DNA from: Bacteroidales bacterium
GTDB lineage: Bacteria; Bacteroidota; Bacteroidia; Bacteroidales; UBA932
DNA length: 36,775 nt
Assembly (NCBI GenBank): GCA_024398075.1
Contig: JAKSJM010000027.1
Location: 1-36,775 of the forward strand
Reading direction: 5' to 3'
In this document: positions 1 through 36,775 of the stretch, piece by piece
Numbering within the stretch: position 1 is the first letter of the stretch
How the letters are laid out: each line of letters begins with the position of its first letter
Made by a program: the position numbers and the translations under genes
The notes under the pieces: generated by a model
Seen by the model: the letters and a program-made list of their open reading frames with translations, nothing else
The model's database searches: none
Told to the model about the DNA's origin: nothing

Positions 1-144
1 ATCCTGCTTTCAGGCGTTACTGGCGCGTTGGCGTATTCTTTTGTCCGTTATGCTTTTATGCCCGTAATCAAATCGGACCTGTCAAACAAGCTACGATTTC
101 ACGCGTCGTCCAAAGAGCTCTGTGATATGGTTATAAAAGTGTAG
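1..144 (+). CDS. 3' end of an unidentified protein (partial)
   Basis: Frame 1 is open from the first base of the window to a TAG at 142-144 and gives 47 residues. The visible part begins with a hydrophobic stretch (ILLSGVTGALAYSFVRYAFM) that could be the last membrane segment, followed by a short polar tail ending in MVIKV. No family can be recognised from so little. The frame could also be a chance opening, because the true start lies outside the window. It converges on the ATPase remnant with an 18-base gap. Confidence 0.4.
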   Translation: MLLSGVTGALAYSFVRYAFMPVIKSDLSNKLRFHASSKELCDMVIKV

Positions 145-161
145 AGTTGTAAACTGAGGGA

Positions 162-590
162 TTATTCGTTTTCAATCTCCGGGAGAAGGTGGTTCATGCT
201 TCTGAAATTGACTACCTTCACAACTCCAGCTTCATTTTGGAAATCGCCGTTATATATTACTGCTTTTTCCTTGACAGGGGTCCCTATCCATGACGTCAGT
301 GACTTGAGCGAGGATTCAAATGATGGATAAAACAGGGATGCCTTATTCTTACCAGCCCATATTGCTGGATAGAAACCGCCGAACATAAGTTGGTCGGTAT
401 CTTTTTCCTTCAGTGACTCTGTAAGTTCGTCAAATGACATAGGAAGCAGTTCGTAGACGCCAGCACGTCCTGGAAGAGACTCAACTATTCCCTTCATCAA
501 CTCGAAATTGGAACTACCGGAAAGAAAGAATCGTTTATCTGGGTTCTTGTCCACTATCCCCTGTATATATTCCGGGAGAACAGGGACCTT
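162..590 (-). pseudogene. Remnant of an AAA (AAA_14)/DUF4143-type ATPase
   Basis: The reading frame shows the middle of this family: an EYIQGIVD...RFFLSGSSNFELM stretch resembling the strand and sensor region after Walker B, then a GRAGVYELLPMSFDEL stretch typical of the AAA_14 domain. It then jumps within few residues to what looks like the last 40 residues of the DUF4143 domain (KAVIYNGDF...VVNFRSMNHLLPE). The Walker A half is absent, in-frame TAG codons occur at 591-593 and 597-599 just upstream of the homologous part, and most of the C-terminal domain is missing. Full-length members are near 400 residues and only about 140 remain here. The only usable start is an internal GTG at 552-554. 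I read it as a decayed gene with at least two deletions. Family membership is by eye from motifs; loss of function is inferred from the missing P-loop. Confidence 0.7.
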
Positions 591-620
591 CTAATTCTAT
601 GCATTTTCGGAATGTAAATC

Positions 621-650
621 CAAAATTACATACAGAAATGGATATGCAAA
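621..650 (-). promoter_or_regulatory. Bacteroidota-type promoter upstream of the ATPase remnant
   Basis: On the minus strand a TTTG (647-650) is followed after 18 bases by TAATTTTG (621-628), a perfect TAnnTTTG -7 element. It points into the decayed ATPase gene, so the promoter seems to have outlived the 5' part of its gene. Confidence 0.55.
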
Positions 651-902
651 CATCTTTGTGAAATAATCTTTGCTATAAAAATATCGATGAATCCCATTCT
701 ATTAGGACAGAAATCTTATTGAATGCAGCAGAGTTTGTACCCTACACAAACAGGCCGATATGCATTTGGTCATAAAGATATGGCATCCGATCCATTGCGA
801 GACCAGATGCCATTATTCTATCAGATAAGTGGGAATCTGAGAGACGGAATTCAATCTTCTAATAAAGCTTGTTCTATTTTATCTTTTTAATATAAACTGA
901 CT

Positions 903-918
903 ACGCATGTAAATGCGT
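903..918 (-). terminator. Possible weak terminator hairpin after the 922-1425 lipoprotein
   Basis: ACGCAT and ATGCGT form a perfect 6-bp stem with a 4-base loop a few bases beyond the stop codon at 922-924. On the minus strand it is followed by AT-rich sequence, but not by a clean T run, so termination is uncertain. Confidence 0.35.
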
Positions 919-921
919 CAA

Positions 922-1425
922 TCACTTCTTGCTGTAGGTGTAATCGCCTATCTTTACCTGCCCATTACCCAGGAATGAAATGGGAGTACCTTCGTCAAAT
1001 TTCCCAGAACCTTCTTCGAGAACATCGGGAGAACAGTTGATGAATGCACCCATAGGCAATTCACGGTAGAGTTTCCCGCTTTCGACTCTGTACTTGAGTG
1101 GCTTTCCAATCTCGTTATAGGGAGAGTCCTTGAAGAAAGTAGTGAAAACATCTTCCCCATGATTCCGGAAAAAGCGGATTCCCGTAATTAGCATGGTACT
1201 CGGCTCATACTCTATATCAGGGTTTATTTTGCCCACCATCGTCGCTAGAATCTGTCCGTGCTCATCGACAGGTCCATCAAAAGAGTATGAGTAAACAGCA
1301 TCTTCATGAACACAGGAGGCATATATGGGTTCCCACCTGCCTTGCAAACTGTCAGGGGATGCTTTTTCGCAACCGACCAGAAGAATCAGACCGGCGAATA
1401 ACAGCATGATTTTGAGCGGTCTCAT
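922..1425 (-). CDS. Small lipoprotein of unknown function
   Basis: This is a 167-residue protein starting MRPLKIMLLFAGLILLVGC. It has a short basic N-region, a hydrophobic core and a lipobox (LVGC), so it should be lipidated at that Cys and anchored in an envelope membrane. The mature part opens with a SLQGRWEP motif seen at the start of many lipocalin-like or META-like small Bacteroidales lipoproteins, but no family can be named safely. An ATG eight codons upstream (1447-1449) would extend it. I prefer 1425 because the signal peptide then begins directly and a TATCTTTG promoter element lies about 45 bases upstream. The gene stands alone, followed by a small hairpin. Confidence 0.75.
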   Translation of the reverse strand: MRPLKIMLLFAGLILLVGCEKASPDSLQGRWEPIYASCVHEDAVYSYSFDGPVDEHGQILATMVGKINPDIEYEPSTMLITGIRFFRNHGEDVFTTFFKDSPYNEIGKPLKYRVESGKLYRELPMGAFINCSPDVLEEGSGKFDEGTPISFLGNGQVKIGDYTYSKK

Positions 1426-1469
1426 ATCCAAATAACAAATTGAGTTCAAACAAATCTATTCTATAAACG

Positions 1470-1477
1470 CAAAGATA
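1470..1477 (-). promoter_or_regulatory. -7 promoter element for the 922-1425 lipoprotein
   Basis: The minus strand reads TATCTTTG here, a perfect TAnnTTTG, 44 bases before the preferred ATG. No good -33 TTTG is seen at 19-21 bases upstream. A second match, TAGATTTG at 1451-1458, is an alternative. Confidence 0.4.
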
Positions 1478-1483
1478 TGTGTT

Positions 1484-1732
1484 TTACTGCATCAAAACTA
1501 ACACTTTTTTTTTCGAAGTGACAAGTATTCCTCTGCGAATCACGCATTTAGCATTCTGGAAGGGCTTTTCTTCGCTGATGCCGTAGTTCTGGAGATAGTC
1601 GTACCCAACCCCGAGGGCATCCTTTTGCCAGTGGTCACAGAGTGCTTTAAGGTTCCCGTAGTAGTAATGCTTCTTACCGTCGATTTCCAGATGTACGACC
1701 ATCCTTTCCTGTTTTCCATTTACATTCGCCAT
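1484..1732 (-). CDS. Small hypothetical protein (82 aa)
   Basis: From the ATG at 1732 this encodes 82 residues with no signal peptide or membrane segment. The N-terminal part (VVHLEIDGKKHYYYGNL) looks like a small beta-sheet element, and the C-terminus is very basic (VIRRGILVTSKKKVLVLMQ). Similar tiny cytoplasmic proteins with a KHYYFGNL-like start occur in gut Bacteroidales, but I know no function for them. A longer frame to 1807 exists, but the promoter element TACCTTTG at 1757-1764 would then lie inside the gene, so the shorter form is preferred. It lies upstream of the 922-1425 lipoprotein, which has its own promoter element. Confidence 0.6.
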   Translation of the reverse strand: MANVNGKQERMVVHLEIDGKKHYYYGNLKALCDHWQKDALGVGYDYLQNYGISEEKPFQNAKCVIRRGILVTSKKKVLVLMQ

Positions 1733-1756
1733 TGTTCCGTCATGTTGTAGTAGTGA

Positions 1757-1788
1757 CAAAGGTACAAAATGCGGCTGAAGATTGTAAA
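1757..1788 (-). promoter_or_regulatory. Promoter for the 1484-1732 gene
   Basis: The minus strand shows TTTA (1785-1788), 20 bases, then TACCTTTG (1757-1764). The -7 element is a perfect TAnnTTTG and lies 24 bases before the chosen ATG. Confidence 0.5.
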
Positions 1789-1920
1789 CATTAAATATAA
1801 TCTGCAAAACCTGTTTAGTAGCCTACCAAGGCAAAATATCGAACCTCATATCGGCTCTGCAGGCCTGGGAGACGGTATCTAAAAGTTGGACTTCCGTCAA
1901 ACCCGTGCAAATTGAAGCAG

Positions 1921-1956
1921 AAAAGGACCTTCACAAACACTGAAAAAGGTCCTTTT
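1921..1956 (-). terminator. Strong hairpin ending the polysaccharide operon
   Basis: AAAAGGACCTT (1921-1931) and AAGGTCCTTTT (1946-1956) are perfect inverted repeats around a 14-base loop. Because the stem ends are A/T tracts it could terminate in either direction. It lies about 145 bases beyond the rmlA stop and is the first strong hairpin after the operon. Confidence 0.65.
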
Positions 1957-2099
1957 CACCAATTTCCTCGAACCTGATACATATGCTTTTTGAACCGTAT
2001 GATATTGCCACGATCATCAGTACGAGTCGCTATGCTATTTGACCTGTCAAACCGACTGCCATTTCGGGCTCTATCAAATGGCCTGATGATACAGTCCTA

Positions 2100-2981
2100 C
2101 TATGCCCTGGTAACGGAGAGGAGCCTCAGCAGGTACTGTCCGTACTGGTTCTTGACCATCGGCTGCGCCAGCTCACGGAGGCGCTCAGGGGTGACCCAGC
2201 CATTCTCGAAGGCAAGGCCCTCCAGGCACGCTATCTTGATACCAGTGCGCTTCTCGAGTGTCTCCACAAAGATGGAAGCATCGGCGAGCGAGTCATGTGT
2301 GCCCGTGTCGAGCCATGCGAACCCACGGCCGAGCGTCTGCACCTTGAGGGTGCCATCTGCCAGGTAACTCTGGTTCACCGATGTGATCTCCAGCTCGCCT
2401 CGTGCGGAAGGCTTGACGTTCTTCGCCACCTCCACCACGCTGTTCGGATAGAAGTAGAGACCGGTCACCGCGTAGTTCGACTTCGGATTGGATGGTTTCT
2501 CCTCGATGGACAGGCAGTTACCGTCCTTGTCGAATTCGGCGACTCCGTACCTCTCAGGATCATTGACCCAGTAGCCAAAGACGGTGGAAAGTCCCCTGTC
2601 AGCGTCAGCCACGGCCTGGCGGAGCATCACGTCGAAACCCGCGCCATGGAAGATGTTGTCACCCAGCACCATGCACACGGTGTCGTCTCCGATGAACTCT
2701 TCGCCAATGATGAATGCCTGCGCGAGTCCGTCGGGCGATGGTTGCTCGGCGTAGGTGAAACTCACGCCGTAGTCGCTGCCGTCGCCGAGGAGCCTGCGGA
2801 AACCAGGCAGGTCCTGCGGAGTCGATATGATGAGGATGTCACGTATACCTGCCTGCATGAGAACGCTGATAGGATAGTAGACCATCGGCTTGTCATAGAT
2901 CGGGAGCAGCTGCTTGCTTACTCCCTTGGTTATTGGGTAGAGGCGGGTTCCGCTGCCTCCTGCGAGTACGATTCCTTTCAT
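2100..2981 (-). CDS. rmlA: Glucose-1-phosphate thymidylyltransferase
   Basis: This cytoplasmic enzyme makes dTDP-glucose from dTTP and glucose 1-phosphate, the first step towards dTDP-L-rhamnose and related 6-deoxysugars. The 293-residue length is normal for the family. The nucleotide-binding signature [18 protein letters not shown] lies at residues 8-24, the metal-binding LGDN at about 106-109, and the sugar-binding EKP ([11 protein letters not shown]) in the middle. Its start follows the rmlB stop by two bases, so the two are translated as a pair. It is the last gene of the operon. No rmlC or rmlD follows, so the window makes only the 4-keto-6-deoxy intermediate; the remaining steps must be encoded elsewhere if rhamnose is the product. 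Confidence 0.97.
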
Positions 2982-2983
2982 AT

Positions 2984-4123
2984 CTATCTTCCCTTGTACA
3001 TTGATTCGTAATAGTTCTGGTAGTCACCGGATGTCACGTTGTCCATCCAGTCCTGGTGGTCGAGGTACCACTTGACGGTCCTTTCTATGCCCTCCTCGAA
3101 CTGCAGGGATGGCTCCCAGCCGAGCTCCCTCTGGAGCTTGGTCGAGTCGATGGCGTAGCGCGCGTCGTGGCCCAGGCGGTCGGTGACGTATGTGATGAGG
3201 CCCATGTCCTCGCCCTCGGCGCGGCCGAGCAGACGGTCCACGGTGTCAATCAGCACCTTGATGATGTCGATGTTCTTCCACTCGTTGAAGCCGCCTATGT
3301 TGTATGTCTCCGCCACCTTGCCCTCATGGAAGATGATGTCAATGGCCCTGGCGTGGTCCTCCACGAAAAGCCAGTCGCGCACATTCTCGCCCTTGCCGTA
3401 GACAGGAAGGGGCTTGCGGTGGCGAATATTGTTTATGAACAGCGGTATGAGCTTCTCAGGGAACTGATACGGGCCATAGTTGTTCGAGCAGTTCGTTACG
3501 ATGGTAGGCATGCCGTAGGTGTCGTGGAACGCCCTCACAAAATGGTCAGAGGATGCCTTGGATGCTGAATAAGGCGAGTGAGGGGCGTACTTGGTGGTCT
3601 CGTAGAAGAAGTCCTCGCCGTACGCCTCATGGTGCGCCGACGACGCCTTGGTGCTGAACGGCGGCTCGATGCCCTCGGGATGGGTCATCTCCAGCGCGCC
3701 GTACACCTCGTCGGTGCTGATGTGGTAGAAGCGCTTACCCTCCCACTTCTCAGGGAGGCTCTCCCAGTAGAGCTTGGCAGCCTGCAGCATGCTGAGCGTG
3801 CCCATCACGTTCGTGCGGGCGAACGTGAACGGATCCTTGATGGAGCGGTCCACGTGGCTCTCCGCCGCGAGGTGGATGACCCCGTCCACATGCTCCCTCT
3901 GCATGAGAGCGTAGATGGTGTCGAAATCGCAGATGTCGGCCTTCACGAAGCTGTAGTTAGGCCTGTCCTCGACATCTTTCAGGTTCGCGAGGTTTCCTGC
4001 ATAGGTAAGCTTGTCGACGTTGATGATGTGGTAATCGGGATACTTGTTCACGAAGAGGCGAACGACGTGCGAGCCGATGAATCCGGCTCCTCCAGTGATT
4101 ATGATGCTTCTCTTGTAGTTCAT
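2984..4123 (-). CDS. rmlB: dTDP-glucose 4,6-dehydratase
   Basis: This extended short-chain dehydrogenase/reductase converts dTDP-glucose to dTDP-4-keto-6-deoxyglucose using bound NAD. The Rossmann motif [10 protein letters not shown] is at residues 10-19, the catalytic TDEVYG at about 137-142 and the YSASK dyad at about 185-189. Between the last two lies an insertion of roughly 30 residues (around 150-182, rich in H, Y and E). As far as I recall this is usual in Bacteroidota RmlB, and it explains the 379-residue length. The gene lies 36 bases after the GT2 gene and two bases before rmlA in a minus-strand operon. Confidence 0.97.
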
Positions 4124-4159
4124 GTCTCCAAATTTAGCGAATCAAAACGACTAATCAAA

Positions 4160-5077
4160 CTATCGTCCCTTCAGTTCGTTGTAGTACCTGACGAATATCT
4201 CCTTCGGGGTGCGGCGGGTGAAGATGCTGCGGGTGATGTGCTTGAAGGTGAGATGGTCGAGTTCCCTGCCCTGCAGGCGGGCCTTGACGCGCTTCACCAT
4301 CTCGGCCGACCACACTCCCAGACCCAGCAGAAGGTAGCTGAGGGCCCTGCCGCGAGAGAAAAAGATCAGCGAGCCGCGCACGGCAGCGGGGCGCACGGCT
4401 GGGGAGAGCCTCGACGCGGTGGTGCGCCACTTGTGGGTCACCACAAGCTCCGAGTCGCACCAGACGCCGTAGCCCCTCTCGCGGGCGAGCGTGGAGAGAG
4501 CTATATCCTCAGGCGTGAAGTAGTAGGTCTCGTCGAACCATCCCAGCTGACGGAAGACATCGGTGCGGATGAGGAAGCACGCGCCGGTGATATTGAATGT
4601 CTCGAAGAGGCCGTAGCCATTGTCAATGGGTTCTTTGTATAAATGCCACTGCTGCAGCACGTACTTATATGCAGGGTACGGAGGGCGGCCGCAGAGCTGG
4701 AGCGAGCCGTCAGCATTGACCAGGCGCGGGCTCACGATGGCAGCATTCGACGGGGTCCTGTCGAAGTCGGCCACCAGTCCATCGATGAGCGGCATCGAGA
4801 ACTCGGTGTCGTCGTTCAGGACCAATGTGTAAGTCCCCCTAGCCCGGCGCAGCGCCAGGTTGTTGTTCTCCGAGAAGCCACGCAGCTCGTCGCTCTCGAT
4901 GAAGGTCACCCATGGGAAGTCCTGCCTGGCCTTCTCGAGGTTCGCCTTGTCGAAGAGGTACGCCACCACGAAGGTCTCATGCGACACCGTGGTGTGCTCC
5001 TGTATGCTCTGAAGACAAGGATAGAGGTTATCCATCCTGTTCATGCACACTATCACTATGCTTACTTCTGGATTCAT
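4160..5077 (-). CDS. GT2-family glycosyltransferase
   Basis: This is a 305-residue GT-A fold transferase that probably adds one sugar from a nucleotide-activated donor to a lipid-linked glycan at the cytoplasmic face. The N-terminal beta strand VSIVIVCMNRMDNL, the GFSENNN element at 67-73 and the metal-binding NDD (residues 88-90) are typical of the rhamnosyltransferase-like (WbbL-type) branch. TGACFLIRTDVF and DETYYFTPEDIALS correspond to the acceptor-side motifs. A hydrophobic segment near residue 245 may tether it to the membrane. The neighbouring rmlBA genes make rhamnosyl or another 6-deoxyhexosyl transfer a reasonable guess, but the donor cannot be read from the sequence. It starts 6 bases after the DUF616 gene ends. 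Confidence 0.9.
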   Translation of the reverse strand: MNPEVSIVIVCMNRMDNLYPCLQSIQEHTTVSHETFVVAYLFDKANLEKARQDFPWVTFIESDELRGFSENNNLALRRARGTYTLVLNDDTEFSMPLIDGLVADFDRTPSNAAIVSPRLVNADGSLQLCGRPPYPAYKYVLQQWHLYKEPIDNGYGLFETFNITGACFLIRTDVFRQLGWFDETYYFTPEDIALSTLARERGYGVWCDSELVVTHKWRTTASRLSPAVRPAAVRGSLIFFSRGRALSYLLLGLGVWSAEMVKRVKARLQGRELDHLTFKHITRSIFTRRTPKEIFVRYYNELKGR

Positions 5078-5083
5078 ACGAAA

Positions 5084-5758
5084 CTATCTATGCAGCAAAT
5101 ACTTGAAACCTGGATGATTGCGTGTGTTCCTACCATCCGGAAGGAGGTAGTCCACCTTGACGCCACACTCGCGCACGGTCCACAGGAACGACAGCTGGTC
5201 GCGTCTGCAGAAGTGCACCACCCTCTCCCACCATAGCTCGTCAAACCTGACGATGACGGGGTCAAGGTGACGGCGGAAGATTAGGTTGTTCTCCATCATG
5301 CCCGCGTGGTGCGGAACGCCGTGCAGGAAGAGCGTCGCCCATATGACGAGAAGCCTCGGATAGGAGATGTAGCGCATGTCGCGGCATTTTTTCGCCTCCT
5401 CGTAGACGCAGTCGCGCGAGGGGTGCGGGACGCCGCAGTAGGTCTCGCCAGAGGCCAGTTTCTGTCTCGCCGCCTCATACAGGCTGCCATCGAGTATCTC
5501 TATGTTGCCGTCTATCCACACGCTCGCCTCATAGTCAGGCAGCAGCACATGGGGATGCATCTTCGCGTAGCGGGACACGAGCTGCGGAGACTCCGCCTCG
5601 AACGCGAGCTCCCGGATCTCCCACACGCCGTCACGGTCGCAGCGCTTCTCGCCACGTCCTACGAAGCAGATGAAGTCGAACCCTTCCTCCACCACATTCG
5701 GCTGCAGGAGCCTGTCGTACCCTCCTGTGATGCTTGTATATATCGCTATCCTACTCAT
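5084..5758 (-). CDS. DUF616-family glycosyltransferase-like protein
   Basis: The 224-residue protein begins MSRIAIYTSITGGYDRL, the classic opening of DUF616 proteins, which are related to GT-A type glycosyltransferases and occur in polysaccharide loci and capsule clusters. VWIDGNIEI occupies the position of the metal-binding D-x-D-like strand, followed by HPSRDCVYEEA, GMMENNLIFRRH and QLSFLW, all recurring in the family. A longer frame reaching 5839 lies antisense-free inside the upstream gene, but its extra residues are not family-like. The chosen ATG overlaps the upstream stop codon by 8 bases, which suggests translational coupling. It probably transfers a sugar in the same pathway; substrate unknown. 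Confidence 0.85.
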   Translation of the reverse strand: MSRIAIYTSITGGYDRLLQPNVVEEGFDFICFVGRGEKRCDRDGVWEIRELAFEAESPQLVSRYAKMHPHVLLPDYEASVWIDGNIEILDGSLYEAARQKLASGETYCGVPHPSRDCVYEEAKKCRDMRYISYPRLLVIWATLFLHGVPHHAGMMENNLIFRRHLDPVIVRFDELWWERVVHFCRRDQLSFLWTVRECGVKVDYLLPDGRNTRNHPGFKYLLHR

Positions 5759-8069
5759 TGAAATAAGAACCAAATCTCTCGTCCATCTCGTCCGGCTCGA
5801 ATGGCACGATGCCGCCGAAATGGCAGAATGTATATTCACCGAAATAGACCTTTCCGTCTATCTCGTAAAAGTCTATGCGCACCTGCGGGATGCCATCTGA
5901 CAGCTCTGCTGCAAGGGCCTTCATCTGCTCGAAGCAGGCAGGACGGGCTGGCGGCACGGGAGCATTGTCATGGCCGTTCCTGATGTCCAGTTGGTTGTAT
6001 TCCATGTCGAAGAAGTCGAACTTCACCTCCTCGGTCTCGCTGCCCCTGTCCGTGGCCACGAACATGAACCTCGGCTCTCCATGGAAGCAGAAGAACTTGT
6101 AGTCCACCGGATCGTCAGACATGTACTTCTCCGCTATTATCCTAGGCTGGAGGCCCTTGTACGCCCACTCGCGCTCCTGTATGTAGAAGTCGCGCGACTG
6201 CGCCTTCCTGAGCCTGTCCATGGCCGCGGTGCGGTCAAAGCAGGACTTGTCCCTGCATATGAGGGTGCTGCCGCTGTCGTGAGTGCACTTGAGGACGAAC
6301 CTGTCTGGGAGCGCGTCCCAGTCTATTTCCTCCACCGACGACCACACGCCGAGCGTAGGTATGACGTGCTCCTCCCCTACCTTCGAGGCCACATAGTCCT
6401 TCACGGCGGCCTTGTCCACGAGAGTGTGGTAGAGGGGGTTCCTGTCATGGAGCTTGGTCCACTGGAGCACCTCCGTGAACCTGCGTGGATGCCTGATGCG
6501 AGGCCAGCGCCCGAACACCACTGAGTACTTCCATGGCACGTAGATGCAGTCTGGAAGCCATCGGCCCACCTTGCGTAGAATGAAGGCCCTCTCGCCCTGC
6601 GTCAGGGCGAAGGCGTATGTGGAGAGAGCCAGCGAGGTCCATGCCACTGCGGTCACCATGAGCAGTCTCCAGAAGCCGGCAGGGACGAGCGCCCACGCGA
6701 TGGCTGGCAATGCCACCGACACAGCCGTCACCAGCAGCAGCGGCAGCACGGTACCGCGAAGGAACTTGCCCACAGGGAACCCAGCCACCGAGCGTGACAG
6801 CGAGAGCTTCTGCACGAGCACCACTCCGTACACGATGATGAACACTATGTAGCACCATGCTGGAGAGGCCCCCATCTTGAACGCCAGCCACACAAGTGGC
6901 AGGCACAGATAGGAAGTGAGGCCCGTTATAAGGTAGTATTTCTTCACATCACCCGTGGCGAGCATGAGAGTCAGCAGAGGGTTTCCGAACATGTCGATGA
7001 GGAGCCCTATGAGGGTGAGGCGGACGAAGAGCGCGGAGTAGTCAGGGACGATCTTGAGCCACAGACTGAGGATGATCTCGGCCTCGAAGAAGAACGGCAC
7101 GAAGAACATGAGGATCACCAGGTATGAGTACTTGGCGCCCTTCGCCACGAGCTCGAAGCAGTAGTCCTTCTTGCCGGTAGCCCACGACTTTGTGATCTGG
7201 GGGTTGAGCGCAGTGAGGAAGTTAGTCACGAACTGCTTCACTATGCCTTCCACCTGCGTGGTCACCTGCCTGGCGGCATTCAGCACGACGCCGAAGAAGT
7301 AGTTCACCACGAGGTTCACGCCGGCTGTGTTCACCACGTAGGCGCTGGATCCCAGGAAGTTCCATCCCGCGAAGCCCATCATCTCACGGATGAGGGAGCG
7401 GTCGAAGACGAGCCTGCCGCGGCTCTCCTCGAAGTGTCTGTGGCAGTAGACGCCGTATGTCACACGGACGATGACCGCCACGGCGAGCATCAGCACGGCG
7501 TAGGTCTTCAGCTTGTCCACAGGGGACACGAAGAGCAGCAGCGCCACGGCCAGCTTCAGGACGGCCTCGAGGATGCTGATGTAGGCGAATGCCCCCATCC
7601 GCTCATGTGCAATGATGGTGGCGTTGAACGGGATGCTCAGAAGGCTGAGCATCATCACACCCATGGAGCACTGCAGCACCCAGTGCGCGGCGTCCATACG
7701 TCCTTCGGGCACCTTCATGTACCTGTCCAGGTACCAAGTGCCGATGGTCTCGACGAAGAGCAGCAGCACCACGCAGAACACGAGCTGCAGCACCACGCTG
7801 GTCGAGAAGACCCTGCGCAGCTTGGCGGCGTCTCCCCTGCCCAGCTCGAAGGTGATGTAGCGGCTGATGGCCTGGGCCAATGATGACGTGACCACCGAGA
7901 ACATGGTCACCACCCCACCCACGGCATTGTACACGCCGGAATCATCGATTCCCAGCATGTTGAGCACGACGCGCGAGGTGAAGAGGCCGATCACCATGAG
8001 CAGCAGCATCCTGCCGTAAAGCAGGGCTGTATTCTTCGCTATCCTTATGCTGTTCTCGGAAACGCTCAT
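5751..8069 (-). CDS. Polysaccharide flippase fused to a TupA-like ATP-grasp domain
   Basis: The protein has 772 residues and two modules. Residues 1 to about 490 are a Wzx/MATE-like oligosaccharide flippase with 12-14 hydrophobic segments, opening with the usual NTALLYGRMLLLMVIGLFTS region and typical loops such as IPFNATIIAHERMGA. Residues from about 505 to the end match the TupA-like ATP-grasp family: HPRRFTEVLQWTKLHDRNP, VDKAAVKDYV, GEEHVIPTLGVW, FVLKCTHDSG, DYKFFCFHGEP (656-666) and the metal-ligand region VRIDFYEIDGKVYFGEYTF (about 730-748). Members of that family are usually separate proteins of about 300 residues in capsule and teichuronic-acid clusters. The fused product would carry a cytoplasmic ATP-dependent ligase or transferase tail on the exporter. 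There is no frameshift at the junction, and the next gene starts inside its stop region. Confidence 0.88.
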   Translation of the reverse strand: MSVSENSIRIAKNTALLYGRMLLLMVIGLFTSRVVLNMLGIDDSGVYNAVGGVVTMFSVVTSSLAQAISRYITFELGRGDAAKLRRVFSTSVVLQLVFCVVLLLFVETIGTWYLDRYMKVPEGRMDAAHWVLQCSMGVMMLSLLSIPFNATIIAHERMGAFAYISILEAVLKLAVALLLFVSPVDKLKTYAVLMLAVAVIVRVTYGVYCHRHFEESRGRLVFDRSLIREMMGFAGWNFLGSSAYVVNTAGVNLVVNYFFGVVLNAARQVTTQVEGIVKQFVTNFLTALNPQITKSWATGKKDYCFELVAKGAKYSYLVILMFFVPFFFEAEIILSLWLKIVPDYSALFVRLTLIGLLIDMFGNPLLTLMLATGDVKKYYLITGLTSYLCLPLVWLAFKMGASPAWCYIVFIIVYGVVLVQKLSLSRSVAGFPVGKFLRGTVLPLLLVTAVSVALPAIAWALVPAGFWRLLMVTAVAWTSLALSTYAFALTQGERAFILRKVGRWLPDCIYVPWKYSVVFGRWPRIRHPRRFTEVLQWTKLHDRNPLYHTLVDKAAVKDYVASKVGEEHVIPTLGVWSSVEEIDWDALPDRFVLKCTHDSGSTLICRDKSCFDRTAAMDRLRKAQSRDFYIQEREWAYKGLQPRIIAEKYMSDDPVDYKFFCFHGEPRFMFVATDRGSETEEVKFDFFDMEYNQLDIRNGHDNAPVPPARPACFEQMKALAAELSDGIPQVRIDFYEIDGKVYFGEYTFCHFGGIVPFEPDEMDERFGSYFNE

Positions 8070-8072
8070 GGA

Positions 8073-10373
8073 TTATTCTGCTACGACTATCATCGACATC
8101 TGGGTAGGCGACGAGAACAGAACTGTATCATTCATATAGAGCTTATACACCTTTGCGCTCTCGTCGTAGATGCTATAGTACACATTATTCTTGGAATCAG
8201 TGACAAGGGCTAAGATGCCATGAGTGAAGCCACCATATATCTGCGTGCCATCGCACAGGATATGCTTCACGTTATCGAAGTCCCTGTAGTAGGTATAGAC
8301 CTTTCCATTGGATACACTAAGGAAGGTGTTTGTAAGCCATGTGTTGTCAATGGTATGGATCACTTTTCCATTCTTGTAGATCAGGGTATTATAGATATAT
8401 TTCCACTTGACAGCCGTCTCTCTATAAACCATGGCATAGACATCGGTGCCTTCTGTGGTGATATCAAGTGCCGATGACTCATAAGCGTCACCGTTGCTTG
8501 CACCTGTCGAATCCAGGCTTCTTGAATCAGTGAAGAGTATCGTCTCTTCCACCTGGCCAGATGTGCTTATCTTATACTGACGAGTAGAGTCCTGCTTATA
8601 CTCGTCACAAACCGTTGTGAGGACATAAATAGTACCATCAGATGCCACTGTCATGGACATATGGCTGATACCCGCATAGCTTGTGAGCTTAACCTTGATG
8701 AAATCCCTCTCTGTGATCTTACCTGTGTTCAGGTCAAGGATGAGAACTCTCGCATAGTTCGATTTATGCTCAAGTGCCAGGATATAGAGTTTATCTCCTA
8801 GTACGGTCATATCCCTGAACTGAATGGACTCGCCCGAATACCAAGCGATGGCATCTGTCTGCATCTTGACTCCATTCTTGTAGAAGCCCTGTCCATGGGA
8901 GATATGATAGACATCATCACCTGAGACGGTGAAATCCCATACGCGAGAATAGAGTAACTCTCCGTTGAGATAGAGCTCCACACGGTTAGCATCGTAAGTA
9001 AATATCCTGGCGTTTGAAGGCAGAGCAGAGACAAATACTCTACATGTAGCCTTGAATCCACCCTCCTCAGATGTAGCTGTGATCGTAGCCTGTCCAGAAG
9101 CCTTCGCGGTGACTACACCGTCAGCGACAGAAGCTACAGAGGCGTCGGAAGTGCTCCAAGTCACATTCTTGTTCGTGGCGTTCGCAGGAGTGTAGTTCAC
9201 GGTAAGAGTCTTCGACTCGCCTATCTTGATGTTCAAGAGTTCAGAACTGAGGCTGATGCCCTTAAGTGTCTTGTCCTCCTCCACGGTGACATCGCAGAAG
9301 CCCGACTTGCCTGAACCATCGGCTGTATAAGCATAGATCTTTGTCTTGCCAGGCTTAAGGGCTGTTACTACGCCTTCAGAAGATACAGTAGCCACAGGGG
9401 TGTTTGTGCTAGACCACAGGATACCAGGATACTCTACATCCTCAGGGGTGATCTTCACCGTGAGCGTAGCCTGCTTACCTTCTGTGATGACCAGTGTACC
9501 AGGGATTACCTCCACACCAGTCACCTGTGCAGGTGTAACTGTGAGTGTGTAGGAAGCAGTCATAGGATGAGCTGTGGCAGCCTGGACCTTGGCCGTGACT
9601 GTCACCTTGCCCACCTTGAGAGGCATGACAAGACCTGTCTCGTCCACGGTAGCCACGGTACCATCGTCCACACTCCACTGAATCTCAGGGAAAGACGCAT
9701 TCGCTGGGGTTATCCACGCCTGGAGCTGTACAGGCTTGCCTCTCTCGGCCGTGCCCTCACTCTTTCCTTCCGTATCCGTAACCTCGAGTTTCTCCACCCA
9801 GACAGGATCGGTAGCCACGTAGTACTCTCCGAACACTTCGTTCTTCGCATGCGCGCGGATGACGCAGTCACCGATGGAGACTGCGGTCACGAGACCATTG
9901 GCATCCACAGTGGCATGTTCTGTCGTCGAGGTCCAGTAGATGTCCTGCTCGGTGGCATTGGCAGGAAAGACCTGAGCCTTCAGCTGCACAGTCTGCCCCA
10001 CGGTGAGCAGTCCCCTGTCAGCGCCGGTCTCATCCGTGACGACAACTTTCTCCACAGGCACGAACCTGGCCAAGACGGTCACCGTAGCGGTGCCGCTGAC
10101 GCCCTCGGCTGTCGCCTTGACGGTCGCCGTGCCGGCTCCCACGGCCATCACGCGGCCGTCTGACACAGTGGCCACCTTCTCGTCAGAGCTGGTCCACTGG
10201 ATGGACCCGTATTTCGCATTCTCCGGAAGTACTGTCGCCACGAGCACCGCACTCTCGCCTTCAGTGAGGGAGAGGCTTGTAGGATTCACGCTCACGCTGG
10301 TAGGTGCCTTGGCACATCCCGCGATGAGAAGTACAGCCGCCGCAAGGGCTGAGAATAATCTTGATGTCTTCAT
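8073..10373 (-). CDS. BIG2-repeat surface lipoprotein
   Basis: The 766-residue protein starts MKTSRLFSALAAAVLLIAGC, giving a clear lipoprotein signal with the lipid Cys at 20. Five bacterial Ig-like (BIG2) domains follow at roughly 25-102, 106-193, 193-281, 284-365 and 370-449, each with the pattern P-x-N-A...W-S/T-S...VATV...G-V-V-x-A...G-x-A-x-I-x-A. The last 310 residues form a beta-rich, propeller-like region with repeated short strands (GDDVYHIS, GDKLYILAL, DGTIYVLTT, GTDVYAMVY, NGKVYTYY, KNNVYYSI). An ATG seven codons upstream overlaps the permease stop and is less likely. It lies 3 bases before the flippase gene, so it is probably a surface protein made together with the glycan. Ligand and role are unknown. 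Confidence 0.88.
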   Translation of the reverse strand: MKTSRLFSALAAAVLLIAGCAKAPTSVSVNPTSLSLTEGESAVLVATVLPENAKYGSIQWTSSDEKVATVSDGRVMAVGAGTATVKATAEGVSGTATVTVLARFVPVEKVVVTDETGADRGLLTVGQTVQLKAQVFPANATEQDIYWTSTTEHATVDANGLVTAVSIGDCVIRAHAKNEVFGEYYVATDPVWVEKLEVTDTEGKSEGTAERGKPVQLQAWITPANASFPEIQWSVDDGTVATVDETGLVMPLKVGKVTVTAKVQAATAHPMTASYTLTVTPAQVTGVEVIPGTLVITEGKQATLTVKITPEDVEYPGILWSSTNTPVATVSSEGVVTALKPGKTKIYAYTADGSGKSGFCDVTVEEDKTLKGISLSSELLNIKIGESKTLTVNYTPANATNKNVTWSTSDASVASVADGVVTAKASGQATITATSEEGGFKATCRVFVSALPSNARIFTYDANRVELYLNGELLYSRVWDFTVSGDDVYHISHGQGFYKNGVKMQTDAIAWYSGESIQFRDMTVLGDKLYILALEHKSNYARVLILDLNTGKITERDFIKVKLTSYAGISHMSMTVASDGTIYVLTTVCDEYKQDSTRQYKISTSGQVEETILFTDSRSLDSTGASNGDAYESSALDITTEGTDVYAMVYRETAVKWKYIYNTLIYKNGKVIHTIDNTWLTNTFLSVSNGKVYTYYRDFDNVKHILCDGTQIYGGFTHGILALVTDSKNNVYYSIYDESAKVYKLYMNDTVLFSSPTQMSMIVVAE

Positions 10374-10390
10374 ATCCAAATGTCTTGTTA

Positions 10391-11554
10391 TCAATTATGC
10401 TGTATCGTGCCTGAGCCTGTCAGGCGTCTTATGAACTTCACGTCAGGGAAAAGGGTGGCCGCGAACACGCGCAGCACAGTGTATGCAGGGATGGCCACGA
10501 GCATGCCGCCTATGCCTCCAATCTTTCCGGCCATCAGCATGACAATGAAGATCTCGAGCGGGCTGGCCTTCACGCTGGTCGAGTAGATCCATGGCTGGAG
10601 GAGGTAGTTGTCCACCAACTGCGCAGCCACGAAGACGCAAAGCAGCACGGCGATGAACATCCAGAAACCCACGTTCAAGCCAATGGCCCCAGCGCTGCAG
10701 AACTTGAGGGTTACTCCCAGGACTGTGCCGAACGCGGCCCCGATCCATGGTCCCACGTATGGTATGATATTCAGCAGCCCCGCGATGAAGGCTATGCCAA
10801 GTGCAGAACTGAAATCGAGACGGGCCACAAGGAACAAGCCGATGAAGTCAATCAGGCCCACTATGGTCATCTCGACAATGAGTCCGATAAAATAGCGGGA
10901 AAGCAGTTTCTCCACGTCACCTAGGGCTCCGGTAACCTTGAGTTCAAGCCTGTCTGGTGCTATGGCAGCAATGATTTTCGACAGCAGATGATCATCCTTG
11001 ATGAAAAAGAAGGAGATGAACACCACCGAGAAGATACCTATCGCGAGACTTGTCACAGCAGACGCTACGCTGCCGATAAAGCTTCCGAAAATGTTTATGT
11101 TCATTGCAGACTTGAGATAGTCTATGACAACAGTCTCTATCTTGAAACCATATTCCAGATTGAAAGTCGTGATGAGGAACTGATTAAGGTTCTTCAGACT
11201 GTCCGAAATGGTGCCCATGGAGGTGGTACTGCCTATCTTGCTGACCTCGGTCACCAAATGGCGGACCACCGGAACGACTCCGGAAATAACCGCTGCCAGC
11301 AACGCAAAAATGAACAGGATAGAGAACACAGCCAGAAGGGCGTCAGGAGCCGACTTCTTCCTTATCCTCACCCTCCTGAGCTGAGCCATGATAGGGCGTG
11401 CGATCAGCGATACCACACCTGCCACAGCGATATAAATCAGCACATTCTTGAAGTATCCCGCCACGAAATACAGGACCACCAGGACCGCCATTATGAGGAG
11501 AAACCTCGCGAGCCTCTCCGTGTATTTTCCTCCGATTGCATTGTTTTCTTCCAT
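10391..11554 (-). CDS. AI-2E family transporter (PerM-like permease)
   Basis: This is a 387-residue inner-membrane protein with about eight hydrophobic segments. The paired helices near the N-terminus (FLLIMAVLVVLYFVAGYF, LIYIAVAGVVSLIARPIM) are typical. So is the C-terminal NIIPYVGPWIGAAFGTVLG segment, the strongest signature of the AI-2E/PerM family, followed by QLVDNYLLQPWIYS. Members have been linked to export of small molecules or ion/proton exchange, so the name does not prove AI-2 transport. It is the first gene of the minus-strand operon that runs to rmlA, 17 bases before the BIG2 lipoprotein. Its place in front of polysaccharide genes may be simple co-transcription. Confidence 0.92.
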   Translation of the reverse strand: MEENNAIGGKYTERLARFLLIMAVLVVLYFVAGYFKNVLIYIAVAGVVSLIARPIMAQLRRVRIRKKSAPDALLAVFSILFIFALLAAVISGVVPVVRHLVTEVSKIGSTTSMGTISDSLKNLNQFLITTFNLEYGFKIETVVIDYLKSAMNINIFGSFIGSVASAVTSLAIGIFSVVFISFFFIKDDHLLSKIIAAIAPDRLELKVTGALGDVEKLLSRYFIGLIVEMTIVGLIDFIGLFLVARLDFSSALGIAFIAGLLNIIPYVGPWIGAAFGTVLGVTLKFCSAGAIGLNVGFWMFIAVLLCVFVAAQLVDNYLLQPWIYSTSVKASPLEIFIVMLMAGKIGGIGGMLVAIPAYTVLRVFAATLFPDVKFIRRLTGSGTIQHN

Positions 11555-11597
11555 CCCTCACATTTCCAGCGCACTATGCCCATGCGCTATGAATCTA

Positions 11598-11605
11598 TAA
11601 ATATA
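11598..11605 (-). promoter_or_regulatory. Possible -7 element of the polysaccharide operon
   Basis: The minus strand reads TATATTTA, one mismatch from TAnnTTTG, 43 bases before the permease ATG. It is the best candidate in the 109-base divergent gap, which argues that the operon starts here. Confidence 0.3.
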
Positions 11606-11639
11606 AACGATTTTTACGGATTTTTCCTCATATTTTTCA

Positions 11640-11647
11640 TACATTTG
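11640..11647 (+). promoter_or_regulatory. -7 promoter element for the 11664 gene
   Basis: TACATTTG is a perfect TAnnTTTG match 16 bases before the ATG at 11664. This implies a very short leader. No clear -33 TTTG is visible in the preceding T-rich sequence. Confidence 0.4.
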
Positions 11648-11663
11648 GCGCAAACACCGCCAT

Positions 11664-12890
11664 ATGTCATCGAAGAACTTCATACTTTCAATAGCCCTGA
11701 GCCTCCTTGCACTGGCATCCAGCGCTCAGCAGAAGCTCGCCACAGTTTCCGGAACAGTATGGGACGGGCTCCAGCAGCTCCCATACGCAAGCGTCACCAT
11801 CAAAGGTTCCACTCTGGGTACCATCACAAACGAAGATGGCTATTTCAGCCTTAAGATACCGAATGTGGACAGCGAGATAGTGATAGTAGTCTCACACGTA
11901 GGTTACCGCTCATCAGAGACCAGCGCTAAAGCCAGCGAGGCCCATGACCTGAAGATCCAGCTCAAGCCTCACTTTGCAGTCCTGAGTGAGTCACTGATCC
12001 TCGGTATGGACGCTGAAAACATAGTGAGGGAAGCACTGCAGAAAGTGAGGGAAAACTACCCGAGGACTCCTGTCTCACAGTACGGCTTCTATAGGGAGAC
12101 CGTAAAGAAAGGAAGCAGGTACATATCTGTATCAGAAGCAGTTATAGATATGTTTAAGTGGGGATATCACCGCGATGCGTCAGCCGACAGGGTAAGCATC
12201 CTCAAGGGCAGAAGGCTCATGAGCCACAAGGCGGACACCCTTACGGCGAAGCTGCAGGGTGGTCCGAATCTGGCACTTGGTCTGGACGTGGTGAAGAACT
12301 ATCACGACCTGTTCTATCCCGAAGACCTGTCGAGTTATCAATATACCATGGATACCCCTACAGTCATAGACCAGAGAGATGTGTATGTGATAAACATGAC
12401 CCCTAAGTTTCACAATGACCTATACGCTCTTTACTACGCCAAGGTATACATCGACAAGGAGACTCTCACCATCATGAGAGCTGAGTACAGTCTCGACATG
12501 GCACGGCCTGATCTCGTGAATTCAGCCATACTCAGAAAGAAGCCGGCAGGGCTGAACTTCGAAGCCCAGGGAGTGGAGTTCATATCCAGCTACAGGACGG
12601 TCGGCGACGTCGCTGTCCTTCACTACGTGAGGGCCAGCATGAAGTTTAGGTGTACCTGGAAGAAGCGTTTCTTCAACAGCAGCTATTCGCTTGTATCTGA
12701 AATGGTTGCGACAGATATAAAGATGGAGGATGTGGAGCAGATTCCATTCCGATACGCGTTCAGGAGCAAGGATGCATTTGAGGACAAGGTGGACGACTTC
12801 TCAGACCCTGATTTCTGGGGAGACTACAACATCCTCGAGCCTTCCGAGTCGCTGGAGCATGCTGTCGACAGACTGAGAAAGAGGCGCTAG
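11664..12890 (+). CDS. Secreted protein with CarboxypepD_reg-like domain
   Basis: This 408-residue exported protein has a signal peptide (MSSKNFILSIALSLLALASSAQ) probably cut after SSA. Residues 25-105 form a carboxypeptidase regulatory-like beta-sandwich: VSGTVWDGLQQLPYASVTIKG, then GTITNEDGYFSLKIP and VSHVGYRSSE. That is the same module found at the N-terminus of SusC-type TonB receptors, but no plug or barrel follows. The remaining 300 residues begin with AENIVREALQKVRENYP and YGFYRETVKKGSRYISVSEAV. These patterns belong to a Bacteroidota group of unknown function, some annotated DUF5686-like. It is likely to be periplasmic or outer-membrane associated. It stands alone on the plus strand, and its stop shares a CTAG with the stop of the convergent radical SAM gene. 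Confidence 0.85.
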   Translation: MSSKNFILSIALSLLALASSAQQKLATVSGTVWDGLQQLPYASVTIKGSTLGTITNEDGYFSLKIPNVDSEIVIVVSHVGYRSSETSAKASEAHDLKIQLKPHFAVLSESLILGMDAENIVREALQKVRENYPRTPVSQYGFYRETVKKGSRYISVSEAVIDMFKWGYHRDASADRVSILKGRRLMSHKADTLTAKLQGGPNLALGLDVVKNYHDLFYPEDLSSYQYTMDTPTVIDQRDVYVINMTPKFHNDLYALYYAKVYIDKETLTIMRAEYSLDMARPDLVNSAILRKKPAGLNFEAQGVEFISSYRTVGDVAVLHYVRASMKFRCTWKKRFFNSSYSLVSEMVATDIKMEDVEQIPFRYAFRSKDAFEDKVDDFSDPDFWGDYNILEPSESLEHAVDRLRKRR

Positions 12891-13963
12891 TCTGCCCCTT
12901 CCATCTTCTTCAGCAGGCACTGGATAATCTGTCCATCCCCGTCGCGGAGATGCATGCCGTTTCCGCGGCAGTACCGGAAGTGCCTGCAGTCAGCGCAGAC
13001 GCCGTTCCGCATCCACCCGCGGTTCCTGAACTTCTCATATCGCTCGTTCCAGACCGTCCAGAAATCATCCTGATAGATGTTCCCCTGGTGATAATCCGAG
13101 CGAATGCTGGCGCAGGAAGCGATGCTTCCATCAGCCAGCACGGAAGCGATGGTGATGCCTGCTATGCAGGCGAAGTAACCATCGCGCACTTCTCCCTCGT
13201 ACGGACCCAGGTAGCCTTCACAGGCGAAGTTGCAGCGTATGCGGCCTTCCTTGCGCGTAGCCTTGACGAACTCCATCACCTGGCGTATCTGGGCGCCTGT
13301 AAGCCTCATGTCTGGATCATTCTTCGCCCTTCCCTGAGGGAACACAGTGAAGATGCGCCAGGCCTTGACGCCTAGGCTGATGAGGAGTTCCTTTATACGT
13401 TCTAATTGGCCTATATTCCTAGCATTGACGCAAGTGACCACATCATTTACCAGTTCGCTCGCCGCTATCATCCTGATGGCCTCGACGGCTTTCTTCCAGC
13501 TACCTCTATGCCCTCTCATCCAGTCGTGCTCCTCCTCGAGGCCGTCGAGGCTCACGGTGATGGAGTGTAGCCCTGCGCGGCGCAGGCTGAGGAACCTCTC
13601 CTCTGTGAGGAGGAGGCCATTTGTCACCACGCCCCATGGGAAACCTTTCTCGTAGATGGTGCGTCCGCAGGCCTCAAGGTCGGCGCGCACAAGTGGTTCG
13701 CCGCCGGTGATGATGACCATCACCTTATGGGGATCCGTGTGCGCTAAGATGCTGTCGAGGACCTTCTCGAAGTCCGCGAAAGGCATGTCTGGACGCGTCT
13801 CCTGCACCTTGCAGTCGCTTCCGCAATGCCGGCAGCGGAGGTTGCAGCGAAGCGTGCACTCCCAGAAAAGCTGCATTAAAGAATGCTCCCTGGAGGCGCG
13901 TTCCACGATACTGCGGTGCATCTCCAGGGATAGTCTCTGTGCCAATGATATATGCTCTGACAT
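12887..13963 (-). CDS. Radical SAM/SPASM protein of the rSAM-lipoprotein type
   Basis: The 358-residue cytoplasmic enzyme has the radical SAM cluster motif C40-x3-C44-x2-C47 (CNLRCRHC) and the SAM-binding GGEP at 87-90. Its SPASM region has further Cys at 266, 284, 323, 326, 332 and 349, able to hold auxiliary Fe-S clusters. SPASM enzymes modify ribosomally made peptides or proteins, or mature sulfatases. Its start overlaps the stop of the small lipoprotein gene by one base (TAATG), so the two are coupled. This fits the pair described as TIGR04133 (lipoprotein-associated radical SAM protein) with TIGR04134. From memory of those models, the assignment is likely but was not searched. The chemistry and target are not established; modification of the lipoprotein is an inference. 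Confidence 0.9.
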   Translation of the reverse strand: MSEHISLAQRLSLEMHRSIVERASREHSLMQLFWECTLRCNLRCRHCGSDCKVQETRPDMPFADFEKVLDSILAHTDPHKVMVIITGGEPLVRADLEACGRTIYEKGFPWGVVTNGLLLTEERFLSLRRAGLHSITVSLDGLEEEHDWMRGHRGSWKKAVEAIRMIAASELVNDVVTCVNARNIGQLERIKELLISLGVKAWRIFTVFPQGRAKNDPDMRLTGAQIRQVMEFVKATRKEGRIRCNFACEGYLGPYEGEVRDGYFACIAGITIASVLADGSIASCASIRSDYHQGNIYQDDFWTVWNERYEKFRNRGWMRNGVCADCRHFRYCRGNGMHLRDGDGQIIQCLLKKMEGAD

Positions 13964-14355
13964 TACTTCTTCTTCATCTTGACAGTACCCGTAGCGTCAT
14001 ACTCGCCTGTGTACCATCCGTCTCCCTTTTTAATACGCTTGAGTGAAAGGTTCTCCTCTGTAATGGTGGTGTCTCTGAACTCTCCGTTCTCCGGTCCATC
14101 CACATCCTGAAGGCGAATAGTACAGAAATTACTGCCCTTAAGAATGAGCTTCACATTTCCCTGGGCATCTGTAAACGAATCCTTAGCCTTGATACCCTTT
14201 ATCGGAGTACCGCCCTCGTCAGTGACCTTGAGATCTACGTTATAGTCACCGTAAGGAGTGGCATACATGGCGACAGCACCCCCGATCACATCACACGCGC
14301 TGAGCCCGAATACTCCGCATACCCATGCAAGCAGTGTTTTCCATCTCAATTTCAT
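13963..14355 (-). CDS. Radical SAM-associated putative lipoprotein
   Basis: The 130-residue protein has a signal ending in lipobox LSAC with the lipid Cys at 21. After it come AMYATPYGDYNVDLKVTDEG, then GTPIKGIKAKDSFTDAQGNV, which resembles a small carboxypeptidase-regulatory-type beta-sandwich, and a Lys-rich end (GTVKMKKK). The AMY-x-x-PYGDY stretch right after the anchor matches what I recall of the small lipoproteins found beside this radical SAM type in Bacteroides and relatives (TIGR04134). The gene precedes the radical SAM gene, is joined by a one-base overlap, and has its own promoter at 14378-14385. It is the obvious candidate substrate or partner, but modified residues cannot be named from sequence. 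Confidence 0.82.
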   Translation of the reverse strand: MKLRWKTLLAWVCGVFGLSACDVIGGAVAMYATPYGDYNVDLKVTDEGGTPIKGIKAKDSFTDAQGNVKLILKGSNFCTIRLQDVDGPENGEFRDTTITEENLSLKRIKKGDGWYTGEYDATGTVKMKKK

Positions 14356-14377
14356 ACTATCAGTTCTTTACGTTGTA

Positions 14378-14385
14378 CAAATATA
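14378..14385 (-). promoter_or_regulatory. -7 promoter element of the lipoprotein-radical SAM operon
   Basis: The minus strand reads TATATTTG, a perfect TAnnTTTG, 22 bases before the lipoprotein ATG. The divergent TACTTTTG at 14398-14405 lies only 12 bases away. Confidence 0.55.
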
Positions 14386-14397
14386 AGTAGTTTTTAT

Positions 14398-14405
14398 TAC
14401 TTTTG
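14398..14405 (+). promoter_or_regulatory. -7 promoter element of the AlkZ-related gene
   Basis: TACTTTTG is a perfect TAnnTTTG, 38 bases before the ATG at 14444. A GTTG at 14372-14375 is 22 bases upstream and may serve as -33. Confidence 0.5.
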
Positions 14406-14443
14406 ACATTATAACGCTGCACATCTAGAAATGCGTCAAAGAA

Positions 14444-15283
14444 ATGGGAGACTTTAAGATAAATAGCGCCGAGGATATGATCCGTGCCGTAAGGCATTAC
14501 GGGATCATTCCGTTTTTCCGTGGCCCGATACCTGGGTGGTCCATCGAAGAGATGACCCCACGGGAGCATTGGTTCACCACGTCAGACGACCTGGGTCCAT
14601 GGGACTGGAAGGTGGATGTGGTGCGCGAGGGTGACATCGCCTACGGCAAGTTCATCGGCGGCAAGGCATCGTTCGCCACCGTGGAGTTCTACGCGCACCT
14701 CATGAACTGGCGACGCAGCCTCCCGAGATACAGGATGGCGCTGGGCGAGAAGTACGTGGCCAAGACCCGCAGCGATAAGCTGATGAAGGCGCTCTCCCCC
14801 TCCGCCCTCGAGGTGATAAAGACCAATGGTTCAGCTGATTCCGCGCTGATCAGACAGGCTACGTCCAAGGCAGTCACACCAACCCTGATCAGATCGCTGG
14901 GAGCGGGCTACAAGGCCAATCTCGTGCCTTCTGTCAAGAAGGGCATAAACGACACTGTCGTGGCCTTCCTCGAGATGGGCACATGGTCGGTGGTGGGAGA
15001 CATCACGCGCGTCTACCGTGGTCCGAACGCCGAGTACCACGGCTGGCAGCGCAGCTCACACACCACTCCAGACGCGCTCTTCGGCGTCGGCGGGCAAGCC
15101 CAGAAGCCGACTGCTGGCGACGCGCCATTCTGGGCGCGCTTCATCGACGACGCGGCCCCGGTGCGCGACCCGCTCGCCGTGGACTGCACTCCCGAGGAAT
15201 CAAGGGAATACATCATCAGGCACGTCATGGGGTTCTTCCCTGACGAGCCAGACATCTTAAAAAAACTGGAAAAGATAATCTAG
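14444..15283 (+). CDS. AlkZ-related (winged-helix glycosylase-like) protein
   Basis: This is a 279-residue cytoplasmic protein without signal or membrane segments. Residues 18-75 (GIIPFFRGPIPGWSIEEM, then DDLGPWDWKVDVVREGDIAYGKFIGGKASF) match the pattern of proteins annotated AlkZ-related. They share a fold region with the DNA-crosslink glycosylase AlkZ/YcaQ but are much shorter. The W-x-W-K near residue 53 is typical. I cannot locate the QxQ/QxD catalytic motif of true AlkZ, so glycosylase activity is not supported. It sits between divergent and convergent neighbours with its own promoter, and its stop shares a CTAG with that of the next gene. Confidence 0.6.
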   Translation: MGDFKINSAEDMIRAVRHYGIIPFFRGPIPGWSIEEMTPREHWFTTSDDLGPWDWKVDVVREGDIAYGKFIGGKASFATVEFYAHLMNWRRSLPRYRMALGEKYVAKTRSDKLMKALSPSALEVIKTNGSADSALIRQATSKAVTPTLIRSLGAGYKANLVPSVKKGINDTVVAFLEMGTWSVVGDITRVYRGPNAEYHGWQRSSHTTPDALFGVGGQAQKPTAGDAPFWARFIDDAAPVRDPLAVDCTPEESREYIIRHVMGFFPDEPDILKKLEKII

Positions 15284-16035
15284 ATCCAGAAACCGAGCCT
15301 GAACATTATGTCGCACCAGTGGTAGCGCTGATCATGCTTGAACATCGAGAGGGTTCCGAAGTCAAACACCATGTTGAAGTCCATCCTCTTGTAGACAATC
15401 ACGTCTACGCTGAAGCACGCTCCGATGTCGAACGGACAGTAACAAGGCTCAGAACCCTCGAAGTAGCTATAGGATGGGCTGGATGGCTTGTATGTCGCTG
15501 TCCTACTGAGGTCGCAGCTTGCGTACAGACCACCACAGAACGAGACGGCATTGTCACCGGAATAGACGGAATAACCAGCCTGCAAAGGACGCACTGTAAT
15601 ATTTGTTGTCCTAAGGTCCGTGGTCATGTACTCAAGGACATCGCCCCATGTGTCGTCAATGTTACGAGTTCCGATACCTATCTCCGGACAGAAAATGAAT
15701 CCGCGGAAGCCACCCATCTGCAGGCTAACAGAAGCATTGTAGCCGAGGGTGGCACACTCAGAGAGACCCATTGTCATTCCTCCCCTGACGAAGACAGGAC
15801 ACTTGGCGGTCTCGAACTTCTCATAATCAACTATAGGGCCTTTTGACCGTAAACGAAGCCTAAACTGTTCATTATACTCTCTCGCCGCATCCCACTCCCT
15901 CTGCTGCTGAATCTGTTGCGCCCTGGCACGCTCCAGATCGCCCCAGTTCGTGTACGACTGTGCGGATGATGATACGGAATAGACAAGAGCAGACAGGGCT
16001 GCAACAATGATTCTGCGAAATGTCTTCGTGCACAT
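15280..16035 (-). CDS. Exported protein, probable small outer-membrane barrel
   Basis: The 251-residue protein starts with a signal peptide (MCTKTFRRIIVAALSALVYSVSSSAQ). A Q/R/E-rich helical stretch follows (about 30-60; RARAQQIQQQREWDAAREY). Then come alternating aromatic/hydrophobic strands separated by turns (FVRGGMTMGLSE, ASVSLQMGGFRGFIFCPEIGIG, FCGGLYASCDLS, FNMVFDFGTLSMF), ending in ...CDIMFRLGFWI with a C-terminal hydrophobic residue. That pattern suits an 8-10 strand outer-membrane barrel. No family is recognised. Its promoter overlaps the terminator of the tRNA transcript just upstream. Confidence 0.72.
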   Translation of the reverse strand: MCTKTFRRIIVAALSALVYSVSSSAQSYTNWGDLERARAQQIQQQREWDAAREYNEQFRLRLRSKGPIVDYEKFETAKCPVFVRGGMTMGLSECATLGYNASVSLQMGGFRGFIFCPEIGIGTRNIDDTWGDVLEYMTTDLRTTNITVRPLQAGYSVYSGDNAVSFCGGLYASCDLSRTATYKPSSPSYSYFEGSEPCYCPFDIGACFSVDVIVYKRMDFNMVFDFGTLSMFKHDQRYHWCDIMFRLGFWI

Positions 16036-16065
16036 AAGCTATAAGTGTTTATATAATGTCTTCTG

Positions 16066-16096
16066 CAAATATAATGAAAAAAGGCTCACTAACAAC
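16066..16096 (-). promoter_or_regulatory. Promoter of the 15280-16035 gene, inside the tRNA terminator
   Basis: The minus strand reads GTTG (16093-16096), 19 bases, then TATATTTG (16066-16073), a perfect -7 element 30 bases before the ATG. The -33 element lies partly in the loop of the upstream terminator hairpin. Confidence 0.6.
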
Positions 16097-16112
16097 ACGT
16101 TAGTGAGCCTTT
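16074..16112 (-). terminator. Rho-independent terminator of the rplS-tRNA transcript
   Basis: AAAGGCTCACTAAC (16080-16093) and GTTAGTGAGCCTTT (16099-16112) form a perfect 14-bp stem with a 5-base loop. On the minus strand it runs into TTTTTT. It begins three bases beyond the 3' end of the tRNA. Confidence 0.9.
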
Positions 16113-16114
16113 CG

Positions 16115-16188
16115 TGACTCCTACAGGATTCAAACCTGTAACCTCTTGATCCGTAGTCAAGTGCTCTATTCAGTTGAGCTAAGGAGCC
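16115..16188 (-). tRNA. tRNA-Arg (anticodon ACG)
   Basis: The minus strand from 16188 to 16115 folds as a 74-base tRNA. The acceptor stem GGCTCCT pairs with AGGAGTC (one G-T pair). The D arm contains AGCTCAACTGAATAGAGC. The anticodon stem ACTTGA/TCAAG frames the loop CTACGGA with anticodon ACG. The T arm is ACAGG-TTTGAATC-CTGT and the discriminator base is A. The 3' CCA is not encoded. It lies 17 bases after rplS on the same strand and is followed by a terminator, so it is probably cut from the rplS transcript. Confidence 0.95.
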
Positions 16189-16205
16189 GTATGTAGCTTT
16201 AAATA

Positions 16206-16580
16206 CTACTCTGCTGACTTCGCAACATATCTCTTCTCCTTGATACGAGCCTTCTTTCCTGCAAGTGCTCTGAGATAGAAGATACGTGCTCTGCGAACCT
16301 TACCATACTTGTTAACCTCGATGCTCTCGATGGCTGGAAGCTCATAAGGGAAGATTCTCTCAACACCTACACCACCTGAGATCTTACGAACGGTGAAAGT
16401 TCTGGTGTTTGGAGTAGCACCACAAATCTGGATAACTACGCCCTTGAACTTCTGAAGTCTCTCCTTATCGCCTTCCTTGATTCTGAGGGTAACGGTGATA
16501 GTGTCACCGGCCTTGAACTCTGGATAGCTCGCTGCCTTATTCTGTGAGAAGGCATCCTCTACGATCTTAATGTAATCCAT
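16206..16580 (-). CDS. rplS: 50S ribosomal protein L19
   Basis: The 124-residue protein matches L19 throughout: [24 protein letters not shown], then [42 protein letters not shown], and the basic [23 protein letters not shown] end. L19 sits at the 30S-50S interface of the ribosome. Unlike the common rpsP-rimM-trmD-rplS operon, the gene here has its own strong promoter and only a tRNA-Arg gene downstream. Confidence 0.98.
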
Positions 16581-16655
16581 TTCTCAAAATTTCTTTTAGT
16601 TGCAACATTGCCGAACTAAATACCAAAAAAGGCAAGAGGTTGCGTTTGCGGATTG

Positions 16656-16686
16656 CAAAGGTATGAACTTTTTCTTAAACCACAAA
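16656..16686 (-). promoter_or_regulatory. Consensus promoter of rplS
   Basis: The minus strand reads TTTG (16683-16686), exactly 19 bases, then TACCTTTG (16656-16663). Both elements match the Bacteroidota consensus. The leader to the rplS ATG is about 70 bases, room for a regulatory structure, though none is obvious. Confidence 0.75.
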
Positions 16687-16698
16687 CTTTTTTCGAAT

Positions 16699-18285
16699 TT
16701 ATTTTTCAAAAAGATGGTCAGGCATCGGCACCGCTTCCCCTGTCGCTGCAACCACCGGCATGGCCGCATTCCATCCACGGAGCTTGTCCGACAGGCCGCG
16801 CGCCATCTCGGCGGTCTTCTCGGGATACTGTGCGGCTACATTGTTCTCCTCCCCTATGTCCTCGCGGAGGTTGTACAGCTCCACCTCGTCGGTGAGCATC
16901 CTGTAGACGATCTTCCAGTCGCCCTTTACCATCGCGCTCAGGTAGTCGATGTCCACGAGGTCGTACGGCTTCCACTTGTGTGGGTAATGGAAGACGAGCT
17001 CGCGCTCTGCTGACACGCCCTCTCCCCTGGTGATGAGCGGAACGAGATCCTGTCCGTCCACATCCTGGACCGTCTCGTAGTCACGCACACCTGCCATCGA
17101 CAGGATGGTAGGGAAAAGGTCCTCGCATATCACAGGCACCTCGCAGCGGCTTCCGGCTGCCACCCTGCCAGGCCAGCAGAACATCATCGGCACTCGTATG
17201 CCACCCTCATAGCAGGAGCCCTTGCCCTCGCGGAGCGGTTTGTTGTGGGTATGCGGGATGCCTCCCTTCTGCTTGTTCTCGGCGTTTCCGCCGTTGTCGG
17301 TCATGAAGATGATGATGGTGTTCTCAGACAGGCCATGCGCCTCGAGGTAGTCCAGCACGTCGCCGAGCGACTTGTCCACGCCCTCCACCATGGAAGCGTA
17401 GCGCGCCTGTCCCTCGTCCATGCCAGCGTCGCGGTACTTCTGCACGAAGCGCTCGTCAGGCTGGATAGGCGTGTGGGTCGCGTAGTGCGCCAGGTAGAGG
17501 TAGAACGGCTGGCCGTGGGACACTGGATAGTCCAGGGTCTTCAGCGCCTCGCGGGTCAATGCCTCCGTGAGGTGGGTCTCGGTACCGTAGTACTCTGTCA
17601 TGTTCTGCACGGCGCAATGATTCCAGAGCTCAGGGGTGTTTCCATAGTTGTCACGCCCCTGGTAGCTGCGTGGCTGGCCTGCCATGGTACCGCCCACATT
17701 GACACAGAAGCCAAGGTTGTAGACATTGGCCGCAGGCGTGCCAGCAGAGGCGAAGTGGGCCTTTCCGGCATGTACGGTGTAGTAGCCAGCATCCTTGAGC
17801 AGCTGGGCCATAGGTGTGCAGACCTGAGTGTATGGCACTCCCTCGACAGGGCTGATGCCGTTTATGTTCCAGTCCGGGCGCAGGAGCTCACCCGACGGTG
17901 CCTCCGCACCTGTGCGGTTGATCTCCATGCTTAGCGCGCCGCCCGTGGCATCGGAAGGCGTGTCCCTCACGATCGAGGTCCAGTTCGTGATGCGGGTATG
18001 GGCCGCATTCATGCCGGTCATCATGGACGTACGCGTAGGTGTGGAGACGGCACATGCGTAGGCATTGCCCATGATCATGCCCTGCTCCGCGAGGCGTCGC
18101 ATGTTCGGAGTGTTGAATCGCTGGTTGTTAGGATACACCTCGGTGCCGTACGCCACCTCGCTGTCCACCCAACCCATGTCATCGACAAGGAAGAATACTA
18201 TGTTCGGCTGCGCCTCCTGCCTCTTTGAGCAGCCTGTGGCGGCGGCCAAAAGGGCCAGGCCAGTAAGAGATTTCGAATAATTCAT
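16699..18285 (-). CDS. Lipoprotein sulfatase (Ser-type, S1 family)
   Basis: From the ATG at 18285 the protein has 528 residues. It has a lipoprotein signal with lipobox ATGC (Cys 19), then PNIVFFLVDDMGW with the metal-binding DD at 35-36, and the formylglycine motif S81-T-P-T-R85 followed by SMMTG. This is a Ser-type site, activated by an anaerobic radical SAM maturase (anSME), not the Cys-type enzyme. TDNGG and the HTHNKPLREGKGSCYEGGIRVP regions are further active-site landmarks. It would remove sulfate esters from glycans in the periplasm or at the surface; the substrate class is not readable. A longer frame to 18342 would spoil the signal peptide. It is divergent from the kinase operon across a 71-base gap. 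Confidence 0.93.
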   Translation of the reverse strand: MNYSKSLTGLALLAAATGCSKRQEAQPNIVFFLVDDMGWVDSEVAYGTEVYPNNQRFNTPNMRRLAEQGMIMGNAYACAVSTPTRTSMMTGMNAAHTRITNWTSIVRDTPSDATGGALSMEINRTGAEAPSGELLRPDWNINGISPVEGVPYTQVCTPMAQLLKDAGYYTVHAGKAHFASAGTPAANVYNLGFCVNVGGTMAGQPRSYQGRDNYGNTPELWNHCAVQNMTEYYGTETHLTEALTREALKTLDYPVSHGQPFYLYLAHYATHTPIQPDERFVQKYRDAGMDEGQARYASMVEGVDKSLGDVLDYLEAHGLSENTIIIFMTDNGGNAENKQKGGIPHTHNKPLREGKGSCYEGGIRVPMMFCWPGRVAAGSRCEVPVICEDLFPTILSMAGVRDYETVQDVDGQDLVPLITRGEGVSAERELVFHYPHKWKPYDLVDIDYLSAMVKGDWKIVYRMLTDEVELYNLREDIGEENNVAAQYPEKTAEMARGLSDKLRGWNAAMPVVAATGEAVPMPDHLFEK

Positions 18286-18307
18286 AACAATGTGGTTTTC
18301 CTGAGAA

Positions 18308-18315
18308 CAAAAATA
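18308..18315 (-). promoter_or_regulatory. -7 promoter element of the sulfatase gene
   Basis: The minus strand reads TATTTTTG, a perfect TAnnTTTG, 22 bases before the sulfatase ATG. It is 12 bases from the divergent element at 18328-18335. Confidence 0.5.
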
Positions 18316-18327
18316 CCTAAAGTTTTC

Positions 18328-18335
18328 TATTTTTG
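18328..18335 (+). promoter_or_regulatory. -7 promoter element of the kinase operon
   Basis: TATTTTTG is a perfect TAnnTTTG, 21 bases before the ATG at 18357. Its -33 region would coincide with the sulfatase -7 element. Confidence 0.5.
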
Positions 18336-18356
18336 TACCCAATAATTGATAACATT

Positions 18357-19958
18357 ATGCCATACTATGTAATAGGTGTCGACTATGGCACCGACTCGGC
18401 CAGGGCAGTGCTTGTGGACACATCCAGCGGAGCCACTGTAGCTTCATCCGTGATGAACTACCCACGCTGGGCTGAAGGCCTGTACTGCGACGCTGGCGAG
18501 AGCCGCTTCCGCCAGCACCCGCTCGACTACCTCGAATGCCTGGAGAAGGTGCTGCGCGATGTCGTGGACGCATGCCCTGACAGGAAATCCATCAAGGCCA
18601 TCGGCGTGGACACCACGGCCAGCACACCATGCTTCGTGGATGCACACTGCACCCCTCTCTCCCTGAAGGAAGGATTCAAGGAGGACCCTGACGCCATGTT
18701 CGTCCTATGGAAGGACCACACAGGCCTTGTGGAGGCGGAACAGATAAACGCAGCGTCCAAGAAAGCGGAGGTCGACTACACCGCGCCATGCGGATTCCAC
18801 TACTCACCTGAGGCATACTGGTCCAAGGTCCTGCACATTCTCAGGAGGAGCGAGGGCATAAGGAAGCAGAGTACGTTCGCCATCGAGCTGTGCGACTGGA
18901 TCCCTGCCGTGCTCACAGGATGCGACGACATCAGCAGGCTCCGCACAAGCCACTGCGCCGCAGGCTGCAAGCAGCTCTATGCCGAGATGTGGGGAGGATG
19001 GCCACCAAGGGACTTCTTCACAGGCATCGACCCCGTCCTGGGTCCTGTATGGGACTGTCTTCCACAGCAGAACTACGGCTGCGACGAGCCAGCCGGCACA
19101 CTCTCCAGGGAGTGGGCAGACAGGCTGGGGCTCAGCAGTGACGTCATCGTGAGCGTGGGCAATGTAGACGCGCATTCCGGCGGCATCGGCGGTGGCGTGA
19201 GATACAGGTCCCTGGTCATGAACATCGGCACGTCGGCGTGCTACATGACCACGGTACCGAACGAGATAATGGGCGACCGGATGCTCAGCGGCGTATATGG
19301 CCAGATCAAGGACGGCATCCTGAGAGGGTCTGTAGGATACGAGATAAGCCTCAGCGCCTTCGGTGACGTGTTCGCATGGTTCAGGCGCCTTCTCTCCACC
19401 TTCGTGGGAGACGAGAAGACCGCCGACCTCATACTGCCCGTACTCAGCGAGCAGGCGGCGGGGCTGCGCCAGCGCCTCGACGCGCCTCAGGCGACCGACT
19501 ACTTCAACGGCAGGCGCTCCCCTGACCCGGACAACTTCCTCACCGCCAGCATCACCGGCCTGAAGATAACAACCACTGCGGCGGAGATCTACTACGCCCT
19601 CGTGGAGGCAGTGGCATTCGCCACCAAGGCCATCGTGGACTTCATGGCCGAGAACGAGGTGCCGCTTGAGCGCTTCGTCGGCATCGGAGGCATCTCACAG
19701 AAGTCACCGTTCGTGATGCAGATGCTCGCGGACGTACTGGGTCACGACCTGGAGGTGTCGTCCTGCAAGGACTGCTGCGCCATGGGCGCGGCCATCCAGG
19801 CATCAGTGGCGTGCGGCATCCATCCAGACACCGTGAGCGCGCAGGACGCCATGTGCCAGGATGTATCAGTCACCTACCATCCTGACGCGTCAAAGGCGGA
19901 GATTTTCGCGGAAAGATACAAAAGATATAAACGCATCAGCGCAGACACAATAAAATGA
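18357..19958 (+). CDS. Ribulokinase-family (FGGY) sugar kinase
   Basis: The 533-residue protein starts MPYYVIGVDYGTDSARAVLV, the ATP-phosphate loop of the ribulokinase branch of FGGY kinases. Further landmarks are IKAIGVDTTASTPCFVD, MFVLWKDHTG (the ribulokinase-like WKDH motif), a GNVDAHSGGIGGG region with a likely catalytic Asp, and GGISQKSPFVMQMLADVLG near the C-terminus. The length is close to AraB (about 560). Family annotation would be araB. However, no arabinose isomerase, epimerase or transporter is nearby, and two flavoprotein oxidoreductases follow, so the substrate may be another ketose or polyol and I give no symbol. The first downstream gene overlaps its stop (ATGA). An in-frame ATG at 18333 lies within the promoter and is unlikely. 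Confidence 0.88.
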   Translation: MPYYVIGVDYGTDSARAVLVDTSSGATVASSVMNYPRWAEGLYCDAGESRFRQHPLDYLECLEKVLRDVVDACPDRKSIKAIGVDTTASTPCFVDAHCTPLSLKEGFKEDPDAMFVLWKDHTGLVEAEQINAASKKAEVDYTAPCGFHYSPEAYWSKVLHILRRSEGIRKQSTFAIELCDWIPAVLTGCDDISRLRTSHCAAGCKQLYAEMWGGWPPRDFFTGIDPVLGPVWDCLPQQNYGCDEPAGTLSREWADRLGLSSDVIVSVGNVDAHSGGIGGGVRYRSLVMNIGTSACYMTTVPNEIMGDRMLSGVYGQIKDGILRGSVGYEISLSAFGDVFAWFRRLLSTFVGDEKTADLILPVLSEQAAGLRQRLDAPQATDYFNGRRSPDPDNFLTASITGLKITTTAAEIYYALVEAVAFATKAIVDFMAENEVPLERFVGIGGISQKSPFVMQMLADVLGHDLEVSSCKDCCAMGAAIQASVACGIHPDTVSAQDAMCQDVSVTYHPDASKAEIFAERYKRYKRISADTIK

Positions 19959-21319
19959 ATACATATGTAGAACCTTCCAGAGCGATTGAAGTTCGCGAGG
20001 AAGTGGATGTCCTCGTGGTGGGCGGTGGCCCATCGGGCATCATGGCGGCATACGCTGCCGCAAAGGATAAGAATCTGAAGGTAATGCTCCTGGAGAGCAG
20101 GGGTTTCCTCGGTGGAAACCTGACCATTGGACTTCCTATACTCGCCTACCTCGGTCCCAAGGGAAACCAGGTGATCAAGGGTGAGGCGCAGCACTTCATC
20201 GACAGGCTGAAGGCACGCGGTGCCGCCAGCGAGCACAAGAGGTGCAAGAACCACATGTCACTCACCATCATTGACTCGGAGGCGGCCAAGGACGTATGCA
20301 TCGAGATGATGCAGGAGGCTGGAGTCGAGGTGCTCATGTACGCGTTCTGCTGCGGCGCCATCAAGGAAGGCGAGCAGGTGAAGGGAGTCATCATCGAGTC
20401 GAAGTGCGGCAGGCAGGCCATCATGGCGAAGACTGTCATCGACTGCACTGGCGACGGCGACGTGGCGTTCCGCGCCGGCGTGGAGTGCCACAAGGGAGAC
20501 GCCGACGGAGGCATGCAGCCCCCTACCCTCATGTACCAGATGCGCGGGGTCGAGATGCAGAAGCTGCGCGATGCCATTGTCCAGCATCCGGACATCTACG
20601 ACATGGATGTCATGCCGCCTGAGCAGTTCGTGTCCGGCATGTTCATCACAGTCGGCCTGAGGAACCAGATCAGGCAGGCGCAGGCTGAGGGCCTCGACAT
20701 CCCTGTCTCTCGCACCATCCTCATCACAGGCCTGCAGCCTGACGAGATATGGGTGAACATGACACGCGTCAGCGGCACCGACAGCACCGAGCCGTCGAGC
20801 TACACCCGTGGCGAGATCAAGGCGCGCGAGCAGATGAAGGTGGTCAACGAGTACCTGAGGAAGTATGTCCCCGGCTTCGCCAATGCACACGTGGAGAAGG
20901 TAGCCCCATTCATGGGCATCCGTGAGAGCCGCGTGATCGTGGGCAAGTATGTGCTCACCGCCGAGGACATCCTCGCCATGAAGCCTTTCGAGGACAGGAT
21001 ATGCGTCGCCGGATACCCGGTCGACATCCACCACTCCACTGGTGGCGACTGCACCATGCTCTTCACCGCCGACGCGTACGACATCCCTTACAGGGTGCTC
21101 GTGCCCGAGAAGGTGGAGGGGCTGCTCGTGGCCGGCAGGTGCTCGTCCATGAGCCACGAGGCCATGGCAGGCACACGCGTTATGTCCACCTGCATGGCGC
21201 TCGGCGAGGCGGCTGGAACGGCTGCCAGGGTCGCACTCCAGGACGGGGTGCTCCCTTCAGAGGTAGATGTAAGGAAGGTACAGGAGGAACTCCTGGCAAA
21301 TGAAGTATATCTTGGATAG
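19955..21319 (+). CDS. FAD-dependent oxidoreductase (FAD_oxidored type), copy 1
   Basis: The 454-residue protein has the FAD-binding GGGPSG at 23-28 inside VDVLVVGGGPSGIMAAYAA, followed by LLESRGFLGGNLTIG. It also has the CTGDGDVAFRAG motif near 165 and a C-terminal AGRCSSMSHEAMAGTRV segment where the flavin ring usually sits. This places it in the FAD_oxidored (PF12831-like) group, common in Bacteroidota and Planctomycetes genomes near carbohydrate genes. Substrates are mostly unknown. It starts on the ATGA at the end of the kinase gene, and its paralog begins three bases after its stop. No signal peptide is seen, so it is cytoplasmic. Confidence 0.9.
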   Translation: MNTYVEPSRAIEVREEVDVLVVGGGPSGIMAAYAAAKDKNLKVMLLESRGFLGGNLTIGLPILAYLGPKGNQVIKGEAQHFIDRLKARGAASEHKRCKNHMSLTIIDSEAAKDVCIEMMQEAGVEVLMYAFCCGAIKEGEQVKGVIIESKCGRQAIMAKTVIDCTGDGDVAFRAGVECHKGDADGGMQPPTLMYQMRGVEMQKLRDAIVQHPDIYDMDVMPPEQFVSGMFITVGLRNQIRQAQAEGLDIPVSRTILITGLQPDEIWVNMTRVSGTDSTEPSSYTRGEIKAREQMKVVNEYLRKYVPGFANAHVEKVAPFMGIRESRVIVGKYVLTAEDILAMKPFEDRICVAGYPVDIHHSTGGDCTMLFTADAYDIPYRVLVPEKVEGLLVAGRCSSMSHEAMAGTRVMSTCMALGEAAGTAARVALQDGVLPSEVDVRKVQEELLANEVYLG

Positions 21320-21322
21320 CAT

Positions 21323-22693
21323 ATGAAGACAATCAATGAGCCTGCAAGGCAGGTACCGGTAATAAATGAGGTTGACGTGCTCGTGGTCGGCGGAGGTCCC
21401 GCCGGCATCATGGCCGCACAGGCGGCGGCCAAGGTGGAGGGCACCAAGGTGATGCTCATCGAGAGCAGGGGCTTCCTGGGCGGGAACATGACCATTGGCC
21501 TTCCGCTCCTGGGATTCCTAGGACGCAAGGGCAACGAGATCATAAAGGGTCTGCCCCTCCAGTTCGTGGAGCGGCTCCGCGAGAAGGGCCTGGCGACTCA
21601 CCACCGCGCCTGCCCGCTCCATGTGAGCCTCACCATGATCGACCCTGAGGGCACGAAGAGACTGTGCTGGCAGATCATGGAGGAGTGCAGCGTAGAGGTG
21701 CTCATGTACGTATTCTGCGCCGACGTCATCATGGACGGCGACATGGTGAAGGGCGTGATCATCGAGTCCAAGCGCGGCCGTGAGGCCATCCTCGCGAAGA
21801 CCGTTGTGGACTGCACCGGAGACGGCGACATCGCATACCGCGCCGGGGCCGAGATGCTCTACGGCAACGAGAAGGGCATCGCCCAGCCTCCTACCCTCAT
21901 GTTCTCGATGCGCGGCGTGGACTCCCTGAAGCTCAGGAACGCGGTGGCTGACCACCCTGAGACCTACGACATCGACTACATCCCCAACGAGTTCTTCCGC
22001 CCTATGGACAACTGCACCTTCGTGGGCTTCCGCAACCAGGTGAAGAAGGCGCGCGAGGAGGGCTTCAAGATCCCCGTGGAGCGCACCATCTTCATGACGG
22101 GAATGGCTCCTGACGAGTGGTGGGTGAACATGTCACGTGTCAATGGTATCGACGCCACCGACCCTGCGCAGTACACCAGGGGCGAGCAGGTCTGCATCGA
22201 GCAGAACGACGAGATCGTGAGATACCTGAAGAAGTACATACCTGGATTCGAGAACGCATACGTGGACCGCGTGGCGCCATTCATGGGCATACGCGAGACA
22301 AGGCGCATCGTCGGTGAGTACACCCTCACCGAGCAGGACATCTTCGACTGCCAGCGCTTCGACGACGTGGTGGCGGTGGCCAGCTACCCTGTGGACCTCC
22401 ATCACCCTGTGGGAGGCGACTGCTCACTGTACTGGTGCCCTGACTGCTACGACATCCCTTACAGGACCCTGCTGCCGAAGAAGATCGACGGCCTCATCAT
22501 GGCCGGCCGAGACATCTCGGCCACCCACCTGGCGCTCGCCTCGGTGCGCGTCATGGGCCCAGCCATGTGCATAGGAGAGGCGGCCGGCAAGGCTGCCGCC
22601 CTCAGCGTGGCCGACGGCGTCTCGCCACGCGACCTTGACGTCGCCAAACTCCAGCAGGCGCTGCGCGAGGAAGGCGTCTACTTCCGTCCATAG
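21323..22693 (+). CDS. FAD-dependent oxidoreductase (FAD_oxidored type), copy 2
   Basis: This 456-residue paralog of the preceding gene is similar along its whole length, with roughly 60% identity by eye over the first 165 residues. It has GGGPAG at 23-28, IESRGFLGGNMTIG, CTGDGDIAYRAG, and a C-terminal AGRDISATHLALASVRVMG where copy 1 has SCSSMSHEA-type residues. The FAD site is kept in both copies, while the C-terminal flavin-side residues and several Cys/His positions differ. The two may form a heteromer or act on different substrates. It is the last gene of the kinase operon, followed by a terminator. Confidence 0.9.
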   Translation: MKTINEPARQVPVINEVDVLVVGGGPAGIMAAQAAAKVEGTKVMLIESRGFLGGNMTIGLPLLGFLGRKGNEIIKGLPLQFVERLREKGLATHHRACPLHVSLTMIDPEGTKRLCWQIMEECSVEVLMYVFCADVIMDGDMVKGVIIESKRGREAILAKTVVDCTGDGDIAYRAGAEMLYGNEKGIAQPPTLMFSMRGVDSLKLRNAVADHPETYDIDYIPNEFFRPMDNCTFVGFRNQVKKAREEGFKIPVERTIFMTGMAPDEWWVNMSRVNGIDATDPAQYTRGEQVCIEQNDEIVRYLKKYIPGFENAYVDRVAPFMGIRETRRIVGEYTLTEQDIFDCQRFDDVVAVASYPVDLHHPVGGDCSLYWCPDCYDIPYRTLLPKKIDGLIMAGRDISATHLALASVRVMGPAMCIGEAAGKAAALSVADGVSPRDLDVAKLQQALREEGVYFRP

Positions 22694-22709
22694 GAATTGA
22701 TGCATAAAG

Positions 22710-22745
22710 AAAAAGTGCTACCGTTTTTACGGCAGCACTTTTTTT
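22710..22745. terminator. Bidirectional terminator between convergent genes
   Basis: AAAAGTGCTACCGT and ACGGCAGCACTTTT pair with a single internal mismatch around a short T loop. The stem is flanked by an A run on one side and a T run on the other. It ends the plus-strand kinase operon and the minus-strand PIG-L gene, whose TAA stop (22744-22746) overlaps its edge. Confidence 0.85.
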
Positions 22746-23454
22746 AACGTCCTTTCTGTTGCTTGACATACCCCTCTGCATATTTGCAGCGGTACTCAAG
22801 CCCACGCATCTGCTCCATAGGATCATGGTAAGCTTCGATGTTTCCATCAGTGTTTTGGCTCACATGCATCAAGTACGCCTTAAGTTTCTGGTCACGGTAC
22901 TTGGAGATATCCACCCAAGTGTCGGGATGGAAATTCTGCGTCTGCAAGCCAGTCATGACTTCGCCATAATACAAATCAAATGAGTATCCACTACGACGCC
23001 ATGCATCATAAACGAGTATGCTACAGTTTCTGTGGTCTCGATGAGAGTCAATAGGCCAATGTGTCAGCACGAGGTCAGGCTTTTCTGTCTTTATGAGTTC
23101 GAGCATTTCGGCATAAGCCTCAGCATTGACATAACTGGCACCATCTACCTGTGACAGGAAAACCGCACGAACGCCCATCTCGCGACAAGCATCAAGTGCC
23201 TCCTGAGAACGAATCTGTGCCGTCTCAGTCGCAGACTTCCCGACTATGCCACCCTCTCCCCTTGTGAAGTACACGCTGACCACTTCGCAGCCTAGGTCTT
23301 TCAAGGCAAGCATAGTACCACCAGACATTGATTCAGGGTCATCCGGATGCGCTCCTATCACGAGACATTTCTTGTAGTGCCCATCTGTAATGGCCTGAGC
23401 ATAAGACACCATCGCCATCATGCCCAGAACGACACATGCAAAGAACTTTTTCAT
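22744..23454 (-). CDS. Secreted PIG-L (LmbE-like) family deacetylase
   Basis: The 236-residue protein starts MKKFFACVVLGMMAMVSYAQA, a cleavable signal peptide, so it acts outside the cytoplasm. The zinc-site motif AHPDDPE lies at 35-41 and the second ligand region PIDSHRDHRNC at about 134-144. This fold removes N-acetyl groups from GlcNAc-type sugars in characterised members. A TTG two codons upstream (23460) is possible, but the ATG makes a more normal signal. The gene follows the S1/P1 nuclease with six bases between stop and ATG, suggesting a two-gene operon of secreted hydrolases. Confidence 0.9.
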   Translation of the reverse strand: MKKFFACVVLGMMAMVSYAQAITDGHYKKCLVIGAHPDDPESMSGGTMLALKDLGCEVVSVYFTRGEGGIVGKSATETAQIRSQEALDACREMGVRAVFLSQVDGASYVNAEAYAEMLELIKTEKPDLVLTHWPIDSHRDHRNCSILVYDAWRRSGYSFDLYYGEVMTGLQTQNFHPDTWVDISKYRDQKLKAYLMHVSQNTDGNIEAYHDPMEQMRGLEYRCKYAEGYVKQQKGR

Positions 23455-23460
23455 AACCAA

Positions 23461-24234
23461 CTACTTTCCAAAATATTTATCTAGCAGGTATGCCAGTCTG
23501 TAACCAGCATCACGAAGCTGAAGGCTTACTATCTCACGTGACTTCTCCACAGTGTCAGGATCCAGCACCTCTGTGAGGAAAGGATTGATCTCATAGATGC
23601 CCGCATTCCTATCTCCACACTGCTTCGCCCAGTCTAGAAGCGTTCCTTTCTGGATCTTCTTTATCTCGCGCCTTGAAGCGTTATCCAGTTCAGCAGCCAC
23701 GTCATCTGGCTTTCCCTTGTAGAGCCATGCCGGAATCTTGTCATATACGCTATGGAAGGTGCCCTTGTAGTCACCAAGTGTACACTCCCAGAAGTTGCGA
23801 GGGCCAGGAACATAAGAATGAACTGGGCAATGCATATCGCCTGCAAAATGTATCAACACGCGCACATTCATCACCACTGCAGAATCAGTAAGCTCCTTAT
23901 AATGAGAAAGATTGTAATCAGCCAAGTACATCGCATAAATAGCGTCCTCCTTTGAAAGACGAGGATTTGGATCGTACTCATGCTTCTCGTTTACATTGTA
24001 CACATGCCATGCAGTGGTATAAGCGATATCTGGATCATTGCGATGTGTGTCCATCCACACTGCATCCTCCTTGAGATCGTAGTCAAAATACTTCGCGATA
24101 TTCGCTTTTGTGGTCTCGCTGATATGCCTCTGTGCCACTGCGATCACAATCTGATGGCCATACTTTCCCCAAGCTGCCACATTCTGCTGCGCCATAATCA
24201 CAAGCGCGGTCAGCATCAAAACAAACTTTTTCAT
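23461..24234 (-). CDS. Secreted S1/P1-type zinc nuclease
   Basis: From the ATG at 24234 the protein has 257 residues with a signal peptide ending NVAA, which places Trp 22 at the mature N-terminus. S1/P1 nucleases need exactly such a Trp as the first zinc ligand, and it is followed by GKYGHQIV with the His ligand. Other ligands are visible in DTHRNDPD, TAWHVYNV, and HFAGDMHCPVHSY (the family HFxGDxHQPLH motif with Cys for Gln). It should degrade single-stranded DNA/RNA in the periplasm or outside, perhaps for phosphate or nucleoside salvage. The extension to 24288 lacks signal-peptide character and would contain the promoter element. Confidence 0.92.
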   Translation of the reverse strand: MKKFVLMLTALVIMAQQNVAAWGKYGHQIVIAVAQRHISETTKANIAKYFDYDLKEDAVWMDTHRNDPDIAYTTAWHVYNVNEKHEYDPNPRLSKEDAIYAMYLADYNLSHYKELTDSAVVMNVRVLIHFAGDMHCPVHSYVPGPRNFWECTLGDYKGTFHSVYDKIPAWLYKGKPDDVAAELDNASRREIKKIQKGTLLDWAKQCGDRNAGIYEINPFLTEVLDPDTVEKSREIVSLQLRDAGYRLAYLLDKYFGK

Positions 24235-24258
24235 TATTTCCAATGTTTTAGTGTCATG

Positions 24259-24266
24259 CAAAGATA
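24259..24266 (-). promoter_or_regulatory. -7 promoter element of the nuclease-deacetylase pair
   Basis: The minus strand reads TATCTTTG, a perfect TAnnTTTG, 24 bases before the chosen nuclease ATG. No clear -33 element is seen. Confidence 0.45.
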
Positions 24267-24292
24267 GTGATTCTGCCACTCCTTTCATTCAT

Positions 24293-25153
24293 TTAAATGA
24301 ACAATCTTGTGTGACGACGATACTCCGCATAGGCAGGCTTATTCGCCAGCTGTCTATGCTCCATAAGAGGGATGCTGACTGTGCAGAAAAGAATCGTAAC
24401 TGAGATTGGCCCCACAACCATCCACGCATTCGCATGAAGTCCGACCACAGGAAGAGCCGTAAGCCATACTCCCCACCACATAGAGATTTCTCCGAAATAA
24501 TTCGGATGCCTGCCATGCTTCCACAGGCCTACATTGCACACCTCGCCTGGATGCTCACGACGGAAGCGATGCGACTGGCGGTCTGCGACAAGCTGGATGG
24601 TGGCAGCGCACACAGACACAGCGAAACCCAGCATCGAAATCTTGGACAAACCGCCCATAGGAGTACGGAACAACAGTTCAAAGGCTGGCAACATAGCCAG
24701 AAAGACGACTATGGTCGGCACCATATTCAAGCCAAAAAAGTTAATGACATGGAAAAGCCATGGACGACATTCTGTACGATACTTGGTATAACGCCAATCC
24801 TCATGCTGTAGTCCCTTGAAAGTAACCGCCCAGTTCCAGGTGAGACGTATGCCCCAATACCATACCGCCACCAATACAAGTGCTCCAGCCAAACCCAGAT
24901 GCCCCATGTGTACCGCCCACGCAGTAAGCATGACAGGTGGAGCTACGCTCCAGTAAGGGTCATAAAATGAGACGTTTCTGTATACAAGCCCCAGAGTCCA
25001 GATGTAGATAGTGGCGACCGCATCAGCGACAAACAGTGCCAGATATGGGTGCATCGCGCCCTTGCAGAGGCGCCATGATGCCCAGCCCAATACTGCAGCG
25101 ATGATGTAATGAAGAGTGATGATAAGGAAGCTTTCCTTTCTAGTTTTTGTCAT
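24293..25153 (-). CDS. DUF1295/steroid 5-alpha-reductase-like membrane protein
   Basis: From the ATG at 25153 this encodes 286 residues with about seven membrane segments. YDPYWSVAPPVML, GIRLTWNWAVTFKGLQHEDWRY, and the C-terminal WKHGRHPNYFGEISMWWGVWL are the defining motifs of DUF1295 proteins, relatives of steroid 5-alpha-reductases and isoprenylcysteine methyltransferases. The RHPNYFGE stretch is the conserved cofactor-side region of that superfamily. The substrate in bacteria is unknown. The frame extends to 25255, but a TATATTTG promoter element at 25187-25194 lies inside the extension, which supports the shorter start. Its stop lies 26 bases upstream of the nuclease -7 element. Confidence 0.88.
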   Translation of the reverse strand: MTKTRKESFLIITLHYIIAAVLGWASWRLCKGAMHPYLALFVADAVATIYIWTLGLVYRNVSFYDPYWSVAPPVMLTAWAVHMGHLGLAGALVLVAVWYWGIRLTWNWAVTFKGLQHEDWRYTKYRTECRPWLFHVINFFGLNMVPTIVVFLAMLPAFELLFRTPMGGLSKISMLGFAVSVCAATIQLVADRQSHRFRREHPGEVCNVGLWKHGRHPNYFGEISMWWGVWLTALPVVGLHANAWMVVGPISVTILFCTVSIPLMEHRQLANKPAYAEYRRHTRLFI

Positions 25154-25186
25154 GATCGGTCGTGATAAAATGATAGTTCTAAGCAT

Positions 25187-25194
25187 CAAATATA
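25187..25194 (-). promoter_or_regulatory. -7 promoter element of the DUF1295 gene
   Basis: The minus strand reads TATATTTG, a perfect TAnnTTTG, 33 bases before the ATG at 25153. A TTGG 22 bases further upstream is a weak -33 candidate. Confidence 0.5.
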
Positions 25195-25237
25195 CATATT
25201 TTCTTCCCGAACGAGTCCAACAGAGCGCTAAAATCAC

Positions 25238-25245
25238 TAGATTTG
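25238..25245 (+). promoter_or_regulatory. -7 promoter element of the 25271 lipoprotein
   Basis: TAGATTTG is a perfect TAnnTTTG, 25 bases before the ATG. It is divergent to the element at 25187-25194, with 43 bases between them. Confidence 0.45.
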
Positions 25246-25270
25246 GGGTACTCAAAACATAGTCATTGCC

Positions 25271-26662
25271 ATGAATTGCATAAAAACGCTGCCACTTTGG
25301 ATGCTTGTCATTCTTTCTCTATGTCTATCCTGTCAGAAACCCGCAGAAGAAGAGAAGGAGGAAGTGTTCTACCTAAGCGAGAAGGACATCCCGAATGCTA
25401 TTGAACACACCGGGACGAAGTTCACACTCAGTTTCCAGTGCGACAGGCAGTGGAGCATCACATGCAGCGAGGCATGGGTAAGCGCAGCTATCAGCAGCGG
25501 TGACGGTGATGGCGGAGCCAAGTATTTCCGTGTGCCGATCACTGTCATGGCCAATGATTCCGCCTCTGAGCGCGAGGCCACACTCCGCATAGGCTATGGC
25601 AGCCAAGGCCACTTCAAGGATGTACTGCTGCGTCAGAATGGAAAGGACTCGATGAAGAGCTGCACCGTGGACAGCATCACTGACGACATCCTGTTCAGCA
25701 CGGTGCCTGCCGGCACATCCACCTCCGTACAGCAGGGTTTCGACTTCAACGAAAGCCTCAGCACCGTCTACTTCTCACAGGTGACATCCGGATACAAGAA
25801 TACCATCAGTTGGACAAATAGAGCTGTGACAGATTCAAAAGCATTGGCACAGAACACGATGATACTCCTTCACTTCTCACACGGAAACAACATACACTAC
25901 GAGAGGGCCGCAGACGGAGAGTATCTGTGGATAGCCAGCTGGGGCACCCGCGACTCGGAGGGCAAATACACAAACCCTCAGACCCTCGCGCGAGTGAAGC
26001 TGGCCAAGGGCACGACTGTCCGTCCTCAGGACGTCAAGGACCACTACTATTTCGGCACAAAGACGCTCCACGCAAGCTTCGACGAGAAAAATGACCAGCT
26101 CGCCATCTATTCCCAGGGCGATGATTACATGATGAAGGTCTACAAACTCAGCGAAGTGCTCGCTACGCCAGTAAGCACCGTCACCCTCAAATATGAGCTC
26201 ACAAACGGAGGTTCAGAGAACGGCAAGACCTCGCCTGATCCTGAATACAAGGGCAAGCCTACCATCAGCGCTCATGACTGCAGCGGTCTCAAGCCTATCG
26301 CACAGTTCATCTACAAGTACACGACCAGCTACGCCTGGCAGACCTTCACCCTTCACGATGGCAGAATCTACTTCTTCCTCGCCGACAAGAAGATGAATCC
26401 AGCCCCTAATGGCATGTACTACCAGAGCGTGATCAATGTCCTTGACCTGCAGGGCAATGTCCTCAAGTCAAACATCTACCAGCCTTTCGCCGACAACATG
26501 CCTGACCTTATAAGATATGGATTCACAGATGACGAGACCAAGTATATGGAAAATGAAGGCATCATCATCCGGGATGACATGCTCTACCTTCTCTACACAG
26601 CAAAGGACAAGATAGGCTTCCGCCGTCCTGTGATCTTCAGGTTCAGTACTGTGGGTTTATAG
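25271..26662 (+). CDS. Lipoprotein with an N-terminal BACON-like domain
   Basis: The 463-residue protein has a lipoprotein signal with the lipid Cys at 21 (LCLSC). Residues 32-125 look like a BACON domain, the Bacteroidota carbohydrate-binding-associated Ig-like module: FTLSFQCDRQWSITCSEAWVS, followed by REATLRIGYGSQGHFKDVLLRQNG with the usual closing strand. The remaining 335 residues are beta-rich with propeller-like repeats (QQGFDFNESLSTVYFSQV, GEYLWIASWGT, NDQLAIYSQGDDYMMKVY, DDMLYLLYTA). Its opening, with QGFDF...VYFSQ and HYE...LWIASWG, recalls helveticin J-like proteins. That likeness is from memory and is not enough for a call. It is probably a cell-surface glycan- or protein-binding lipoprotein. 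Confidence 0.8.
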   Translation: MNCIKTLPLWMLVILSLCLSCQKPAEEEKEEVFYLSEKDIPNAIEHTGTKFTLSFQCDRQWSITCSEAWVSAAISSGDGDGGAKYFRVPITVMANDSASEREATLRIGYGSQGHFKDVLLRQNGKDSMKSCTVDSITDDILFSTVPAGTSTSVQQGFDFNESLSTVYFSQVTSGYKNTISWTNRAVTDSKALAQNTMILLHFSHGNNIHYERAADGEYLWIASWGTRDSEGKYTNPQTLARVKLAKGTTVRPQDVKDHYYFGTKTLHASFDEKNDQLAIYSQGDDYMMKVYKLSEVLATPVSTVTLKYELTNGGSENGKTSPDPEYKGKPTISAHDCSGLKPIAQFIYKYTTSYAWQTFTLHDGRIYFFLADKKMNPAPNGMYYQSVINVLDLQGNVLKSNIYQPFADNMPDLIRYGFTDDETKYMENEGIIIRDDMLYLLYTAKDKIGFRRPVIFRFSTVGL

Positions 26663-26666
26663 CCAC

Positions 26667-27104
26667 CTACTTTTCATTGATGAAAAACAGTGGTATGCAA
26701 GCAAGGATTGGGGTAAACAAAATGCTGAGCACAAGCCATAACGTCCTCGATAATCCACGAGCTTCAGCCCTGTCTGCATTTGAATTACAGAACACAAAAA
26801 AACCTATTATCGACGACAGGAGAATCAGAATCAGAAACACATCGCTGAGCGTCAACGAATCATCCTCCGTCTCCGAATCAGAATCGACATCTATATCAGT
26901 ATCGGTGTCTACTTCTACATCCACGTCTGTAGCAGTCTGATCTATAACCTGCTTTTCCGTCGGCGATGTAGACTTGTCTTTCTTCTGGCGTTTCATGGTC
27001 ACGACGCCACCAAGTCCGTTATCTGCATCTGAGCTACCGGTGCTTTGTCCTGCCACGACTAAGCATGACAGTACCATGACAATTATGAGGAATAGTCTTT
27101 TCAT
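26667..27104 (-). CDS. Membrane protein with an acidic Val/Asp repeat
   Basis: The 145-residue protein has a signal-like N-terminus (MKRLFLIIVMVLSCLVVAGQ), a polar region with a basic patch (MKRQKKDKS), then an acidic low-complexity run at about 60-80 with alternating V/I and D/E/T (VDVEVDTDTDIDVDSDSE). Two C-terminal hydrophobic segments follow (VFLILILLSSIIGFFVFC and LWLVLSILFTPILACIPLFF). The last resembles the PLDc_N/DUF-type superfamily of small integral membrane proteins. No function is known. It lies nine bases after the UDP-glucose dehydrogenase gene and is probably co-transcribed with it. Confidence 0.7.
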   Translation of the reverse strand: MKRLFLIIVMVLSCLVVAGQSTGSSDADNGLGGVVTMKRQKKDKSTSPTEKQVIDQTATDVDVEVDTDTDIDVDSDSETEDDSLTLSDVFLILILLSSIIGFFVFCNSNADRAEARGLSRTLWLVLSILFTPILACIPLFFINEK

Positions 27105-27113
27105 ACGAATCCT

Positions 27114-28451
27114 CTAGTCTCGTCTGAACAGGTCTCGAGTGTAAACCTTGCTTTCGACATCATCAAGGCATGCGTCGTAACGATTCGCAACGATAGCATC
27201 AGACTGCGCCTTGAAGCTGGCGAGGTCATTGACCACAAGCGATCCGAAGAATGTTGTGCCATCCTCAAGGGTAGGCTCGAAGATGATCACATTGGCACCT
27301 TTCGCCTTGATGCGCTTCATGACGCCCTGGATGGATGACTGGCGGAAATTGTCTGAATTTGCCTTCATGGTGAGGCGATACACGCCGATGGTCACAGGTT
27401 TCTCCTTGCTGGCATCCCACTGGCCATTCTCGCTATAGTAGCCAGCCTTCTTCAGTATCTGGTCAGCAATGAAGTCCTTTCTGGTGCGATTTGACTCCAC
27501 GATGGCAGTCATCATCTGCTGAGGGACGTGATCGTAGTTTGCGAGGAGCTGCTTCGTATCCTTAGGGAGGCAGTATCCGCCATAGCCGAAGCTAGGGTTG
27601 TTATAATGCGAGCCGATTCTTGGATCAAGGCCAATGCCATCGATGATAGCCTTCGCGTCAAGTCCCTTGACCTCGGCATAAGTATCAAGCTCATTGAAGT
27701 AAGACACACGCAGCGCGAGGTAGGTGTTTGCGAACAGCTTCACAGCCTCAGCCTCCTTCATACCCATGAAGAGTGTGTCAATGTTTTCCTTGATGGCACC
27801 CTCCTGAAGGAGCGCAGCGAACACTCGTGCATCCTCCTCTGGATGGTTTCCTGCCACAGCAGCAATTGCTGCATTCTCCTCATCGTATTCTGCTCCACTG
27901 AGTCTCTTCGGATAGCCTACAATGATCCTGGAAGGATAGAGGTTATCGTAAAGCGCCTTCGACTCGCGAAGGAACTCTGGAGAGAAGAGAAGGCGGAACT
28001 TCTCGTTGACAGGTCGTCCCTCCTCCTTGAATTTTCTCGCATACTTCACATAGAGATTGCGACAGTAACCCACAGGGATGGTAGACTTTATCACCATCAC
28101 AGCCTCTGGATTCACGCTAAGAACGAGATCTATGACGTCCTCGATATGATGTGTGTCGAAGAAGTTCTTTGCGGGATCGTAGTTTGTCGGAGCGGCGATC
28201 ACCACGATGTCAGCATCACGGTAGGCAGCGGCACCGTCCAGGGTGGCGGTAAGGTCAAGCTGCTTCTCGGCAAAGTACTTCTCGATATACTCGTCCTGTA
28301 TAGGACTGATGCGGGCATTTATCTTGTCTACCTTCTCAGGGATCACATCTACAGCCACCACATGATGGTGCTGAGAGAGGAGAGTCGCGATGGAAAGACC
28401 AACATATCCTGTTCCTGCGACTGCTATTCTTAGATCTTCAAACTTTCTCAT
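27114..28451 (-). CDS. ugd: UDP-glucose 6-dehydrogenase
   Basis: The 445-residue enzyme oxidises UDP-glucose to UDP-glucuronate with two NAD molecules. The Rossmann motif GTGYVG is at about 13-18. The catalytic Lys lies in [15 protein letters not shown] (Lys 238) and the nucleophilic Cys in [12 protein letters not shown] (Cys 294). KSTIPVGYC and FSPEFLRES are further family motifs. The length and the compact C-terminal NDP-binding domain fit the UDP-glucose enzyme. A closely related UDP-sugar dehydrogenase cannot be excluded by eye. It lies three bases after the CapD-type dehydratase gene in a small polysaccharide-precursor operon. Confidence 0.92.
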
Positions 28452-28454
28452 ATT

Positions 28455-30359
28455 CTAGTCTTTGTCTAATTCTGTGTATTTACTGTTCTGACTCTTGAAT
28501 TCTGGAACAATCTCCTTCATCTTACGGACAATGGCCATGTCATCGAAACTGTGTGAAAGCTCATAGAGTTCAATCTCATTTTTAAGAGCAAGCTCGTATG
28601 GGTACTCACGCACCGCTGCCACCTTGATCTTTGGGTGTCCAGTAGGCTTGGTCTGCTCTGCATCGCTAAGTAGCTCCTCATAGAGTTTTTCGCCATCTCT
28701 AAGGCCCGTATACTCTATTTGGACGTCTTTTGCGCCATAAAGTTTGATCATATTCCTCGCAAGATCTGCGATTCTGACAGGCTCACCCATATCAAAGACG
28801 AAGATCTCGCCTCCATTTCCCATGGTACCAGCTTCAAGAACGAGACGGCACGCCTCAGGGATAAGCATGAAGTATCTGATGATGTCAGGATGCGTGACAG
28901 TCACTGGACCACCCTTCTTGATCTGCTCGCGGAAGATAGGAATCACAGAACCATTGGAACCTAAGACATTGCCAAATCGTGTAGTCACGAACTGGGTGGT
29001 TTTCTGATGAGCATTCAAAGACTGGCAATATATTTCGCAGATTCTCTTTGAACATCCCATGACGTTCGTAGGGTTTACAGCCTTGTCAGTGGAGATCATC
29101 ACAAATTTCTTTGTGCCATACTTCACAGCAAGATCAGCAATGACACGGGTGCCATATACATTGTTCTGCACAGCCATGGCTGGATTGTCCTCCATCATTG
29201 GCACATGCTTATACGCAGCGGCGTGGAATACATACTCAGGCTTATGCTGGGAGAAGATGCGCTCCATGTGCTCGGCATTATTGATAGAACCAACAATGGT
29301 CCAAGCCTTTAAACCTGGATGATTATTCGCCATGTATCTACGCACGTCATGCATAGGTGTTTCAGCCTGATCCACAAGGATAAGTTCTGAAGGCTTGAAC
29401 TTAGCCACCTGACGCGACATCTCAGATCCGATGGAACCAGCAGCACCTGTGATGAGCACTTTTTTGCCAGTCAACATCTCACCAATGGCCTTCATGTCGA
29501 CCTGAATGGCATCTCGAGGAAGAAGGTCCTCGATCTCGACCTCCTTGAAGCTATGATGCGAAAGATCGCTTTCGCCATCCCACTCCTCGGCTGGTGGCAT
29601 CATGAGTATCTTTATATCCGCTGCCACAAGAGCATTTATCAGCGACTTTCTATGGGTAAACCTCTCAGACTGTATAGGTGAGACAATGAGAGTTTTCACA
29701 TCATTGTCCTTCATTACCTTCACCACTTCGTCTGTATCGTAGTGAACATCAACACCAAGCAGCTTGTTATGGTCGATAGCAGGTTCTCCTGAGATGAAAC
29801 CAGCAAGATGGAACTTGCCGTTAGGGTCGCTCAAAATACTCTTTCCAATAGCCAGTCCACCCTGCATACAACCATAGATGAACACTGGCTGTGTACCAGC
29901 GCTACGATGATAGAAAGTATACAGATCCTTTGCTGCTATCCTGACTATGCATTGAGCCAGCGTGGCTGTCACGAACATCAATAATCCAGGATACACATCA
30001 GGGAAAAGAACCGCATCATGGATCCAAGGCTGGAGAAGATAGTGAATGCCTACGAGGATTGCGGTAGCAATGAAGTTTGCGAAAATAATTCGTTCAAGGT
30101 CGACAAATGACGAATATCTAAGAACGCTTCTGTATGTACGTGCGAAGAAATAGGTCGGAACATACACCACCAAGCAGATGCAGACGCCATAGAACAATTC
30201 CCAGAAATTACGGGCGAACCCATCACCGCCCATCTTGAAATACGCAGCAACAAAGCTAGCCAAAGCCACAATGATGCTATCTACAGCCAATATTACACTG
30301 TAAGGAAGTATTCTGTGAGTGAAATGCCACTCACTGAACCTATACAATGGATTACGCAT
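28455..30359 (-). CDS. CapD/PglF-type membrane nucleotide-sugar 4,6-dehydratase
   Basis: The 634-residue protein has four N-terminal membrane segments (about 18-140), a CoA-binding-like Rossmann region (about 157-280), and a C-terminal NAD-binding SDR domain with TGAAGSIGSE near 304-313 and the catalytic STDKAVNPTNVMG segment. This is the architecture of the WbpM/PglF/CapD family, which turns UDP-GlcNAc into UDP-4-keto-6-deoxy-GlcNAc, a precursor of QuiNAc, FucNAc and bacillosamine-type sugars. In this group the usual Tyr of the SDR triad is often replaced by Met or another residue, and the TDK...NVMG part here agrees. It is first in an operon with ugd, and its own promoter lies at 30417-30424. 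Confidence 0.93.
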   Translation of the reverse strand: MRNPLYRFSEWHFTHRILPYSVILAVDSIIVALASFVAAYFKMGGDGFARNFWELFYGVCICLVVYVPTYFFARTYRSVLRYSSFVDLERIIFANFIATAILVGIHYLLQPWIHDAVLFPDVYPGLLMFVTATLAQCIVRIAAKDLYTFYHRSAGTQPVFIYGCMQGGLAIGKSILSDPNGKFHLAGFISGEPAIDHNKLLGVDVHYDTDEVVKVMKDNDVKTLIVSPIQSERFTHRKSLINALVAADIKILMMPPAEEWDGESDLSHHSFKEVEIEDLLPRDAIQVDMKAIGEMLTGKKVLITGAAGSIGSEMSRQVAKFKPSELILVDQAETPMHDVRRYMANNHPGLKAWTIVGSINNAEHMERIFSQHKPEYVFHAAAYKHVPMMEDNPAMAVQNNVYGTRVIADLAVKYGTKKFVMISTDKAVNPTNVMGCSKRICEIYCQSLNAHQKTTQFVTTRFGNVLGSNGSVIPIFREQIKKGGPVTVTHPDIIRYFMLIPEACRLVLEAGTMGNGGEIFVFDMGEPVRIADLARNMIKLYGAKDVQIEYTGLRDGEKLYEELLSDAEQTKPTGHPKIKVAAVREYPYELALKNEIELYELSHSFDDMAIVRKMKEIVPEFKSQNSKYTELDKD

Positions 30360-30416
30360 GCCAATATTATTTTCTCGCCTCCGGCGAAATTTATTTCAGG
30401 TTACAATTTTGAAGTA

Positions 30417-30424
30417 CAAATATA
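30417..30424 (-). promoter_or_regulatory. -7 promoter element of the dehydratase-ugd operon
   Basis: The minus strand reads TATATTTG, a perfect TAnnTTTG, 57 bases before the ATG. The leader contains a small hairpin, TTTCGCC-GGA-GGCGAGA, at about 30373-30389. Confidence 0.5.
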
Positions 30425-30483
30425 ACAATTAAATGCGATATTATATACACGAATTAGATAGTCCAAAACAAAGAGATTTTTCC

Positions 30484-30491
30484 TATCTTTG
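30484..30491 (+). promoter_or_regulatory. -7 promoter element of the thioesterase operon
   Basis: TATCTTTG is a perfect TAnnTTTG, 33 bases before the ATG at 30525. The -33 region is AT-rich without a clear TTTG. Confidence 0.5.
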
Positions 30492-30524
30492 CAAGATTGA
30501 GACAACTAAAACCGAGATTTAATT

Positions 30525-31271
30525 ATGGAAGAGAAACAGGTAAGACACATTGAGATTCCATGCTTCATGACTGATTCAGCTTATAGACTGAAGGCATCAG
30601 CATTCATGGAGGAGGCTCAGGAGATAGCAATGGACGGAGCAGACGTGCTCGGATTCGGATATGACACTCTGCATCCTATGAACATGGCATGGGTACTTGT
30701 ACGTATGCAGTTCAAGTATCTTCGTGCACCAATGTGGAGAGAAAAACTCACACTCAGGACTTGGCACAAGGGAGTCAAAGGTCCTTACTTCGTACGTGAC
30801 TATGAACTTCTCGACGAAAAGGGAGAGCGAGTGGCTGTTTCCACAAGTTCATGGGTTGTGCTTAACGTAGTGGAGCGCAGTTTTGTGCGTATGAGCAGTC
30901 TGGAAGGTGTGGTAGATCCTAACCCTCAGAACGAAGACTCAGCCATCGAGACATTGGCACCGAAAGTGGCTATTCCGAGAAACGTTGAACCTGATATCGT
31001 TGCAAAGCACAATGTGGTGTACTCCGACCTTGATTTCAATGGCCACACCAATAACACCAAGTACATTTCTTGGGCATTCGACGCACTTCCTATCGAAGTG
31101 AGCACCCAAAAGGCATTCTCCGAGATAAGCATCAACTTCAACAAGGAAGCTATGCTGGGTGAAGAGGTCACACTTAAATGCTTCAAGAGCAAAGAAGAAG
31201 GTCCTGAGACTTGGACCATAGAGGGTGCAGTAGACGACCACAACTCATTCACGGCAAAGATTGTTTTCTAA
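30525..31271 (+). CDS. Acyl-ACP thioesterase
   Basis: The 248-residue cytoplasmic protein is a double-hotdog thioesterase of the plant FatA/FatB-like family, which releases free fatty acids from acyl-ACP. The first hotdog holds DTLHPMNMAWVLVRMQFKY and WREKLTLRTWHKG. The second holds the catalytic segment DLDFNGHTNNTKYISWAFD with Asn 172, His 174 and the Asn pair at 176-177. Length and motif order are normal for bacterial members. It is first in a plus-strand run with a serine hydrolase three bases downstream and a LytTR regulator. Confidence 0.93.
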   Translation: MEEKQVRHIEIPCFMTDSAYRLKASAFMEEAQEIAMDGADVLGFGYDTLHPMNMAWVLVRMQFKYLRAPMWREKLTLRTWHKGVKGPYFVRDYELLDEKGERVAVSTSSWVVLNVVERSFVRMSSLEGVVDPNPQNEDSAIETLAPKVAIPRNVEPDIVAKHNVVYSDLDFNGHTNNTKYISWAFDALPIEVSTQKAFSEISINFNKEAMLGEEVTLKCFKSKEEGPETWTIEGAVDDHNSFTAKIVF

Positions 31272-31274
31272 ACT

Positions 31275-32432
31275 ATGAGACTCAGAAGTTTAGCGATGGC
31301 ATCAATGCTCATGCTTGGAGCCTGTGCACAAAGCCCACAGAAGGAGCTTGATGCTCTCTGCAGTGAGTACTTTCCAGCAGGTGAGCCAGGCGCAGCCGTG
31401 CTCGTACTGCGAGGCGATGAGCTGATCTTCGACAAAGGCTACGGAGTAGCCGACATGGAGAAGGGAACGCTCATCGACGGCGATACATTCTTCAACATTG
31501 CATCAGTTTCGAAGCAGTTCACGGCTTTTGCAGTGCTGCAGCTCGCCCAGCGCGGCTTGATCAGCCTGGACGACGAAGTGCGCACCTATTTCCCTGAGTT
31601 CACATCCCCTATTTGGGAAGGCATCTGCATAAAGCACCTGCTTAGCCATTCATCGGGCATTCCTGATGCAAGAAGTGGTTACACACGCGAGCAGAGGGTC
31701 AATGGTGACGAAGTCCTTGCTACAGAGTATATGAAGACTCTAGACCACCTTAACTTCGCTCCAGGCACAAACTATGAGTACATAAACCCTACCTTTGTCC
31801 TACTCGGATATCTAGTCGAGAGAGTCACAGGGGAAGAGTTTACGAAACACGTGACAGACAGTATCTTCCGCCCAGCCGGCATGAACGAGACGCTATACTT
31901 TGACAGAGACCATCAGGACCTTATCCCTCGTATGGCTCATGGCTACGAGTATGAAGACGTGACCGACATGCCTGAGGAGCGCACCGCTACGGAAGGCAGC
32001 GACAAGCCCAAGAACTGGTATGAGTACGACTTCGGCGAGGAGACATTCTTCGCGACACGTCCAGATGGAGGCATCTACACATCCACACACGAATTCGTGA
32101 AGTGGGAGAAGGCGCTGCGTGCTTGCTACGCGGGCGATGCAGAGGCATTGCTCTCCAAGGGACTGATCGAGGACGCCCACTCGCCACACACCCTTGTCGC
32201 AGGAAGTAGCTTCAGCGACTACCAGAACCGTCCTGACACATGGTACGGCTATGGTTGGTTTATAGAGGATGCAGCAGAGAAGATCATCTACCACACTGGT
32301 GACAATGGTGGCTTCAAGATTCTCGCAGCACGCTACCCTGCCACAGAAACGCTTGTACTTGTGTTTGCAAACCGCGCTGACTGGGATCGATACGCACTGA
32401 TGAAGAGCATCGAAAACATACTCGCAAACTAA
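31275..32432 (+). CDS. Class C beta-lactamase-like serine hydrolase lipoprotein
   Basis: The 385-residue protein carries a lipoprotein signal (lipobox LGAC, Cys 17), so it works in the periplasm or at the surface. The penicillin-binding/beta-lactamase fold is shown by S77-V-S-K80 (SxxK), HLLSHSSGIPD after it, Y169-I-N171 (YxN), and HTGDNGGF near the C-terminus in place of the KTG-type motif. Such proteins act as esterases, D-amino peptidases or beta-lactamase-like enzymes. The sequence does not point to antibiotic resistance. It follows the thioesterase by three bases and precedes the LytTR gene by ten. Confidence 0.92.
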   Translation: MRLRSLAMASMLMLGACAQSPQKELDALCSEYFPAGEPGAAVLVLRGDELIFDKGYGVADMEKGTLIDGDTFFNIASVSKQFTAFAVLQLAQRGLISLDDEVRTYFPEFTSPIWEGICIKHLLSHSSGIPDARSGYTREQRVNGDEVLATEYMKTLDHLNFAPGTNYEYINPTFVLLGYLVERVTGEEFTKHVTDSIFRPAGMNETLYFDRDHQDLIPRMAHGYEYEDVTDMPEERTATEGSDKPKNWYEYDFGEETFFATRPDGGIYTSTHEFVKWEKALRACYAGDAEALLSKGLIEDAHSPHTLVAGSSFSDYQNRPDTWYGYGWFIEDAAEKIIYHTGDNGGFKILAARYPATETLVLVFANRADWDRYALMKSIENILAN

Positions 32433-32442
32433 TACACTAGAT

Positions 32443-33246
32443 ATGACAGAGATATCACATCATCATAAAGGAATCATCGTACAGGTTATCTTCTTTCTGA
32501 TAATCCCGCTATTCTTCATGGGTTTCATGCTGCTGTATGAGCCAGTGGGGGCTCGCGAGTTCATTGGAGCGGGACGCGACCTATTCGCATTCAATGTGAC
32601 AATGATGATGTGCATCGCGCTCCTCTCACTTGTAGGGACACGCCTGCCTTTCCATTTCATCTGGAGAAACCATAGTCTCAAGTGGCTCTGGTATGTGGTC
32701 TGGTGCGTTGGCGAGGTATTCGTGATCGCATGCTTCCATGCGCTCTACCTTTACCTCATGTACAAGGGAAGCCTGCCATATTTCACGGTTCTCTCAAAAT
32801 GCTTCGGATTGGATTTGATGACAATGGTTTACCCATACGCCATCCTGATCCTGGCGATTGAGAACAAAGCACAGAGCGAGACAAGCATCGACGAAGGCTC
32901 TGACGAGCTCGTCCGCTTCAATGACTCAAGCAAGCGCGTGAAGCTCGTCATCGCGTCATCTGCGATTCTATACATTGCAGCCGAGGAGAACTATGTCAGG
33001 ATCAGTTACATGGACGGTGAAACCTTAAAAGACTATGTCCTTAGAAGCTCCATGAAAGGCATTGAGGATCTCGTACAGAAGCATGGCCTAGTGCGCTGTC
33101 ACCGCTCCTACTTCATCAACCCTAAGCACATAAAGGTGCTTCGTAAAGATGCAGAAGGCCAGATCGTTGCCGATCTAGCCTTCCCTACTGCCTCGAAAGT
33201 TCCTGTATCGAAGCGATATTACGACGCCCTTTCAGAGCTCCTGTAG
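32443..33246 (+). CDS. Membrane-anchored LytTR-family transcription regulator
   Basis: The 267-residue protein has four hydrophobic segments in the first 135 residues (VIFFLIIPLFFMGFMLLY, FNVTMMMCIALLSLVG, LWYVVWCVGEVFVIACFHALYLYL, LMTMVYPYAILILAI). A LytTR DNA-binding domain from about 160 to the end follows (ILYIAAEENYVRISYMDGE, VRCHRSYFINPKHIKVL, VPVSKRYYDAL). It lacks the CheY-like receiver of most LytTR proteins, so signals must be sensed through the membrane part or a partner. It may regulate its own operon. Its stop is one base from the stop of the convergent ettA gene. Confidence 0.9.
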   Translation: MTEISHHHKGIIVQVIFFLIIPLFFMGFMLLYEPVGAREFIGAGRDLFAFNVTMMMCIALLSLVGTRLPFHFIWRNHSLKWLWYVVWCVGEVFVIACFHALYLYLMYKGSLPYFTVLSKCFGLDLMTMVYPYAILILAIENKAQSETSIDEGSDELVRFNDSSKRVKLVIASSAILYIAAEENYVRISYMDGETLKDYVLRSSMKGIEDLVQKHGLVRCHRSYFINPKHIKVLRKDAEGQIVADLAFPTASKVPVSKRYYDALSELL

Positions 33247-33247
33247 A

Positions 33248-34924
33248 TTACTCCATAAGTTTACGATACTTAAAGCGCTTTGGCTCATCGTTGCCGAGGC
33301 GCTTCTTTCTATTCTCCTCGTACTCAGAGTATGAGCCTTCGAAGAAGTATACCTGTGAGTCACCTTCGAAAGCAAGGATATGTGTCGCGATTCTATCAAG
33401 GAACCAGCGGTCGTGAGATACTACTACAGCACAGCCGGCGAAGTTCTCGAGACCTTCCTCGAGCGCACGGATGGTATTTACATCCACATCGTTCGTAGGC
33501 TCATCGAGAAGGATGACATTGCCCTCATCCTTGAGAGTCAGAGCCAGATGGAGACGATTTCTCTCACCTCCAGAAAGGATGCCGCACTTCTTCTCCTGAT
33601 CGGCACCGCTGAAGTTGAACCTTGACACATAGGTGCGGGCAGCCACCTCGCGATTACCAAGTTTCACAAACTCAGAATCATTTGCAATGGTCTGGTATAC
33701 AGTCTTTTCCGGATCAATGCTCTTGTGCTGCTGATCCACATATGAGAGTTTCACAGTTTCACCGATCTCAATGCTACCGCTGTCAGGCTGCTCAAGCCCC
33801 ATGATGAGACGGAAGAGCGTGGTCTTACCTGCTCCATTTGGGCCGATTACGCCGACGATACCCGCAGGAGGGAGCACGAAATCAAGGTTCTCGAAGAGTA
33901 TCTTGTCGCCATAGGTCTTTGATACGCCATGGAAACTGATGACATTGTTTCCAAGCCTTGGACCATTTGGAATATAGATCTCGAGATTTGCCTCCTTCTC
34001 CTTGGTATCAGCCGAAGCCATCTTTTCATACGCGCCGATACGGGCTTTCTGCTTCGCCTGACGAGCCTTAGGAGCCATGCGTACCCATTCGAGCTCTCGC
34101 TCAAGGGTCTTTCTGCGCTTGCTCTCTGCCTTTTCCTCCTGGGCAAGCCTCTTAGATTTCTGATCGAGCCATGAAGAATAGTTACCCTTCCATGGAATGC
34201 CCTCACCACGGTCAAGCTCGAGAATCCAGCCGGCTACATTGTCAAGGAAATAACGGTCATGTGTTACCGCGATGACAGTACCCTTATACTGCTGAAGATG
34301 TGCCTCTAGCCACTGGATACTCTCGGTATCGAGGTGGTTTGTAGGCTCATCGAGAAGTAGCACGTCTGGCTCGCGCAGCAAAAGGCGGCAAAGAGCCACG
34401 CGGCGTCTCTCTCCTCCAGAGAGATTCGCCACGAGGGCATCCTCTGGCGGGCACTGGAGCGCGTCCATTGCCCTTTCGAGCTTAGCGTCAATCTCCCAAC
34501 CACCGCAATGATCTATCTTTTCAGTGAGCTCTCCCTGACGGATGATGAGTTCGTTCATCTCATCATCGCTCATAGGCTCCATGAACTTCATATTAACTTC
34601 CTCATACTCCTTCAGAAGGTCCACAACCTCCTGAACACCCTCCTTAACGACCTCGATTACTGTCTTGTTTGGGTCCATCTGAGGTTCCTGCTCCAAATAG
34701 CCCACTGAGTAGCCCGGAGCCCATACCACTTCGCCCTTATAGGACTTCTCCACACCGGCGATGATCTTCATCAAGGTGGACTTTCCGGAGCCATTGAGAC
34801 CGATCACGCCGATCTTCGCACCATAAAAGAATGAGAGGTAGATGTCCTTAAGGATCACTTTGTTATTGTGCGGAAGGGTCTTGCCCACTCCCGCCATCGA
34901 GAAAATGATCTTTTCGTCTGCCAT
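33248..34924 (-). CDS. ettA: Energy-dependent translational throttle protein (ABC-F)
   Basis: The 558-residue ABC-F ATPase has two ABC domains. The first Walker A is GLNGSGKST at 42-50 and the first signature LSGGERRRVALC, followed by LLLDEPTNHLD. The linker (PtIM) is Lys/Arg/Glu-rich around 240-320, with WVRMAPKARQAKQKARIGAY. The second Walker A is GPNGAGKTT and the second signature LSGGERNRLHLA, with LLDEPTNDVD. EttA binds the ribosomal E site and gates entry into elongation according to ATP/ADP. The length and the TLPHNNKVILKDIYLSFF start fit EttA rather than other ABC-F members. It starts three bases after the antiporter stop on the same strand. Confidence 0.96.
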   Translation of the reverse strand: MADEKIIFSMAGVGKTLPHNNKVILKDIYLSFFYGAKIGVIGLNGSGKSTLMKIIAGVEKSYKGEVVWAPGYSVGYLEQEPQMDPNKTVIEVVKEGVQEVVDLLKEYEEVNMKFMEPMSDDEMNELIIRQGELTEKIDHCGGWEIDAKLERAMDALQCPPEDALVANLSGGERRRVALCRLLLREPDVLLLDEPTNHLDTESIQWLEAHLQQYKGTVIAVTHDRYFLDNVAGWILELDRGEGIPWKGNYSSWLDQKSKRLAQEEKAESKRRKTLERELEWVRMAPKARQAKQKARIGAYEKMASADTKEKEANLEIYIPNGPRLGNNVISFHGVSKTYGDKILFENLDFVLPPAGIVGVIGPNGAGKTTLFRLIMGLEQPDSGSIEIGETVKLSYVDQQHKSIDPEKTVYQTIANDSEFVKLGNREVAARTYVSRFNFSGADQEKKCGILSGGERNRLHLALTLKDEGNVILLDEPTNDVDVNTIRALEEGLENFAGCAVVVSHDRWFLDRIATHILAFEGDSQVYFFEGSYSEYEENRKKRLGNDEPKRFKYRKLME

Positions 34925-34927
34925 AAT

Positions 34928-36220
34928 TTATTGAATATTAGTTGTTTTTACTCTTGGAAACTGAAACACAATGGACAGCACCAGCATGAGTGCTATAAGC
35001 ATTGGATAGTATAGATGACCAATGATCTGGATCGGAGAGAGCGAAGCGAGGCCTGCGGCCATCAGGAGCTGCGCACCGTAAGGGAGCATGCCCTGGATGA
35101 CGCAGGACGAGATGTCAAGCACGCTTGCTGCCCTTCTAGGCGCCACGCCGTAACGTGACGATACGTCCTTCGCAATCTCACCCACAGTGATGATGGCAAT
35201 GGTGTTGTTTGCCGTACATACGTTCGTGATCGCTGTGAGAACGGCGATCACTCCCTCGGCTCCCCTACGACCCGAGATGTGCCTTGTGAGCCTGTCGATG
35301 AGGAATTCAAATCCCCCACATGATTTCACCACGCTCATGAGTCCACCTGCAAGGAGGGTGACGATGATGAGTTCGTACATGCCAGCCAGACCTGCTCCAG
35401 CCGCATTCAGCAGCGATAATACAGTCGAGCCCGTGGCCAAGCCGAGAACCCATGTTATGGCAATGCCGCAGAGCAGCACACACAGCACATTCATGCCACA
35501 AAGCGCCAATACAATAACCAGCACATACGGGATAGCCTTGAACCAAGGAACCGAAGCCGCCATGGCCACATCTCCGGATGGCACATGCCCGAACACGTAA
35601 ATCGCCAGCGTCGCGATAGCTGCGGGCAGCACAATGAGGAAGTTCGTCCTGAACTTGTCCTTCATAAGGCATCCCTGACTCTGCGTCGAGGCGATAGTAG
35701 TATCTGAAATGAAAGAGAGGTTATCTCCGAAAAAGGCGCCTCCCACGACTATGGCGACCATCCACGCCACTTCGGAGCCAGTCTGCTCAGCAAGTCCCGT
35801 AACTACAGGAGTCAGTGCGACAATGGTTCCGACTGAGGTGCCAATGCTCATGGAAATGAAGCAAGCCGCAAGAAAGATTCCTGCCGGCAGGAAAGCGCTG
35901 GGAACAGCGCGTAGAGTGAGCTGCACCGTAGCATCCACTGCCCCGACAGACTTCGCTGTAGCGGCAAATATGCCTGCGAGGATGAAGATCCAAATCATGT
36001 ATAGGATGTCCTTGTTTGCCGCGCCCGCCGACACAGTGTCGATACGTTCCTTCAAGCTCTTGCCCCTCAAGATGCACACAGCATACACTGCAGCCACCAC
36101 AAATGCCACCCCAATGGGCACGGCGTAGAAATCGCCAGCAAGCAGCGACGACGCAATGTACACCACCAGCAGAACAGCCACCGGTGACAATGCCAACAAT
36201 CCTTTCTTCGTACTTATCAT
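34928..36220 (-). CDS. NhaC-family Na+/H+ antiporter-like protein
   Basis: Starting at the ATG of 36218-36220, this encodes 430 residues (MISTKKGLLALSPVAVLLVV...) with about eleven membrane segments. FISMSIGTSVGTIVALTPVV, GGAFFGDNLSFISDTTIASTQ and NNTIAIITVGEIAK are typical NhaC/ArsB-superfamily signatures, with the conserved polar/acidic residues of half-helices. It would exchange sodium for protons or act as an amino- or organic-acid exchanger across the inner membrane. The same frame stays open upstream to 36748, but that part only translates the 51-bp repeats and is not part of the protein. No TAnnTTTG promoter is seen between repeats and ATG, so transcription may start inside or beyond the array. 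Confidence 0.9.
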   Translation of the reverse strand: MISTKKGLLALSPVAVLLVVYIASSLLAGDFYAVPIGVAFVVAAVYAVCILRGKSLKERIDTVSAGAANKDILYMIWIFILAGIFAATAKSVGAVDATVQLTLRAVPSAFLPAGIFLAACFISMSIGTSVGTIVALTPVVTGLAEQTGSEVAWMVAIVVGGAFFGDNLSFISDTTIASTQSQGCLMKDKFRTNFLIVLPAAIATLAIYVFGHVPSGDVAMAASVPWFKAIPYVLVIVLALCGMNVLCVLLCGIAITWVLGLATGSTVLSLLNAAGAGLAGMYELIIVTLLAGGLMSVVKSCGGFEFLIDRLTRHISGRRGAEGVIAVLTAITNVCTANNTIAIITVGEIAKDVSSRYGVAPRRAASVLDISSCVIQGMLPYGAQLLMAAGLASLSPIQIIGHLYYPMLIALMLVLSIVFQFPRVKTTNIQ

Positions 36221-36240
36221 TATTCTTCTATCAACTCTAT

Positions 36241-36775
36241 TTCTCTCGTGTCCTCTCGTGTTCTCTCGTGCGCAAATCAGCCATCTCTGCGCACCAAACC
36301 TGTCTTCCCGCTCCTCTCGTGCGCAAATCGGCTCTCTCTGCGCACCAAACCTGTCTTCCCGCCCCTCTCGTGCGCAAATCAGCCCTCTCTGCGCACCAAA
36401 CCTGTCTTCCGAGCCCTCTCGTGCGCAAAACAGCCATTTCCACGCACCAAACTCATCCTCCGACACCTCTCGTGCGCAAAACAGCCGCTTCCACGCACCA
36501 AACTCATCCTCCGCCACCTCTCGTGCGCAAATCGGCTCTCTCTGCGCACCAAACTCATCCTCCGCCACCTCTCGTGCGCAAATCGGCTCTCTCTGCGCAC
36601 CAAACCTGTCTTCCGAGCCCTCTCGTGCGCAAATCGGCCCTCTCTGCGCACCAAACCTGTCTTCCGGCCCTCTCGTGCGCAAATCAGCCTCTGCCACGCA
36701 CCAGACCAGTCTTCCGCCATCTCTCGTGCGCAAAACAGCCGCTTCCACGCACCAAACTCATCCTCCGCCACCTCT
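36241..36775. repeat. Tandem array of 51-bp units with internal inverted repeats
   Basis: Ten full units start with CTCTCGTG at 36263, 36314, 36365, 36416, 36467, 36518, 36569, 36620, 36670 and 36721, and an eleventh begins at 36772 and leaves the window. The period is 51 except one 50-base unit (36620-36669). Most units contain GTGCGCA, a 13-base loop and TGCGCAC, a perfect 7-bp inverted repeat. Others have only GTGCG/CGCAC. Left of the first full unit, a 10-base motif ending CTCTCGTG is repeated three times (36241-36270). Units come in two main sequence types with at least two mosaics. No coding function is supported, because the 50-base unit shifts the frame. Confidence 0.95.

Follow-up and report, generated by a model that had tools for sequence, protein, structure and literature searches.

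The tandem array found beside an nhaC-like antiporter gene in a Bacteroidales genome is very probably a non-coding REP-like repeat of a RAYT-like Y1/HUH single-strand transposase, which is encoded on another contig (C65) of the same genome. Comparison of sequences establishes the linkage between this type of gene and the hairpins, the stems private to enzyme lineages, the 50-53 bp spacing and the dispersal of the hairpins.

The window, that is, the whole 36,775-nt stretch of DNA analysed, contains one tandem array, located at 36263-36775 with a period of 51, 10.1 copies and 86% matches (TRF). The tandem-hairpin detector found no second array elsewhere in the window, and 0/22 array-free window tiles were positive. 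The array is composed of ten 50/51-bp units with one hairpin per unit, GTGCGCA-N13-TGCGCAC or variants, and was annotated on the minus strand on the basis of wobble strand and fold stability; the individual hairpins carry no strand assignment. The first-pass annotation had described at least ten head-to-tail units of two types, A and B, and ten hairpins were indeed found, each 5 bases after the claimed unit start, with the arms and tails of both types as claimed. Hairpins 1 (36268..36294), 2 (36319..36345), 3 (36370..36396), 7 (36574..36600) and 8 (36625..36651) are type A, the unit of hairpin 8 being 50 bp long (36625 to 36675). Type B includes hairpins 4 (36421..36447, with two arm mismatches), 5 (36472..36498) and 10 (36726..36752). 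The mosaic units described earlier were also recovered: hairpin 6 (36523..36549) has an A head followed by a B spacer, and hairpin 9 (36675..36701) is a hybrid with the left part of A, the right arm of B and an A-like spacer.

The neighbour gene, which is not part of the element, encodes an nhaC-like Na+/H+ antiporter (PF03553) of 430 aa on the minus strand (34928..36220), with its start codon at 36220. The array had been said to end 20 bases before this ATG, which holds only if the degenerate TCTCGTG remnants located between the array and nhaC on the minus strand (36241..36262, recognized from the sequence) are counted, since the first whole unit lies 42 bp from the start codon. No Rfam family was detected at gathering score over the array. 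The only Rfam match at that score in the window is a tRNA gene on the minus strand (16115-16188).

The right edge of the window is the end of contig C20 (1-36775), where the array is cut. Another contig, C66 (L018), begins with both spacer types of the nhaC array and overlaps the window end by 43 identical bases; these two spacer types were present in 0/12 other array or control stretches checked in the same genome. The shared spacers and the exact overlap suggest that C66 lies beyond the cut end, giving at least about 12 units in total. C66 carries trmO (PF01980 and PF18389) on the minus strand, with its TGA inside a repeat unit (L018:96-122), so that the minus-strand order would be trmO, array, nhaC, the order across the contig gap being deduced from the shared sequences. 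Array sequences were found at the end, or within about 200 bp of the end, of 11 of the 71 contigs of the genome, and such arrays seem to break assemblies. An assembly artefact is an unlikely source of the array because similar arrays recur in many separate assemblies.

The first-pass annotation had named an in-frame coding repeat as one finding that would overturn its element idea. The nhaC frame is indeed open for 179 codons through the array, as expected for 17-aa coding units, but it is broken by the 50-bp unit, several frames are open at once on both strands, and the modal period is 50 or 52 in 28 of the 94 positive homologue loci described below. A coding repeat therefore has almost no chance of being the correct reading.

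The location of the array between trmO and nhaC, two genes of the same strand (with the order across the gap deduced as above), would suit a transcribed structured leader or an RNA switch controlling nhaC, as would the wobbles, 19/19 of which are G-U if the minus strand is read, the greater stability of the minus-strand fold in 2/2 units tested on both strands, and the absence of an Rfam family at gathering score. Such a function is nevertheless very improbable. Hairpins with the same stem occur near unrelated genes, and across families the wobble strand does not track the direction of the linked gene (177 G-T vs 267 A-C). The nhaC gene was inspected in 29 relatives and, bar a few, was without an array: tandem hairpins were found at most 1 kb upstream in 2/29 loci, about 700 bp away, and downstream in three. 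The antiporter-specific switch proposed in the first-pass annotation thus finds no support in the relatives, where the arrays track a transposase-like gene instead. The 51-bp-period tandem hairpins near nhaC in these five relatives have other stems (L220, L228 and L230 downstream; L218 and L232 far upstream), and perhaps the intergenic site near nhaC is favoured by arrays.

A search for GTGCGCA-N(8-20)-TGCGCAC detected 48 sites on 13 contigs of the genome, compared with 0 in the control, which agrees with the earlier expectation that the units of a true element would recur at other loci. The lone site on contig C30 resembles coding DNA, leaving arrays on 12 contigs. Successive hairpins are nearly all 51 bp apart across these arrays, and TRF gave a period of 51 (or 153) in ten of 13 array stretches, that is, in all those where it detects the array. 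Spacers and loops are common within a locus or sub-family and different between sub-families; since spacers repeat within arrays and are not unrelated to each other, CRISPR was rejected as an identity for the arrays. Genes near the arrays are unrelated and include ACT/amino-acid-kinase, IMS-type polymerase, phosphoesterase with SbcD_C, glyoxalase, DUF4332, ATP-grasp, NADH-ubiquinone oxidoreductase 20 kDa, Asp/Glu racemase and M23 peptidase genes. The wobble strand is one-sided in 11 of the 12 loci (25 to 1 in one of them), the exception being C50 (6 to 10); the arrays concerned are, however, related to one another, and some of them form the two halves of a single array.

Other repeats and a small gene were observed next to the arrays of this genome. 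At several contigs (L010 from about 4790, the start of L011, L012, L013, L015 and the start of L006), one array sub-family is followed by a second dispersed structured repeat, about 130 bp long (GGCGAATGGGC...GCCCATTCGCC). A 72-bp tandem repeat directly adjoins the C50 hairpin array (L014:4748-4933), and a small ORF with a helix-turn-helix look, judged by eye, is located beside the end of the C1 array (L005:554-760).

Contig C65 contains an intact open frame of 306 aa, whose product has an HUH motif and a tyrosine of the catalytic type; two arrays of the GTGCGCA stem bracket this gene. The encoded protein passes no family model's curated cut-off, and Pfam Y1_Tnp (PF01797) gave no match in this genome at E<=0.001. 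Homologues of the C65 protein were found at E<=1e-5 in 166 of 200 genomes of the genus, a sample of draft assemblies from a larger group, with three in the genome itself and up to 11 matches per genome (11 being the most scored). For the comparisons, 111 homologue loci were used (L017, L076, L186-L214 and L245-L324), which were drawn from the better-scoring matches listed, together with the homologue from CALYTI, an uncultured Bacteroidales MAG; most matches with internal stops, fragments, weaker or unlisted matches and the duplicates L048, L055, L067, L069 and L185 were left out.

Residues H69, H71, Y127 and N131 are present in 111/111 homologues and W146 in 107/111. The combination used to recognize RAYT/TnpAREP proteins, an HUH motif plus a single tyrosine with N at +4, was found in 111/111. 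The class 2 signature Y---NP was found in only 12/111, the residue after N131 being G in 75, A in 16 and P in 12, and for this reason the enzyme is called RAYT-like and is not regarded as a proven RAYT; it is a remote relative of the REP-associated tyrosine transposases (RAYTs). The homologue of G216, a distant genus member, reads NP and is over the Y1_Tnp cut-off.

The commonest model match among 41 members was NCBIfam REP_Tyr_transpos (24/41 at E<=0.1, best 2.9e-5), and Pfam Y1_Tnp matched 15/41 at E<=0.1 (best 1e-4). A PDB search with a profile of the 41 homologues gave five weak matches, all labelled transposase (best E 0.011), which we take to be of the IS200/IS605 type; in the three alignments shown, the HUH motif is the part that lines up. 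The C-terminal half of the enzyme has no convincing model match, and the single-sequence structure model of the L076 homologue (mean pLDDT 39.9, pTM 0.28) was too poor for use. Outside the genus, only proteins of about 190-207 aa were found at E<=1e-10, in five genomes of the order, with 42-45 bits. All five match REP_Tyr_transpos (NF047646) with E values of 5e-12 to 8e-17, below its cut-off, and four of them match Y1_Tnp, two over the cut-off; alignment of the homologue profile to these five proteins with hhalign gave 98% probability and an E value of 3e-13. In a scan of 295 genomes of the order, strong matches were obtained only in G000 and G216, both of the genus, and the long enzyme apparently is genus-restricted.

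Tandem hairpins were detected within 800 bp of the gene at 92/111 homologue loci vs 4/29 nhaC loci and 0/111 shuffled flanks; 19/111 homologue loci had no tandem hairpin within this distance. When the set was thinned to <60% protein identity, 60/77 representatives were positive. With the period left free from 25 to 100 bp, 94 loci were positive and 91 of them peaked at 50-53 bp, the modal period per locus being 50 (17 loci), 51 (62), 52 (11), 53 (one) or other (three). The period-free controls were positive in 0/22 array-free window tiles and in 4/29 nhaC flanks, three of these at 50-51 bp, indicating that arrays are also found away from enzyme genes, as a dispersed element predicts.

Among 342 neighbouring hairpin pairs, the direct orientation was the better match in 285, the inverted in 45, and 12 were ties. 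The stems were not enriched in GT[AG]G at the 5' foot (7/288 strands vs 16 in shuffled sequences) or in an adjoining CT (103 vs 138). Because the stem detector demands inverted repeats, palindromy is not evidence here; the evidence lies in the agreement between stems up- and downstream of the gene, the loop core and the period.

Where arrays are present on both sides of the gene (53 loci), the stems agree at a mean of 7.55 of 8 positions, with 51/53 loci at 6 or more, whereas stems of different loci agree at a mean of 4.12 of 8 and only 12% reach 6. Comparison of 91 of the 92 positive loci showed that stems are common (>=7 positions) to all 24 enzyme pairs at >=80% identity, to 32% of the 34 pairs at 60-80% and to 1-5% below 60%. 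For pairs below 80% identity the Mantel correlation between stem and enzyme was weak (r 0.16), and it was matched by 0 of 2000 permutations. The 59 representatives carried 50 different central stem 6-mers, and stems differ even between homologue loci of one genome, e.g. G097. By contrast, an A-rich, CGGCC-like, T-rich loop core is kept in both consensus sets examined, each made up of 72 units. These comparisons point to stems private to enzyme lineages and to strong co-diversification of enzyme and stem.

The exact motif was searched for in 41 genomes, including its own, and was found in its own genome only, which led to a search of 200 genomes with mismatches allowed. This search gave matches in 21/200 genomes, including the own one, several of them lone matches resembling coding DNA, while the backward control gave one match in one genome. 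Stems with compensatory changes were found in relatives (GTGAGCA/TGCTCAC, GTGTGCA/TGCACAC, GTGCTCA/TGAGCAC, GTGCCCA/TGGGCAC and GTGCGGA/TCCGCAC) with at most three mismatches and no palindrome search, consistent with the hairpin originally proposed for each unit.

A spacing far more conserved than the sequence, together with the conserved loop core, could also be expected of a protein-binding or chromosome-architecture array, in which about five helical turns would put the palindromes on one DNA face and the linked gene would merely spread the array. The stems, however, vary between loci, even within one genome (G097), a variety that one host factor is not expected to recognize; moreover, they agree on both sides of the gene, and copy number goes with the gene for the one stem tested. 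An architectural role is thus very unlikely.

That one stem was TGTTCC (N18, one mismatch). It gave 21-44 matches in 6/6 genomes with the matching gene (control 0-4), in counts that include the arrays beside the gene, vs 3-10 matches in five other genomes (control 3-12), which is background; in these five no matching gene was seen among their homologues, which were examined in part and, in G016, not at all. Among the hairpins listed, the TGTTCC copies of 16 stretches from three genomes form 15 doublets, one triplet and one single, and sampled dispersed neighbours are 51 or 52 bp apart. Copies at other genomic sites were thus seen for the two stems tested, GTGCGCA and TGTTCC. Several TGTTCC sites have flanks common to different species. 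One TGTTCC site found in G101 is missing from G137, in which the intergenic space is shorter by about 197 bp. A clean empty site was not found, as this sole presence/absence pair differs by more than a doublet. The enzyme locus aligns together with its flanks across six species, with different numbers of hairpins, and therefore seems to have been inherited in place.

Two loci of G101, L327 (C5) and L329 (C12), match each other at 96% over 250 bp, comprising a TGTTCC doublet and about 150 bp of flanking DNA, a likeness that perhaps reflects a recent copying event. A dispersed element of ~90 bp adjoins a TGTTCC doublet in L336 (1207-1298); several genomes contain copies, which reach 93% identity. 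G207 has a 42-bp tandem repeat (L049:1821-1997, 97% matches) that contains a hairpin of its own and is possibly another family with another period.

A pattern scan of other genome contigs gave at least 111 stretches, most of them judged by title as GC-rich chance matches; eight CALYTI and eight Coriobacteriaceae loci were opened. In CALYTI, GTGCGCA hairpin pairs about 50 bp apart are found in eight stretches at different places. L076 in this MAG contains an enzyme homologue with a 50-bp-period array of another stem; among the scan loci compared with the C65 protein it was the only one with a homologue. It was also the one homologue seen in CALYTI, and the enzyme matching the GTGCGCA doublets was not found there. 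Viral contigs gave 17 pattern stretches and no relative of the L076 protein. In uncultured Coriobacteriaceae MAGs (L079, L084, L091, L121, L125, L140 and L147), GTGCGCAC palindromes are part of larger nested inverted repeats, and this different layout perhaps represents an unrelated REP family.

The up to 11 enzyme matches per genome (the most scored), the varied stems and their rapid turnover could alternatively be viewed as co-diversified nuclease-hairpin pairs serving in defence or in competition between elements, and not as transposons. The dispersed doublets resemble spread, however, and no defence-like gene was found among the few flanking proteins annotated, which leaves this an improbable interpretation.

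Under the preferred reading, in which the hairpins are REP-like repeats of the RAYT-like enzyme, mobility would, by analogy with TnpAREP, involve recognition of the hairpin while its DNA, perhaps the lagging-strand template, is single-stranded. Specificity would come from the variable lower stem of 7-8 bp, and common contacts from the conserved A-rich, CGGCC-like, T-rich loop core. The enzyme may cut and rejoin strands between adjacent hairpins, and the constant spacing and frequent doublets suggest that two neighbouring hairpins would be processed jointly. As the hairpins are in direct orientation, cuts at equivalent points could release or add exactly one unit; doublets would then spread to intergenic sites, and arrays would lengthen or shorten by one unit, while unequal exchange or conversion may produce A/B mosaics. 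Cutting at equivalent points of direct hairpins could explain the exact periodicity, the mosaic units and the copy-number differences. At the nhaC site the array would fill the space between trmO and nhaC, so that it is probably transcribed into a series of hairpins whose influence on nhaC would be a side effect at most.

A further proposal, for and against which we find the case about evenly balanced, is that this is a distinct class of REP/RAYT system confined to one genus, in which a long HUH enzyme acts on head-to-tail hairpin pairs at about five helical turns. The loop core and spacing would be fixed and the stem an exchangeable address, with dozens of orthogonal enzyme-address pairs side by side, several per genome. 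About fifty different stems, with one scaffold and spacing in common, are tied to identified enzymes, so that an HUH recognition code could be read by comparison and tested by swapping. The fixed spacing also poses directly the question of whether two hairpins are processed together.

The TnpA proteins of the IS200/IS605 transposons ISDra2 and IS608 presumably have an HUH and tyrosine layout like that of the enzyme described here. The present system differs from these transposons in that no multi-copy insertion sequence was seen and the DNA flanking the enzyme gene is the same across six species. A literature search, conducted mostly outside subscription journals and preprints, found no published description of the long enzyme or of the 51-bp arrays. 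The first-pass annotation had stated that it knew no described element with this unit; this holds only in part, given that REP/RAYT systems are already known and closely similar.

The nearest known kind is RAYT subclass 2.6. According to PMC6006769, REP/RAYT systems (TnpAREP, REPtrons) share with the present one a Y1/HUH gene flanked by hairpins, copies in the genome and a proposed co-evolution, and the Bacteroidetes subclass 2.6 (RAYT group 5) is flanked by atypical secondary structures without GT[AG]G that have copies elsewhere. An NH[LIV]H-type motif and the lack of GT[AG]G are common to that subclass and the system described here; in contrast, its median length is 179 aa vs about 306 aa here, and Y---NP is given for all class 2 vs 12/111 here (PMC6006769). 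The E. coli TnpAREP has the same tyrosine plus N-at-four-residues layout (Y115, PMC8266576; N119, PMC6006769), and it cuts and rejoins single-stranded REP (PMC8266576). Biochemical tests of REP recognition by RAYTs, and of whether RAYTs still mobilize REPs, cover few enzymes, among them three REPtrons (PMC8266576). The differences from REP/RAYT systems in general are the restriction of strong matches to the genus (295 order genomes), the head-to-tail arrays with a 50-53 bp period and the C-terminal half without a convincing model match.

Like the hairpins studied here, the REPINs of Pseudomonas have the doublet as their common dispersed form and ordered clusters beside RAYT genes; according to PMC3116915, however, 93% of their doublets consist of inverted partners, and next-neighbour distances peak at 71 and 110 bp, whereas here 285/342 pairs are direct and 50-53 bp apart. 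BIMEs and GTAG/CGTC palindromes, as described in PMC3733652 and PMC8266576, are likewise short, mostly intergenic and sometimes arranged as tandem or head-tail dimers, but in the present family the GT[AG]G foot is not enriched and the central 6-mers are highly diverse (50 distinct/59 representatives). The best reading is a REP/RAYT-type system of an unusual kind, with a long and apparently genus-restricted enzyme, head-to-tail hairpins at fixed spacing, no GT[AG]G foot and strong enzyme-stem co-diversification.
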